NCBI GenBank assembly: GCA_020723345.1
Contig: DYJA01000042.1
Coordinates: forward strand, 1-50,489
DNA: 50,489 nucleotides
Reading direction: 5' to 3'
DNA from: Candidatus Aquidulcis sp.
GTDB taxonomy: Bacteria > Chloroflexota > Anaerolineae > UBA4142
Shown: piece by piece, positions 1-50,489 of the stretch
Position numbering within the stretch: position 1 is the stretch's first letter
Layout: the number at the start of each line of letters is the position of its first letter
The notes under the pieces: model-generated
What the model was told of the DNA's origin: nothing
The model's input: only the letters and a program-made list of their open reading frames with translations
Database searches by the model: none
Translations under genes and position numbers: made by a program

Positions 1-142
1 GATGAACACAGATAGAGAATTGAAAATCGGTGTAAATCAGCGTTAATCTGCGTCCAATAATGGTCTTGGCTTATTTCCGATAACGTCTAATAAAATCAGA
101 AGAGGAAACTCTGTGTGCCAAGTCAGGAACGCAAGCACGAGT

Positions 143-580
143 CTACTGGGACTCCAGCCGGGCTTTCAGGTTCGCCAGCATTGTTTCCGCTTCATGTTCG
201 TTCTGCTTGACGATGAAAGTCTCCGCCAATTTGCCCAGGAGGGGTACGGGAATCGTGTATTCGACTTCGACGGTCAATTTGGTTGCATCACCCTCTGGTT
301 GGTATGTCCACACGAATGTGCTCGGGATGCCTTTTTCGTTCTTAACCACCGTGCGCTGGTTCGGGACGTACTCTTTCACTTCGGTGCTGCCTTCAAAGTG
401 CATCCCCGCCATTTTGTACTTCCAGTCGTAACTTTCAACCGCGCCATCGGGAGTCTTTTTTACGTTCTTGACTTCCTCCATGCTGGGCCAGATCTCAGGC
501 AAGTGGGTCGGCTCAGCCATGTAACCATAGACTTGCTCGACCGGGGCATTAATCGAGATGGCTTTCTTTAGGGTCGCCAT
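143..580 (-). CDS. SRPBCC (START/Bet v1-like) family protein
   Basis: A 145-residue cytoplasmic protein with the SRPBCC fold pattern. It opens with MATLKKAISINAPVEQVYGY, the first strand and helix typical of polyketide cyclase/dehydrase and coenzyme Q-binding relatives, and the C-terminal helix follows KLAETFIVKQNEHEA. Members bind hydrophobic ligands in a deep cavity; the ligand cannot be read from sequence. The frame extends upstream, but the start at 580 is chosen because GGAGGAGGTGAG lies 7 bases before that ATG. A second SRPBCC protein is at 21394-21831. The 15-bp element at 718-732, upstream of this gene, recurs upstream of the next minus-strand gene. Family sure, function unknown. Confidence 0.85.
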   Translation of the reverse strand: MATLKKAISINAPVEQVYGYMAEPTHLPEIWPSMEEVKNVKKTPDGAVESYDWKYKMAGMHFEGSTEVKEYVPNQRTVVKNEKGIPSTFVWTYQPEGDATKLTVEVEYTIPVPLLGKLAETFIVKQNEHEAETMLANLKARLESQ

Positions 581-717
581 AGCTCTCACCTCCTCCCTAG
601 GTGCTGGATTGCATAGCCCGACTTGGCACAACAGAGGGAGCACGGCCGTAAACCAAGGATCGTACTCCGGCAATTTTGTCCATCACCTCACTTTCATTGC
701 TGGGACGGCACCAAACA

Positions 718-732
718 AAATCGCCAACGCCC
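718..732. repeat. 15-bp direct repeat, copy 1 (copy 2 at 2213-2227)
   Basis: AAATCGCCAACGCCC occurs exactly here and at 2213-2227 in the same orientation; with flanks, about 20 of 22 positions agree. Each copy lies upstream of a minus-strand gene, 152 nt before the SRPBCC start and about 48 nt before the SGNH start. It may be a shared leader or regulatory element, or a duplicated upstream region. Confidence 0.5.
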
Positions 733-763
733 TTATCGAACAAGGACGTTGACTGATCCAAAC

Positions 764-2179
764 TCACTTGGCGTAGGACTTGATCGCCTGCGCGATGAAA
801 TCGGCGAACTGCGGCGCGATCTCGCGGTTGGCGCGCTCGTTCGGGTGCGAGTCGTGCGCGTCGCCGAGGCGGTACGCCGCGCGCAGCATGTTGTAATCGC
901 GCGCGCTCTGGTTGCTCTCCGCGAGCAAATTGAAAAAGTCGAAAGTAAAAACGTTGGGGTGACCGCTGAGATATTCCGGCGATTTTAGCCAGTTCGCCCA
1001 CGCGCGGGCGCGCGCGGCGTTCTGCGAATTTGTTTCGGCGGGCGTGTTCGGCGGCGGCGTGACGACGATGAAAATTTTATTGGGATATTTGTCCATCACC
1101 GCGCGGATGTTGCGATAGTACGTCTTGTACTCTTCGAGTTGCTGATTGCTTTCGATGTTGGCGGAGGGGAAGCACGATTTGAACGCGAGCACATCGTACT
1201 GCATCAGGTGGCTGAACGCGTTTGATGACGGCGATGTCACGGGTTGCGCGAACAAAATATTGAAACCATCCGGATCGGTGTTGTCGTCCGGGATGTCGAA
1301 ATTCATGTTCGCGCTTTGTCCGTTCGCAAGCGTTAGCCCGGCGTCGTTGTAGCCGTGATCGAAAAATTCATAGCCGAGCGCGGTGAGTCGCTGGCGCAAG
1401 CCGCCTTGATCGATCAATCCTTGTCCGGTCGAGTGATGCAAGAAAATGACGCGGCGAATCGCCGTGGGTTTGCCAGCCGCAGGCGCGATGGTCGGCTGCG
1501 CGGGCGCGGGCTTGGTGGCTTGCGGCGCGCTGACCTGGGTTGGTTGCGCGGGCTTGCCGGTCGGCTGCGCGGCAGGCGGTTGCGCCGGTTGCGCGGCAGA
1601 GGGCGCGGTGCCGGTGGGGAAGAGCGCGACGGCGTCCGCGTTCGCAAAGCCGGTCTTGGCGCCGCCGACGAAAATGCTGACGGTCTCGCCGGATTTCACG
1701 TTCAATGTGTGGAGCCAGAACCAATCGTCGCCGCTGTTGCGTTGATCGACTTTGAGATCGATCGTGCCGCCGCTGTACTGAATCGTGAACGGCGTATCGG
1801 TCGCGCGGTCGTCGCCGTGGGGCCACCAGATGAAGAGTTCGTAACTGCCGGCGTTTGCGATCGACAGATCGAAACGCGCGCGGCAATTCGCGCAACTCGG
1901 ATCCGCGTAGCGAAAATCGGTGTTGTAGGCAACGCCGCTGCATTGACCGCGCGGACACGTGCCCCAATCACCGGATTGGATCGAAAAACCGGGGTTGGCG
2001 TTGTCGACGACGATGCTGCCGGTTGGCGCGGCGGCGGGCGGCGCGCTCGGCGGTTGACTGGCGGGGGAAGTGGGCGCCGGACTGCCGGAGCCCAACACAT
2101 CGCCGCCCCAGATCGAACAACTGAGTACGGCGAACAACGCGACGGTCACGATCGAAAATCGCATGGTGCGGTTTTTCAT
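764..2179 (-). CDS. Secreted lipoprotein: golvesin-like domain plus SGNH-like hydrolase domain
   Basis: A 471-residue exported protein. The N-terminus is a signal peptide with a lipobox-like VLSC (Cys about residue 21), so it is probably a surface lipoprotein. A Pro/Ala linker leads to a beta-sandwich at about 55-185 (GFSIQSGDWG, AGSYELFIWWP) resembling golvesin C-terminal or carbohydrate-binding modules. After a second Pro/Ala/Gln linker comes an SGNH-like domain at about 237-471: IFLHHSTGQG at its start and DAHDSHPN near its end, where the catalytic Asp-x-x-His block sits. A carbohydrate esterase role is inferred, not shown. ATG at 2179 is preceded by CGAGGAGGCG; the longer upstream frame lacks a signal sequence. 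A good promoter lies at 2341-2369. Confidence 0.75.
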   Translation of the reverse strand: MKNRTMRFSIVTVALFAVLSCSIWGGDVLGSGSPAPTSPASQPPSAPPAAAPTGSIVVDNANPGFSIQSGDWGTCPRGQCSGVAYNTDFRYADPSCANCRARFDLSIANAGSYELFIWWPHGDDRATDTPFTIQYSGGTIDLKVDQRNSGDDWFWLHTLNVKSGETVSIFVGGAKTGFANADAVALFPTGTAPSAAQPAQPPAAQPTGKPAQPTQVSAPQATKPAPAQPTIAPAAGKPTAIRRVIFLHHSTGQGLIDQGGLRQRLTALGYEFFDHGYNDAGLTLANGQSANMNFDIPDDNTDPDGFNILFAQPVTSPSSNAFSHLMQYDVLAFKSCFPSANIESNQQLEEYKTYYRNIRAVMDKYPNKIFIVVTPPPNTPAETNSQNAARARAWANWLKSPEYLSGHPNVFTFDFFNLLAESNQSARDYNMLRAAYRLGDAHDSHPNERANREIAPQFADFIAQAIKSYAK

Positions 2180-2340
2180 TTCGCCTCCTCGCAAATTTCG
2201 GCGAGCCAAAATAAATCGCCAACGCCCGTGAAGGATGGAACGTCGGCGAAAGGATGACCAGACGAGCGGGCGTATCCCGCCCCAGCCATTGCCAGACCGT
2301 TTTCGCCGCGCGTCATCACGCCGCATTCAACTCTACAGAA

Positions 2341-2369
2341 ATCTTAACACGGATTGCCGGTCAAGTCAA
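2341..2369 (-). promoter_or_regulatory. Sigma-70-like promoter for the SGNH lipoprotein gene
   Basis: On the minus strand, TTGACT (2369-2364), a 17-bp spacer and TAAGAT (2346-2341) match the -35/-10 consensus well. The leader to the ATG at 2179 would be about 155 nt. Confidence 0.55.
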
Positions 2370-2389
2370 TGCCCATTTTTTGAAAACAA

Positions 2390-2421
2390 AGACCTTCCAG
2401 GGTTCGCAACCTGGAAGGTCT
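2390..2421. repeat. Palindromic repeat, family D (AGACCT...AGGTCT), short variant
   Basis: A 32-bp near-perfect palindrome with arms AGACCTTCCAGG and CCTGGAAGGTCT. It belongs to the same family as 13338-13371, 42170-42203 and 42224-42257. It lies between the plsY stop and the -35 box of the gene downstream on the minus strand, so its hairpin could also act as a weak terminator. Confidence 0.7.
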
Positions 2422-2429
2422 CGGCGCGA

Positions 2430-3140
2430 TCACGCTTCGCGTTTGCGCTGCGCCACGTGTTCGCCAAAGCGCCGCTCGGTGCCGGCGCGCAAACGTTCGA
2501 TGTTCGGACGGTGAACCCAGATGATGATGATTCCGATGATCAAGTTGACGATGAAATAACTCCACGGCGCATCGCCGCGCAGTACGAAAAACAACATGAC
2601 GATAGGTGAAACGATCGCGGTGGTCAACGACGCGACCGACGAGTACCGGACGACAATTAGGATGAGAATGATCGGCGCGATCAAGACGAGGACGATGGGC
2701 GGAAAGAGCGCGAGCATTGCCGCCGCGCTCGTCGCGACGCCCGCGCCGCCGCGCCCTTGTTTTACGATGCGTTGAATCCAACCGAGAGGCGGCGGCGCGA
2801 AAGTGAGATTTGGATCCGGCTTGGCAAGCAGCATGATGAAGATCGACCAGTTATGCCCCAACAGCGCGCCCACCACCGCGAACGCGTGCGCGTCGCGTGC
2901 GTCGGGAAAGATAAAACGCGCGAGGAAAACCGGCAGCATTCCCTTCAGCACATCGCCCACGACGGTGAGCGCGAACGCGCCCCAGCCGACCGTCCGCAAA
3001 ACATTCGATCCGCCGGTGCGCCCGCTCCCGTGTCTTCGCACGTCGATATTCCAGAGCCGCCCGATAAAATAGCCGGTGGGGAACGCGCCAAAGAGATATC
3101 CGATCAGCGCGCACGCGAGCGCGATGAGAATCATTTCCAT
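2430..3140 (-). CDS. plsY: Glycerol-3-phosphate acyltransferase PlsY
   Basis: PlsY transfers the acyl group from acyl-phosphate to glycerol 3-phosphate, the first step of membrane phospholipid synthesis. The 236-residue integral membrane protein shows the three family motifs: GSGRTGGSNVLRT (canonical GSGNIGATNVLR), GHNWSIF, and GRGGAGVAT. It has six to seven hydrophobic segments. The Arg and Gly replacements in motifs 1 and 3 resemble divergent PlsY paralogues, so this may be a second copy in the genome. Start 3140 is chosen because GGAAGGAG lies 8 bases upstream; an upstream in-frame ATG has no ribosome binding site. The DUF1893 gene lies directly upstream on the same strand. Confidence 0.88.
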   Translation of the reverse strand: MEMILIALACALIGYLFGAFPTGYFIGRLWNIDVRRHGSGRTGGSNVLRTVGWGAFALTVVGDVLKGMLPVFLARFIFPDARDAHAFAVVGALLGHNWSIFIMLLAKPDPNLTFAPPPLGWIQRIVKQGRGGAGVATSAAAMLALFPPIVLVLIAPIILILIVVRYSSVASLTTAIVSPIVMLFFVLRGDAPWSYFIVNLIIGIIIIWVHRPNIERLRAGTERRFGEHVAQRKREA

Positions 3141-3229
3141 TGAACGAACTCCTTCCATAGTCAATTGGTCGATCAGTCAATCGGTCAACTGGTTGCCTGG
3201 TTGACCGATTGCCCCGTTGTATAAACCCG

Positions 3230-3673
3230 TCAACGTGGTGGAAGTTGCGCGCGGGCGCCGCTTTGCGCAAACTCGCGGAGCGCGTTCACCGCCGCGTCTG
3301 GATCGTCGAGCGGCAGCGTGAGCCGTTCCATGGGGCACGGTCCATCGTTGCGTTTGTTGAGGATGAGCGGAACGAGGCGGTCGTACTCAAACGCGATCTG
3401 AGCGCGCGCGAGCGCGTCGCACGCGGCTTGACTCATCAGCGGCGAAAAGACCGCGCGAATGCGCGCGGTGCGCGCCACCATCGCCACGGCTTTGCCGACG
3501 ATTTTGTCGGCGAGCGCCGCGCCGCGCGCCTGTTCGCCCAGCGCGTCTATCGCTTCCAGCAATTCGCCGATGCCGTCGCGGGTGCCGGTACGCAACAGCG
3601 CGCCGTCTTTGATGATGACGAACGCGAGCGAATCGCCGTTTAGTTTTTGTTTGGCTAGTTGCAGATCGGTCAT
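3230..3673 (-). CDS. DUF1893 domain protein
   Basis: A 147-residue soluble protein matching DUF1893: LAFVIIKDGALLRTGTRDGI at the start, ADKIVGKAVAMVAR in the middle, then LILNKRNDGPCPMERLTLPL. The family adopts a cytidine-deaminase-like fold, but no reaction is established. The conserved ADKxVGKA and DGPCPMExxT blocks are both intact. The ribosome binding site is weak. It sits 89 bp upstream of plsY on the same strand and could be cotranscribed; that spacer is a run of short GGTCAA/TTGACC-type repeats. Family assignment is good, function unknown. Confidence 0.8.
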   Translation of the reverse strand: MTDLQLAKQKLNGDSLAFVIIKDGALLRTGTRDGIGELLEAIDALGEQARGAALADKIVGKAVAMVARTARIRAVFSPLMSQAACDALARAQIAFEYDRLVPLILNKRNDGPCPMERLTLPLDDPDAAVNALREFAQSGARAQLPPR

Positions 3674-4122
3674 AGCGAAAGTTTACCACCGCGGGAAAGG
3701 GCTGTCAAACGCGTCAAACTTTGGCAAGCACACCGCTGACCGCCGAATGAAATTCGGCATCTAACAAGGTGGAAATCCGATGAATCGGATTGGGTGGAAG
3801 GGCGAACACGTTTCCAACGTGTTTCCACCTGTTTAGACGGCGGTTTGCAACCGCTGGCTTTGCCGTGGCGCGGTTCGTAGTAAGCCACGTAGCGAGAGCG
3901 GAGTGGCGTTTTTCGCTGCGAACGACGGCACTCCACTTTGTTGCGTGCCTGACTAGGAACACAACCGCACTGCGTTTAATCGTGGACGCCGGTAAGGGCG
4001 AAGCATTTTTTCGTCTTTCTACTATGCTGTGTTCTATTCAGGATACGAAAAAATGCTTCGCCCCTACGCCACGATCGAATGTGGTGCTACCCGACCCAGA
4101 CCCCCCGCAGAAAAACCAGAAT
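3674..4122. other. 449-bp non-coding spacer rich in palindromes
   Basis: No convincing gene. The open frames here are short, low in family-like content and cross inverted repeats. It holds a small palindrome (AATCCGAT-GA-ATCGGATT, 3775-3792), a tract with ACGTTTCC/GGAAACGT-type repeats around 3808-3830, and the family A palindrome at 3980-4075. Confidence 0.6.
3980..4075. repeat. Palindromic repeat, family A (AGGGCGAAGCATTTTT)
   Basis: Two arms of about 30 bp, containing AAGGGCGAAGCATTTTTTCG on the left and its near-perfect reverse complement on the right, enclose a 27-bp centre. A second copy is at 7377-7450. The two copies bracket the NACHT-FGE locus, one beyond each end. Confidence 0.85.
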
Positions 4123-6768
4123 TCAGGATTCAGAACCAAGTGCGGAAGAAGACTCGGCAACTCGCAAACCGATAATGTCGTCACGGCTGAGTGGGTCGCT
4201 GACGATGCGGGACGCACAGCGGGCGCTGCCAATAAAGTAGTAGCACGACCCGCCCCGCAATACCCGCGAGCCGGTGTTCTTCAAATCTTCGCGTCCGTCA
4301 TTCCCATTATACGGATATTCTTTGTACAGCGAAGAACACCATTCCCACACATTGCCCACCATGTCGAACGCGTGGCACGGACTCTCGCCGCGCGGGAAAA
4401 GACCAACCGCTGTCGTGCGTCGTATTCCGCCTTCCGCCGTGTTCGCTTTCTCGGAATCGAATTCGCCGACCCAGGGATACTCGCGTCCATCATCCTGAGC
4501 GTTAGTCGAAGGACCGCGCGCCGCTTTCTCCCATTCCGCTTCGGCGGGCAAACGAAACTTGCGTTTCTGCGGATCGGTTTTGGTGAGCCAGTTGCAGTAC
4601 GCGACTGCTTCGTACCACGAAACGCCGACGACGGGATGATTGTCGAGATTCCATTCTGGGTTGTCCCAGTAATCTGAATCTGGCTTTTCGATATCCGATT
4701 CTGCGCGCCAGTTCCATCCCGCCTCCGTCCAGCAATCGCGGTGCGCGTCCGCGTATCCACCATCCTCCACAAAGCGACGGTACTGCGCGTTCGTCACAGC
4801 ATACCTGCCAATGCGGTACGCGTCAAGTTTGACGCGGTGCTGGGGCAATTCGCGTTTAAAATAGTCTTCCCAGTTCTTGCCGTAACGTTCCACTAACCTT
4901 TCAAATTGCTCTTGAGTTGTACCCATTACGGATTCGCCTGCGGGAACATCCACGAGGGCGGGAATTGGGCAAGCAACATCATCGCGCGGATCGCCGAGCG
5001 CGCCCAGCACGCGCCCCACCTCCGCGCGTTCAACCAGCGGCAACGCGCCTTGCGCGATGATGCCGACAAGCCAGTTTTGCAATTTGCGGAGCGTGTCTTG
5101 ATAGCGTCCTGGGCTCGCCGCGCGTTCGGGCAAGTGAATGTCGGCGGCGGCTTGCGCGGCAAGCGCGGCGGCGTACGCCTCGGCGTCGCCGATTTTTTGC
5201 CCGGCGCGATACTCTTGGTCGCACAGCGTGTTGACGAGCGCGACCGCGTTCCCAAACGCGCGCGGACGCGCGTGTCCCGCCGCGAGCAAAAAGACCTCGC
5301 GCCACCACGCGCGATCCTGGCACACCCACTCGGCAAGATTGTTCGGAAAATCTTCGGAGTTGACGACGTAGCGCGCAGCGAGAAATTCCTGGAACGTGCG
5401 GTGTGGAAACGCAAACACATCCGGCTCGCGCTCGATCAACAATCCCGCGCGCGTGCGGACGTAATGAATCGCGGTCTGCGCCTTGTTCCAATCCCCGCCC
5501 AGCACGGCGACGAGCGTCTTGCGTAATTCCTCGCCGCTAATGTCGGCGGTGACGTTCTGCCGATTCGCGCTTTTGCCCTGGTGTTCGTGCGCGGTGAACG
5601 CGACCTGATTCAACACTTGCTCCAAACGATCGCGCGTGACGCCGAGCGCGTCGAGAATTCCTTGTTCCGCGGCGGTCTCTCCCGCGACCTGCACGCGTTT
5701 GCTCTGCTGCCAAAAGTCGAGCAGGAGGCGCACGCAGTCCTCGTACAATTCGGCGCGGTCGTCGGGCAGTTTGCCGCGCGACGTGTGCAGCGTCGCCATC
5801 AACGTGAGCAGGAGCGGACGCGGCGCGAGTTCCGCCAGATGCGGTTGCTGGCACGCGGCGATCAGCGCGTTCGCTTTCGCGTCCGCGAGCGCGCGATTCA
5901 GCGCCGCGACCTGGACGACCGCGTTATACCAGCCGCGCACAAAGTTCTCGATTTGTTCCGCGCTGAACGGCGCGATCGTCTGCTCCGCAAAGCCGCGCAG
6001 TTTCCAATCGCGCTTTTCGTACGCGTACGGTCGGCAGGTGACGACGATGCGGCAGCGTTCGCACGCGCGCTCGAAATCCTCGACGACGCTTTTGAGCAGC
6101 GCGCGGCGCGCGTGCGCGTCCGGCACTTCGTCCAGCCCGTCGAGCAGCACCAGCCCGCCGCGTTCGAGCAGATGTTTTTTCAACGGCGCGAAACTGGAAT
6201 CCAAGCCGTGACTCATCAGATCGCGTTCGATGAAATCCCAGAGCGATTGCGCGTTCGGCTGATGCGAATTGTTTTCGCTCACCCACGCGACCCAATCGCG
6301 CAAGATGACGCACACCGGCAGCAACGCGCCGAGCGTCCAATCCGGCAAGCGTTCCAACCACTTGCCCTCGGGTTCGAGCGAATGTTTCGCCAGACAATAG
6401 CCGAGATGATTGACGAACGTGGACTTGCCGCCGCCCGGATCGCCGAGCAAAACGAGCCGCCGCGCTTTCGGATCCGACACCGCTTCGAGGACGGTCATCT
6501 GACGGGACTCGCGAAAGCCAGGTAAGTTTGCCTCGTTGCGTGACACAATTTGCCCGCGTCGTTTAGTCTCTTCGACGTCAAGGCGCGTCGTCACTTCAAG
6601 GTTGGTGTAGACATCGCGCAGCGTCACTGTCTCGCCCGTCGGCGAGGCGTACTGCGGATCGATCACAAGGAGGGGCAGGATGTTGCAGACGTTCGCCAGA
6701 TAGCGCAGGTACGGCTCGGCGTTCCACGCGGATTCCAGCACGCGCACGCGCAGCGCGTCGCCGTCCAC
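4123..6768 (-). CDS. NACHT NTPase with C-terminal FGE/C-type-lectin-like domain (main part, frameshifted from its N-terminus)
   Basis: Signal-transduction NTPase of the STAND class. Within this 881-residue part, Walker A is GDPGGGKST (109-117), Walker B is LVLLDGLDEV (206-215) and sensor 1 is IVVTCRPYAY (241-250); a helical region follows. From about 607 there is an FGE-sulfatase-type domain (VPAGESVMG, RIGRYAVTNAQYRRF, RLPAEAEWEKAARG, DMVGNVWEW, RVLRGGS). The paired catalytic cysteines of true formylglycine enzymes near RGGS are absent, so this is probably a ligand-binding lectin-fold module. The ATG at 6768 is internal: the frame continues upstream and joins 6663-7286 across a single-base deletion near 6810. 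A repeat-derived insertion lies at 4488-4511. Sensor, defence or self-recognition roles are inferred from family. Confidence 0.85.
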   Translation of the reverse strand: MDGDALRVRVLESAWNAEPYLRYLANVCNILPLLVIDPQYASPTGETVTLRDVYTNLEVTTRLDVEETKRRGQIVSRNEANLPGFRESRQMTVLEAVSDPKARRLVLLGDPGGGKSTFVNHLGYCLAKHSLEPEGKWLERLPDWTLGALLPVCVILRDWVAWVSENNSHQPNAQSLWDFIERDLMSHGLDSSFAPLKKHLLERGGLVLLDGLDEVPDAHARRALLKSVVEDFERACERCRIVVTCRPYAYEKRDWKLRGFAEQTIAPFSAEQIENFVRGWYNAVVQVAALNRALADAKANALIAACQQPHLAELAPRPLLLTLMATLHTSRGKLPDDRAELYEDCVRLLLDFWQQSKRVQVAGETAAEQGILDALGVTRDRLEQVLNQVAFTAHEHQGKSANRQNVTADISGEELRKTLVAVLGGDWNKAQTAIHYVRTRAGLLIEREPDVFAFPHRTFQEFLAARYVVNSEDFPNNLAEWVCQDRAWWREVFLLAAGHARPRAFGNAVALVNTLCDQEYRAGQKIGDAEAYAAALAAQAAADIHLPERAASPGRYQDTLRKLQNWLVGIIAQGALPLVERAEVGRVLGALGDPRDDVACPIPALVDVPAGESVMGTTQEQFERLVERYGKNWEDYFKRELPQHRVKLDAYRIGRYAVTNAQYRRFVEDGGYADAHRDCWTEAGWNWRAESDIEKPDSDYWDNPEWNLDNHPVVGVSWYEAVAYCNWLTKTDPQKRKFRLPAEAEWEKAARGPSTNAQDDGREYPWVGEFDSEKANTAEGGIRRTTAVGLFPRGESPCHAFDMVGNVWEWCSSLYKEYPYNGNDGREDLKNTGSRVLRGGSCYYFIGSARCASRIVSDPLSRDDIIGLRVAESSSALGSES
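4488..4511 (-). repeat. Family C palindromic repeat inside the FGE coding sequence
   Basis: TCCTTCGACTAACGCTCAGG (minus strand) is the core of the intergenic repeat seen at 7397-7430, 10366-10396 and 43430-43577. Here it is in frame and encodes PSTNAQDD between ARG and GRE of the FGE domain, a loop that is normally shorter. Confidence 0.7.
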
Positions 6769-7286
6769 CGCGCGCGCCAGTCCCTGCAGCGCGGTTTCGA
6801 CGCGCTGTTGTGCGCGGCATCCAGCACCGTTTTGAAATCGGGCAGCGCGTACAAACGCTGGCGGAGGTAAAAGAGAAAGCGCGCGAGCGCGGGACGCTGA
6901 TCGGTGGAGAGATCGAGCGCGGTCAGCAGCGCGGCGGGGACGAGTGCCGGGTCATCGGAGGACGCGAGATAGACGAGGCGCATCGCTTCGTCGCGGAGCG
7001 CTTCGTTGCCCGGCTCGACGAGCGCGTGCAGGCGCAAACGCCGGGCGTACTGCACCGCGCGCGATTCGCCTTTTTGCCGCGCGGCGTCTTCGATCGCGGC
7101 GAGCAGCGCGCGCGCCAGCGCGTCGTCCTTCTCAAGCGCTTTGACGCCCGCCTGCGCCTTGCGCTTTAACTTTTCCGCCGCCGGTTCCAGCGCGGGCTCG
7201 ACCACGCCCTTTTCGATCAACTTGCCCGCGACCGTGGAAACGCCGGTGGCGATTGCCATCGCGAGAGAGAGTAGAAAAGGATCCAT
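6663..7286 (-). CDS. N-terminal part of the NACHT-FGE protein (frameshifted)
   Basis: The first ~157 residues are the true N-terminus of the NACHT protein: a hydrophobic patch (FLLSLAMAIATGVSTVAG), then charged helices and KTVLDAAH. After about 6810 the frame turns into low-complexity Arg/Cys sequence, while the next frame continues sensibly as QQRVETALQGLARAVDGD into the NACHT part. One missing base restores a single protein of about 1,050 residues. Start 7286 has GAGGAG 8 bases upstream. The promoter at 7340-7368 is strong. The effector-like N-terminus matches no family I can name. Sequencing error, a real null allele, or programmed shifting remain possible; no slippery heptamer is evident. 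Confidence 0.7.
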   Translation of the reverse strand: MDPFLLSLAMAIATGVSTVAGKLIEKGVVEPALEPAAEKLKRKAQAGVKALEKDDALARALLAAIEDAARQKGESRAVQYARRLRLHALVEPGNEALRDEAMRLVYLASSDDPALVPAALLTALDLSTDQRPALARFLFYLRQRLYALPDFKTVLDAAHNSASKPRCRDWRARWTATRCACACWNPRGTPSRTCAIWRTSATSCPSL

Positions 7287-7339
7287 CGTTCGCACTCCTC
7301 AATGAGTTTTTCGAGCGAGAGGGTCAACGTTCGGCAATT

Positions 7340-7368
7340 ATTCTACTCTGGGTTGGGAGGGGTGTCAA
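7340..7368 (-). promoter_or_regulatory. Strong sigma-70-like promoter of the NACHT gene
   Basis: On the minus strand: TTGACA (7368-7363), 17-bp spacer, TAGAAT (7345-7340). The start site would be near 7333, giving a leader of about 47 nt before the ATG at 7286. Confidence 0.7.
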
Positions 7369-7376
7369 TGCCGCGC

Positions 7377-7450
7377 GTAAGGGCGAAGCATTTTTCTGAT
7401 CCTTCGACTCCACTGCGTTCCGCTCAGGACGAAAAATGCTTCGCCCTTAC
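7377..7450. repeat. Composite palindromic repeat (family A with family C inside)
   Basis: Perfect 20-bp arms GTAAGGGCGAAGCATTTTTC (7377-7396) and its complement (7431-7450) enclose a family C core beginning ATCCTTCGACTCC and ending GCTCAGGAC. The nesting suggests one repeat inserted into another. Confidence 0.85.
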
Positions 7451-7475
7451 ACACCACGCATTTTGAAATCTGGTG

Positions 7476-7481
7476 TATAAT
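7476..7481 (+). promoter_or_regulatory. Possible -10 box for the rpiB-like gene
   Basis: A perfect TATAAT, with TG one base before it (TGTATAAT), lies 23 bp before the ATG. No good -35 hexamer is found at 16-18 bp, so this may be an extended -10-type promoter or chance. Confidence 0.35.
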
Positions 7482-7503
7482 GACCGTCGGGAGAAAACAG
7501 TCT

Positions 7504-7959
7504 ATGAAGTTAGCCGTTGGCTCAGACGAACGAACCCATACGACCGATGCCGTCATCGCCGAACTGGAAAAGCGCGGACACGCGCTCGAACTGTTCGGAC
7601 CGCTGCGCGATGAAAAAACGTTGTGGCCCCAGGTCGCGCTTGATGTCGCGGAACGCGTCGCGCGCGGTGACGCGGACGAAGGGATTTTGTTTTGCTGGAC
7701 GGGCACCGGCGTCGCGATTGCCGCGAACAAAGTGCCGGGCATTCGCGCCGCGCTCTGCCACGACGCGGAGACCGCGAAGGGCGCGCGGCTGTGGAATCGC
7801 GCGAACGTGCTGTGCCTGAGTCTGCGCGCGACGACGGACGCGATCGCGCAAGAAATTTTGGACGCGTGGTTCGGCACGCCGCTGGGGGCGGATCCGGTGG
7901 ATGTGGAGTGTGTCGCCGCGGTGGAAGAGATCGAACGAAAATATTACGAGAAGGGATAA
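7504..7959 (+). CDS. rpiB: RpiB/LacA/LacB family sugar-phosphate isomerase
   Basis: RpiB-type enzymes interconvert ribose 5-phosphate and ribulose 5-phosphate (or related aldoses/ketoses) in the pentose phosphate pathway. The 151-residue protein carries family landmarks: MKLAVGSDE at the start, ALDVAERVARGDADEGILFC with the likely active-site Cys, TGTGVAIAANKVPGIRAALC, and ANVLCL. It departs from typical RpiB in the first phosphate-binding segment (SDERTHTTDAV instead of SDHAG) and has Trp after the Cys, so the natural sugar phosphate may differ. Start 7504 follows GGGAGA. The region to 8077 is a purine-rich then pyrimidine-rich tract that could fold back on itself. Confidence 0.82.
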   Translation: MKLAVGSDERTHTTDAVIAELEKRGHALELFGPLRDEKTLWPQVALDVAERVARGDADEGILFCWTGTGVAIAANKVPGIRAALCHDAETAKGARLWNRANVLCLSLRATTDAIAQEILDAWFGTPLGADPVDVECVAAVEEIERKYYEKG

Positions 7960-8077
7960 GAAGGCGTAGAAGGCGGTAGAAGGCAAAAGACGGCAGAGAA
8001 GGCGCGCCCTCTTTGCCCCTCCTGCCCTCTTTCCCCTCTACGCCCTCTGATGCCTTCTTCACCCCTCTGGAGGTACA

Positions 8078-8614
8078 ATGCAAGTCACCATCAACGAATC
8101 AACGCTCGAACTCGCGCAAGGCGACATTACGCGCGAAGACGTGGACGCGATTGTGAACGCGGCAAACGAATCGCTGCTCGGCGGCGGCGGCGTGGACGGC
8201 GCGATCCATCGCGCGGCGGGTCCCGAATTGCTCGCCGAGTGTCGCACCTTGAACGGCTGCGAAACGGGCAGCGCGAAAATTACGCGCGGCTACAATTTGA
8301 AAGCGCGACACGTGATCCACGCGGTCGGACCGATTTATCACGACGGCAAACGCGGCGAACCCGCGCTGCTCGCGAACGCGTACCGCACCTGCCTCGATCT
8401 CGCGTCGCAAAATCAATGCGCGTCCGTCGCGTTCCCTGCGATCTCGACCGGCGTCTACGGTTATCCGATGGAAGACGCGGCGCGCGTCGCGTTCCGCGTG
8501 ATTATCGAATACCTCGAACATCATCCCGAAATCAAAATCGTCCGGTACGTGCTGTACGACGCGCGCGCGCTCGCCGTCCACGAACGCGTGTTGGAGCAAG
8601 TGTTGAGCGAATAG
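8078..8614 (+). CDS. Macrodomain protein (O-acetyl-ADP-ribose deacetylase type)
   Basis: A 178-residue single-domain protein of the MacroD/YmdB group, which bind ADP-ribose and remove acetyl or ADP-ribosyl groups. Diagnostic blocks are LAQGDITREDVDAIVNAANE, LLGGGGVDGAIHRAAG, HVIHAVGP and FPAISTGVYGYPMEDAA. The NAAN and GGGGVDGAIH segments contribute the ligand-binding and catalytic residues of hydrolytic macrodomains, so activity is likely. GGAGG lies 5-6 bases before the ATG. Its distance from rpiB (118 bp) leaves cotranscription possible. No ADP-ribosyltransferase partner is visible nearby. Confidence 0.92.
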   Translation: MQVTINESTLELAQGDITREDVDAIVNAANESLLGGGGVDGAIHRAAGPELLAECRTLNGCETGSAKITRGYNLKARHVIHAVGPIYHDGKRGEPALLANAYRTCLDLASQNQCASVAFPAISTGVYGYPMEDAARVAFRVIIEYLEHHPEIKIVRYVLYDARALAVHERVLEQVLSE

Positions 8615-8673
8615 AACTCAAATGAGCCAAATCTGGTATAGCGATCCTTTTGGTTCATTGGCTCATTGGTAAA

Positions 8674-8702
8674 TTGGCTCATTGGGCATTTTGCGTTATA
8701 AT
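8674..8702 (+). promoter_or_regulatory. Consensus promoter placed for a leaderless transcript
   Basis: TTGGCT (8674-8679), 17-bp spacer, perfect TATAAT (8697-8702). The ATG at 8714 begins only 12 bases after the -10 box and has no Shine-Dalgarno sequence, so transcription would start about 5 bases before the ATG. Confidence 0.65.
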
Positions 8703-8713
8703 CGCCTTCGTCT

Positions 8714-10294
8714 ATGTTTGTTTCAACCAATTTGCGATCTTTGTTAGTCGCCGCGCTCGCGCTGATTTTGCTTGCCGCGTGCGAGACGATTGCGCCGCCT
8801 GCCCCGCCAACCCTCGCGCCAACAGCAACGCCGGAGCCACCGGCAAATACGCCGGTGCGCGTCGCGTTCCCCACCATCGCGCCGACATCGGCTGAACCGA
8901 CGATTGCCGCGTCGTCCACCGCGACGATCACTCCACCGTCAACCAGCGCGCGCGGAACGACGCCGCCCGTCGCGCAACTCGTCTCGCCGGTCTCCAGCGC
9001 GCAGATCAGCGTCGGTCAAACCTACAACGTCGTCGTGTACGCGGCGGACGATAACGGCATCGCGCGCGTCGAACTGAGCGACGATGGCGCGCTCGTCCGC
9101 GCAGAAAACGCGCCGACGCCCCTGCCGCGCGTTTTCTCCGCGATCATTCCGTGGACGCCGACGCAAAGCGGCGCGCACGCGCTGCGCGTCGTCGCGTACG
9201 ACGGCGACAATCGCGCGAGCGCGCCGGACGAAGTGACGATCACGGTGCTGCCAGACGCGCGCCGCCCCACGTCGATCATCGTTTTTCCGATTGGCACGCC
9301 GCAAGTCGACCTGGGCAGCATTCTGCAAATTTACGGCGTCGCGACGGATGACGCCGGGGTCACGCAAGTCGAATTGTGGGCGGACAATCAGATGTACACG
9401 TACCTCGCCGCGCAAAATGCGGGCGCGCCGAACGCGTTTCCGTTCGTGTTCGGCTGGAACGCGCTTGCGCCGGGCACGCACACCTTTTTCGTCCGCGCGC
9501 GCGACAACCAAGATCAAACGACCGACTCGACGCCGCTCAAAGTGGTCGTCGTGGATACGCACCAACCGTCGATCAGTTTGCAGTTCGAGCGGACGAACGC
9601 GCCGGTCAACGAGCCGATCACGATCACCGTCACCGCGCTCGACGTGAGCGGAATTCAGCGGATCGAATTGTGGAGCGGCAAGGAAATTTTTTACACGACG
9701 AAAAGCGCGAACCCGGCGCGGCAGACTGCGCTGACCGCGCAGTTGTTGTGGACTAGTCCGAATCCCGGCGAGTTCCAAGTTTTCGCGCGCGCGTACAACG
9801 CGAATGGAAATCAGAAAGACGCGCCCGCGCAAACGATCAGCGTCCTGCGTCCCGGTCAAGCGACGCCCACACCCGCGCCGACGATCACGCCGACGCGCAC
9901 GCGCGCGCCGCGCGCCACGCCGACCGCGCGCTCGCAGCCGCCGCCGCCGCCGACCGCCGAAATCCTTTCGCCCACCGATCGCTTTTCCGGATCGTCGCCG
10001 CTGCGCGTGACGTTTTCTGGGCGCGGCAATTCGGAGTTGGAGCGGATCGAGTTGTGGGGACAGACCCAAGGACAAACGCAGCCACAAATCATCTGTACGA
10101 TTGACGCGCACGCTTCCACGCAAAAGACCGGTCAATGCGATTGGAATGTGCCGAGCGCAGGCGTCGTCACCGTGTTCGCGCAGGCGATTGACATTTATCG
10201 GCAGACCGCGCGCTCGACGCCGATTGCCGGTTATATCGGCGCGCCGCTCGCGCCATCGCCGACCGCATCGCCCACGGCGACGGTCGCACGTTAA
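8714..10294 (+). CDS. Secreted lipoprotein with tandem Ig-like domains
   Basis: A 526-residue exported protein. The signal peptide ends in the lipobox LLAAC (Cys about residue 23), followed by a Pro/Thr-rich spacer. Then come four Ig-like beta-sandwich repeats, each with an IxRVELS/VTQVELWA/IQRIELWS/LERIELWG strand and an F.VRA or V.AYD closing strand; a second Pro/Thr linker separates repeats 3 and 4. Such chains usually serve as surface stalks or adhesin-like modules; no catalytic domain is present. There is no ribosome binding site: the promoter at 8674-8702 implies a leaderless mRNA. A family B repeat follows the stop codon. Function beyond cell-surface location is unknown. Confidence 0.8.
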   Translation: MFVSTNLRSLLVAALALILLAACETIAPPAPPTLAPTATPEPPANTPVRVAFPTIAPTSAEPTIAASSTATITPPSTSARGTTPPVAQLVSPVSSAQISVGQTYNVVVYAADDNGIARVELSDDGALVRAENAPTPLPRVFSAIIPWTPTQSGAHALRVVAYDGDNRASAPDEVTITVLPDARRPTSIIVFPIGTPQVDLGSILQIYGVATDDAGVTQVELWADNQMYTYLAAQNAGAPNAFPFVFGWNALAPGTHTFFVRARDNQDQTTDSTPLKVVVVDTHQPSISLQFERTNAPVNEPITITVTALDVSGIQRIELWSGKEIFYTTKSANPARQTALTAQLLWTSPNPGEFQVFARAYNANGNQKDAPAQTISVLRPGQATPTPAPTITPTRTRAPRATPTARSQPPPPPTAEILSPTDRFSGSSPLRVTFSGRGNSELERIELWGQTQGQTQPQIICTIDAHASTQKTGQCDWNVPSAGVVTVFAQAIDIYRQTARSTPIAGYIGAPLAPSPTASPTATVAR

Positions 10295-10304
10295 GCGCGC
10301 AACC

Positions 10305-10414
10305 TTGTCATTTCGAGCGGAGTGAGAAATCTCCTAATGCGAACGCGAGATTTCTCGTCGGCGATCCTTCGACTCCGCTAACGCTCCGCTCAGGACGCCG
10401 CCTCGAAATGACAA
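10305..10414. repeat. Palindromic repeat, family B (TTGTCATTTCGAGCGGAG) with family C core
   Basis: Outer arms TTGTCATTTCGAG and CTCGAAATGACAA, inner arms GAGAAATCTC and GAGATTTCTC, then a family C core. The same layout recurs at 18953-19024 and, broken, at 48770-49134. It contains the alternative ATG at 10408, which is therefore unlikely to start the next gene. Confidence 0.9.
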
Positions 10415-10446
10415 TGGCACAACCCTATCAGAAACGAAGATGTTTG

Positions 10447-10869
10447 ATGCCTCATAAATTTTCGCTCATCGTGAATAGCCAAGTGGAGCGACTGGCAGAG
10501 ATCGCCGATTTCGTCGAGGACGCCGCATGCGCGTGCGGTTTGAACGCGGAGCAAACGCACGACGTGCAAATGGCGGTGGACGAAGCGTGTACGAACGTGA
10601 TCGAGCACGCGTATCGCGGCAAGTCGGACGGCACGATCGATATCGTGTGCGTTCGGCGCGGCGACGAATTCGTCGTCACGGTTCAAGATTTCGGCGCGCG
10701 CTTCGATCCCCGCAAAGTCAAATTGCCCAAGACGCGCGCGCCGCTCTCCGCGCGCAGCATCGGCGGGTTGGGTTTGTTCTTTATGCGTAAGTTGATGGAT
10801 CGCGTTGAATTCGATTTTTCGTCCGGACAAGGCAATCGTTTGACGATGGTGAAGAAGATCAAAAAGTGA
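10447..10869 (+). CDS. RsbW-like anti-sigma factor serine/threonine kinase
   Basis: A 140-residue protein of the HATPase_c_2/RsbW group: small kinases that hold a sigma factor or regulator and phosphorylate a STAS antagonist. The N box is MAVDEACTNVIEHAYRG (Glu and Asn for ATP/Mg), the G1 box is VQDFGARFDP, and GGLGLFFMRKLMD is the G2 loop. The next gene, 61 bp downstream, encodes a STAS protein, so the pair is a likely partner-switching module; the sigma factor or other target is not in view. Start 10447 is preferred over 10408 because the latter sits inside a repeat. The ribosome binding site is poor (AACGAAG). Confidence 0.82.
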   Translation: MPHKFSLIVNSQVERLAEIADFVEDAACACGLNAEQTHDVQMAVDEACTNVIEHAYRGKSDGTIDIVCVRRGDEFVVTVQDFGARFDPRKVKLPKTRAPLSARSIGGLGLFFMRKLMDRVEFDFSSGQGNRLTMVKKIKK

Positions 10870-10906
10870 TGCATCCTGAACGGAGCGCAGCGTAGTTGAA
10901 GGATGC
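10870..10906. repeat. Family C palindromic repeat between the kinase and STAS genes
   Basis: GCATCCTGAACGGAGCGCAG followed by CGTAGTTGAAGGATGC: an imperfect palindrome with ATCCT/AGGAT ends, placed right after the RsbW-like stop codon. Confidence 0.65.
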
Positions 10907-10930
10907 GTGAAGCGTGAAGAGTGAGGAGCG

Positions 10931-11251
10931 ATGGAACACGAGATTCAGATTATCGCGCCGCGCGGTCGCTTGGATGCGGCGGGCGCGCGGCCGCTCGAAG
11001 CCGAACTGAAACAACGCATCGCGGCGGGCAAAACGCGTTTGATCGTGGATCTGCGCGAGACGCGCTACATCGGCTCGAACGGTTTGCGCGTCTTGTTGGC
11101 GGCGATGAAACTCGCGAACAAGCGCGGCGGCACGGTCAAACTGTGCGGACTCGCCGCGCGCTTGGAAGAGATCTTCGCGATGGCGGGTTTTGATCGCGTG
11201 TTTGAGATTTTCGAGACGCGCGAGCAAGCGGAAAAATCGTTCAGGAATTGA
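10931..11251 (+). CDS. STAS domain anti-sigma factor antagonist
   Basis: A 106-residue single STAS domain (RsbV/SpoIIAA type). The conserved phospho-acceptor motif RYIGSNGLRVL carries Ser49, the residue normally phosphorylated by an RsbW kinase; the strand LIVDLRETR precedes it as expected. When dephosphorylated such proteins bind the kinase and release its partner. The RsbW-like gene just upstream supports this. GAGGAG ends 3 bases before the ATG. The stop codon overlaps the promoter of glnS. Confidence 0.87.
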   Translation: MEHEIQIIAPRGRLDAAGARPLEAELKQRIAAGKTRLIVDLRETRYIGSNGLRVLLAAMKLANKRGGTVKLCGLAARLEEIFAMAGFDRVFEIFETREQAEKSFRN

Positions 11252-11277
11252 CGCTGGCGATTTCTTGGATATACTAT
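11248..11277 (+). promoter_or_regulatory. Promoter of glnS
   Basis: TTGACG (11248-11253), 18-bp spacer, TACTAT (11272-11277), overlapping the STAS stop codon. The leader to the ATG at 11312 would be about 28 nt. Confidence 0.55.
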
Positions 11278-11311
11278 TTCGCAACAAATTCCCTTTTGAC
11301 TGGATGGCATT

Positions 11312-12994
11312 ATGAGTGATACAGAATCTCGCGCGCCCGATTTTATTCGCACGATCGTCGCGGAAGAACTCGCGCAAGGCAAATGGAGCGGCAAAGTGAT
11401 CACGCGCTTTCCGCCCGAACCAAACGGCTATTTGCACATCGGTCACGCCAAAGCGTTGTGCGTTGACTTTGGCTTGCCACTCGAATTCGGCGGACGGTGC
11501 AACTTGCGCTTCGACGACACGAACCCGACGAAAGAGGAAACCGAATACGTCGACGCGATCATGGAAGATATTCGCTGGCTCGGTTTCGAGTGGGGACAGC
11601 ATTTGTATTTCGCGTCCGATTATTTCGAGCAACTGTACCAATGGGCAGTCCGACTGATCAAAGACGGCAAGGCGTACGTCGACGATCTGACCGCGGGCGA
11701 AACGCGCGAACATCGCGGCACGCTGACGGAAGCGGGACGCGAGAGTCCGTACCGCAATCGCTCGGTCGAAGAGAATCTCGATCTCTTTGCGCGGATGCGC
11801 GCCGGGCAATTTGCCGACGGCACGAAAACGCTGCGCGCGAAAATCGACATGGCGTCGCCGAATATCAATTTGCGCGACCCCGTGATGTATCGCATTCGGC
11901 ACGCGTCGCATCATCGCACCGGCGACAAGTGGTGCATTTATCCGATGTACGATTGGGCGCACGGTCAGTCCGATTCTATCGAAGGCGTGACGCACTCGTT
12001 GTGCTCGATGGAGTACGAAGATCATCGTCCGCTGTACGATTGGTTCGTCGAACAACTGGGCATTCATCATCCGCGCCAGATCGAATTTGCGCGGCTCAAC
12101 GTGACGTACACGATGATGAGCAAGCGCAAGTTGCTGCAACTCGTGAACGACGGCGTCGTCGCAGGTTGGGACGATCCGCGCATGCCGACGCTGTGCGGTT
12201 TGCGGCGGCGCGGGTACACGCCGGAAGCGATTCGCGATTTCACGGATCGCGTTGGCGTTGGCAAGACGTACAACCTGATTCAGATCGAGTTGCTCGAACA
12301 TTGTTTGCGCGAGGACTTGAACAAGCGCGCGCCGCGCGTGATGGCAGTGCTGCACCCGCTCAAAGTCGTCATCGAAAACTACCCGCAGGGGGAAGACAAG
12401 GTCGAAGAACTCGACGCGGTGAACAATCCCGAAGACGCGGCAAGGGGCACGCGCAAGGTGCCGTTCGCGCGCGAACTCTGGATCGAGCAAGCCGATTTTA
12501 TGGAGAATCCGCCGAAGAAATATTTCCGCCTCGCGCCGGGCGCGGAAGTGCGCTTGCGCTGGGCGTACATTATCAAATGCACCGGCGTCGTCAAAAACGA
12601 ACGCGGCGAAATCGTCGAGGTGCGCTGCACGTACGATCCGGCGACGCTCGGCGCAAATCCGACGGATCGCAAAATCAAAGGGACGATTCACTGGGTTTCC
12701 GCGCAACACGCGCGACCGGCGGAGATTCGGCTGTACGATCATCTGTTCGTCTCGCCGAAACCGGACGAAGTGGAAGATTGGAAATCGCAAATCAATCCCA
12801 ACTCGCTCGAACGATTGGCGAACTGCTACGTCGAACCATCGCTCGCGGACGCCGCGCCGGGCAATCGCTATCAATTCGAGCGCACTGGATATTTTTGCGT
12901 CGACCCGGACACGAAACCCGGGCAACTCGTTTTCAATCGCACCGTTTCGCTGCGCGATACGTGGGGCAAGATCGAAAAGGCGGAGCAAGGGTAA
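11312..12994 (+). CDS. glnS: Glutaminyl-tRNA synthetase
   Basis: Charges tRNA-Gln with glutamine. The 560-residue protein is full length for bacterial GlnRS and has the class I signatures: [16 protein letters not shown] (HIGH at about 42-45) and MMSKRKL (KMSKS equivalent, about 268). The segment [20 protein letters not shown] after HIGH is the GlnRS/GluRS subfamily block, and PPEPNGYLH rather than APSPTG marks GlnRS. The C-terminal anticodon-binding beta-barrels are present to the end ([11 protein letters not shown]). It has its own promoter and a strong bidirectional terminator 22 bp after the stop. Confidence 0.96.
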
Positions 12995-13016
12995 AGGTAC
13001 GACGAACTGAAAAACA

Positions 13017-13050
13017 AACGGCTCTCCCAAAGTGGAGAGCCGTTATTTTT
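13017..13050. terminator. Bidirectional intrinsic terminator
   Basis: Perfect 11-bp stem AACGGCTCTCC / GGAGAGCCGTT with a 6-base loop, followed by ATTTTTAT on the plus strand and TTGTTTTTC on the minus strand. It serves glnS (plus) and the convergent small gene, whose TAA overlaps its edge. Confidence 0.92.
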
Positions 13051-13327
13051 ATCTCAACGCGCGCGTTCGTCGGGATGCCCGACGCTGGCGCGGCAGCGGC
13101 GTCGCCGTTTCGCGCAGGCGCGCGATGATTTGCTCGCGCGGAAATTTCTCGGGGCTGTAAAAAAACATCGCGACGTGGAACAACCCGCGCGGCGAATCCC
13201 AGAAAAAAGTTTCGCCGCGTTCTACGTTTTCAATTGCGATCGCCAGGTCGTTGACGCGCGGCTGCATCCGCGCCTCGCTCCCGACGATGGACGCGCTTCT
13301 CATCAAATCCGATGCGTAGAGAATCAT
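13049..13327 (-). CDS. Small protein of unknown function
   Basis: A 92-residue protein, not recognised. It reads MILYASDLMRSASIVGSEAR, then a segment with GETFFWDSPRGLFHVAMFFY and an Arg-rich tail. GGGAGA five bases before the ATG supports translation, and the stop lies on the bidirectional terminator. It starts 43 bp after the stop of the methyltransferase/nuclease gene on the same strand, so it may be the last gene of that transcript. Whether it accompanies the restriction system, for instance as a small accessory protein, is unknown. Confidence 0.5.
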   Translation of the reverse strand: MILYASDLMRSASIVGSEARMQPRVNDLAIAIENVERGETFFWDSPRGLFHVAMFFYSPEKFPREQIIARLRETATPLPRQRRASRRTRALR

Positions 13328-13337
13328 GGTTTCTCCC

Positions 13338-13371
13338 AGACCTGACAGGTTTTTGGAAACCTGTCAGGTCT
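13338..13371. repeat. Palindromic repeat, family D
   Basis: A 34-bp palindrome with arms AGACCTGACAGGTTT and AAACCTGTCAGGTCT. It fills the gap between the type IIG gene and the small gene: its outer edge supplies two bases of the upstream stop codon and abuts the ribosome binding site of the downstream gene. Confidence 0.9.
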
Positions 13372-16300
13372 ATTCCTCCGCCTCTTCTTCCGCCTCCGCG
13401 CCGCCGACCAACTCCGCCAAACTGTCTTGGATTTCGCGCAACTCGGCGTCGGTCAGATTCCACACTTTTGCCGCGAGCGCGTCAATTTCCGTTTCCGCGT
13501 CTTTCACCGCGCCCGCGTTTCCTTTCGCTTGATGCTTGTGCGCGCGTTTGGAGTGCGCGGACAGCGCGGCGTGCGTTTCGTTCTTCGCGTCGTACTTGGG
13601 AATGCCGATGCGCGTGAGAACGTGCGGGTCGGGATGCAAGACGATGTACGACATTGCCGCCAATTGCGCGGGCGCAGAGTTGAGCAACGCGCAGAGGTAA
13701 TGCGCTTCGGTTTCGGTTTTGGATGGAATTAAAATCGCGGTGTGGTCTGGCACGACAACTCTTTCGCCAAGAATTTCATCTTCGACGCTCCCGATGACTG
13801 CCGCCTTGAGCGTGTTCGCGATTTCTGACCACACAACTTTGTACGGCGCGAAAGTGTAATCGCTAATATTGTACATCGTCCAAAACTCGGCGCCCGTTTT
13901 ATCGCCAAAATATTTTTGGAACGCGGCGCGTTGGAGCAATTCTTTCTTGAACTGACAAAGCCACGCGTACGTCAGCGGCATTTCGTCTTGAAGATACTCT
14001 TCGCGATAGCCGATGCGTTTTTCGGGGTCTTGCGCGACGAGGATGTACAAACTGGGCGACGCGTTCCAACGTTGCACGTCGCGTCCGCGCAACAACGGAT
14101 AAAGCAATTGTGTCTCAATCTTGTAATTCGTGTACTGCTTGACCTTGCGCTTTGTCCCTTTCAAATAGTTGGTGACGAGCGCGTGCTTCTTGCCCAATTT
14201 TTCATCAATCGAAAACCAGTACACGCCGTTCGCGCCGCCCGTGTACGAACCCGCGTATGCCTGATAAAATTGCTGAACCGCGCCCGTGAATTTTCGCAGC
14301 GCGCGAATCGCCTGGCGTCCCGCCGTGAGCCAGCGGTCGTTCTTGATGCCGTTGACCGCCTTGTTCACTGGCTCGGCGGCAAATTCGAGTTGCGTCGTCT
14401 TGTGCGTGACCTCGGCGTAAGCATCGGAAGCGTAAACGGGTTCGTGCGCGCGCCACAGAAAATAATCAACGGGGTATTGAACCTCTTGTCCTTTTTTCGC
14501 GACAAAGACCGCCGTGCGATTCGTCGCGCCTTCAAACGGTTGGAACGCGGAGAAATCGTGAACGCGCAGCGGCGCAAAGTACGTGACGTTTTGCGGAATG
14601 ACGAAACGGCGGAATCCTTCGCCCGCTTCGGTTTTGAAAACGGTTTGCGTGATGACGAACGCAATGTGTCCCGCGTCGCGCAACAGTTTGTCAACCGCGA
14701 CGTAGGTGACGAGCATCGAAAGGTCTTTTTTACCCGCGCCGTGTCGAACCGATGTGCCTGTCTTACCCGTGCCTGCCTGCTTGAACAAGCCGTACTCTTT
14801 CCAAAGCGGTTGCTGCGCGTCGCGATAATCGTCGGGCAAACTCTCCCAGTTAATCCACGGCGGATTGCCGACGACGAAATCGAATTTCGCTTCGCGCGTC
14901 GTGTAAATCGGCGCGAACCGATTGACGAGATAGCGCGCCCACGCGTCGTCGAGATTCTTCGCGTCCAATTCGCGGAACGTCGCGAACATTTCGCGCAAGA
15001 GCGTGCGCGCGTTCGCGATTTCGCCTTCGACGAGGTTGCGGTCGAGAGTACGCGCGCGGTACCACGCCTCCAGATTTGCCGCGCTGAACATCGTATCGGC
15101 AAAACGCGCGTCGTTCCAATTTTGTTCGATGCCGCGTCGAACCGTCTCTGCCAACAATTCCAGCTTACCCTCATCCACGAGCGGACGCGGCACGCGCAAT
15201 TGATGTTCCGACTCCTTGCCGCGCGGTCGCAACTCCTTCAACACTTCGAGCGACACTTGATACGCGGGATTCGTTTGCCCCAAGCCCGCTTGACGCGGCG
15301 CGGCGGGGACGAGAATCGAATCGGTGAGCCAAATCGGAATCGTGATCGGTTCGGTGATGTAGCGCAAGCCCTCGCTGCCGCGAATCAAATCGCCGAGCGC
15401 GATGATGTAATTCGCGCGCGCCGCCAACACCGCGAGCGGATTCAAGTCAAAGCCGACGATGTTGCGCGTGATATGCTGCAAAATTTGTTCGGGCGCGAGG
15501 GTTTTGGCTTGCGGCGAATCTTTCGCTTGCTTGATGACCTCGACCAGAAACGTGCCAGAGCCGCACGTCGGGTCGAGCACGCGCTTGAACACGTCGCCGT
15601 CGTAACCCGCCAAATCGCGCAGTTCGCCCAACACGAATTGCGCGAGCCAGTCGGGCGTGTAATACTCGCCCAAGTCGTGGCGCGCTTGACGCGGAATCAA
15701 ACGCTCGTACAAATCCTTGAGCAAGTCGCGCGTCTCTTCGGGTTTCAACACGAACGTCGTCACTTCGTAGCCCGACAATTTGGAAACGACGCTCCGCACC
15801 GCGCCGTCGAGTTCCTTGTCCCAGCCGCGCGGGTCAACGTACCAATCGAACAATTCGCCTTCGAGAAAATTGCGAACGTTCAGCGACGAAATGAAACCGC
15901 CTTCACGCTCCAGACTTTCGAGCGTCGCGCGCAAATCGTCCGACTCCATCGCCGAAATATTTTCGAGCGTCGTCGTCACAGTCTTGCAGCAGTAGTTGAC
16001 GAGCAATTCCGCGACGAGGAGTTTGATGAGCAAGCCGTAGTACGTGGAAAGCGCGAAGAAGAACGCGGCGACGTTGAAATCGTTTTTCGCGCCGCCAAGC
16101 GCGTAATCGTTTCGCAGATAGCCAAAGCGTTCGCGCGCCTCTTGCTCCTCGAACGAAACAACCTGGCGAAAAAGTTTGCGCCATTCCTGATAGCGCGAGC
16201 GAATCAGCGCGCCGCGCGCGCCGTCGCTTTCGACCGCGTCCTTGATGCGCGCGTAGAACACGCCGACGACGCGTTTCGCCAAATCGCTCGCGACGCGCGC

Positions 16301-16990
16301 GCGTTTTTCCTCGACGATGCCGAAATCGGCGGCGAGATAATCGGCGTTGAGTGGTTTCTTTTCGACGGAGCGGAAGAGCGTGAGCAAACGATGAACGCCG
16401 TGAAAATTCTTCGTGGAAATTTCTTGCGGCGCGGTCACGACGAAATGTTCGAGCGCGGGGAGATAGCGCACGAAAAACATCAGATAGCCGTCGAGGATGA
16501 CGGCGGCGTAGCGACCCAGGTTCGCGCGCCACTCGTCGCGATAATCCTTGCGCGTCTGTCCGACGAGGTATTTGACTGTTTCGCTGATGGCTTCGCGATT
16601 GGCGGGCGGCACGCGCGCGAGAATCGCGACATCGCCGATGGCGTCGTCTTGCACGTCGGGCGTTGGCACGCGCGTTTCGTTCGTTTCGCCGAGCGCGCCA
16701 GGGGCTTTGAATTCCATCACGACGTTGTTGAAGACGTAATCCGCCGCGCCCGTTCCACCGCGGCGCCCCGCGCCGACAATCATTTTCTGCGCGACGAAAT
16801 TGACATCCTTGACGCCGACATCGCGCGCGCCTTTTTCGAGAATCGGCTTGACCAATTCCTCAAAATTCGCTTCGGGCTTGCCGCCGCGCGCGGCGCGTTG
16901 CACCGCTTGGTCCGCCGCGCGGCGAATCAAGCCCGCGACGGCGGCGGCATCGGCTTGGGTGATTTCGGGAAGGGTTTGTCTGGGCGGCAT
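13370..16990 (-). CDS. Orphan type IIG-like DNA methyltransferase/nuclease
   Basis: A 1,206-residue single-chain restriction-modification candidate of the Eco57I group. An N-terminal nuclease-like segment contains ADYVFNNVVMEFKAPG, a D-x(n)-E-x-K pattern. The N6-adenine methyltransferase core follows: QARHDLGEYYTPDWLAQF, motif I DPTCGSGTFLVE (about residue 473) and catalytic NPPW (about 708). The C-terminal part, with LLRGRDVQRWN and YCALLNSAPAQ-like blocks, is the target recognition region. PglX of BREX has similar size and order, but no other BREX gene is present here, so an independent type IIG enzyme is preferred. A consensus promoter at 17009-17037 drives it; the C-terminus is Glu-rich. 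Confidence 0.85.
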   Translation of the reverse strand: MPPRQTLPEITQADAAAVAGLIRRAADQAVQRAARGGKPEANFEELVKPILEKGARDVGVKDVNFVAQKMIVGAGRRGGTGAADYVFNNVVMEFKAPGALGETNETRVPTPDVQDDAIGDVAILARVPPANREAISETVKYLVGQTRKDYRDEWRANLGRYAAVILDGYLMFFVRYLPALEHFVVTAPQEISTKNFHGVHRLLTLFRSVEKKPLNADYLAADFGIVEEKRARVASDLAKRVVGVFYARIKDAVESDGARGALIRSRYQEWRKLFRQVVSFEEQEARERFGYLRNDYALGGAKNDFNVAAFFFALSTYYGLLIKLLVAELLVNYCCKTVTTTLENISAMESDDLRATLESLEREGGFISSLNVRNFLEGELFDWYVDPRGWDKELDGAVRSVVSKLSGYEVTTFVLKPEETRDLLKDLYERLIPRQARHDLGEYYTPDWLAQFVLGELRDLAGYDGDVFKRVLDPTCGSGTFLVEVIKQAKDSPQAKTLAPEQILQHITRNIVGFDLNPLAVLAARANYIIALGDLIRGSEGLRYITEPITIPIWLTDSILVPAAPRQAGLGQTNPAYQVSLEVLKELRPRGKESEHQLRVPRPLVDEGKLELLAETVRRGIEQNWNDARFADTMFSAANLEAWYRARTLDRNLVEGEIANARTLLREMFATFRELDAKNLDDAWARYLVNRFAPIYTTREAKFDFVVGNPPWINWESLPDDYRDAQQPLWKEYGLFKQAGTGKTGTSVRHGAGKKDLSMLVTYVAVDKLLRDAGHIAFVITQTVFKTEAGEGFRRFVIPQNVTYFAPLRVHDFSAFQPFEGATNRTAVFVAKKGQEVQYPVDYFLWRAHEPVYASDAYAEVTHKTTQLEFAAEPVNKAVNGIKNDRWLTAGRQAIRALRKFTGAVQQFYQAYAGSYTGGANGVYWFSIDEKLGKKHALVTNYLKGTKRKVKQYTNYKIETQLLYPLLRGRDVQRWNASPSLYILVAQDPEKRIGYREEYLQDEMPLTYAWLCQFKKELLQRAAFQKYFGDKTGAEFWTMYNISDYTFAPYKVVWSEIANTLKAAVIGSVEDEILGERVVVPDHTAILIPSKTETEAHYLCALLNSAPAQLAAMSYIVLHPDPHVLTRIGIPKYDAKNETHAALSAHSKRAHKHQAKGNAGAVKDAETEIDALAAKVWNLTDAELREIQDSLAELVGGAEAEEEAEE

Positions 16991-17008
16991 GTTATTCTCA
17001 CCGCGAAC

Positions 17009-17037
17009 ATTATACTAGATTGTTTGCGGATTGACAA
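17009..17037 (-). promoter_or_regulatory. Consensus promoter of the type IIG gene
   Basis: Minus strand: TTGTCA (17037-17032), 17-bp spacer, perfect TATAAT (17014-17009). Leader only about 12 nt; GGTGAG precedes the ATG at 16990. Confidence 0.72.
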
Positions 17038-17048
17038 AGGTGGAATTG

Positions 17049-17086
17049 AAAAACAAAAAATAGGGGCGTTCAATCGAACGCCCCTA
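17049..17086 (-). terminator. Intrinsic terminator of the cupredoxin operon
   Basis: On the minus strand a perfect 10-bp stem TAGGGGCGTT / AACGCCCCTA with a 6-base loop is followed by TTTTTTGTTTTT. It lies 20 bp after the last gene of the 20345-17106 operon and insulates the type IIG promoter. Confidence 0.9.
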
Positions 17087-17105
17087 CGCTTTTGTATCGC
17101 AATGA

Positions 17106-17495
17106 TTATTCGACGATCAATTGCCCGCGCATTTCCATGTGCCGCATGGAACACCAGATCGTACACACGAACGGAAAGACGCCGCGCTTGTCGGGAGTGA
17201 ATTCGACGACGGCGGACTCGCCCGCTTTGATTTCCTGAACGGCGATTTCAAAATCGGGCAGCGCAAAACCGTGACTCACCACGTCGATGTTGCGGATCAG
17301 AATTTTGGCTGGCTTGCCGTACGGAATCGTGATCGTGTTGGGATACCAGTTGCCATTTTCCGTCGCGCGCGCGGTCAGTTCGGCGGTATATTCCGCGCTG
17401 CGCCGATAATTCTCAAAGCCGAGAATGCCGACGAGCGCGACAACGGTACCCAGGATGAAGAGGGCAACTGCGATTGTTTCGTTTTTTATTTTCAT
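17106..17495 (-). CDS. Membrane-anchored CuA-type cupredoxin (second of the operon)
   Basis: A 129-residue protein with one N-terminal membrane anchor (IAVALFILGTVVALVGILGF) and a cupredoxin domain outside the membrane. The ligands for a binuclear CuA centre are present: His in VVSHGFALPDF and the C-x3-C-x3-H-x2-M pattern in CTIWCSMRHMEM. CuA domains pass electrons in cytochrome oxidase subunit 2 and nitrous oxide reductase. Start 17495 lies 4 bp after the upstream stop codon with GGGGTAAG before it, so translation is tightly linked to the polyferredoxin gene. It ends the operon at a strong terminator. Role as electron carrier to or from the molybdoenzyme at 41-47 kb is inferred. Confidence 0.85.
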   Translation of the reverse strand: MKIKNETIAVALFILGTVVALVGILGFENYRRSAEYTAELTARATENGNWYPNTITIPYGKPAKILIRNIDVVSHGFALPDFEIAVQEIKAGESAVVEFTPDKRGVFPFVCTIWCSMRHMEMRGQLIVE

Positions 17496-17499
17496 TTGC

Positions 17500-18927
17500 T
17501 TACCCCACAAATAGCCACAAGAACACGAGCGTGATCAGCGTCAGGAACGTGAGAATCGGGACGAAACCGCGCTTGGCTTGCTTCGCATCGGCGTAGATTT
17601 GCTTTGCCAATAGCCAGCCGTATCCCACTGCGAACGCGAAGAACACGATCAAGATCGCGCCTTGCAGATACCCCATCACGCCCGTTAACACCGGCGTCCA
17701 GGGAATTTGCGCGGTGCCAAATAGGTTCCAGCCCCACGCGAACGGATCGGACAGTACGCGCAAGATGTAACTGCCGTTCGGCAACAGAATTCCGACGCTG
17801 AACCCCATCCATACACCCAACCCCATCGGAATGAGCGTGTACGCAAAGTTGGTGAAGATCGTTTTCAACGATACATCCGTGTTGCCGCTCAATCGCTTGG
17901 ACAGATATGCAAAGACGAAAAAGACACCGGGGATGATCAGCAGATTGAAGGTCGCGTGAAAAGCGATGTAGCCGAGATAACCGGGCAACGTCGCGCCGCG
18001 CACCATGTCTTTGAAAAAGCCCCAGGGTCCCTGAAACGCGAGATAGAAGACGATCGCGATGCCGAGCATGATGAACGCCTTCCACGCTTCGTCCAACCCT
18101 TTCGGCTCGCGCTTGGTCTCGACGAGCAAGTCCACGCCGGGTGGGCGCAGGTTGATCGCCATGTTGTCGTACGGACACGTCTTGAGACATTCGAGGCACA
18201 TGCCGCAGTACGTGTTCTTTTGAAAATCGAACGGCGTGCGAAGCCAGGGGCAGCCGTACCCGTTTTCGTTTCCAACGAAACACGTTTTCGGATTGTGATT
18301 CTTGCATATATCCCAATCCTTGCGGCGGACTTCGACGGTGGCGAATTGTGAATATAATCCCTGGAATCCGGAGACGGGACACAGGTACAAACAGAACGTG
18401 CGCTTTTCAAAAACGAGTCCGACAATGAACGCGCCCAAGATGATGATGCCCAGGAGGATGAAGGTCGCGAACGGCATTACCGTCATAAAGCCGGAGAAGA
18501 ACGTCGTGACCAGAAACGCGATGTTCATCACCCACATATTGCTCAGTTTCTTGGGCCACTTGAAATTCAAACCGCCGAGTTTGCCGGTCTTGACATCGAA
18601 GAGTTTGGTGCGCTGCGCCCAATCGGAGAAAATTGGAAAGGGGCACATCATGCACCACGCGCGCGATAATCCCGGGACGAGCATCATCATCAGCAAGACC
18701 CACCACAGGATCCACACGATCATGATGCCGAAATTATAGTTGCCCGCCGAGTAGCCGCCGGTGAACGCCGCGAGCAGAATGATGACGAAGATGAACAAGT
18801 TAAGTAGAATTGGCAAGAGCGGCATCCAGCGCGATTTGAGGATCGCGCGCACCGGTTTGAACTTTGTCAATTCGAACCGCGCGTTCAAGTCAACGACGCC
18901 GAAGAGTTTATCTTTCGTTTCGATCAT
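17500..18927 (-). CDS. NosR/NapH-like membrane polyferredoxin
   Basis: A 475-residue polytopic membrane protein with about nine hydrophobic segments and iron-sulfur ligands. CMMCPFPIFSDW and CLYLCPVSGFQG are the two CxxCP-type motifs at membrane edges that mark the NosR/NapH/CcoG group. A hydrophilic loop carries CGMCLECLKTCP plus a second Cys set (CKNHNPKTC, YGCPW), enough for two 4Fe-4S clusters. Relatives move electrons between the quinone pool and periplasmic reductases or their maturation factors. It follows a CuA cupredoxin (with a family B repeat in the 105-bp gap) and precedes another. No nosZ is in view, so a NosR name is not justified. Confidence 0.85.
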   Translation of the reverse strand: MIETKDKLFGVVDLNARFELTKFKPVRAILKSRWMPLLPILLNLFIFVIILLAAFTGGYSAGNYNFGIMIVWILWWVLLMMMLVPGLSRAWCMMCPFPIFSDWAQRTKLFDVKTGKLGGLNFKWPKKLSNMWVMNIAFLVTTFFSGFMTVMPFATFILLGIIILGAFIVGLVFEKRTFCLYLCPVSGFQGLYSQFATVEVRRKDWDICKNHNPKTCFVGNENGYGCPWLRTPFDFQKNTYCGMCLECLKTCPYDNMAINLRPPGVDLLVETKREPKGLDEAWKAFIMLGIAIVFYLAFQGPWGFFKDMVRGATLPGYLGYIAFHATFNLLIIPGVFFVFAYLSKRLSGNTDVSLKTIFTNFAYTLIPMGLGVWMGFSVGILLPNGSYILRVLSDPFAWGWNLFGTAQIPWTPVLTGVMGYLQGAILIVFFAFAVGYGWLLAKQIYADAKQAKRGFVPILTFLTLITLVFLWLFVG

Positions 18928-18952
18928 TGTTGTTACCTCAAATGGGACTCCC

Positions 18953-19024
18953 TGTCATTTCGAGCGGAGCGAGAAATCTCTAGCCGCACTGAGATTTCTC
19001 GTCGCTCCGCTCCTCGAAATGACA
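18953..19024. repeat. Palindromic repeat, family B, inside the operon
   Basis: TGTCATTTCGAGCGGAGCGA with inner arms GAGAAATCTC / GAGATTTCTC and closing CTCGAAATGACA. It separates two cotranscribed genes and could shape differential mRNA stability. Confidence 0.9.
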
Positions 19025-19032
19025 AAGGCGTT

Positions 19033-19488
19033 TCATCTCAACACGATCACCGCGCTGCACAGCGCGACGCCGACCGTCAGTAGCGCGAAAATCCACAAGC
19101 GCGAATTCGGCTCGACGTTCAGATAGCCGACCATGTACGGATGAAATTCGCCGCAGGTCGTCGCGCAGCGAAAAGTATAGCGTCCGGTCTTGTCGGCGAC
19201 AAAAGTGAGCGTGCCTTCCTCGCCTGGATGCGCCGACGTTTTGATTTCGTAGCCGTCCAAGTACAGACCGTGCGACACATCCTCGCTGATCAAACGAACC
19301 GTGACCTTGTCGCCTTGATTGACTTGGATCGTGCCGGGCGTGTAATCGAATCGCTTGGCGTGAATTTCAAAGAACCGCTCGCGCGGCGATTCGGCGGCGG
19401 CAGGCGTCGCGATGCCGACGAGCGCGATCAAGATGCACAGTCCACCCAGCGCTGCTGTCGCGAACAGAACGACTTTTTTCCTCATCAT
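19033..19488 (-). CDS. Exported CuA-type cupredoxin (first of the operon)
   Basis: A 151-residue protein with an N-terminal signal/anchor (VVLFATAALGGLCILIALVG), a cupredoxin domain and a C-terminal membrane helix (LWIFALLTVGVALCSAVIVL). CuA ligands are His in EDVSHGLYLDGYEI and C-x3-C-x3-H-x2-M in CATTCGEFHPYM. Within the longer open frame, start 19488 is fixed by GGAG five bases upstream and by the ATGA overlap with the preceding stop, a sign of coupled translation. Its pattern is closer to COX2 than that of the second cupredoxin, whose Gly after Cys is replaced by Ser. Likely a periplasm-facing electron carrier. Confidence 0.85.
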   Translation of the reverse strand: MMRKKVVLFATAALGGLCILIALVGIATPAAAESPRERFFEIHAKRFDYTPGTIQVNQGDKVTVRLISEDVSHGLYLDGYEIKTSAHPGEEGTLTFVADKTGRYTFRCATTCGEFHPYMVGYLNVEPNSRLWIFALLTVGVALCSAVIVLR

Positions 19489-20345
19489 CGAAACTCCAGT
19501 TGCACCCAATCCGAAATGGATTTGCGCCCACCGCGATCCCCCTTGTCGCCTGCCCACGCGGCAAACGCCATCAGTTTGCGCGTGCCGTGTCCGAACGCCG
19601 CGTCCTCTTTCAAGTTCGTCGCCGACAGCGCGCGCTTGAAGACGACGCGCCACTCGCCACGCGAAGCGTCCCACACGCCGCGCCCCTGAACATTTTGCGT
19701 CGCTTTCGCGGTCGTCGTCGTCACTTTGACCGCGATCAGATCGCTGATGGCGGATTGCAGCGCGCTCTTGGACACAATCAGCGTCTCTTGTTCTTCGAAC
19801 GGATAATGAAAATCGGAGTACGCGTCGTTGCTCACCGATTCTTTCGACCAGAACTCTTTGTCCTGGGTCGCTTTCCAGTGCCAGACGTTGACGCCTTGCT
19901 TGCCCAGAAAGCCCATCATCAGCGTCGAAGGCGGCACATCGTCCGCGAGCGGGAACATCAGCGCAACCGCATCGCCGAATTCGCCCGTGCTGAGGTTGCG
20001 ATTTTCGGCATCGTCCTTCCACGACACGTAAACATAGAGTTCGGTGTCGTTGTGAAATGACTTGGCGGTGACCGCCGGAATCAGCGCTTTGCTCCACGGC
20101 AGCACCATCACCTGGTAAACGAGTTCTACCTCAGTGCCGGGAATGTCCGCCCAATCCGCGAGCGCGACGCCCTGGGTCAGGTCGAGCGACTTGGTTTTGT
20201 AATGCGAGACGAGCGTCGCGCGTTTCAAGGGCGGCACGGCGACCGGTGCGCCGCGCGCATGCGTCATCCCAAAATAAACCAGCGCGACGAAGGCGACAGT
20301 CAGGACGAGCGTGATGGCGATTACGATTGGTTTGGTAATTTTCAT
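19485..20345 (-). CDS. Ethylbenzene-dehydrogenase-type haem b subunit (gamma-like)
   Basis: A 286-residue protein with an N-terminal anchor/signal (IVIAITLVLTVAFVALVYFG) and a beta-sandwich domain of the EB_dh type found in gamma subunits of type II DMSO-reductase-family enzymes and in related haem-binding proteins. Landmarks are the ELYVYVSWKDDAENR strand, FGDAVALMFPL and the C-terminal KLMAFAAWAGDKGDRGGRKS. These subunits carry a haem b that passes electrons from the iron-sulfur subunit. It heads the operon, overlaps the cupredoxin gene by 4 bp, and is the best candidate for the missing gamma subunit of the alpha/beta enzyme at 42-47 kb. GGAG lies 8 bases before the ATG. Confidence 0.82.
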   Translation of the reverse strand: MKITKPIVIAITLVLTVAFVALVYFGMTHARGAPVAVPPLKRATLVSHYKTKSLDLTQGVALADWADIPGTEVELVYQVMVLPWSKALIPAVTAKSFHNDTELYVYVSWKDDAENRNLSTGEFGDAVALMFPLADDVPPSTLMMGFLGKQGVNVWHWKATQDKEFWSKESVSNDAYSDFHYPFEEQETLIVSKSALQSAISDLIAVKVTTTTAKATQNVQGRGVWDASRGEWRVVFKRALSATNLKEDAAFGHGTRKLMAFAAWAGDKGDRGGRKSISDWVQLEFR

Positions 20346-20388
20346 TGGCAAACTCCTTCAGAATGAGCACTCACTTTTTTCTCAGCGA

Positions 20389-21381
20389 TCACAATGTCGC
20401 TTCGATAATTTTCATCGGCGATTTCGTAGGAATGGTCCGGTTCAGTTTCAACTCTGCTTTTTGCAACAATGAACCGAACTCACTCTCCGTTCTTTCTCTG
20501 CCCCCCAGCATTACCTGCATATGCAGATCGTAGAACGCTCCCATCAAATCGGTGGGAGATGCGATGACCATCTCGACGATGAGCAAACGCGAAGAGGGCA
20601 GCATCGCTTGGTGGCATTGGTCGAGAATGACGAGACATTTCTCATCGTTCCAATCATGCAGTACGTTTTTCATCAGCAGCACATCGGCGGCAGGCACGCG
20701 CTCAAAGAAACTGCCGGTCTGGATTTCGACGCGCTCCGCTAGATCGGCAAGGACGTGATCCTTCACCACGTTCGTCTGATCGAAGAGAATGCCGCGCAGG
20801 CGCGGGTTGGCGCTTAGGATGCTCTTGAGCAGAATGCCTTGCCCGCCGCCAATATCGCAGATCGTCCCGAACGGCGTAAAATCATACGCCTCGACAATGG
20901 CGCGGGCTGCCAGGGTTGTCAGGATGGTCTGCCATTGATCGAAAGGTGCGCCGTATTCGCGATGCTGATCGAGGTAATCGAAAAAACCGGAACCCATTAC
21001 CGGCTCAAAGGCATTTTCGCCGGTGGCGAGCGCGTGGGGGAAATTGTTCCAGGCGCGTTGCCAGGGCGCACTGCCAATCAGCATCAAGCCCATATAGAGA
21101 CTACCGGGCACATCTTTAAGCAATAGTTTTCCCACTTCGGTTAGGGCGAACCGTTCCCCGTCTTGCGTCACCACATCAATCACTGTGGCAAAGCGCAGAG
21201 TGCGATAGAGCATATCGGCGTTCAAATTGCAGGATTGCGCCAGTTCCGGCACGCGCCTGGGTTGCTCGCGCAGTTGCTCGATCACTCCGGCTCTGACCAG
21301 AGCATTAAGCACGGCAAAGTTGGCAAATCCTAAACCGAGCTGCCAAATGCGAAGTTGAGGGGGTACTTGTGGTTGGTTCAT
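20389..21381 (-). CDS. SAM-dependent O-methyltransferase (acetylserotonin/hydroxyneurosporene type)
   Basis: A 330-residue class I methyltransferase with an N-terminal winged-helix dimerisation domain (LGFANFAVLNALVRAGVIEQL; LTEVGKLLL) and a Rossmann domain: SAM motif TICDIGGGQGILLKSIL, then LLMKNVLHDWNDEKCLVILDQ with the His-Asp pair typical of small-molecule O-methyltransferases, and GRERTESEF near the end. Substrates in this family are phenolic, polyketide or carotenoid hydroxyls; none can be assigned. AGGAG lies 5-6 bases before the ATG. It is followed 43 bp later by the haem-b operon on the same strand and preceded closely by an SRPBCC gene, so these may share a transcript. Confidence 0.88.
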   Translation of the reverse strand: MNQPQVPPQLRIWQLGLGFANFAVLNALVRAGVIEQLREQPRRVPELAQSCNLNADMLYRTLRFATVIDVVTQDGERFALTEVGKLLLKDVPGSLYMGLMLIGSAPWQRAWNNFPHALATGENAFEPVMGSGFFDYLDQHREYGAPFDQWQTILTTLAARAIVEAYDFTPFGTICDIGGGQGILLKSILSANPRLRGILFDQTNVVKDHVLADLAERVEIQTGSFFERVPAADVLLMKNVLHDWNDEKCLVILDQCHQAMLPSSRLLIVEMVIASPTDLMGAFYDLHMQVMLGGRERTESEFGSLLQKAELKLNRTIPTKSPMKIIEATL

Positions 21382-21393
21382 TGCTCTCCTGCT

Positions 21394-21831
21394 CTACGCG
21401 CGCGTTTCTAGGACTTGCTTGAGTTTCTTGAGCGACTCGTCCCACTGACCTTGCACTTGGCGCATCAGCAGCGGCTCCGCCAGCTTGAAAAATCCGCCCG
21501 GTTCCGCGTTAACGGCTTGCGTGATGCGCGTGCCGCCGTCAACCGATTCGCAAGTGATACTGCCGGAGACGGGGAAAGGTCCGCCAGTGCTTTTCCACGC
21601 GTAATGACGCGGTGCATCGTAGACGGTCACCTCGCCGGGCATGTCCATTTTCTGTCCAGCCACTTGCGAAACCCAGCGATACGTCGCGCCGACGCGCAAG
21701 CCGCCCGGCGAAGTGATCGCGGTTTCGATTACGCCGGACATCCATTTCGTACTGTTCTGAAAATCGGTCACGTACCGGAATACTTCTTCCGCCGGATGAT
21801 TGATCGTGATACTCGATTCGATTCTTGGCAT
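21394..21831 (-). CDS. SRPBCC family protein
   Basis: A 145-residue single-domain protein of the polyketide cyclase/START superfamily: MPRIESSITINHPAEEVFRY, TKWMSGVIETAI, and the C-terminal ligand-cavity helix. AGGAGGAACAAA before ATG 21831 decides the start; the upstream extension in frame is spurious. It ends 12 bp before the O-methyltransferase start, so the two probably form an operon, which fits modification or binding of a hydrophobic small molecule. It differs clearly from the SRPBCC protein at 143-580 and is not a recent duplicate. Confidence 0.87.
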   Translation of the reverse strand: MPRIESSITINHPAEEVFRYVTDFQNSTKWMSGVIETAITSPGGLRVGATYRWVSQVAGQKMDMPGEVTVYDAPRHYAWKSTGGPFPVSGSITCESVDGGTRITQAVNAEPGGFFKLAEPLLMRQVQGQWDESLKKLKQVLETRA

Positions 21832-21893
21832 TTTGTTCCTCCTGTTATGTTCGAATGCGCGGAGACGATGCGCCGCAACGTCTCCACAAGATT

Positions 21894-22024
21894 TTACGCC
21901 GTCGCGAGTTTGCGCGAGAGAAACAGGCGACCGAGCCAAGCCATCCACACGAAAAATGGAACGATCGATCCGAAATTGAGCAGGTTGGCGAGATCGAGCA
22001 AGCCCTTGCCGCCGAAGTAGAATG
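21894..22024 (-). pseudogene. C-terminal remnant of a membrane protein gene
   Basis: The minus strand reads FYFGGKGLLDLANLLNFGSI, then VPFFVWMAWLGRLFLSRKLA and TA-stop: a coherent transmembrane tail without a start, directly after the stop of the 22025-22732 gene in another frame. It looks like the end of a lost gene. I do not recognise the family. Confidence 0.45.
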
Positions 22025-22732
22025 TTAACTTGATTCGTCTATGTGGACTGGCTTTCGTAGTAGGTCAATCCCCAGCCACAGCGCCCAGATCGGCAGTAGG
22101 GACAAGACAACACTGAGTCCGAGCGTAGCGAGGGGGGCGATGGTCAGGATTCTTCCGCTAACTCCTAGCAACGACGCAGTGCCGAGCACAATCGTGACGA
22201 CACCCAGGATACGGCGTTCGCTCCGAAGGAACAAACCAATGCCAAGCCACCAGACACCAGACGTGATGGCGTTAAGCGTATTCCAAAGCCCTCCGGCTAC
22301 CGCGTTGGTGATGGAGCCAAAGACCGTTGCCAATATCTCGCGTTGCTGACCAGTGGCTTGAGCATAAGCATTGATCAGCGGCGGCCAGACAGCGGAGAGC
22401 ATCGCCGCGCCCGTTGCGCCGATGAGGATAAAAGCCAGACCGCAGAAGGTATATAACCCAACCTGGGCGCGTGCTTTCGGTTTCAGCCAATGCCAGAGAA
22501 AGAGGGCGGCAGGCGCAAGCAACAGGTATGAGCCGAGCATGTCCAGTATCATACTCCACCGTAGCACGTTCGCGGCATTGGCTCCGACCGAGAGAAACAG
22601 GTCTGTTTTCTCGAATGCCTCAAAATTAAAGTTCACGGGTGCCAGAACAAGCATCAAACTTGCAGTAGACAACGGAGCGGCGAGTATGGCTGTCACTGCT
22701 GCCAGTCGTTGAAATGAACGTTCGTTGTTCAT
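22025..22732 (-). CDS. Multi-pass membrane protein (DUF4386-like)
   Basis: A 235-residue protein with six or seven hydrophobic segments (LAAVTAILAAPLSTASLMLV; MILDMLGSYLLLAPAALFLW; LYTFCGLAFILIGATGAAML; ILGVVTIVLGTASLLGV and a final pair). Length, the early MILDMLGSYLLL-type helix and the layout resemble DUF4386 proteins, whose role is unknown. No charged catalytic motifs stand out. AAAGGAG is 9 bases before the ATG. The gene stands in a run of small membrane and enzyme genes on the same strand. Confidence 0.6.
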   Translation of the reverse strand: MNNERSFQRLAAVTAILAAPLSTASLMLVLAPVNFNFEAFEKTDLFLSVGANAANVLRWSMILDMLGSYLLLAPAALFLWHWLKPKARAQVGLYTFCGLAFILIGATGAAMLSAVWPPLINAYAQATGQQREILATVFGSITNAVAGGLWNTLNAITSGVWWLGIGLFLRSERRILGVVTIVLGTASLLGVSGRILTIAPLATLGLSVVLSLLPIWALWLGIDLLRKPVHIDESS

Positions 22733-22771
22733 GAAATGTTGTCTCCTTTCGATTGAACGTAATTCCGATTT

Positions 22772-22906
22772 TCAAATTTTCACAGACAGATGATTGATCG
22801 TATCATTTTCTTTCGTTTTCTCTGCCACCTCCTTCAAGAACTTGACGACTTGTCCAGACTCGCAAACTCGCGCCGTTCGCCCGTGTGCGGGTCTTTTAGA
22901 CTGCAT
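22772..22906 (-). CDS. Possible small protein downstream of the RidA gene
   Basis: A 44-codon frame starting at ATG 22906, just after the RidA stop codon, encoding a basic peptide that ends FLKEVAEKTKENDTINHLSV and two more residues. The second half looks protein-like (amphipathic helix), but there is no clear ribosome binding site other than possible coupling to RidA. It could be another gene remnant. Confidence 0.22.
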   Translation of the reverse strand: MQSKRPAHGRTARVCESGQVVKFLKEVAEKTKENDTINHLSVKI

Positions 22907-22908
22907 CG

Positions 22909-23304
22909 TCACGCCACCGCAGTGGCTTCCACTTCGACCATCATTTCTGGAAACGCCAGCCGCGCGACGCCGATCAGGCAACCGGTGTGGCGGCAACCCG
23001 CCTCGGCGAGGCGCGTGATGAACGCGTCATAGTTCTCCAGAAATTTGTCCACGTCGGTTGTGAAAATGTTCAAGCGCACAACGTCCTTGAACGCAAACCC
23101 CGATTCGCGGAGCAGAGTTTCCAAGTTGTCGAGCGTGAGCGTGATTTGCGCGCGCATATCGCCTGGGTGCATCGGCTTGCCGTCCGCATCGTTTGACGCT
23201 TGCCCTGAGCAGTAGAGCGTTCGTTGCGCGTTCTTGACCTCATTGGCTTGGACATAGCCAAACTCGTCTTGCCACTTCCAGGGGTTGATCACTTTTCGTT
23301 CCAT
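22909..23304 (-). CDS. RidA (YjgF/UK114) family protein
   Basis: A 131-residue RidA-family protein. The family hydrolyses reactive enamine/imine intermediates released by PLP enzymes, or serves in specific catabolic pathways. Matching blocks are RTLYCSGQASNDADGKP, QITLTLDNLETLL, FAFKDVVRLNIFTTDVDKF and a tail GVARLAFPEMMVEVEATAVA. The strictly conserved Arg of catalytic RidA (R-x-E-V/CRVE near the end) appears as GVARLAFPEMMVEVEA, consistent with the family. Start 23304 follows AAGGAGACAAAC; the longer frame adds nothing. A 20-bp palindrome lies right upstream. Confidence 0.88.
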   Translation of the reverse strand: MERKVINPWKWQDEFGYVQANEVKNAQRTLYCSGQASNDADGKPMHPGDMRAQITLTLDNLETLLRESGFAFKDVVRLNIFTTDVDKFLENYDAFITRLAEAGCRHTGCLIGVARLAFPEMMVEVEATAVA

Positions 23305-23326
23305 GTTTGTCTCCTTTTGAATGTAC

Positions 23327-23346
23327 CGCAAATTTATAAATTTGCG
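23327..23346. repeat. Palindromic repeat, family E
   Basis: CGCAAATTTATAAATTTGCG is a perfect 20-bp palindrome within GTA...TAC. A related copy (GTAGCGCAAATTTA...TTTGCGCTAC) is at 39305-39337. It lies 22 bp upstream of the RidA start and may influence its expression. Confidence 0.75.
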
Positions 23347-23385
23347 CTACGCGGTTTGCGCTTGCGTTTGTCGCGCGAACATCTT
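23347..23385 (-). pseudogene. C-terminal tail remnant of a BphX-like membrane protein gene
   Basis: The minus strand reads KMFARQTQAQTA-stop, matching the end of the intact protein at 25991-26407 (VMFARQAQAQKAQA). Only this 13-codon tail survives next to a family E palindrome, implying that a second copy was deleted or overwritten here. Confidence 0.45.
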
Positions 23386-23432
23386 GGATTGATCGGGCAA
23401 ATCTGCCTCCTTTCGAGAATCTTGCGCGCGCA

Positions 23433-24335
23433 TCATCTCGCGGCTTTATTGGATACCGGTGGTTGATTCGTTGATCGCGGTTGCGTTGCCGTCGGGCTAG
23501 CCACACTCGATCTTTGGACCAGAACTAGACTGGACAGGATCAGAATCACGCCGGCGATTTGAACGAGCGACAAGGTTTGACCCAGGAGCAGAAATCCGGC
23601 GAACACGGCGACGATAGGACTGAGCAAACCGAGAAACGAAACCTGCCATGCTTTCAATTGCTCGATGCCCCTGAACCACAACGCATAAGCCATTCCCGTG
23701 TTGACAAGCGCGAGCCAGAAAAAGCCGAACACGTTAGTGAAGGTCAGCGGAGGCAGTCCGCCTTCAAGGAACCAAGCCAGTGGCGCAAGGATCAATCCTC
23801 CCGCCGTCAACTGCCAACCGGTGAACACCATCAACGGTACGAGGCGTCCCCAATGTTTTGTCAAAACAACGCCGCTCGCCATCGCCACGGTTGCGCCAAT
23901 CGCCGCCGCCACACCCAGCGCGTCGAGTCGCGCCGCGGGGTCAAGCACGAGCAAGCCGACGCCGACGATTCCAATTCCGGCGGCAAGCATTACCAACGGC
24001 AGGGGACGTTCCCCAAAAAGAAACCACGAAAACAGGACGACCAAGAGCGGTTGAATCGCGCCCGTTGTCGCCACGATTCCACCGGCGATTCGATACGTTG
24101 CCAAAAAGAGTAATGCGAAAAACAAACCGATGTTCAATGCGCCGAGAACAAAACTGCGCCACCACCAAATCCCGGTGGGCAAGGTTCGATAAATCATCAC
24201 CAAGAGTATCCCGATGGGAAGCGCGCGAATTGTCGCGACCAGCAAAGGACGATTGGCTGGCAAGAGTTCAGTCGTGATGACATACGTCGTCCCCCAAAAA
24301 ATTGGGGCGAGCGCTGTCAAAACAATGTTACGCAC
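23433..24335 (-). CDS. EamA/DMT-superfamily transporter
   Basis: A 300-residue inner-membrane transporter with ten hydrophobic helices arranged as two EamA halves. The first begins IVLTALAPIFWGTTYVITTE, with the TALAPxxWGTTY signature of the DMT family; the second half begins LGVAAAIGATVAMASGVVLT. Family members export amino acids, metabolites or drugs; substrate unknown. The C-terminal 30 residues are a polar Ser/Thr/Pro tail. Its start is 34 bp after the stop of the upstream hydrolase gene on the same strand, so they are probably one transcript. Confidence 0.9.
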   Translation of the reverse strand: MRNIVLTALAPIFWGTTYVITTELLPANRPLLVATIRALPIGILLVMIYRTLPTGIWWWRSFVLGALNIGLFFALLFLATYRIAGGIVATTGAIQPLLVVLFSWFLFGERPLPLVMLAAGIGIVGVGLLVLDPAARLDALGVAAAIGATVAMASGVVLTKHWGRLVPLMVFTGWQLTAGGLILAPLAWFLEGGLPPLTFTNVFGFFWLALVNTGMAYALWFRGIEQLKAWQVSFLGLLSPIVAVFAGFLLLGQTLSLVQIAGVILILSSLVLVQRSSVASPTATQPRSTNQPPVSNKAAR

Positions 24336-24369
24336 AATTTGGCTCCGCGTTGCTCAGTTGGCAACGTCA

Positions 24370-25335
24370 TCATTGCACCGGCTTGGCAAGGAACTCGCGA
24401 ATCACGCGCCCACACTCCTGCGGCTTGTCTAAGAAAGGCAAATGCCCCGTACGCATTTCATAAAGTTGAGCATTGGGGACGATGCGCGCTACTTGGCGCG
24501 CAACATCGAGATTGCCGAACGGATCATTGTCGCCCCACACAAACAGCGCGGGTTGCTGGACGCGCTTCAGTTGGTCGGCACTCAATTGGTATTTAGGATT
24601 GGCGCCGGTCAGCGTCGCAACGGCTGAAATAATCGTTATCCATGTGTCCAGGTAGGTTGGTAGGTTGAAAAAGTGATACGCGGCTTCCGCTGTCACTCTT
24701 GGCATCGCGTCGATATCTTCCTTACGGCTTCCCTGAAAGCGCAGACCCTCAAGCGCCATCTCCATGCTCTTGGGTTGCATGTTCGGCGCGATAAAGCGAT
24801 TGATGCCAGAGACGCCAAGCAAGCGCATAAAGAATGGCGCGCTGGTATTCAGAATGAGCGCAGGACAACCCATTTGCACCAGTTGGGATACTCGTTCAGG
24901 ACAATCGAGCGTGAACCAAAAGCTCCACAATCCGCCCATCGAATTACAGACGATGGGAACGCGATTCAGTCCAAACGCGTCCGCCACAGACTTTATCGTA
25001 TTCACGGCGAGACGCCGAACGTCAACGTGCCGATGATCAATTCCATCGCTCAACCCGCCGCCCGGACGGTTGATGGCGACAAAGCGCCTGCCCTTGAGCT
25101 CGGCTATGAGTGGCGCCAAGAAACACGCATCGCCACTACCACCCGGAACTATCAACACCGGCTCGCCCGAGCCAATCTCAAGAACACGTACCCGGAGGTT
25201 CGGCTCTTTCATTTCAACAGAATGAACCTTGTAATCAAGACCGTAATGCGCGAATAGACGTTGCTCGGCTTCTAACGCAGATTTACTTCGCGGGTCGTCT
25301 TGGTCAATTCGGGTGATGGTTGGTTGCTCGTTCAT
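24370..25335 (-). CDS. Alpha/beta hydrolase
   Basis: A 321-residue alpha/beta-hydrolase-fold enzyme. The oxyanion region is VLIVPGGSGDACF, the nucleophile elbow VCNSMGGLWS (Ser flanked by Asn and Met, with Cys replacing the usual first Gly), the acid VWGDNDPFG, and the catalytic His RTGHLPFLDKP. The set is complete, so it is probably an active esterase or C-C hydrolase; substrate unknown. The start overlaps the upstream methyltransferase stop (ATGA), and AGGAGGAACA precedes it, so the genes are translationally coupled. Order in the operon: BphX-like membrane protein, methyltransferase, hydrolase, EamA transporter. Confidence 0.9.
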   Translation of the reverse strand: MNEQPTITRIDQDDPRSKSALEAEQRLFAHYGLDYKVHSVEMKEPNLRVRVLEIGSGEPVLIVPGGSGDACFLAPLIAELKGRRFVAINRPGGGLSDGIDHRHVDVRRLAVNTIKSVADAFGLNRVPIVCNSMGGLWSFWFTLDCPERVSQLVQMGCPALILNTSAPFFMRLLGVSGINRFIAPNMQPKSMEMALEGLRFQGSRKEDIDAMPRVTAEAAYHFFNLPTYLDTWITIISAVATLTGANPKYQLSADQLKRVQQPALFVWGDNDPFGNLDVARQVARIVPNAQLYEMRTGHLPFLDKPQECGRVIREFLAKPVQ

Positions 25336-25994
25336 TGTTCCTCCTGCTTGTTGATCGGCGCATCTTCGCCAATCATCGCGCGGCGATTGGCAAAGATGCG
25401 CGAATATTTTCTCGCCATCAGATACACTGCCCAGCCGTGTGGCAAGCGGGGCAGATTCGATGCGGAGGCATATCGTTCGATCTGAAAGAACGAACTAAAG
25501 CGTCGTTCGGCTTCGCCAAGTTCCAACGCCATACCCGAATAGTATGGTCGTTCGTACCAGCGCGGTTGCCACTCGAACGCAAACAAAAGAAACTGACTGC
25601 CCGCGTGCGTGAGCGGCAAAACATTTTGGATGTACAAATCGCGCGCGCGCGGCGCGAGATCGTCGAGCGTGCCGTAATCCACCAGCAGATCGAATTGTCC
25701 ACGCACGTTTTGCAGATGCGTCAAATCGTCGCGGATGAAATTCACGCGCGCGTTCGCATTCGCCGCGCGCCGGCGTCCCAGGTCAATTGCCGCTTGCGCG
25801 AAATCCACGCCCGTTACGTCGAACCCGTGTTGCGCGAGAAAAATACAGTTGCTCGCCGTGCCGCTTCCCAGGTCAATGGCGCGGCACGGTTTCAATCGTC
25901 CGCTTTCGACGAGTTCGACCAATTCCTTGCGCGGACCAATGTCCCAGGGTGCGCGAAATTTTCCGTACACGAGTTCATAAAACAATTTCATCAT
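25332..25994 (-). CDS. Class I SAM-dependent methyltransferase
   Basis: A 220-residue Rossmann-fold methyltransferase: motif I AIDLGSGTASNCIFLA, motif II VTGVDFAQAAIDLGRRRA, then FDLLVDYGTLDDL and a C-terminal lid. The lack of extra domains and the acidic-residue pattern place it among small-molecule methyltransferases of the Tehb/thiopurine-like group. Start 25994 is set by the ATGA overlap with the preceding gene; the longer frame reaching 26105 lies wholly within that gene. It ends by overlapping the hydrolase start. Confidence 0.88.
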   Translation of the reverse strand: MMKLFYELVYGKFRAPWDIGPRKELVELVESGRLKPCRAIDLGSGTASNCIFLAQHGFDVTGVDFAQAAIDLGRRRAANANARVNFIRDDLTHLQNVRGQFDLLVDYGTLDDLAPRARDLYIQNVLPLTHAGSQFLLFAFEWQPRWYERPYYSGMALELGEAERRFSSFFQIERYASASNLPRLPHGWAVYLMARKYSRIFANRRAMIGEDAPINKQEEQ

Positions 25995-26407
25995 GCTTGG
26001 GCTTTCTGCGCCTGCGCTTGCCGCGCGAACATCACGCCGGTCACGATGATGATGAGATGAATGACGATGAAAACGAGATAACCCATCGTGTCGTACCCGC
26101 GCCAAATCAAGTACGCATCATCGAGAACTCCGTGAGTGAACTCGAGCCACACGGCAAACCAGACGACGCTGATGTGCTTGAGTGGGTCGCGCGATGCCCA
26201 GAGCAAGAATGTGCCGATGCCGAGCATCTCAAACGCAAACGCCGCCCACGCATCAATGAACGCTTGCAACGCGCCTACCCCAGTTGGAAACGGGAAGGTA
26301 ATCATCCCGGCAAAGGATTGTGGATTGAACACGCCCCACAAATTCATCAGCGCGAGCAAAAGATAGAACGCGCCGACGATGCGAAACCACCATTGTAGTT
26401 TTTTCAT
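25991..26407 (-). CDS. Small integral membrane protein (BphX-like)
   Basis: A 138-residue protein with four hydrophobic helices: WFRIVGAFYLLLALMNLWGV, AFIDAWAAFAFEMLGIGTFL, ISVVWFAVWLEFTHGVLDDA and GYLVFIVIHLIIIVTGVMFA. Size, the MKKLxWWFRIVGxFYLLLALMN opening and the topology resemble BphX-type proteins, a family without a proven role; I am not certain. It ends with the Gln/Ala tail whose copy survives as a remnant at 23347-23385. Start 26407 follows AAAGG. The stop overlaps the methyltransferase start. Confidence 0.6.
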   Translation of the reverse strand: MKKLQWWFRIVGAFYLLLALMNLWGVFNPQSFAGMITFPFPTGVGALQAFIDAWAAFAFEMLGIGTFLLWASRDPLKHISVVWFAVWLEFTHGVLDDAYLIWRGYDTMGYLVFIVIHLIIIVTGVMFARQAQAQKAQA

Positions 26408-26457
26408 TTTGATGCCTTTCGGTCGAGACGCCCCGGCGGAGCGTCTCGACAATCACA

Positions 26458-26973
26458 CTACGCCTTGCGGAACATGCGAATCCCGCCCCACACCAGCCAT
26501 GTTAGTACAGCAAGCATGGCGGGAAGGTAGGTTCCATAGATAAACGGGGTGAGAGCAGGATTGTTTGGGTTTGCATAGTCGCCACCGCCAATGCTGACCA
26601 CGACTGCATTAAGGACGCCGAACACACCGGCGATAATTCCCGCGATGGATAGAAAGCGGGGCAAGTCGGCTTTGGTGTAGCCAGCGAAACCAGCCAACAA
26701 CGGCGGCAGATTCAAGGCGGCAAGCAGGGCAAGACCGTAGCCAGATGCTCCTCCAACGCCCGTAAAGAACATCGCGATGGACCCGCCCGCCGCCAACAGC
26801 GTTGCGACGAGGTTCAACGCGGATGAGTTGGAGCGATAGAGCGCGAAATAGTACACCGCTGTTACAAGCAAGCCGACTGGCACAAGCAAGAGCAGAGCGG
26901 CGCCTCCGAACATGATCAGAATACCCACGATGGCGGCAATGCCGCCGATGCGATTCAGATCGTTGTTCGACAT
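26458..26973 (-). CDS. Multi-pass membrane protein of unknown function
   Basis: A 171-residue protein with five hydrophobic segments (IGGIAAIVGILIMFGGAALL; LNLVATLLAAGGSIAMFFTG; GYGLALLAALNLPPLLAGF; FLSIAGIIAGVFGVLNAVVV; LPAMLAVLTWLVWGGIRM). Gly/Ala-rich helices and a short basic tail (RMFRKA) suggest a simple inner-membrane protein. AGGAG is 8 bases before the ATG. It begins the run that continues into the BphX-like operon 50 bp downstream. No family recognised. Confidence 0.65.
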   Translation of the reverse strand: MSNNDLNRIGGIAAIVGILIMFGGAALLLLVPVGLLVTAVYYFALYRSNSSALNLVATLLAAGGSIAMFFTGVGGASGYGLALLAALNLPPLLAGFAGYTKADLPRFLSIAGIIAGVFGVLNAVVVSIGGGDYANPNNPALTPFIYGTYLPAMLAVLTWLVWGGIRMFRKA

Positions 26974-27073
26974 TTCGATTTCTCCTTTCGTGTTTCAGAT
27001 GAGCGAGTCCCGAATGGTTTACCGGGTTGTCCGGTCGGGACAAGCTACCTATCCATTGATTGCGCGCGCTTCG

Positions 27074-27656
27074 GCGGCGCGAAGGAGTGGAGCGGATTGG
27101 ATTGCCGGTTGCGCTAACTCGCGGCGCGCTTGGTCGCCGTGTGAATGATCTGCACCGCGAACAAGATCGCCACCAAGCCACAAACGATGCTGACGATGCC
27201 GAGCGGCATCATATAGGGACCCAAGACGGCGTTCAACGCTTCGCCTTTCACTCCGGCTTTGAACGCCAGCCCCCCGCTGATGCCAGCCCCGATCATCAAC
27301 ACCGCGTTGAGCGGAATGAGAATGGCTTCCGACCAAAAGACCCAGTTGACCAGCCGGGGCCAAGAAAGCGGATTCCCTGAGACGAGTGGCACCAGATAGT
27401 ACAGCGCCCCCATCAGCGCCAGTGAAATCCAGCCGAGCGTGCCGATATGAACGTGCGCGCCGACGATGATGCCCGCCGGTCCGAGTTCGAGAAACTCGTG
27501 GATCGGCTGCTGGGATTGCAGTGCGCCTTGCACGGTGACCCAGATGAAGAACAGCGCCGACGCGACGAAGAACTTGGTAATGGATTTATTGTTCATGATT
27601 CTTCCTCCTTCAGAAGAAATTAACTCACGTGAATCCGCTCCACTCCTTCGCGCCGC
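27074..27656. mobile_element. 583-bp unit bounded by perfect 25-bp inverted repeats
   Basis: The left end (27074-27098, containing GAAGGAGTGGAGCGGATT) and right end (27632-27656, containing AATCCGCTCCACTCCTTC) are exact reverse complements over 25 bp. Between them lies one complete gene, 27114-27596, and no transposase. No flanking target duplication is obvious. A non-autonomous cassette mobilised in trans, an invertible segment, or a hairpin pair controlling the gene are the options. Confidence 0.55.
27114..27596 (-). CDS. Short CcoN/NorB-like membrane protein
   Basis: A 160-residue protein with four or five transmembrane helices that resembles the start of haem-copper oxidase subunit I of the cbb3/NO-reductase branch: FFVASALFFIWVTVQGALQS, then GAHVHIGTLGWISLALMGAL with His residues in the place of a haem ligand, and three more helices. 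True oxidases have at least 12 helices, so this is a stand-alone miniature relative; many are annotated as cbb3 subunit I. Haem or NO binding is a guess. AAGGAGGAAGAATC precedes ATG 27596. It is flanked by perfect inverted repeats, and broken copies lie at 35663-35801 and near 40836-40880. Confidence 0.72.
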   Translation of the reverse strand: MNNKSITKFFVASALFFIWVTVQGALQSQQPIHEFLELGPAGIIVGAHVHIGTLGWISLALMGALYYLVPLVSGNPLSWPRLVNWVFWSEAILIPLNAVLMIGAGISGGLAFKAGVKGEALNAVLGPYMMPLGIVSIVCGLVAILFAVQIIHTATKRAAS

Positions 27657-27721
27657 GCGATGACATGGGCAAACCGCCGTGCAGTCGCGGCAAACCCATC
27701 GCGTAGGTCATTTGTTGGTCT

Positions 27722-28123
27722 TCACGAACCAGGCATCAACCCCAATTGTTTCGCCATTGTCGCCGAGTCGTAGTACAACCGCGCGCGTCGAATCACGCCT
27801 CCTTCGACATCGTAGACGGCGCACATCGGAATCTCGACGCGCTTGCCGGTGGGCGGCAAACCCATCAGCGAACCCGTGTTGACGCCGTGGAATGTGAATT
27901 CCAGAATGACGGACTTGTCATCGGCGGCAAGGTTGCGCGGTTCCGCGCGTGCGTCGGAGAATGCCGTGTGATAGAACATATCGAGCATCGCGCCGATTGC
28001 CTCGCGACCGCGCAGCGGCTCCGCCTGACTGTAATCGTGAAAGGTGGCGTCCGCCGCCATGAACTTGGGATCGTGATTCGCCATGTAACCTTGGACGATT
28101 TGGATGTTGTCTTGTGCTGACAT
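27722..28123 (-). CDS. SnoaL-like (NTF2-fold) ester cyclase family protein
   Basis: A 133-residue cystatin/NTF2-like protein: DATFHDYSQAEPLRGREAIG, MFYHTAFSDARAEP, ILEFTFHGVNTGSLMGLPPT and a C-terminal RARLYYDSATMAKQLGLMP. This matches SnoaL-like polyketide cyclase/ester cyclase proteins, many of which only bind small molecules or have unassigned roles. AAAAGGAGAAAAA precedes the ATG. It follows the candidate selenoprotein methyltransferase on the same strand with a 39-bp gap and is probably cotranscribed with it. Confidence 0.85.
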   Translation of the reverse strand: MSAQDNIQIVQGYMANHDPKFMAADATFHDYSQAEPLRGREAIGAMLDMFYHTAFSDARAEPRNLAADDKSVILEFTFHGVNTGSLMGLPPTGKRVEIPMCAVYDVEGGVIRRARLYYDSATMAKQLGLMPGS

Positions 28124-28162
28124 TTTTTCTCCTTTTCTGTGAGTTCGATCGGATACGCCGCG

Positions 28163-28948
28163 CTACAACGGCTTGCGCGCGCGGAAACTGATGCCTTGCG
28201 TACCGAACTCGAGCGCGTCGGACGGGTCAGGCACATCCTCATAGTTGTTGTACTTGTGGACGATTTCCGCGTCTGCAAAACCGGCGGCGCGGACGGCGCG
28301 GAGCAACTCTGCATCCAGCAGAGCCCCGGCGATTCAGCCCGTCCACAGCGAAATGTCGTCCATCGCGCTGGCGGGTACCGCGTGCTCGACCAGAATATCT
28401 CCTGCCTGCAAGCGCCCGCCCGGCTTGAGAACGCGCAACCACTCGCGCAGTGTCGCGGTTTTGTCGAGCGTGAGATTGAGGACGCCGTTGCTGATCACCG
28501 CGTCCGCATAGTTGTCGGGCAGGGGCAGGGATTCAGCCAGTCCCTCGCGGAACTCGACGTTCGTCGCGCCCATCGCCGCCGCGCCGGCGCGCGCCTTGTT
28601 CAACATCTCCGCCGTCATATCGAACCCGATGACGCGACCGGACGCGCCGACCAGTCGCGACGCGATGAGCGAATCGAAGCCCGCGCCGGAGCCAACATCC
28701 ACGATCGTCTCGCCGGGATTGAGCGCGCCAACCGAGAACGGGTTGCCCGTCCCGGCAAACGAGGCGATGTTGCTTTCGGGAAGGTCAGCGTACAGTTTTT
28801 CATCGTAGCCGAGCAGGGACGCGAGGCGGCGTCCGGTGTGGAAATGGTAACCCTTGTTCGGATCGAGCGCGACGTTGGTGTATTCTTTTTTGATTTCCAG
28901 TCGCAGTTGATCCAGCGAAATTTTAGGAACAGGTTGCTGTGCAGTCAT
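28163..28948 (-). CDS. UbiE/ArsM-type methyltransferase with in-frame UGA (candidate selenocysteine at residue 205)
   Basis: Read through one UGA (28336-28334), this is a complete 261-residue class I methyltransferase: TIVDVGSGAGFDSLIASRLV (SAM motif I), VIGFDMTAEMLNKARAGA, ISNGVLNLTLDK, and after the UGA IAGALLDAELLRAVRAAGFA to a C-terminal strand ending in RARKPL and UAG. Relatives have Cys in the motif LWTGC(I/V)AGAL; here that Cys codon is UGA. Sixteen bases after the UGA an RNA stem CTCTGC/GCAGAG with loop UGGAU, extended by a lower helix, fits a bacterial SECIS. The rest of the protein has no Cys. Reading without recoding gives a truncated 204-residue protein. Alternatively it is a recent nonsense mutant. 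AGGAG-like signal is near ATG 28948. Confidence 0.7.
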
Positions 28949-28993
28949 TGGTTTTCTCCTGGGTGACCGCTTACATTGCCATCATTTCACGTT

Positions 28994-29398
28994 TCACGCC
29001 TTCGCCTTCTGCGCGATCAATTGAATCGCCTTGGCGACACCCGCGATTGGGTTTGAGAGCGTTGACGCGACCACTTGAAAAATATCGTCGGACATTCCCG
29101 CCAGAAATTTCAGCCACCGCTCCACTTTGGCGGGATTGGCTTGCTCGCCCTTTTTGACTTCTTGCTCGATTTTCTGGACCGTGTCTTTGATTTCGGCTTT
29201 GTCCGCGTTGGGGTCTTGAGGGCGCGCGTCAATCTTCTGATAAATTTGCGCGAACTGCTTCGTCAGTTCCGCCAGCGCAGACGCGTCGAGTCCGTAGGAA
29301 TCCGTCGTGATTTTGTCGCGGCCGACGATATCGCCGCCAACCGTGACCTTGCCGCCCGTGATACTTACACCCCCCTCGGTTTTCTGACCATCCGACAT
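28994..29398 (-). CDS. Protein with N-terminal VGGD-VGRD motif and helical C-terminus
   Basis: A 134-residue protein without signal peptide. Residues 7-26 are GGVSITGGKVTVGGDIVGRD, a glycine-rich beta pattern shared with the adjacent gene 29426-30313. The middle is helical and charged (LAELTKQFAQIYQKIDARPQ; KAEIKDTVQKIEQEVKKGE), then a more hydrophobic helix pair (WLKFLAGMSDDIFQVVASTL). AGGGG is 6 bases before the ATG at 29398. Short VxxGGDxxGRDK-type motifs occur at the ends of bacterial signalling and conflict proteins and may mediate homotypic assembly; that is inference. Otherwise unrecognised. Confidence 0.6.
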   Translation of the reverse strand: MSDGQKTEGGVSITGGKVTVGGDIVGRDKITTDSYGLDASALAELTKQFAQIYQKIDARPQDPNADKAEIKDTVQKIEQEVKKGEQANPAKVERWLKFLAGMSDDIFQVVASTLSNPIAGVAKAIQLIAQKAKA

Positions 29399-29425
29399 AG
29401 TAACCCCTTTCAGATTCTGCAATCC

Positions 29426-30313
29426 TCACCGCCTCACCCCTGTCACTTGCCACTCGCGCGGAGCGGCTGGTATGGACGGGGTAACATCCACGATTGTCTC
29501 CAATTTTACCCGACCAAGAATCGAGTCCGCCACTTGCGTTACCTGTGATTGCACAAAGAGAGTGGGCACAGCCACCCAACCGAAATCCGAGTTTGGAATC
29601 TGCAGGATTTGGACAGCCATCCACTCGAGTTCCAGCGGCGAGGCGCTCGTGCCGACCTTAAATGTAGCGGCGAATGGCAGGTTGCTCAGAGCGGTCCACT
29701 TTCCACCCACGGCGATGCGACCTGGTGCGATATAGCGCACCTTGGGTTCGCTCACGCCGATTCTCGGTCCCAAGATGAAACGCAAGTAGGAACTACTTTC
29801 CACTTCAGTGGTCTTGGTAGAAAAGGTCTGCCCCGATGAGAGCGCGTTCAGCGCGTTTAGTCTCTGATCCATCTGTTGGGCGGCTTCCAGCGACGTTTCG
29901 ACCGGTCGGTTCAATGCGAGAAAGATCGAGCCGCCGAGAACAATTCCCCCGGAGAAGAAACAGGTCGCCGTGAGCAAGAAACAGAACCCGACTGCCAGGA
30001 TCATCCCGCCGATCATGAATACCAGGCGCTGAACAGCCGCCGCGCCGAGACCGGTTTGCGATATCTTCACAACGTCACGCCCAGCGACATCACCTCCGAC
30101 CTGCACTCGACCGCCACTCACCTTCACGCCGCCGCTTGGCTCGCGGCGTACCGGTTCACCCCGGGGAAGATCAGCCGGAGCGGGGGTGGGCGTTTGAGCG
30201 AGCACACCAGACAAAGGGAGCGCGGCTTTGGATAGCGACTCGCCACAATTCTCACAGAATTTTGCCTGATCGCGATTCTCCGTTTGGCAATTGAGGCAAG
30301 TGTTCATTTTCAT
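29426..30313 (-). CDS. Zinc-ribbon membrane protein with VGGD-VGRD motif
   Basis: A 295-residue protein. It begins with a zinc ribbon (CLNCQTENRDQAKFCENCGE), then a Pro/Thr linker, then GGVKVSGGRVQVGGDVAGRD, the same motif as in the downstream gene. Two transmembrane helices follow (LVFMIGGMILAVGFCFLLTA; FFSGGIVLGGSIFLAL) and an external or cytosolic C-terminal domain of about 150 residues with many beta-strand-like segments (FILGPRIGVSEPKVRYIAPG; WMAVQILQIPNSDFGW). Start 30313 or 30307 (AGGA between) cannot be separated. The domain matches no family I know. It ends 27 bp before the next gene, so the two motif proteins are an operon. Confidence 0.6.
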   Translation of the reverse strand: MKMNTCLNCQTENRDQAKFCENCGESLSKAALPLSGVLAQTPTPAPADLPRGEPVRREPSGGVKVSGGRVQVGGDVAGRDVVKISQTGLGAAAVQRLVFMIGGMILAVGFCFLLTATCFFSGGIVLGGSIFLALNRPVETSLEAAQQMDQRLNALNALSSGQTFSTKTTEVESSSYLRFILGPRIGVSEPKVRYIAPGRIAVGGKWTALSNLPFAATFKVGTSASPLELEWMAVQILQIPNSDFGWVAVPTLFVQSQVTQVADSILGRVKLETIVDVTPSIPAAPREWQVTGVRR

Positions 30314-30374
30314 CCTGAAATCCCCGCCAATCGCGGGGAGCAAAACCCGCGGCCGCGCACCGAGCGGAGCGAAT

Positions 30375-30431
30375 TTACTTTCCTCCTCCAATTTGATTCA
30401 TCGAAATAATCCAACCGTGTTTGGGATCCAT
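30375..30431 (-). CDS. Possible 18-residue leader or micro-protein
   Basis: ATG 30431 is preceded by GGGGAGGAAACACA, one of the strongest ribosome binding sites in the window. It opens an 18-codon frame, MDPKHGWIISMNQIGGGK, ending 62 bp before the zinc-ribbon gene start. It may be a real micro-protein, a leader peptide coupled to the gene below, or the start of a gene lost to decay. Confidence 0.35.
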   Translation of the reverse strand: MDPKHGWIISMNQIGGGK

Positions 30432-30478
30432 TGTGTTTCCTCCCCTTTCGTTCGGGACACGCGCCGGTTTCGTTTGGA

Positions 30479-30682
30479 CTAGACTTTTTTGCCAATCAGC
30501 CCGATGATGATCATAACGAAACTGATGCCGCCAGCGATTCCTGAAACTCTTCCAACCTCCTGCATCAACGCAACCGGGTCGGTTGACTTGGGCGCGATGG
30601 ATGCCATGAAGAAAAAGAATCCGAGGGCAAGGCCGGCAAGAACAAAGCCAACAATGATGATTCGCCAATTCTTTTGTCGCAT
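30479..30682 (-). CDS. Small two-helix membrane protein
   Basis: A 67-residue protein, MRQKNWRIIIVGFVLAGLAL at the start, with a second helix ISFVMIIIGLIGKKV at the end and a short polar loop. The open frame extends upstream into the WD40 region, but start 30682 gives a typical membrane-insertion N-terminus, with AAAGGAAC upstream. It lies between the WD40 lipoprotein and the zinc-ribbon gene on the same strand. Function unknown; many such proteins are DUF-type membrane modulators. Confidence 0.55.
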   Translation of the reverse strand: MRQKNWRIIIVGFVLAGLALGFFFFMASIAPKSTDPVALMQEVGRVSGIAGGISFVMIIIGLIGKKV

Positions 30683-30750
30683 GGTTTTTTGCGTTCCTTT
30701 CGTGATGTGCTCCAAATCTCCGTCACTGGCGTTTCTTACATTCAGAAGAT

Positions 30751-32781
30751 TCAGCGTGTCGGCGAAATTCCCCACAACCCAATGCTAGACTCGCGGCTGC
30801 CGGCAGATACCAGCGTGGTTTCATCCTGGCTAAATGCAATGCTTTCCCCGATGGCGAGGGAACCGCGGTCTTGTACCTCGCGGATCAAACTGCCATCGCT
30901 GACCTGCCATAATCGTAACGTTCTGCTCATATACATCACGGCAAGTAGACGACCGTCCGAACTAAACGCGGCGCCCGATACAACATCGGCGACTTGCAAT
31001 TTGCGCGCCAAACTGCCGTCGCTGATCTGCCACAGTCCCAATGTGCCGCCCGCGTCTGTCGAAGCGAATAATTTCGAATCCGGACTAAACGCGATGCTTC
31101 GCCACCCGCCTTGAGTTTCGCGCACCAGACTACCGTCATCGACTCGCCACAGCCGAAGTGTGTTGCGTGTTGCAGACGCCAGCAAATTCCCGTCTGGGCT
31201 GAAAACTAGCATTGTCACATTCTCCGTCTGTTTGCTGAATGTGCGGATGAGATTTCCGTCGCTGACCTGCCACAACTGCACACCTTGGTCAGCACTGGCG
31301 GTGGCAAGCCAAGTTCCATCCGGACTGAAGGCAATCTGATTCACCCGTCCAGTGATGCTTCTGATCTCTCGAACGAGCATTCCATCCTTGGCTTGCCACA
31401 AGCGCAGATTCTTTATACCCCCGGTAGCGATCCATTGGTTGTCGCGGCTAACCGCGACACTATCTACGTGATCGACCAAGCCGGATAGTTTGACTGGATT
31501 GGATAATGCGCCATTGCTAATTCGCCACAATCGCCCTGCCGCCAAGACACTGCCATCGGGACTGAAAGCGATGCCATCAACAGCGAAGGGTTGTTTCAAT
31601 TCCTGCGCGAGACTGCCATCAGCCAATCGCCAGATACTCAGTGCGAAAACACCGTCGAGCAGATGGTCTTCGTTTCGAGATGCGATCTGTTTTCCGTCCG
31701 GGCTGGGAACAATGCTCCAAGCCGAATTCAGATCACGCACCACACTCCCGTCGTTCACTCGACGAATGCGGGTTTTCTCAAAGTCCGTCAAAGCAATCCA
31801 ACTGCCGTCCGGACTCGCGACGACGTTAGATATCACTTCTTGTTCTTTCCATTCGCGGACGAGGCGACCATCGTCAACTTGCCACAAACGGATTGCCGTC
31901 CCGCTGCGCGGTTGACCGAGCGCGTTCTTGATGAACAATGCGTTGGTCGAAATCAGCATCGTCCCATCGGAAGTAAAGGTCAGGTTTTCTGCGCGATCAA
32001 AATCGGTAGCGGCTTCAGTCAATTCCCGTGACAAGCCCCCGTCGCTGATGCGCCGCAATCGGATGCGAACCTGGGTGTTGTTCGATTGCCCTCGTGAACT
32101 GACGATTGCGGCGACATTCCAATCCGGGCTGAATACGACGCGTGTCAGCGGACCGGAATCATTCGGCGATTTCAATTTGAATTCACGCGCCATCGTCCCA
32201 TCGCTCAATTGCCAGAGCCGCGCGGTATCTTGCGCGCTGCGGGTGGCGAGATATTTATTGTCTGGACTGAACACCGCCGGACCCACCCACGATTCCCCTT
32301 TGAATTCGCGCACCAGCCCCCCATCGCTGATGCGCCACACTCGCACGGTGTTGTCTGTCAGTGGAGTGGGAGTCTCTGGATGCCAAGGCACTGCGCGCCG
32401 GGTGCTCGTTGCCAACCATTGGCTGTCAGGACTGAAGCCGATTTTTTCCACATGCTCGGATTCTTCGATAAAACGAACCTGGGTCAGTGTTTGGGCATCG
32501 AAAAGATAAACGCCGTACGCGCTAGGCAAAGCCAACCAGCGTCCATCTGCCGACCATGCCGATTGAGCGATGAATGATCCTTCCTTCAAGCGCGCCAGCT
32601 GTGAAACGCGTTTGGCGTTTTCCAGCGTGATTTTTTGCCCGCCGGGTACTGCCGAGCTCGAAGCAGGGTTGGGAGGCGTGGTCGAACGGGGTTTTGCAAA
32701 GTCAATCACAGCGCAACCGACTAGACCAAGCCCGATCCAACCGAGTATGACCAAGGTTAGGGGACGATATGGATGATTCAA
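30751..32781 (-). CDS. WD40-repeat lipoprotein
   Basis: A 676-residue exported protein. Start is TTG at 32781 after GGAGAGAAGAA; the signal peptide ends in lipobox LGLVGC (Cys 23). After a Ser/Pro linker, about 14 WD40-type blades follow, each with a FSPDGxxLA core and (V/L)RLW(Q/R)(V/I)SDGxLVRE strand, enough for two seven-bladed propellers. Blades repeat closely (VSDGSLIRE, ISDGSLARK, VDDGSLVRE), indicating internal duplication. WD40 propellers bind proteins or peptides; a role as surface scaffold or as sensor of the nearby membrane genes is inferred. It is the upstream member of the 29-33 kb minus-strand run. Confidence 0.85.
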   Translation of the reverse strand: MNHPYRPLTLVILGWIGLGLVGCAVIDFAKPRSTTPPNPASSSAVPGGQKITLENAKRVSQLARLKEGSFIAQSAWSADGRWLALPSAYGVYLFDAQTLTQVRFIEESEHVEKIGFSPDSQWLATSTRRAVPWHPETPTPLTDNTVRVWRISDGGLVREFKGESWVGPAVFSPDNKYLATRSAQDTARLWQLSDGTMAREFKLKSPNDSGPLTRVVFSPDWNVAAIVSSRGQSNNTQVRIRLRRISDGGLSRELTEAATDFDRAENLTFTSDGTMLISTNALFIKNALGQPRSGTAIRLWQVDDGRLVREWKEQEVISNVVASPDGSWIALTDFEKTRIRRVNDGSVVRDLNSAWSIVPSPDGKQIASRNEDHLLDGVFALSIWRLADGSLAQELKQPFAVDGIAFSPDGSVLAAGRLWRISNGALSNPVKLSGLVDHVDSVAVSRDNQWIATGGIKNLRLWQAKDGMLVREIRSITGRVNQIAFSPDGTWLATASADQGVQLWQVSDGNLIRTFSKQTENVTMLVFSPDGNLLASATRNTLRLWRVDDGSLVRETQGGWRSIAFSPDSKLFASTDAGGTLGLWQISDGSLARKLQVADVVSGAAFSSDGRLLAVMYMSRTLRLWQVSDGSLIREVQDRGSLAIGESIAFSQDETTLVSAGSRESSIGLWGISPTR

Positions 32782-32844
32782 TTCTTCTCTCCGGCGAATA
32801 GTTGCATTTCTGTTAGGGTTTGCGCTCCTTCGTGAGATCTATTT

Positions 32845-33585
32845 TTATTGGATCTTCAGTAAATATCTGCCCGGGGTTTTCGGCGCAAAGACGCGTATGA
32901 TATATGTGCCATTGCCGGATGGATTGAAATTGAAGAAGGATGTTGTTATCGCACCCTCTACACAGGTGGGTGGCTTGCGCTCTTCAAAGCCGGTTGCGGT
33001 CCCGCCGCTGGAATCGAGAATTCTGATCTCCGGGCACGATTTTTTATCATTCTTGAGGGTGATCGTCATCCGATAGCGGCTTGTGACTTTGAACTCCCAG
33101 TTATGCGCCTCTAAAGGATTGGCTATCACGCCGGTACCTGTTCCGCCCGGCTCAAGTACTCCGCAGCCCGTTGTGCGCAAGCCATCTCCGCCATTTACCA
33201 ATCCAGACGGAGCGCATTTTGCAATTTGAGATGCGTTGTCCTGAGTTTGCTGCTCTTGGAGGGTTGAAATACCCGTCTCCGCAAACGACCAGATTGCGCC
33301 GAGTCCGACAAGAAGCAATAGATATCCGATTGGCGCGAAGGCGAAACCAAGCGCGATTTTTCCTTTCCTTATTGCTCCTACAATTGCAAACCCGGCGCAA
33401 ACCAAGTAAACAACGGGATACGCCGTTGTGCCGAGGTAGAACGCGTAGGACAACAAGACCAAGGCAAATGGCTCGTTACCAGATCGATGCCCTGCCAAGC
33501 CCATTACATTCGCTAGCAAAACAAACGGATAGATGACGAGCGGAAGCGCCCCGAGAAACAAAAAGAAACCAGTGGCTGCTCTCAT
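32845..33585 (-). CDS. Membrane protein with C-terminal beta domain
   Basis: A 246-residue protein: three or four transmembrane helices in the first 105 residues (GFFLFLGALPLVIYPFVLLA; FALVLLSYAFYLGTTAYPVV; LGFAFAPIGYLLLLVGLGAI) and an extracytoplasmic beta-sandwich domain (WEFKVTSRYRMTITLKNDKK; CPEIRILDSSGG; YIIRVFAPKTPGRYLLKIQ) like pre-peptidase C-terminal folds. Four Cys in the domain could form disulfides. It precedes the WD40 lipoprotein gene by 63 bp on the same strand. Not recognised beyond this. Confidence 0.6.
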   Translation of the reverse strand: MRAATGFFLFLGALPLVIYPFVLLANVMGLAGHRSGNEPFALVLLSYAFYLGTTAYPVVYLVCAGFAIVGAIRKGKIALGFAFAPIGYLLLLVGLGAIWSFAETGISTLQEQQTQDNASQIAKCAPSGLVNGGDGLRTTGCGVLEPGGTGTGVIANPLEAHNWEFKVTSRYRMTITLKNDKKSCPEIRILDSSGGTATGFEERKPPTCVEGAITTSFFNFNPSGNGTYIIRVFAPKTPGRYLLKIQ

Positions 33586-33644
33586 TGACCACCCAACTTG
33601 CGATTACCCAAGACGGGCACTTGGCAAGGGTGAGAGTCGCTTTC

Positions 33645-34319
33645 TCAAACGGACGCCAGTTCCGGCACGCGCTTGACGATCGCCGCCCAATCGGCGGATG
33701 AAAAGCGCGCCTTGACGCCGGCGCTCAAACCGCGAAATGCTTCGGCGGGAAGCGCGCGCATCAACGTCCGCAACATATCTTCCCGCTCGTCGAGCGTCAG
33801 CGCGTTCAGCATCCAGGGCATCAGGGGGCGCATCATTTCCGGCGGAATGTGACCGACGATGCGCCCCGCCATCGCGCCCTGTTCTTCCACGCTAAAGTGC
33901 GCGTCCAACAGCGGAAGGAGTTGTTCTTCTTCCTTCCAGATGTGCAGACTCAACGTGGCGTTGAGCGCGGTAACGCGCTGGCTCAGTTGGCGCGATGACT
34001 CGTCGCGTGACGCTCCCGCCGCGCGCGCGAGTTGCGCCAGCGTCGTCCCGATCTCGGCAAATATTTTTCGTTCGTACTGGTGATCGAGCGCGTAGGCGCG
34101 GGTCACTTGGGGCACCCGGCTGTCGAGCGCGGGGTACATCACCTCGTCCTCTCCGGCGGCGTGCAGTTCCACCACCTCGCGCAAGAAATCGACGCGTTGC
34201 GTGAAAGTCGAGACGCGCTGCGCGTCTCCATCAACGCTTCGCGCCAACGTCTCGAGGGCATCGAGTTCGTGGCGGATCGCTTTGTGGATGTAGCGAAAAC
34301 CGTTCATCGGTGCAGCCAT
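33645..34319 (-). CDS. Hemerythrin-like HHE domain protein
   Basis: A 224-residue protein with a hemerythrin HHE-type four-helix bundle in the first ~150 residues. Iron ligands can be read as IHKAIRHELD (His, His), VVELHAAGEDEVMYPAL (His, Glu, Glu), LDHQYERKIF (His), and SLHIWKEEEQLLPLL (His, Glu). Such di-iron proteins bind O2 or NO, or repair iron-sulfur clusters under nitrosative stress. The C-terminal 70 residues are an additional helical domain (MLNALTLDEREDMLRTLMRA). AAGGAGGTATGTT precedes the ATG. With the neighbouring DinB/rubredoxin and DsrE genes it forms a probable redox-stress group on the minus strand. Confidence 0.88.
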   Translation of the reverse strand: MAAPMNGFRYIHKAIRHELDALETLARSVDGDAQRVSTFTQRVDFLREVVELHAAGEDEVMYPALDSRVPQVTRAYALDHQYERKIFAEIGTTLAQLARAAGASRDESSRQLSQRVTALNATLSLHIWKEEEQLLPLLDAHFSVEEQGAMAGRIVGHIPPEMMRPLMPWMLNALTLDEREDMLRTLMRALPAEAFRGLSAGVKARFSSADWAAIVKRVPELASV

Positions 34320-34352
34320 AACATACCTCCTTGAATTTTACTCTGTGCTTGG

Positions 34353-35237
34353 TCACCCGCGCCGCAACAACGCAATCTGGGGGAGATGCGTGATCTCGTG
34401 CGCGGCAAAGTAACTGACCTGTTGGCGCAGTGTCACCGCGCCGAACTCTTCGTGCTCGCCCGTTCGCCACCAATACGCGAGCGGAATTTTATCCAACTTG
34501 CTTAGCATTTCCGCACGCGATGCTTTGTACGTTTCCAAAATCTCGCGCGTGAGAGGCGGTCGTTCGTTCTCGTTCGTCGCCCACGCGAACACGGCTTTCG
34601 ATTCCAAAATCGGATGTTCGTTTTGCAAAAACAAATCAACCCGAAAACTGATCACGCCTTGCGCGTCGCGCAAATGCGAGACGATGTTTCGAATCGCCCA
34701 GCCGCCATCGCTCGCGGGTTGGTTCATCGCGTCCTCGGACAATCCTTGCAACAGCGCCGCCACTTCGAGCGGCGTTTGTCGCAATTTCTCCAACGCGGCA
34801 AGCGGTTCGAACGCATCGAGCCAATACACGGGAAGAAAGCGTTGATAGGTGCTTGCCCACGCGCCGCACATCGGACATTTTTCTGGCGGCTCGCCAAGCG
34901 CCAAGTGACCGCACGCGCGACAGACGTACGGATGCGGCGTCTCGCGGATCAGCGGCAATCGCCCTTGCGCCATTGCGGCGGCGCCGCGTTTGAGCGCAAC
35001 CAATAAATTTTCGTCCACGTCAAAACTGGATAATGCGTCAACTGTCTGTTCGAGGTCGGCGACCAGTTCATCCTTGTTAGATGGAATAGTGAGTGAGTAG
35101 GCAGCGCGACGGAGAAACGAATCCGCAGTAGCGCGCGCCAACTTGGCAAGGTTGTATTGCCCTTCGCCTTCCAATCGGCTAGCCAGAGCCAGCAGATGCA
35201 AAACGATGTTTTTCCGTTCCGTGTTTTCAATTGCCAT
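34353..35237 (-). CDS. DinB-like protein with rubredoxin-like zinc ribbon
   Basis: A 294-residue two-part protein. Near residue 110 a rubrerythrin-type iron/zinc site, YVCRACGHLALGEPPEKCPMC (two CxxC knuckles), separates an N-terminal helical domain from a C-terminal DinB-like four-helix bundle with GGWAIRNIVSHLRDAQ and YFAAHEITHLPQIALL, which supply the His residues of the metal site. DinB proteins are metal-dependent thiol transferases or S-transferase relatives. The combination suggests a redox or thiol function. It lies 34 bp upstream of the hemerythrin gene. Substrate unknown. Confidence 0.8.
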   Translation of the reverse strand: MAIENTERKNIVLHLLALASRLEGEGQYNLAKLARATADSFLRRAAYSLTIPSNKDELVADLEQTVDALSSFDVDENLLVALKRGAAAMAQGRLPLIRETPHPYVCRACGHLALGEPPEKCPMCGAWASTYQRFLPVYWLDAFEPLAALEKLRQTPLEVAALLQGLSEDAMNQPASDGGWAIRNIVSHLRDAQGVISFRVDLFLQNEHPILESKAVFAWATNENERPPLTREILETYKASRAEMLSKLDKIPLAYWWRTGEHEEFGAVTLRQQVSYFAAHEITHLPQIALLRRG

Positions 35238-35266
35238 GCGCGAATTTCCTTTCTGACCTTGCCCAG

Positions 35267-35629
35267 CTAATACGTAAATATGCGGTCATGCTCCAACGAT
35301 AGACGGACCAGTACGTTGGGCATCGCAAACTCGGCGGGCTTGCCGCTCAAATCCGCGTCTGTCACGCCGCGCGCTTTGCTCGACATGCCGGACAAATAGA
35401 AGCGACCGCCCCCTGCAACGATCGCGTCGTAGAGTTCGCGCAGTTTTCCTGTGCCCAAGCCCGTGAGGTTGTCGAGAACGGCGTCGCGAATCAATTGAAC
35501 TGCGTCTCCAGCGAGAAACAATGAAACGGAGTGACCTTCATCAAGGGCTGTCTTCGCCACGAGAAAACCGAGCGCGGCGCGCGTAGGTTGCTCTGGACCG
35601 TGCGTCACATGAACGAGAATCTTCGACAT
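35267..35629 (-). CDS. DsrE family protein
   Basis: A 120-residue DsrE/DsrF-like protein: MSKILVHVTHGPEQPTRAAL, AKTALDEGHSVSLFLAGDAV and a C-terminal GGRFYLSGMSSKARGV. The family includes sulfur-relay proteins and single-domain proteins near redox genes; the catalytic Cys of true sulfur carriers is absent here, only Ser-Lys (SGMSSKARG) remaining, so a binding role is more likely. GGGAGGAGGCAG precedes the ATG. The gene starts right where a truncated copy of the CcoN-like gene ends. Confidence 0.8.
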   Translation of the reverse strand: MSKILVHVTHGPEQPTRAALGFLVAKTALDEGHSVSLFLAGDAVQLIRDAVLDNLTGLGTGKLRELYDAIVAGGGRFYLSGMSSKARGVTDADLSGKPAEFAMPNVLVRLSLEHDRIFTY

Positions 35630-35662
35630 GATTCTGCCTCCTCCCTTTGGTTTCACACAAAC

Positions 35663-35801
35663 GGATGATGATGCCTGCCGGCCCGAGTTCGAGAAACTCG
35701 TGTACCGGTTGCTGGGCTTGCAGCGCGCCTTGCACTGTGACCCAGATGAAAAACAGCGCCGACGCGACGAAGAATTTCGTGAGCGATTTGTTGTCGTTCA
35801 T
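35663..35801 (-). pseudogene. Truncated copy (N-terminus) of the CcoN-like gene
   Basis: Reads MNDNKSLTKFFVASALFFIW then VTVQGALQAQQPVHEFLELG and PAGII, about 85 percent identical at DNA level to the first 138 bases of 27114-27596. After 35663 the frame runs into the DsrE leader and codes unrelated sequence to 35541. It retains a ribosome binding site, so it could express a one-helix peptide. Confidence 0.8.
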
Positions 35802-35868
35802 GGTTTTCCTCCCGACATCAGATACATCGCTTCGCCGCGGGGGCTATTTAGAACAATCCACAGCCGGT

Positions 35869-36666
35869 TCAGGGAGACCTACTCGTTCCCTCGACCTCCC
35901 AGGTCTCTTCGCAGGGTTGCCCAGTAATGCGATATTTGCCGCGCAGGAGGACGACCGCAGCGGATTGATACGTGAGCTTGCCCTCGAAAATCTCCCCCAG
36001 CCCGGCGCCGATGTTGATCGTGCCCTTCGCCGTGAAATCACCCGTCGCGGGGTTGACTGTTCCTTCGTACTTGTTTGGTCCGTTGAGCATGTTCAGTTTG
36101 ATCGTGTTTTTCTCGATCGTCACGTTGTAGGCGAGCCGCGCATTGGGCGAGCCGCACTTGGTCGCCTTCAAATTCGCATCGATAACAATAAAAGGCGGCA
36201 GTGGTCGCGGCGATGGAGTTCCGCCGACGAGCGGCGTCGGGGGCAAATCACCGCGCGGTGTCGCCGTATGCGTGCGCGTGGGGGTGATGTCGCGCGGCGT
36301 GGATGTGCGTGTGGGCGTGTTGGGCGGCGGAGGTGGCACGAGGGTCAACGTGAGCGTGCGCGTGATCGGTGTTGGCGTGAAGGTGGCAGTTGGGGTGTGT
36401 GTCGTGGTCGCGGCGAACGCGGCAATCTGCGTCGCGCCCGACGCAAATGGAAGCGCCAGCGCGCACATCGCGATACTCAACCCGAACGCGGACGACGCGA
36501 GCGCGAGGACGAGCGCGCCGTTCGATCCGAACGCGCCCGCGCCGGATTTGTTTTTCAAAGACTGCCAGCGCCACCATACCGCCACGCCGAGCGCACCCAA
36601 CAGCAAACCGATGACGATGACGATGGGACGTAGCGGACTGTCGAGCAATCGGAGCAGAAACTCCAT
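35869..36666 (-). CDS. Membrane-anchored protein with Thr/Pro linker and C-terminal beta domain
   Basis: A 265-residue protein. Two hydrophobic segments (PIVIVIGLLLGALGVAVWW; NGALVLALASSAFGLSIAMC and LALPFASG) anchor it; then a long Thr/Pro-rich stalk, T-P-T-x repeats over about 65 residues; and an extracytoplasmic domain of about 115 residues beginning at PFIVIDANLKATKCGSPN, with beta-strand-like segments (YNVTIEKNTIKLNMLNG; GKYRITGQPCEETWEVEG) and two Cys that can pair. AGAGGT precedes ATG 36666; the upstream extension is rejected. It is the last gene of the 40.8-35.9 kb surface cluster. Unknown family. Confidence 0.65.
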   Translation of the reverse strand: MEFLLRLLDSPLRPIVIVIGLLLGALGVAVWWRWQSLKNKSGAGAFGSNGALVLALASSAFGLSIAMCALALPFASGATQIAAFAATTTHTPTATFTPTPITRTLTLTLVPPPPPNTPTRTSTPRDITPTRTHTATPRGDLPPTPLVGGTPSPRPLPPFIVIDANLKATKCGSPNARLAYNVTIEKNTIKLNMLNGPNKYEGTVNPATGDFTAKGTINIGAGLGEIFEGKLTYQSAAVVLLRGKYRITGQPCEETWEVEGTSRSP

Positions 36667-36699
36667 CGTGACCTCTTTTCGAAAATTCGCGATCAACTC

Positions 36700-38634
36700 C
36701 TATTTTGCTTCTTTGATCGCTTGAACAAAAGTCAAACTGCCTGCGCCCGCGTCGCGCGTGAAAATCGCGACGGCGTTGTCGTCGAATCCCGCGACGTACG
36801 CGTGTTTGCCGTCGGGGCTAATCGCGACGACGTGCGCGTTTTCGAGTCCGTCCACGCCGTCCGTGTTGTCGCGCAACATTTGCGCGAACGTCAACGCGCC
36901 GGTGCCGGAATCGCGCTTGAACACAATGAGCGTGTCAATTACGTCTGCCGTCACGTAAACGAATTGCCCGTCCGCGCTGATCGCTAAACCGCGCGCGCCG
37001 TCCAGGTTCGCAATTGCGCTCCCGCCGACGCGATACTTGTGCGCCTCGACAAATTTGACCGCGCCCGTTTCTACATCGCGCGTAAACACGGCGACCGCGT
37101 CGTCAATGCGCCCCGTCGCGTAAAGATGCCGACCGTCGGGGCTGATGATGACTTGGTGTCCGCCTTGCAAGCCGTCCACGCCGTCCACATCATCTTTGTA
37201 CGCGCGCACGAATGTCAACAAGCCCGTGTTCGCATCGCGGCGAAAGAGGACGAGCGGATCATCGCGCGAGCTGGGATCGCTCACCGTGTAGAGAAATTTT
37301 CCGTCGGGGCTGACCGTCGCGCCCATCACGCGATTCAAGCCGTCCACGCCGCCGACGCCGTGTTTGTACATTTTCGCGAACGTGAGCGCACCGGTCGTTA
37401 CGTTGCGCGTGAACACGACGAGCGCATCGTCTTCGGAACTTGTAACGTAAACGTGCTTGCCGTCGGGACTGAGCGTAACAAAATTCGCTTCGTTCAAGCC
37501 GTCCACGCCGCCGACGCCGTCCTTGTGCATCGCGCTGAACGTGAGCGCGCCGGTCGTCGGGTTGCGTTGAAATGTAACGATGGCGTCGTCGGTCAAGCCG
37601 ATGGCGTACACGTTGCGCCCATCGGGACTGACCGCGACCGAATGCGCGCCGTCGAGTCCCTTGACACCCGCGACACCGTTCTTGTGCATTTCGAGAAACG
37701 CGAGTTTGCCCGTACCCGCGTCGCGGCGAAACACGAACAGCGCTTCCGATCCAGAGGCGGTGATGTACACGAATTGTCCATCGGGGCTGAACGCGACGGA
37801 ACTGGGTCGGCTCATTTCTTTCAACACGCGTGCGGCGGAATCGCGCGCGGCTTGCTCCAACGCCGCGCTCAACTCGCCCGCGTTTGTCGCGTCGCGATAC
37901 GTGCCGTTCGATACGCGCGCGATGCACTGCAATTGCGCGCGCGTGACATTGTCCACCGCGAGCCCGATCGTGTGAATTACCAACTTGACATCGCTCGCGG
38001 CGAGTTGCGCGGCGAGCGCGCACGGATCGCCCGCGCACGTTTCTTCGCCGTCCGAAACCAGCACAACTTGATTGCGTTCGCTCGCGCCGATGGGCAAACT
38101 CGCCGCGGCTTGGCGAAGCGATTCGGTGATCGGCGTGTACCCCTTTGCCGCGAAACTGTGCGCGGCGGAATTCAAGCGCGCCGCGTCCACGGGACCCAAC
38201 TTGATGACCTGTTCGATGTCGCGGCATGACGCGTCCTTGTTCGCTTGTTCGACGCGATGACCGTACACCCACAAACTCGTGTTCATCCCCGCGGGCAATT
38301 TGGAGGCGAGTCCACCAACCGCGTCCTGGGCGACAGCGAGGCGCGGGCGTCCGCCCAAATTGGCGAGCATCGAGCCGGACGCGTCCAGGATGCTCGCGGT
38401 GTTGAACCGCAACGGCGGCGCGGGCGTGGAGGTAACCGGCGCGGAAATCGTAACGGTGGGTGAAGCCACGGGCAGAGAAGTTGGCATGGGTGAACTGACA
38501 ACGACGATCGTGTTCGTCGGCGTGGATGGCGCGCGCGACGGTTCGCCTTCGCGCGTGGATGGCGCGGGCGGCGCGACGCACGCCGTGAATGTGAGCAGAA
38601 GAATCGCCAGACCGCGACGAGATTGGAAAGCCAT
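36700..38634 (-). CDS. Lipoprotein: VWA domain fused to a YVTN-type beta-propeller
   Basis: A 644-residue exported protein. The signal peptide ends in TFTAC (lipobox). After a Ser/Thr/Pro linker comes a von Willebrand A domain with an intact metal-ion site: ILDASGSM (DxSxS), GYTPITESL (Thr), VLVSDGEETC (Asp). From about residue 290 seven blades of a 3-carboxy-muconate cyclase/YVTN-like propeller follow, each about 51 residues with SPDGxxVY, DDAxxxFxRDxxTGxLTF and DGVDGL. The VWA half could bind a partner protein and the propeller another. Start 38634 follows GGAGGTCGGG. The 121-bp gap upstream is shared with the LuxR-type gene. Confidence 0.88.
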   Translation of the reverse strand: MAFQSRRGLAILLLTFTACVAPPAPSTREGEPSRAPSTPTNTIVVVSSPMPTSLPVASPTVTISAPVTSTPAPPLRFNTASILDASGSMLANLGGRPRLAVAQDAVGGLASKLPAGMNTSLWVYGHRVEQANKDASCRDIEQVIKLGPVDAARLNSAAHSFAAKGYTPITESLRQAAASLPIGASERNQVVLVSDGEETCAGDPCALAAQLAASDVKLVIHTIGLAVDNVTRAQLQCIARVSNGTYRDATNAGELSAALEQAARDSAARVLKEMSRPSSVAFSPDGQFVYITASGSEALFVFRRDAGTGKLAFLEMHKNGVAGVKGLDGAHSVAVSPDGRNVYAIGLTDDAIVTFQRNPTTGALTFSAMHKDGVGGVDGLNEANFVTLSPDGKHVYVTSSEDDALVVFTRNVTTGALTFAKMYKHGVGGVDGLNRVMGATVSPDGKFLYTVSDPSSRDDPLVLFRRDANTGLLTFVRAYKDDVDGVDGLQGGHQVIISPDGRHLYATGRIDDAVAVFTRDVETGAVKFVEAHKYRVGGSAIANLDGARGLAISADGQFVYVTADVIDTLIVFKRDSGTGALTFAQMLRDNTDGVDGLENAHVVAISPDGKHAYVAGFDDNAVAIFTRDAGAGSLTFVQAIKEAK

Positions 38635-38755
38635 CCCGACCTCCATACTGTTTTCCACCAATGCCAGTAGTGCATCCACAAAATCTTGCCGGATGAGCCG
38701 AGCGTAGGTCATGCGTGATTTACCCCGCAGCACTATTTTGTGGCTGCACTAGCAG

Positions 38756-38983
38756 TTATAACGCAAGCCAGCCGCGTTGCAGCGCGTGGACGACGGCTTG
38801 CGTACGATTTGCAACGTCCATCTTGCGAAACGCGCTCGTCAAATGATTCTTCACCGTTTTTTCCCGGATGCCGAGTATGTAGGCGATCTCTTGGTTGCTC
38901 TTGCCGACCATCGCGTATTCGAGAATCTGCATCTGGCGCAACGAGGGCATCGCATCGTTCGTCTTCCTCAAACGCTCCTCCAT
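38756..38983 (-). CDS. Stand-alone LuxR/GerE-type DNA-binding protein
   Basis: A 75-residue protein consisting of little more than a LuxR-type helix-turn-helix: QILEYAMVGKSNQEIAYILG then IREKTVKNHLTSAFRKMDVA and NRTQAVVHAL, the standard recognition and dimerisation helices. There is no receiver or sensor domain. A TTG at 38989 and an ATG at 38983 are both possible starts. It begins 13 bp or less after the stop of the 38996 gene. It may regulate the surface cluster around it or be the remnant of a larger regulator. Confidence 0.75.
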   Translation of the reverse strand: MEERLRKTNDAMPSLRQMQILEYAMVGKSNQEIAYILGIREKTVKNHLTSAFRKMDVANRTQAVVHALQRGWLAL

Positions 38984-38995
38984 TTCCAAATGCGC

Positions 38996-39295
38996 TCACT
39001 TGAGAATCATCGGCAGATAGTTGTAAAACGAAGCCGCCACGCTCGTCACATTTGCCCAGAATCCGCCCGCCAGTGAGTACGCGCCGCCGGAAATGGCGCT
39101 GCTCGCGTCCGGCTGCCCAATCGTACCGCCAAGTTCGTACGCGCCGCCGCTGCTGAACGTCGCGCCACCGCCGTCAATCGTGCTCCACGTCAATTCGTAC
39201 GCGCCGCCCGATTGCGCGTGCGTTGTCGTCGCGCTGACGATGATGACGACCAACACCGTGAGCGCGACCATCGCGATAAAGATTTTCCGTTGCAT
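38996..39295 (-). CDS. Secreted GGAYxL-repeat protein
   Basis: A 99-residue exported protein. A signal peptide (KIFIAMVALTVLVVIIVSAT) ending at THA-Q is followed by three GGAY-type repeats: SGGAYELTWSTIDGGGATF, SSGGAYELGGTIGQPDASS, and ISGGAYSLAGGFW. This repeat with its TIGQPDA core occurs in Chloroflexota and planctomycete surface proteins, often ahead of membrane anchors; here a short hydrophobic end (ASFYNYLPMILK) follows. Start 39295 uses GGGGA inside a family E palindrome. Function unknown; probably a surface or matrix component. Confidence 0.7.
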   Translation of the reverse strand: MQRKIFIAMVALTVLVVIIVSATTTHAQSGGAYELTWSTIDGGGATFSSGGAYELGGTIGQPDASSAISGGAYSLAGGFWANVTSVAASFYNYLPMILK

Positions 39296-39304
39296 TTTTT
39301 CCCC

Positions 39305-39337
39305 GTAGCGCAAATTTACGCGAAGCGTTTGCGCTAC
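39305..39337. repeat. Palindromic repeat, family E
   Basis: Arms GTAGCGCAAA and TTTGCGCTAC around a GCGAAGCG-type centre. It supplies the stop codon of the gene ending at 39334 and borders the ribosome binding site of the gene starting at 39295. Confidence 0.75.
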
Positions 39338-39771
39338 CTGCCGGTTACAAGCACAAGAAACTCGTTATCCACGAGCGTATAACTTCCGTTGGTGATGTAA
39401 ACGACAAATTGATTTGGCATTAGTTGACGAACGGTAACGAGTCGCGCGGCAGCGGCGCTGGTGGGCGGATTATTGACCTCGGCAATGGCGATTGGAATCA
39501 CTTGATTTGCGCTGGATGGAGTTGCCATCAACGTAGCGGTATAGATGCCGGTGCTTTTGATGATTCCCAAAATACCATAATGATCAACGTACGTGCCAAT
39601 CCCAGTAACGCGCGCCCACGCGATAATCGCATTGTCGCGATAGTATTCGCCCATGTTGACGATTTGGGTATTGGTGACATTCTCCGTCAGCACGAGACCA
39701 TTTTTCGCGCGCACGACGAATTGATCATTATCGGTCGAAGCGACATCTAAATCCGTCGAGTCGCCCCACAC
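39334..39771 (-). CDS. C-terminal part of a YadA-head-like repeat protein (frameshifted)
   Basis: This piece continues the protein encoded by 39747-40784. In the correct frame it begins RRAKANHDGAFVWGDSTDLD upstream of its ATG, then STDNDQFVVRAKNGLVLTEN and a beta-rich tail ending FLVLVTGR. The SFAA...RRAKANHDGAFVWGDS junction is the usual ending of these repeat proteins. The ATG at 39771 is thus internal, and a one-base deletion near 39805 separates the parts. The tail has no membrane helix. Whether it is made separately is doubtful. Confidence 0.65.
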   Translation of the reverse strand: MWGDSTDLDVASTDNDQFVVRAKNGLVLTENVTNTQIVNMGEYYRDNAIIAWARVTGIGTYVDHYGILGIIKSTGIYTATLMATPSSANQVIPIAIAEVNNPPTSAAAARLVTVRQLMPNQFVVYITNGSYTLVDNEFLVLVTGR

Positions 39772-40784
39772 GAACGCGCCATCGTGATTCGCTTTCGCGC
39801 GGCGACAGCCGCAAATGAGTACGGCATCGTTGCCGAGTTACTCGCGCCGCCGGGAATCATCGCGTAATTGCCGCTCGCGGTGTTGCCCCATCCGCCGCCG
39901 ACACTCGAAGCATCGCCCGATGCTTTGTTGCGGCTAAGTAATGTACAACCTACGCCGCAAGATACTGCGCCGCCGCCCGCGACAACACTTGATATACCGG
40001 TCGCTTCGTTGTATGCGCCTCCGCCAATGCTCGCGTACTGGTTGCTAGCGGTGTTCATATAACCCCCACCGACGACAGCATAAGCGCCGCTGACTTTGTT
40101 GTTCGCGCCGCCCCCGATGGCGGAATGATTGCCGGTAATTGCGATAGTATTAAAAAATCCACCATCAATGGTCGAGTAACTTGCGCTGGCAATGTTGTTC
40201 GCGCCGCCGCCGACCGTCGCATAGTTTGACCAAACGCGATTCGGAAATCCGCTGTATCCGCCGCCGCCAATCGTGCCGCCGACAACCGTGTTCGAAATGA
40301 TGTTGCCGCTGTAGCCGCCGATGAGACTCGGACTGATCGCGTTTTGTTGCGTGTACAATCCGGGGAGCGCGAGCGCGTGCGGCGCGGGCGTGATTTGCTG
40401 GCGCGGCGCGAGCGCGGTGTAACTGCCGCTTCCTGCCGGACAACGCACACTAATGTCGAGCCAGCGCGCGTCGCCAGTGAACGCGCTCGCGCCAAAATCA
40501 AGCGGCGCTGTGAAATAACCGGACGACACGCTCACACTGCTAGCGGTTTGCGTCGAACCGATTCGTGTTCCCGCACTCGATGCGTCATACAACTTGAATT
40601 GAAAATCGCACGCACCGCTACCGCTATACGCCGTGCCGCTATTTTTGAGTTGACCTTGATACGTGAACGCGGTGCCGAGATTTGCGCGCGGCGCGCGCGG
40701 ATTTGGTCCCTGCGCGTCCACTATCGCGACACTGGCGATTAGGAGTGTCGCGAACGAAAGCGCCAGAATAATTTTCGATTTCAC
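39747..40784 (-). CDS. Secreted YadA-head-like hexad-repeat protein (N-terminal part)
   Basis: A signal peptide (IILALSFATLLIASVAIVDA) leads to a beta domain (GTAFTYQGQLKNSGTAYSGS...) and then to about ten imperfect repeats of VGGGxxNxASGxYA type (TVGGGANNIASASYSTIDGG; AIGGGANNKVSGAYAVVGGG; SIGGGAYNEATGISSVVAGG). Such repeats build YadA-like left-handed parallel beta-roll heads of trimeric surface adhesins. The start is GTG at 40784, preceded by GGAGGAGGAA. The frame is lost near 39805 (one base missing) and continues in 39334-39771. It may be a sequencing error or a phase-inactivated surface protein; no homopolymer is present. Confidence 0.75.
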   Translation of the reverse strand: MKSKIILALSFATLLIASVAIVDAQGPNPRAPRANLGTAFTYQGQLKNSGTAYSGSGACDFQFKLYDASSAGTRIGSTQTASSVSVSSGYFTAPLDFGASAFTGDARWLDISVRCPAGSGSYTALAPRQQITPAPHALALPGLYTQQNAISPSLIGGYSGNIISNTVVGGTIGGGGYSGFPNRVWSNYATVGGGANNIASASYSTIDGGFFNTIAITGNHSAIGGGANNKVSGAYAVVGGGYMNTASNQYASIGGGAYNEATGISSVVAGGGAVSCGVGCTLLSRNKASGDASSVGGGWGNTASGNYAMIPGGASNSATMPYSFAAVAARKRITMARSCGATRRI

Positions 40785-40835
40785 TTCCTCCTCCAATCAC
40801 ACAACCGCTCAATGCGCGAAGGACGCAACAGTCAG

Positions 40836-40880
40836 CCGCATGAATAACTTGGACGGCGAACAGAACCGCGATTTGTTGGT
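40836..40880 (-). pseudogene. Possible C-terminal fragment of the CcoN-like gene
   Basis: Minus-strand frame reads QIAVLFAVQVIHAAD, close to LVAILFAVQIIHTA at the end of 27114-27596 (11 of 14 residues). Nearby, 40908-40930 (ACTCACGCGAGTCCGCTCCA) resembles the leader of that gene at 27623-27646. It lies upstream of the surface cluster; the N-terminal fragment is downstream of the cluster. Confidence 0.4.
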
Positions 40881-41007
40881 TGGCATATCCAATTCTCCAG
40901 GAATTTGACTCACGCGAGTCCGCTCCACCCGCTGCTTGGCGCAAAGGCGCCGCGCCGCCCATGTCGGCATAACCAGCGCCCGCGCCAAGCCGGCTCAGAT
41001 CAGCGCG

Positions 41008-41520
41008 CTACAGCACTTGCACTTCAACTTGCAGCGGGACCGCCCGCGCGATCGCGTCCGCGACTGGAGAGTGCGCTTCAGTCCATTTGACAATCTCCCG
41101 CAGTCGTTCTGGCGCGACGCCCGTCGCGCCGATCCGGACGCGGGCGCGCACACTGAGCGGTCCCGCGGGCACGGCGTCGTCCATGCCCAGCAAGCCGCGG
41201 TCATCCGACTCGCTGTCAACGGTGACTTGAAGCGTCGTGAGCACGATGCCCAATTGCGCCGCGCGCATGGCGATGACAGTCGCATCGCAGTTGGCAAGCG
41301 CGGCGCGTAACAGCCAGCCAGGCGATGGCGCCGTACCGCCGCCGATGGCTTTCGGCATGTCGCTAATCGAGACTGCGCCGTCTGGTCCTTCGGCGCGGCA
41401 GCGCAGACCTTCTTCAATGATGGCAGTCGCGGCTTTGTCGGTAGAACGGGCGTCGTTGGGATGCTCGGTCAGATAACCGACCACGTTCGCAATGGATTCC
41501 CGAATGTGCGAAACAGACAC
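41008..41520 (-). CDS. OsmC family protein
   Basis: A 170-residue OsmC-like protein. Members reduce organic hydroperoxides through two cysteines or have other roles. Present here are the helix and first Cys region LLRAALANCDATVIAMRAAQ and the GTAPSPGWLL block; the second conserved Cys (usually in a VGCPVH-type motif) is missing near SPVADAIA, and another Cys (LRCRAEG) lies early, so peroxidase activity is uncertain. Start is GTG 41520 after GGAGG with a 5-base spacer. It is separated from the TorD-like gene by 66 bp on the same strand and may belong to the molybdoenzyme transcript. Confidence 0.82.
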   Translation of the reverse strand: MSVSHIRESIANVVGYLTEHPNDARSTDKAATAIIEEGLRCRAEGPDGAVSISDMPKAIGGGTAPSPGWLLRAALANCDATVIAMRAAQLGIVLTTLQVTVDSESDDRGLLGMDDAVPAGPLSVRARVRIGATGVAPERLREIVKWTEAHSPVADAIARAVPLQVEVQVL

Positions 41521-41586
41521 TTGTGCCTCCTTCAAAATTCCTTGCGGTTGCTGCGACTTTTAGTCGCCCGATCTCTCACCATTCGT

Positions 41587-42291
41587 TTACACTTGCCCTG
41601 GCGGGAACGCAAGTGCCAGGGTTCGTTCCTCATTCGTTGACACCAACCGCGCCGCCTCCGCTTCCAAAAACGCGAGCATCTCCAGCGCGATTTGCCGATA
41701 GAACTCATTCTCACTGTGCGCGGCAATCGCGCTCGCCACTTTTTTCGCGGCGGGATACAGATGCTCCGCGAAAAACTTTTGCTGCGCGTCGAAACAGACC
41801 GCGGCTTTGTCTTCCGAATCGGCAAGCGTACTACTCTCCAACGCGTACAAGCGCTTGTAAACGAGATAGTGCATAAACTCGAACTCGCACGCCAGCGCGT
41901 CGGGGCGGTCGCTGCCAGGCGCCACGCCGAACGCGCGATAAAAACCCATCACGTCCGCGAGAATTTGCGCGCGCTGAAATTCGTTTTGCGCGACATGCTC
42001 CGCGCCGTAGAGCCAGATTTCTTTCGCGCGAAAAAGGCGGTCGTGTTCCAGCGCGAGTTGGTCGGCATCAGCCGCGACGTCGGAAAAGAACGCGGCAAAA
42101 CCCGCGTCGGGGTACGTGAGCGCGACCGCAAAGCGTTTGTATTGCAACATCCGCTCGAAATCCGCGTGTAGACCTTCGAGGTTTCCGGAAACCTCGAAGG
42201 TCTGTGGAACGTCGCGGGCGTGGAGACCTGTCAGGTTTCCAGAAACCTGACAGGTCTTTCCAACATCACGTAACGCTGTGTCGGTAGACAT
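41587..42291 (-). CDS. TorD/DmsD-like molybdoenzyme chaperone with repeat-derived N-terminus
   Basis: A 234-residue all-helical chaperone of the TorD family, which binds the Tat signal and helps insert the molybdenum cofactor. Markers are VMGFYRAFGVAPGSDRPDAL and ACEFEFMHYLVYKRLYAL, the E-F-E-F-M-x-x-L core, and a C-terminal helical bundle. Residues 13-43 are unusual: TCQVSGNLTGLHA and TFEVSGNLEGLHA, an 18-residue tandem repeat coded by two family D palindromes. Start 42291 follows GGAGAGCGCG and lies inside the end of the beta-subunit gene, so translation is coupled. Partner: the alpha subunit at 43585-47010. Confidence 0.85.
   Translation of the reverse strand: MSTDTALRDVGKTCQVSGNLTGLHARDVPQTFEVSGNLEGLHADFERMLQYKRFAVALTYPDAGFAAFFSDVAADADQLALEHDRLFRAKEIWLYGAEHVAQNEFQRAQILADVMGFYRAFGVAPGSDRPDALACEFEFMHYLVYKRLYALESSTLADSEDKAAVCFDAQQKFFAEHLYPAAKKVASAIAAHSENEFYRQIALEMLAFLEAEAARLVSTNEERTLALAFPPGQV
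42170..42203. repeat. Family D palindrome inside the chaperone gene (copy 2)
   Basis: A 34-bp palindrome with arms AGACCTTCGAGGTTTCC and GGAAACCTCGAAGGTCT. It encodes the second SGNL-type peptide. Centre-to-centre distance from copy 1 is 54 bp, exactly 18 codons. Confidence 0.9.
42224..42257. repeat. Family D palindrome inside the chaperone gene (copy 1)
   Basis: A 34-bp palindrome with arms AGACCTGTCAGGTTTCC and AGAAACCTGACAGGTCT. It encodes the first SGNL-type peptide; nearly the same sequence occurs between genes at 13338-13371. Confidence 0.9.
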
Positions 42292-43408
42292 CGCGCTCTC
42301 CATCGTACTCACTTCGAATGATGATTGGCTCTTTCATCGGCACGCGCACGATTTCGGCGCGGCTGGAATCGTAACTGAAAATCTTTCCGTCGCCGATGCC
42401 GCCGTCCACTTTGAACGCGTGCGTGATTTGCTCGGTCGCGCCAAAGAGCATCAGCAAGCCGACCAGGTTTTTGTCCTCGACCGCGCGCTTGTACATTTCG
42501 ACTGCGCGCGGCGCGCCTGGACCGAAGAGTTGCTTGTTGAACGCGTCGGGCGCGTTGATCGGCGGGATGTAGTACACGTTCGGCTCCAAGCCGAATTGCG
42601 GATAGAGCGGCAGCGCGATTTTTTTGATGTGCACCAGATAATCAATCGGATTGTCCTCGCGTGCCTTGTCCCAGCGACTGAGAAAACCCGCCAGTCGGAT
42701 TCTGCCGATGCACGTCACGACGCATTGCGTCTGCCGTCCCTGCTCGATGGCGGGATAACACGCCACGCACTTTTCCGATTTGCCCGTGTACGCGCGAAAG
42801 AACGGCTTTTTGTACGGACACCCGCGCACACATTCGCGATAACCGCGACAGCGTCCCTGGTCAATCAAGACGATGCCATCTTCTTTGCGTTTGTAAATGG
42901 ATTTGCGCGGACACGCGGCGAGACACGCGGGAAAAGTGCAGTGATTACAAATCCGCTGGAGATAAAACATCCAGGGTTGCTGCGGCATGCGAATGAAATC
43001 ACTTTCCTTGATTGCGCTTGAAACTTCGTCCTCGCCGATATTGGGATATTGATAATCCTCTTCGTCGGGCAGGATGCCCAGCATCTCTTCGCCATACGAC
43101 GCGGCTTCGAAAATCGTTTTGCCCGTGTACTTGTCGCCGTCCCAGGTCTGCGGTCCGAGTTTTTCCAACAAGCGTACGTCCCAGCCGAGCGGATAAAAGC
43201 CCCACGGCTTGGTCTCGACGTTGTTCCAGAACATGTACTCCTGCCCCTTGCCCGCCGTCCACGTGTTCTTGCACGCGACGGTGCAGGTTTGGCAGGCGAT
43301 ACACTTGTTCGTGTCGAACACCCACGCGATTTGTTTTTCAGGACGCGCTTCCTGGTATTTGTACGGCATCGCGCGCTTGAGTTGCCAGTTGTAGACTGTG
43401 TTTGCCAT
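42266..43408 (-). CDS. Iron-sulfur beta subunit of a NarH/NxrB-like molybdoenzyme
   Basis: A 380-residue electron-transfer subunit with four cysteine sets: CIACQTCTVACKNTW, CNHCTFPACLAACPRKSIYK, CRGYRECVRGCPYKK, and CVACYPAIEQGRQTQC followed by CIGRIR. This is the layout of NarH, NxrB, SerB and DdhB: three 4Fe-4S clusters and one that may be 3Fe-4S. The protein is shorter than NarH (about 510), as in the periplasmic NXR-like and selenate/chlorate branch. It lacks its own signal and should travel with the Tat-exported alpha subunit. The chaperone gene overlaps its 3' end; the alpha gene is 176 bp upstream across a repeat. Confidence 0.92.
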   Translation of the reverse strand: MANTVYNWQLKRAMPYKYQEARPEKQIAWVFDTNKCIACQTCTVACKNTWTAGKGQEYMFWNNVETKPWGFYPLGWDVRLLEKLGPQTWDGDKYTGKTIFEAASYGEEMLGILPDEEDYQYPNIGEDEVSSAIKESDFIRMPQQPWMFYLQRICNHCTFPACLAACPRKSIYKRKEDGIVLIDQGRCRGYRECVRGCPYKKPFFRAYTGKSEKCVACYPAIEQGRQTQCVVTCIGRIRLAGFLSRWDKAREDNPIDYLVHIKKIALPLYPQFGLEPNVYYIPPINAPDAFNKQLFGPGAPRAVEMYKRAVEDKNLVGLLMLFGATEQITHAFKVDGGIGDGKIFSYDSSRAEIVRVPMKEPIIIRSEYDGERDVYRHSVT

Positions 43409-43427
43409 GGTTGATAACCTGCGAGCA

Positions 43428-43577
43428 TCCTGAGCGGAGCAGCGTCCTGAGCGGAACGAAGTGGAGTCGAAGGATTTGCTGCGGAGTCGAAGGATGCGTC
43501 AACGACAAGACGTCTTCCAATTCGACGCATCCTTCGACTACACTCCGCTGCGCTCCGTTTCGCTCAGGATGCTGCTC
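43428..43577. repeat. Family C repeat cluster between alpha and beta genes
   Basis: Several alternating copies of ATCCTGAGCGGA / TCCTTCGACTC and their complements (43428-43495 and 43527-43577) form an imperfect palindrome of about 150 bp that can fold into a large hairpin in the mRNA, giving room for alpha/beta expression differences. Confidence 0.8.
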
Positions 43578-43584
43578 GCGAGAA

Positions 43585-47010
<3,426 letters not shown>

Positions 47011-47081
47011 GTGATCTCCTTCAACCACGAGTGGGCGCGACATAGCCGACGGTGGCTATGCCTTCAAGACCCTATACGATC

Positions 47082-47111
47082 AGTTTACACTATCCATACT
47101 TGGCGTGGCAA
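47082..47111 (-). promoter_or_regulatory. Possible promoter of the molybdoenzyme operon
   Basis: Minus strand: TTGCCA (47111-47106), 18-bp spacer, TAAACT (47087-47082), 72 bp before the alpha start. No clear FNR palindrome is seen. Confidence 0.35.
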
Positions 47112-47148
47112 TGGCTAGAGCGGCATAGATGCGAGAGTGTTGCTCCGA

Positions 47149-47829
47149 TCACGCCATCGCCGCGAGGCGTTCCACATCCAGGAGTGTGATCTGATTCCGT
47201 TCGATCTTGACCACACCCTCGTCTTCCAATTTCTTGAGCGACCGCCACGCGACTTCGCGCGCGGTGCCAATCAACGACGCGAATTCTTGCCGCGAGAGCG
47301 TCCGCTTGAGACAGATTCCATCGCGTTGTGGCAAGCCCTCGGCGTGCGCCTGCTCGAGAAGAATTTTGCAGACGCGCGCGGTGACATCTTTGAACACGAG
47401 ATCGCTCGCCAGCGTTGCCAGAGTCCGCAGACGCGCGCCGACTGTATTGAGAACGCTCGAAAGCAGCGCGGGCGTACCCCAAATCAGATCGCGCGCGGTT
47501 TCTGGCGGTATAAAATAAAGCGTCGCCGCCCCGCGCGCTTGCGCGGAGAAGGAATGGGGACCATGATCGAGAAAGGGCACCAGGTCGAGCGGCTCACCTG
47601 CCTGGAGGATCGCGAGGAGTTGTTCTTTGTCCTTGCGCGTTTGGATCAGTTTGACCTGACCCGTCTTAATGATATACAGACCCGAGCACGGATTGCCTTC
47701 GCGAAAGATGATCTGCCGATTCGCAAAGGCGCGCGCCTCCATCGCGCGCGCGAGCGTTTCAAGTTCCGCCGCGCGGAGATCAGCCAAGAAAGAAATCGCC
47801 TTCAATTCTCTCGTCGTCGGGCTGCGCAT
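47149..47829 (-). CDS. Crp/Fnr family transcription regulator
   Basis: A 226-residue regulator: cyclic-nucleotide-type beta-roll (FANRQIIFREGNPCSGLYII, GEPLDLVPFL), dimer helix, and a winged helix-turn-helix with RTLSRQEFASLIGTAREVAW, matching the Crp/Fnr recognition helix (SRQEFASLIGxxREVxxR). Only one Cys lies in the beta-roll, so it is not an FNR oxygen sensor; ligand unknown. Start 47829 is preferred, with GGTGGGAGA upstream: a longer frame to 47916 would contain the terminator of the upstream gene. It is directly upstream of the alpha-subunit gene (138 bp) on the same strand and is a likely local regulator. Confidence 0.88.
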   Translation of the reverse strand: MRSPTTRELKAISFLADLRAAELETLARAMEARAFANRQIIFREGNPCSGLYIIKTGQVKLIQTRKDKEQLLAILQAGEPLDLVPFLDHGPHSFSAQARGAATLYFIPPETARDLIWGTPALLSSVLNTVGARLRTLATLASDLVFKDVTARVCKILLEQAHAEGLPQRDGICLKRTLSRQEFASLIGTAREVAWRSLKKLEDEGVVKIERNQITLLDVERLAAMA

Positions 47830-47881
47830 TCTCCCACCCAAAATCAAATGACGCTGCAACCAGGCGTTGCCGTCTGCGTCG

Positions 47882-47914
47882 TCTAAAAAAGAGCCACCCG
47901 ATTGCTTGTGGCTC
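47882..47914 (-). terminator. Intrinsic terminator
   Basis: On the minus strand: stem GAGCCAC / GTGGCTC with a 10-base loop, then TTTTTTAGAC. It follows the second Crp/Fnr gene. A second hairpin (ATGTGAC/GTCACAT, 47927-47958, followed by TTTTTGATA) lies before it. Confidence 0.75.
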
Positions 47915-47918
47915 ACTA

Positions 47919-47958
47919 TATCAAAAATGTGACCAAAATACTATCAAAAAAGTCACAT
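47919..47958. repeat. Direct repeat and inverted repeat in the spacer between Crp/Fnr genes
   Basis: TATCAAAAATGTGAC (47919-47933) and TATCAAAAAAGTCAC (47942-47956) repeat at a 23-bp period, and ATGTGAC/GTCACAT form an inverted pair. Operator half-sites for the neighbouring regulator, or a tandem terminator, are the options. Confidence 0.45.
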
Positions 47959-47960
47959 CT

Positions 47961-48647
47961 TTAAATCATCCGCTTTAACTGCTCGATCCCAAAAATTATG
48001 ATATTTTTGCCCTGCGCATCCAGGACGCCGGCGCGTTCAAGCGCGCGAAAATCCTGCGCGATCGTCTGCGGCGTGGTCCCCAGCAGACTGGCAAGCAAGT
48101 TTTGGCTCACGTCCAGATCCAACTCGATGCCGCGTTCGGTCAACCGTCCGCGTTCTTGCGCGCAAGTCAACAGCAAATCAATCAAGCGCGGCGTCGAACA
48201 GTGCAGCGCCAAGCTGGAGGTCAATCGCATCAGATAACGCGAATGATTGGCGAGCACGCGGGCGAGCAGGCGCGCCATGCTGTCGTGTTGGGCGGCGATC
48301 TCCAGCGCGCGCTGGCGCGCGATAAAGAAGACGGTTGCAGCATCCAGCGCCTGCGCGTTTGCGGGACAGCGGTCGCCGTCGAAAAGCGGGCACGCGCCCA
48401 GGCATGGCAAATTGTCCTGTCGCGCGATGCAGAGCGTGAATTCGCGCCCCGACGGCGCAACGCGATAGAGCCGCACGCGTCCGCGCCGCACAAACCATAG
48501 TCCCGGACTGGGCTCGCCTTGCGAAAAGACGAGCGCGCGCGCAGGATAATCGCGCGCGGTCACAATCTCGCGCACGAGCTCCAGTTCGGAATCCTCGAAT
48601 TGGGCGAAGAGAAAAATCGAGCGCAGGTCTTCGGCAGAGACAGGCAT
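47961..48647 (-). CDS. Crp/Fnr family regulator with a cysteine-rich sensor loop
   Basis: A 228-residue Crp/Fnr protein: beta-roll (ARALVFSQGEPSPGLWFVRR), dimer helix and winged helix with DVSQNLLASLLGTTPQTIAQ as recognition helix. The beta-roll is interrupted by TLCIARQDNLPCLGACPLFD followed by GDRCP: four cysteines spaced C-x8-C-x3-C-x8-C. This pattern is not that of classical FNR (N-terminal cysteines), but is like Cys-containing Crp/Fnr groups proposed to sense redox state, NO or metal. Weak AAGGAA before the ATG. Upstream of it is a 590-bp repeat-rich spacer. Probably a second regulator for the anaerobic enzyme cluster. Confidence 0.85.
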   Translation of the reverse strand: MPVSAEDLRSIFLFAQFEDSELELVREIVTARDYPARALVFSQGEPSPGLWFVRRGRVRLYRVAPSGREFTLCIARQDNLPCLGACPLFDGDRCPANAQALDAATVFFIARQRALEIAAQHDSMARLLARVLANHSRYLMRLTSSLALHCSTPRLIDLLLTCAQERGRLTERGIELDLDVSQNLLASLLGTTPQTIAQDFRALERAGVLDAQGKNIIIFGIEQLKRMI

Positions 48648-49237
48648 CGGTCAGCGTTCCTTTCTAGCGCAATCGTATCCGCTGCCAGCCCGAAGTTTAC
48701 CACGAATCTTTCTACGTGTCTATGCCAGCCCGGTGAAAATAGGGTTTTGTCAAATTCGAGTGCCCCTTGTCATTTCGAGAATACATACCGCTCGCGGTAT
48801 GTTCGCCATTAGAAACTTGCGCGCGCTTGTTCGTCGTGGGCGATTCATCGCGCCCCTTGCGCTGAAGCGCATACTACGAACGCCAAGTTTCTGGGTAATT
48901 TTTCATGAACTTGCGTTCACCCGCGTTCCGATGAAAATGTTGCACGGGCGGCTCGCCCGTCGCAGAGCGAGCCAGCGGCTCGCGCAACAGTCCATTTTCA
49001 GGAGAGCGGAGCGAGAAATCTCCGTCACTGCAAAACAGATTTCTCGTCGGCATCCTTCGACTCCACTCTGCTTCGCTCCGTTCCGCTCAGGACGCCTCCT
49101 CGAAAACCTGTCCTGAGCGCAGTCGAAGGATGACAATCCGCAACGTTGACAAAGCCCTATCATGACTAAAGTCATTGACAACCCACGAATTGTTTTGATA
49201 TGCTCGCCCTATTCCAGTATCGCGCAAAGGAACGCTC
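48648..49237. other. 590-bp non-coding spacer with nested repeats
   Basis: No gene of its own. It contains an element of about 420 bp (48739-49160) bounded by near-perfect 15-bp inverted repeats (ATAGGGTTTTGTCAA and TTGACAAAGCCCTAT), and within it a 20-bp palindrome (ACATACCGC-TC-GCGGTATGT, 48783-48802), GC-rich hairpins at 48944-48985, and family B/C repeat pieces (48999-49134). Then come a palindrome and promoter for the TPR gene. Confidence 0.6.
49162..49204 (+). promoter_or_regulatory. Promoter with adjoining 14-bp palindromic operator candidate
   Basis: ATGACT-AA-AGTCAT (49162-49175) is a perfect palindrome whose last base is the first base of the -35 hexamer TTGACA (49175-49180). An 18-bp spacer and TATGCT (49199-49204) complete a strong promoter for the TPR gene at 49238. 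A regulator bound to the palindrome would sit at the -35 edge. No Crp-type consensus is met. Confidence 0.6.
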
Positions 49238-50489
49238 ATGAACCCGATTGACCTTGCTTCGTCATTCGCCGGGCGTCCCGACCTTGCCGCGTTGTGGCAA
49301 AAGGTTTCGGCGGGCGCGACCGATTTTTCGCCAGCGGAGAAAATTCAACTGACGCTGGCGGAATGTCGCGCGCACGAAAAAGCCGGCAACATTGCACGCG
49401 CGTTGGAATTGGCGCAGAGCGCGCTCGATTGCTCGCGGCGCGAGGACGACACCGCTGGCATCGCCGGCGGGCTGACGCATTTGGCGAACGTTCATTTTCG
49501 GTTGGGTCATTACGAGCAAGCGAGTTCGCTTGCCGCCGAATCACTCACGCACGCGCAAAACATCCCCGAAAGCGCGACGGCTTGGCTCTTGATCGGCATC
49601 TGCGCGATGGAAACCAACAATTTCGCGCAAGCCGGAAACGCGTATCACTGCGCGGCCGATCTCGCTCGTCAGATCGGTTATCCCCTTGGTTTATCTCTTG
49701 CGTTGCAAAATTTGGCAACGGTCTATTTCTTTCGCGGAAAATTTACGCTCGCGTTGGATACAGGCGCGGAATCTTATCGCATCAACGCTGAAATTGGTTA
49801 TCCGAATTGGGGCTATCCACTGATCCAGTCGCAGGTTTGTCAAATTACCGGAGACCGGCGAGGTGCGCGCGTGGCGCTTGCGCGCTTGGACGAATTTGCA
49901 CACCCCGGTTCGATGATTGACGCTTTTCATCGAATTGTAACCGCGCGACTGGCGATGGATGAAGATGATCTCGATTTGGCGGATCAATTACTTACTACTG
50001 CGCGCGGGATCGGTGAGAAACTGGGTAATCCCATCATAAATATCGCAGTCCGCGGAAACACAAGCCGATATTATCGCTTGCGCGGCGATGTATCGGCGGC
50101 GTTAGAGTGGGCAAATGAAGCAGTCGCGTGGGCGCGGCGAATGGGGAATCGTTATCTCGAAGGCGACACGCTGGTCGAACGCGCCCAGGTCGCGTGGGCG
50201 TGTGGCGACTTGCAATCGGCGGAAAAAGATTTGGATGCGGCGCGCGACATGTTGTCCCCGCTTGAAGCCATGCTTGGGTTGTGTTATGCCGCGTTTTTCC
50301 GCGCGGCATTGTATCATCAGCAAAATCATCCCGCGCGCGCTGCGGCGTGGCTGGACGCGGCAAAGCAGATTCAACAGGGCGGTTACGAATTTATTTTGGA
50401 ACGCGAACGCGCGCGCGCGTTTCCTCTGCTCGTCGCACAGTCGCGGAATGGGAATCGCGCGTCGGCGGAAGTGTTGCTGGAGCGGCTCC
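49238..50489 (+). CDS. TPR-repeat protein, incomplete at the window end
   Basis: An open frame of at least 417 codons with no stop before the window edge. It starts ATG 49238 (AAAGGAACGCTC upstream), MNPIDLASSFAGRPDLAALW, and then consists of helical TPR-like units: ARALELAQSALDCSRREDDT, GLTHLANVHFRLGHYEQASS, QNLATVYFFRGKFTLALD, and AALEWANEAVAWARRMGN. No catalytic domain is seen so far. TPR arrays of this kind form the sensor part of AfsR/MalT-like regulators or adenylate-cyclase-linked proteins; the missing 3' end would show which. It has its own strong promoter and palindrome. Confidence 0.8.
   Translation, partial: MNPIDLASSFAGRPDLAALWQKVSAGATDFSPAEKIQLTLAECRAHEKAGNIARALELAQSALDCSRREDDTAGIAGGLTHLANVHFRLGHYEQASSLAAESLTHAQNIPESATAWLLIGICAMETNNFAQAGNAYHCAADLARQIGYPLGLSLALQNLATVYFFRGKFTLALDTGAESYRINAEIGYPNWGYPLIQSQVCQITGDRRGARVALARLDEFAHPGSMIDAFHRIVTARLAMDEDDLDLADQLLTTARGIGEKLGNPIINIAVRGNTSRYYRLRGDVSAALEWANEAVAWARRMGNRYLEGDTLVERAQVAWACGDLQSAEKDLDAARDMLSPLEAMLGLCYAAFFRAALYHQQNHPARAAAWLDAAKQIQQGGYEFILERERARAFPLLVAQSRNGNRASAEVLLERL

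Follow-up and report, generated by a model that had tools for sequence, protein, structure and literature searches.

A Chloroflexota-wide clade of free-standing ArsM-like methyltransferases with a probable selenocysteine at the catalytic cysteine position

The window, by which we mean the whole stretch of DNA that was analyzed (50,489 nucleotides of a contig assigned to Candidatus Aquidulcis sp., Chloroflexota), carries on its minus strand a putative selenoprotein gene (28163..28948) for a 261-residue S-adenosylmethionine (SAM) methyltransferase of the ArsM superfamily, recognized by its open reading frame, profile matches, and fold. By reading of the frame, the gene begins with an ATG (28946-28948) located 7 nt after a Shine-Dalgarno-like AGGAG (28956..28960) and runs for 204 codons up to a single in-frame UGA (28334..28336), beyond which 56 sense codons lead to a TAG stop (28163-28165). 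The original prediction of a selenoprotein at this place had the position of the UGA and the length of the open continuation exactly right; the motif LWTG-U-IAGAL, as first noted, reads the same in the translation, and the whole 261-residue read-through product contains no Cys, again as had been claimed. An automatic pipeline would probably end the gene at the UGA and list a truncated methyltransferase of 204 residues, while the correct reading of the UGA restores its catalytic end.

A SnoaL-like/ketosteroid-isomerase-like gene, identified by a profile match, lies 39 nt after the TAG on the same strand (27722..28123) and is a possible operon partner. Close by are a gene for a small COX1-like protein (27114-27596) and two adjacent genes that share the glycine-rich motif GG.V.VGGD..GRD, one with a TCAD2 domain (28994-29422) and the other with a zinc ribbon (29426-30391). 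Farther along the window, the plus-strand ORF 35647-36633 appears to be antisense to a second COX1-like copy (about 35650-36630) and adjoins DsrE, rubredoxin/DinB, and hemerythrin genes (33645-35656). Positions 42266-47043 hold genes for a 1,152-residue molybdopterin oxidoreductase and, after it, a 4Fe-4S dicluster subunit.

A TGA was found at the identical codon in 32 orthologous loci of other Chloroflexota genomes, with protein identities of 45 to 87%, which is much more than expected by chance. These loci comprise four at 82 to 87% identity (L051-L054, from MAGs of Anaerolineales, Chloroflexi GWB2_49_20, and Caldilineales), one each in the genomes G045 (64%) and G066 (61%), and 26 from a sample of 400 genomes of the phylum, 30 of which (counting the genome of the window) had a match at E <= 1e-60. 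Four other orthologues (L060, L064, L071, and L072) have a Cys codon (TGT or TGC) at the site. Canonical ArsMs also have Cys at the aligned position, as do all other ArsM homologues in which the site was read, save two further groups with TGA (L107/L111/L110 and L108/L109). The alignment of homologues, proposed beforehand as a check, gave only Cys or Sec in every homologue examined and not a single unrelated residue. In a family tree built with the Sec/Cys site left out, the 33 Sec and four Cys members formed one clade (SH-aLRT 98), inside which the Cys members were nested in a manner that corresponds to three separate Sec-to-Cys changes.

Two side observations concern the spread of these genes. 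One contig in a Planctomycetota bin ends in a fragment with 81% identity to the window protein (L055), placed there either by misbinning or by recent transfer. The two further TGA groups, with the motifs AGULGGA (L107, L110, and L111) and WFAUIAGA (L108 and L109), are ArsM-like and deeply separate within the phylum, and Sec at this position may have a wider spread than the catalogued families.

A stop that interrupts a family domain usually signals a nonsense mutation, a pseudogene, or a sequencing error. Here, however, the same TGA recurs in 32 other loci distributed among many families of the phylum, the hairpin described below is conserved, and the codons beyond the UGA give low dN/dS values among close relatives: 0.03 to 0.19 in the five nearest orthologues, values similar to those of the pre-UGA part, and 0.27 and 0.46, also below 1, for two orthologues at 60 to 65% identity. 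The post-UGA codons are under purifying selection in close relatives, and we regard a defective gene as extremely improbable. A misread TGC or TGT, which the original prediction had named as a possible refutation, is ruled out by the same TGA in independent genomes, which likewise refute a nonsense mutation.

The same selection, which runs on to the TAG, bears on a conditional product, with a functional 204-residue short form made at low selenium and an equally functional long form otherwise. Decoding of UGA by SelB competes with the release factor in general, and the SAM-binding core lies within the 204-residue part, both of which would suit such an arrangement. Nevertheless, the short form would end before the catalytic position and the final strands, and orthologues of the Cys form are invariably translated to full length, so that we find two functional products quite improbable.

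A probable bacterial SECIS element (bSECIS) follows the UGA (28306..28324, minus strand), as judged from folding, recoding, and covariation, with the stem GCUCUGC/GCAGAGU and the loop UGGAU. Its 6-bp core (CTCTGC/GCAGAG) is lengthened by one G-U pair, and the loop begins 17 nt past the UGA (spacing of 16 nt) and has a G at its second position. With a 5-nt loop, 7 to 8 bp, and -11.0 to -11.8 kcal/mol, the window hairpin fits the published bSECIS criteria. The stem, loop, spacing, and G are therefore as originally claimed, and the hairpin covaries across the Sec genes (see below). The lower 5-bp helix that had been added to it changes with the size of the segment folded and lacks conservation among homologues, and it was dropped as a part of the SECIS. 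A search of Rfam returned no family for this SECIS, only two chance matches.

The encoded peptide does not by itself account for the stem, since synonymous recodings of the same peptide fold more weakly at the same place (mean of -5.1 versus -11.8 kcal/mol, p ~0.006). The same fixed-place comparison gave p ~0.02 or less in most other Sec genes and values from 0.2 to 0.98 in the four Cys genes. When any bSECIS-like hairpin was allowed across 16 to 37 nt, the window alone gave p = 0.11, and the comparative evidence therefore carries the weight. In a gap-free alignment of 31 distinct Sec genes, 95.4% of the cells were paired and 14 had changed on both sides, with compensatory examples such as U-A to C-G or G-C at columns 15/29 and G-C to C-G at columns 18/26. 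None of 500 shuffles equaled this alignment in pairing or covariation, and slid-partner controls were 24 to 52% paired. An energy of -7.5 kcal/mol was reached by 31 of 39 Sec genes versus 2 of 32 Cys genes, counts of related rows to which no formal probability attaches. The hairpin is weak or gone in the four Cys-form orthologues of the family (L060, L064, L071, and L072). Among 14 Sec genes compared, post-UGA codons 4, 5, and 9 are each represented by one codon only, and the neighboring synonymous sites vary.

The machinery was sought by family searches of the genomes. The genome of the window contains selB (361 bits, over the cut-off), selA (594 bits), selD (357 bits), and a tRNA-Sec with anticodon UCA (76 bits; ARAGORN likewise reports a tRNA-SeC(tca)), the full set that the original prediction had asked to be looked for. 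The selD gene (L114, contig C72 of this genome) has one in-frame TGA within the motif CAGUASKLG and is itself a selenoprotein gene. Of 27 further genomes that carry the TGA form, 25 had selB over the cut-off. The two remaining are MAGs that are 82% and 77% complete (G222 and G413), one of which has a clear tRNA-Sec; in G066, also with the TGA form, the tRNA-Sec is borderline only. Two Cys-form genomes (G274 and G375) lack both selB over the cut-off and a clear tRNA-Sec, and the other two (G341 and G329) keep both. However, selB is present in 301 of the 400 sampled Chloroflexota genomes (75%), so that co-occurrence of the machinery alone is weak evidence; for this reason, the presence of selB was rejected as strong support.

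The open frame, and nothing else, would equally suit a UGA read as some other amino acid or reassigned in this organism. Among 44 long ORFs in the window, however, 27 end in TGA, the commonest stop, a usage that excludes reassignment; in addition, every homologue without TGA has Cys at the site, and a SECIS, SelB, and tRNA-Sec are all present. The probability of either variant is minimal. Every check that the original prediction proposed and that can be computed was run or approximated, with all results in favor of the selenoprotein reading, and on this sequence evidence the in-frame UGA is almost certainly decoded as Sec.

An AlphaFold model built from 28 family members (mean pLDDT of 92.5) found its best PDB matches in CmArsM, CrArsM, and human AS3MT (TM of 0.67 to 0.73), with CmArsM (4fr0) at the top (0.71 to 0.73). 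Profile, model, and structure match agree on the SAM-binding core and the ArsM fold in the window protein. Of the UbiE/ArsM-type kinship first suggested, the ArsM-type relatives held, and UbiE proper did not. Alignment of the family profile with CmArsM pairs C72 with T67, C174 with G155, and C224 with U205. The arsenic ligands Cys72 and Cys174 are thus replaced by Thr67 (codon at 28748..28750, within FAGTGNP) and Gly155 (28484..28486, within SNG), both on the minus strand, and Cys224 is aligned with Sec205. SNG instead of SNC is found throughout the clade, also in the Cys forms. The clade-specific HFHTGR (residues 35-40; 28829..28846, minus strand), present in nearly all members, aligns with the N-terminal stretch that is Cys-rich in canonical ArsMs, a correspondence from which its spatial role is presumed.

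In CmArsM, the C174A and C224A mutants are inactive, the C72A mutant is unable to methylate iAs(III), C174 mutants show no activity on either iAs or MMA, and a single Cys is described as the requirement for dimethylarsenite (PMC3877260). A published criterion for ArsM is at least three of the four conserved Cys (44, 72, 174, and 224 in CmArsM) (PMC5552862); the window protein retains the position of Cys224 alone, as Sec, and this lone Sec marks a clade devoid of the other arsenic-binding Cys. The same genome (contig C73) also encodes a separate canonical ArsM (L106) with the motifs CGTP, SNC, and ACVSGA and all the arsenic-binding Cys.

Taken as a whole, we give a probability of roughly 85% to an explanation, built on sequence, in which the gene encodes a full-length Sec methyltransferase whose selenolate is the sole soft ligand or nucleophile and whose activity is probably not that of a classical arsenite methyltransferase. 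The product would be a class I SAM methyltransferase, 261 residues long and belonging to the ArsM superfamily, with SelB and tRNA-Sec decoding the in-frame UGA as Sec under the direction of the downstream hairpin. Sec205 would take the place of the catalytic, arsenic-binding Cys224, a functional replacement that we consider very probable, along with the changes of Cys72 to Thr and Cys174 to Gly. Since Sec205 is kept while the Cys72 and Cys174 ligands are gone, a single, strongly nucleophilic soft ligand would face the SAM site. We infer that the selenolate serves to bind or activate some soft substrate for transfer of the SAM methyl group, instead of contributing to a three-thiolate As(III) cage. 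Candidate substrates are a methylated arsenical, other metalloid or chalcogen species, or a thiol/persulfide, that is, a substrate class that would belong to metalloid or sulfur/selenium chemistry. A classical arsenite methyltransferase is improbable because the Cys ligands are gone, SNG is clade-wide, and a canonical ArsM is encoded in the same genome, and we lean toward a substrate other than inorganic arsenite.

The enzyme might still methylate arsenic if Sec205, alone or with a thiol such as glutathione, bound methylated or thiol-conjugated As(III), the lost Cys being unneeded with selenium. The closest characterized relatives in both fold and sequence are ArsM/AS3MT, NCBI and a 2026 review (PMC13188914) name Sec relatives arsenite methyltransferase, and the single Cys described for dimethylarsenite would agree with one remaining ligand. 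The inactivity of C174 mutants on both iAs and MMA points the other way, as do the canonical ArsM in the genome and the surroundings of the window gene, where no ars genes were recognized; moreover, the Cys-form orthologues are also SNG, so that ligand loss is independent of having Sec. We therefore consider an arsenic methyltransferase rather unlikely. A tentative alternative, scarcely firmer, is that the free-standing Chloroflexota Sec clade has moved off inorganic arsenic and that its lone selenolate, standing in for the three-thiolate arsenic cage, serves another reaction, for example, chalcogen or thiol/persulfide methylation, or a relay in which Sec itself takes up the methyl group (Se-methyl-Sec) and then hands it on.

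A conserved operon was sought around the orthologues, but the SnoaL-like neighbor is not shared and the neighbors vary among lineages. The recurrent ones, none of them beside the window gene, are OsmC (7 loci), DsrE (4), and DUF1326 with the copper chaperone PpoB2 (4), which give a loose hint of sulfur, metalloid, or metal chemistry. The OsmC-family gene is near the methyltransferase in seven lineages, several times adjacent (the loci listed for OsmC and DUF1326/PpoB2 are L054, L086, L087, L090, L094, L100, and L103), and OsmC or DUF1326 plus PpoB2 possibly form a functional unit with the methyltransferase.

Reading the UGA correctly reveals a Chloroflexota-wide clade around the window protein, a protein that the NCBIfam models do not capture at their cut-offs. 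Sec at the ArsM catalytic Cys, combined with the loss of the remaining arsenic ligands, makes the clade a natural experiment on the capacity of a lone soft ligand within the ArsM fold. It also tests what drives Sec/Cys exchange, with three Sec-to-Cys changes, two of them in genomes without clear Sec machinery.

Sec in ArsM-like proteins is already catalogued, and UGA recoding in such proteins is not new. The review (PMC13188914) lists a single-Sec ArsM type (NF008823/PRK11873 type, WP_011987699.1, motif UxxG), for which it cites Fomenko et al. 2007, and, from Haft and Tolstoy 2025, three fused ArsM double selenoproteins with a UxxG Sec site. The NF008823 type is, like the window protein, a stand-alone ArsM-type methyltransferase with a single Sec; it is homologous over residues 38-235, and U-I-A-G fits UxxG, although the window protein scores 213.7 bits against a curated cut-off of 263. 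The equivalents of Cys72 and Cys174 are gone in the window protein. Its best NCBIfam matches are the double selenoproteins Methyltransferase/UXPK-star (NF047649), ArsM/AhpD (NF041537), and ArsM/DUF2284 (NF041536), at about 228, 228, and 211 bits against cut-offs of 460, 510, and 575, leaving it below the cut-off of every NCBIfam model. These models also cover the N-terminal region, from residue 11-14 of the window protein, and share with it the UxxG Sec site in the methyltransferase domain (LWTGUIAGAL). In contrast to them, as compared through HMMs and the review only, the window protein has neither a second Sec nor a fused C-terminal domain. A search of 151 Chloroflexota genomes with NF047649 gave no match at E <= 1e-90 or over the cut-off, nor did any control match.

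Canonical ArsM and AS3MT (CmArsM 4fr0 and human AS3MT 8xt7) have the same fold and SAM-binding core, with Sec205 at the Cys224 site, whereas the window protein has Thr for Cys72, Gly for Cys174, HFHTGR for the Cys-rich stretch, and no Cys anywhere. The L107/L111 and L108/L109 groups resemble the window clade in their TGA at the same site and Gly for Cys174, but stand on separate long branches of the tree with other N-terminal motifs (HPFPxG in L108/L109). The window protein is a stand-alone variant of the catalogued UxxG Sec ArsM-type proteins, and it extends the documented Sec ArsM-like proteins by a free-standing version without the other arsenic-binding Cys.
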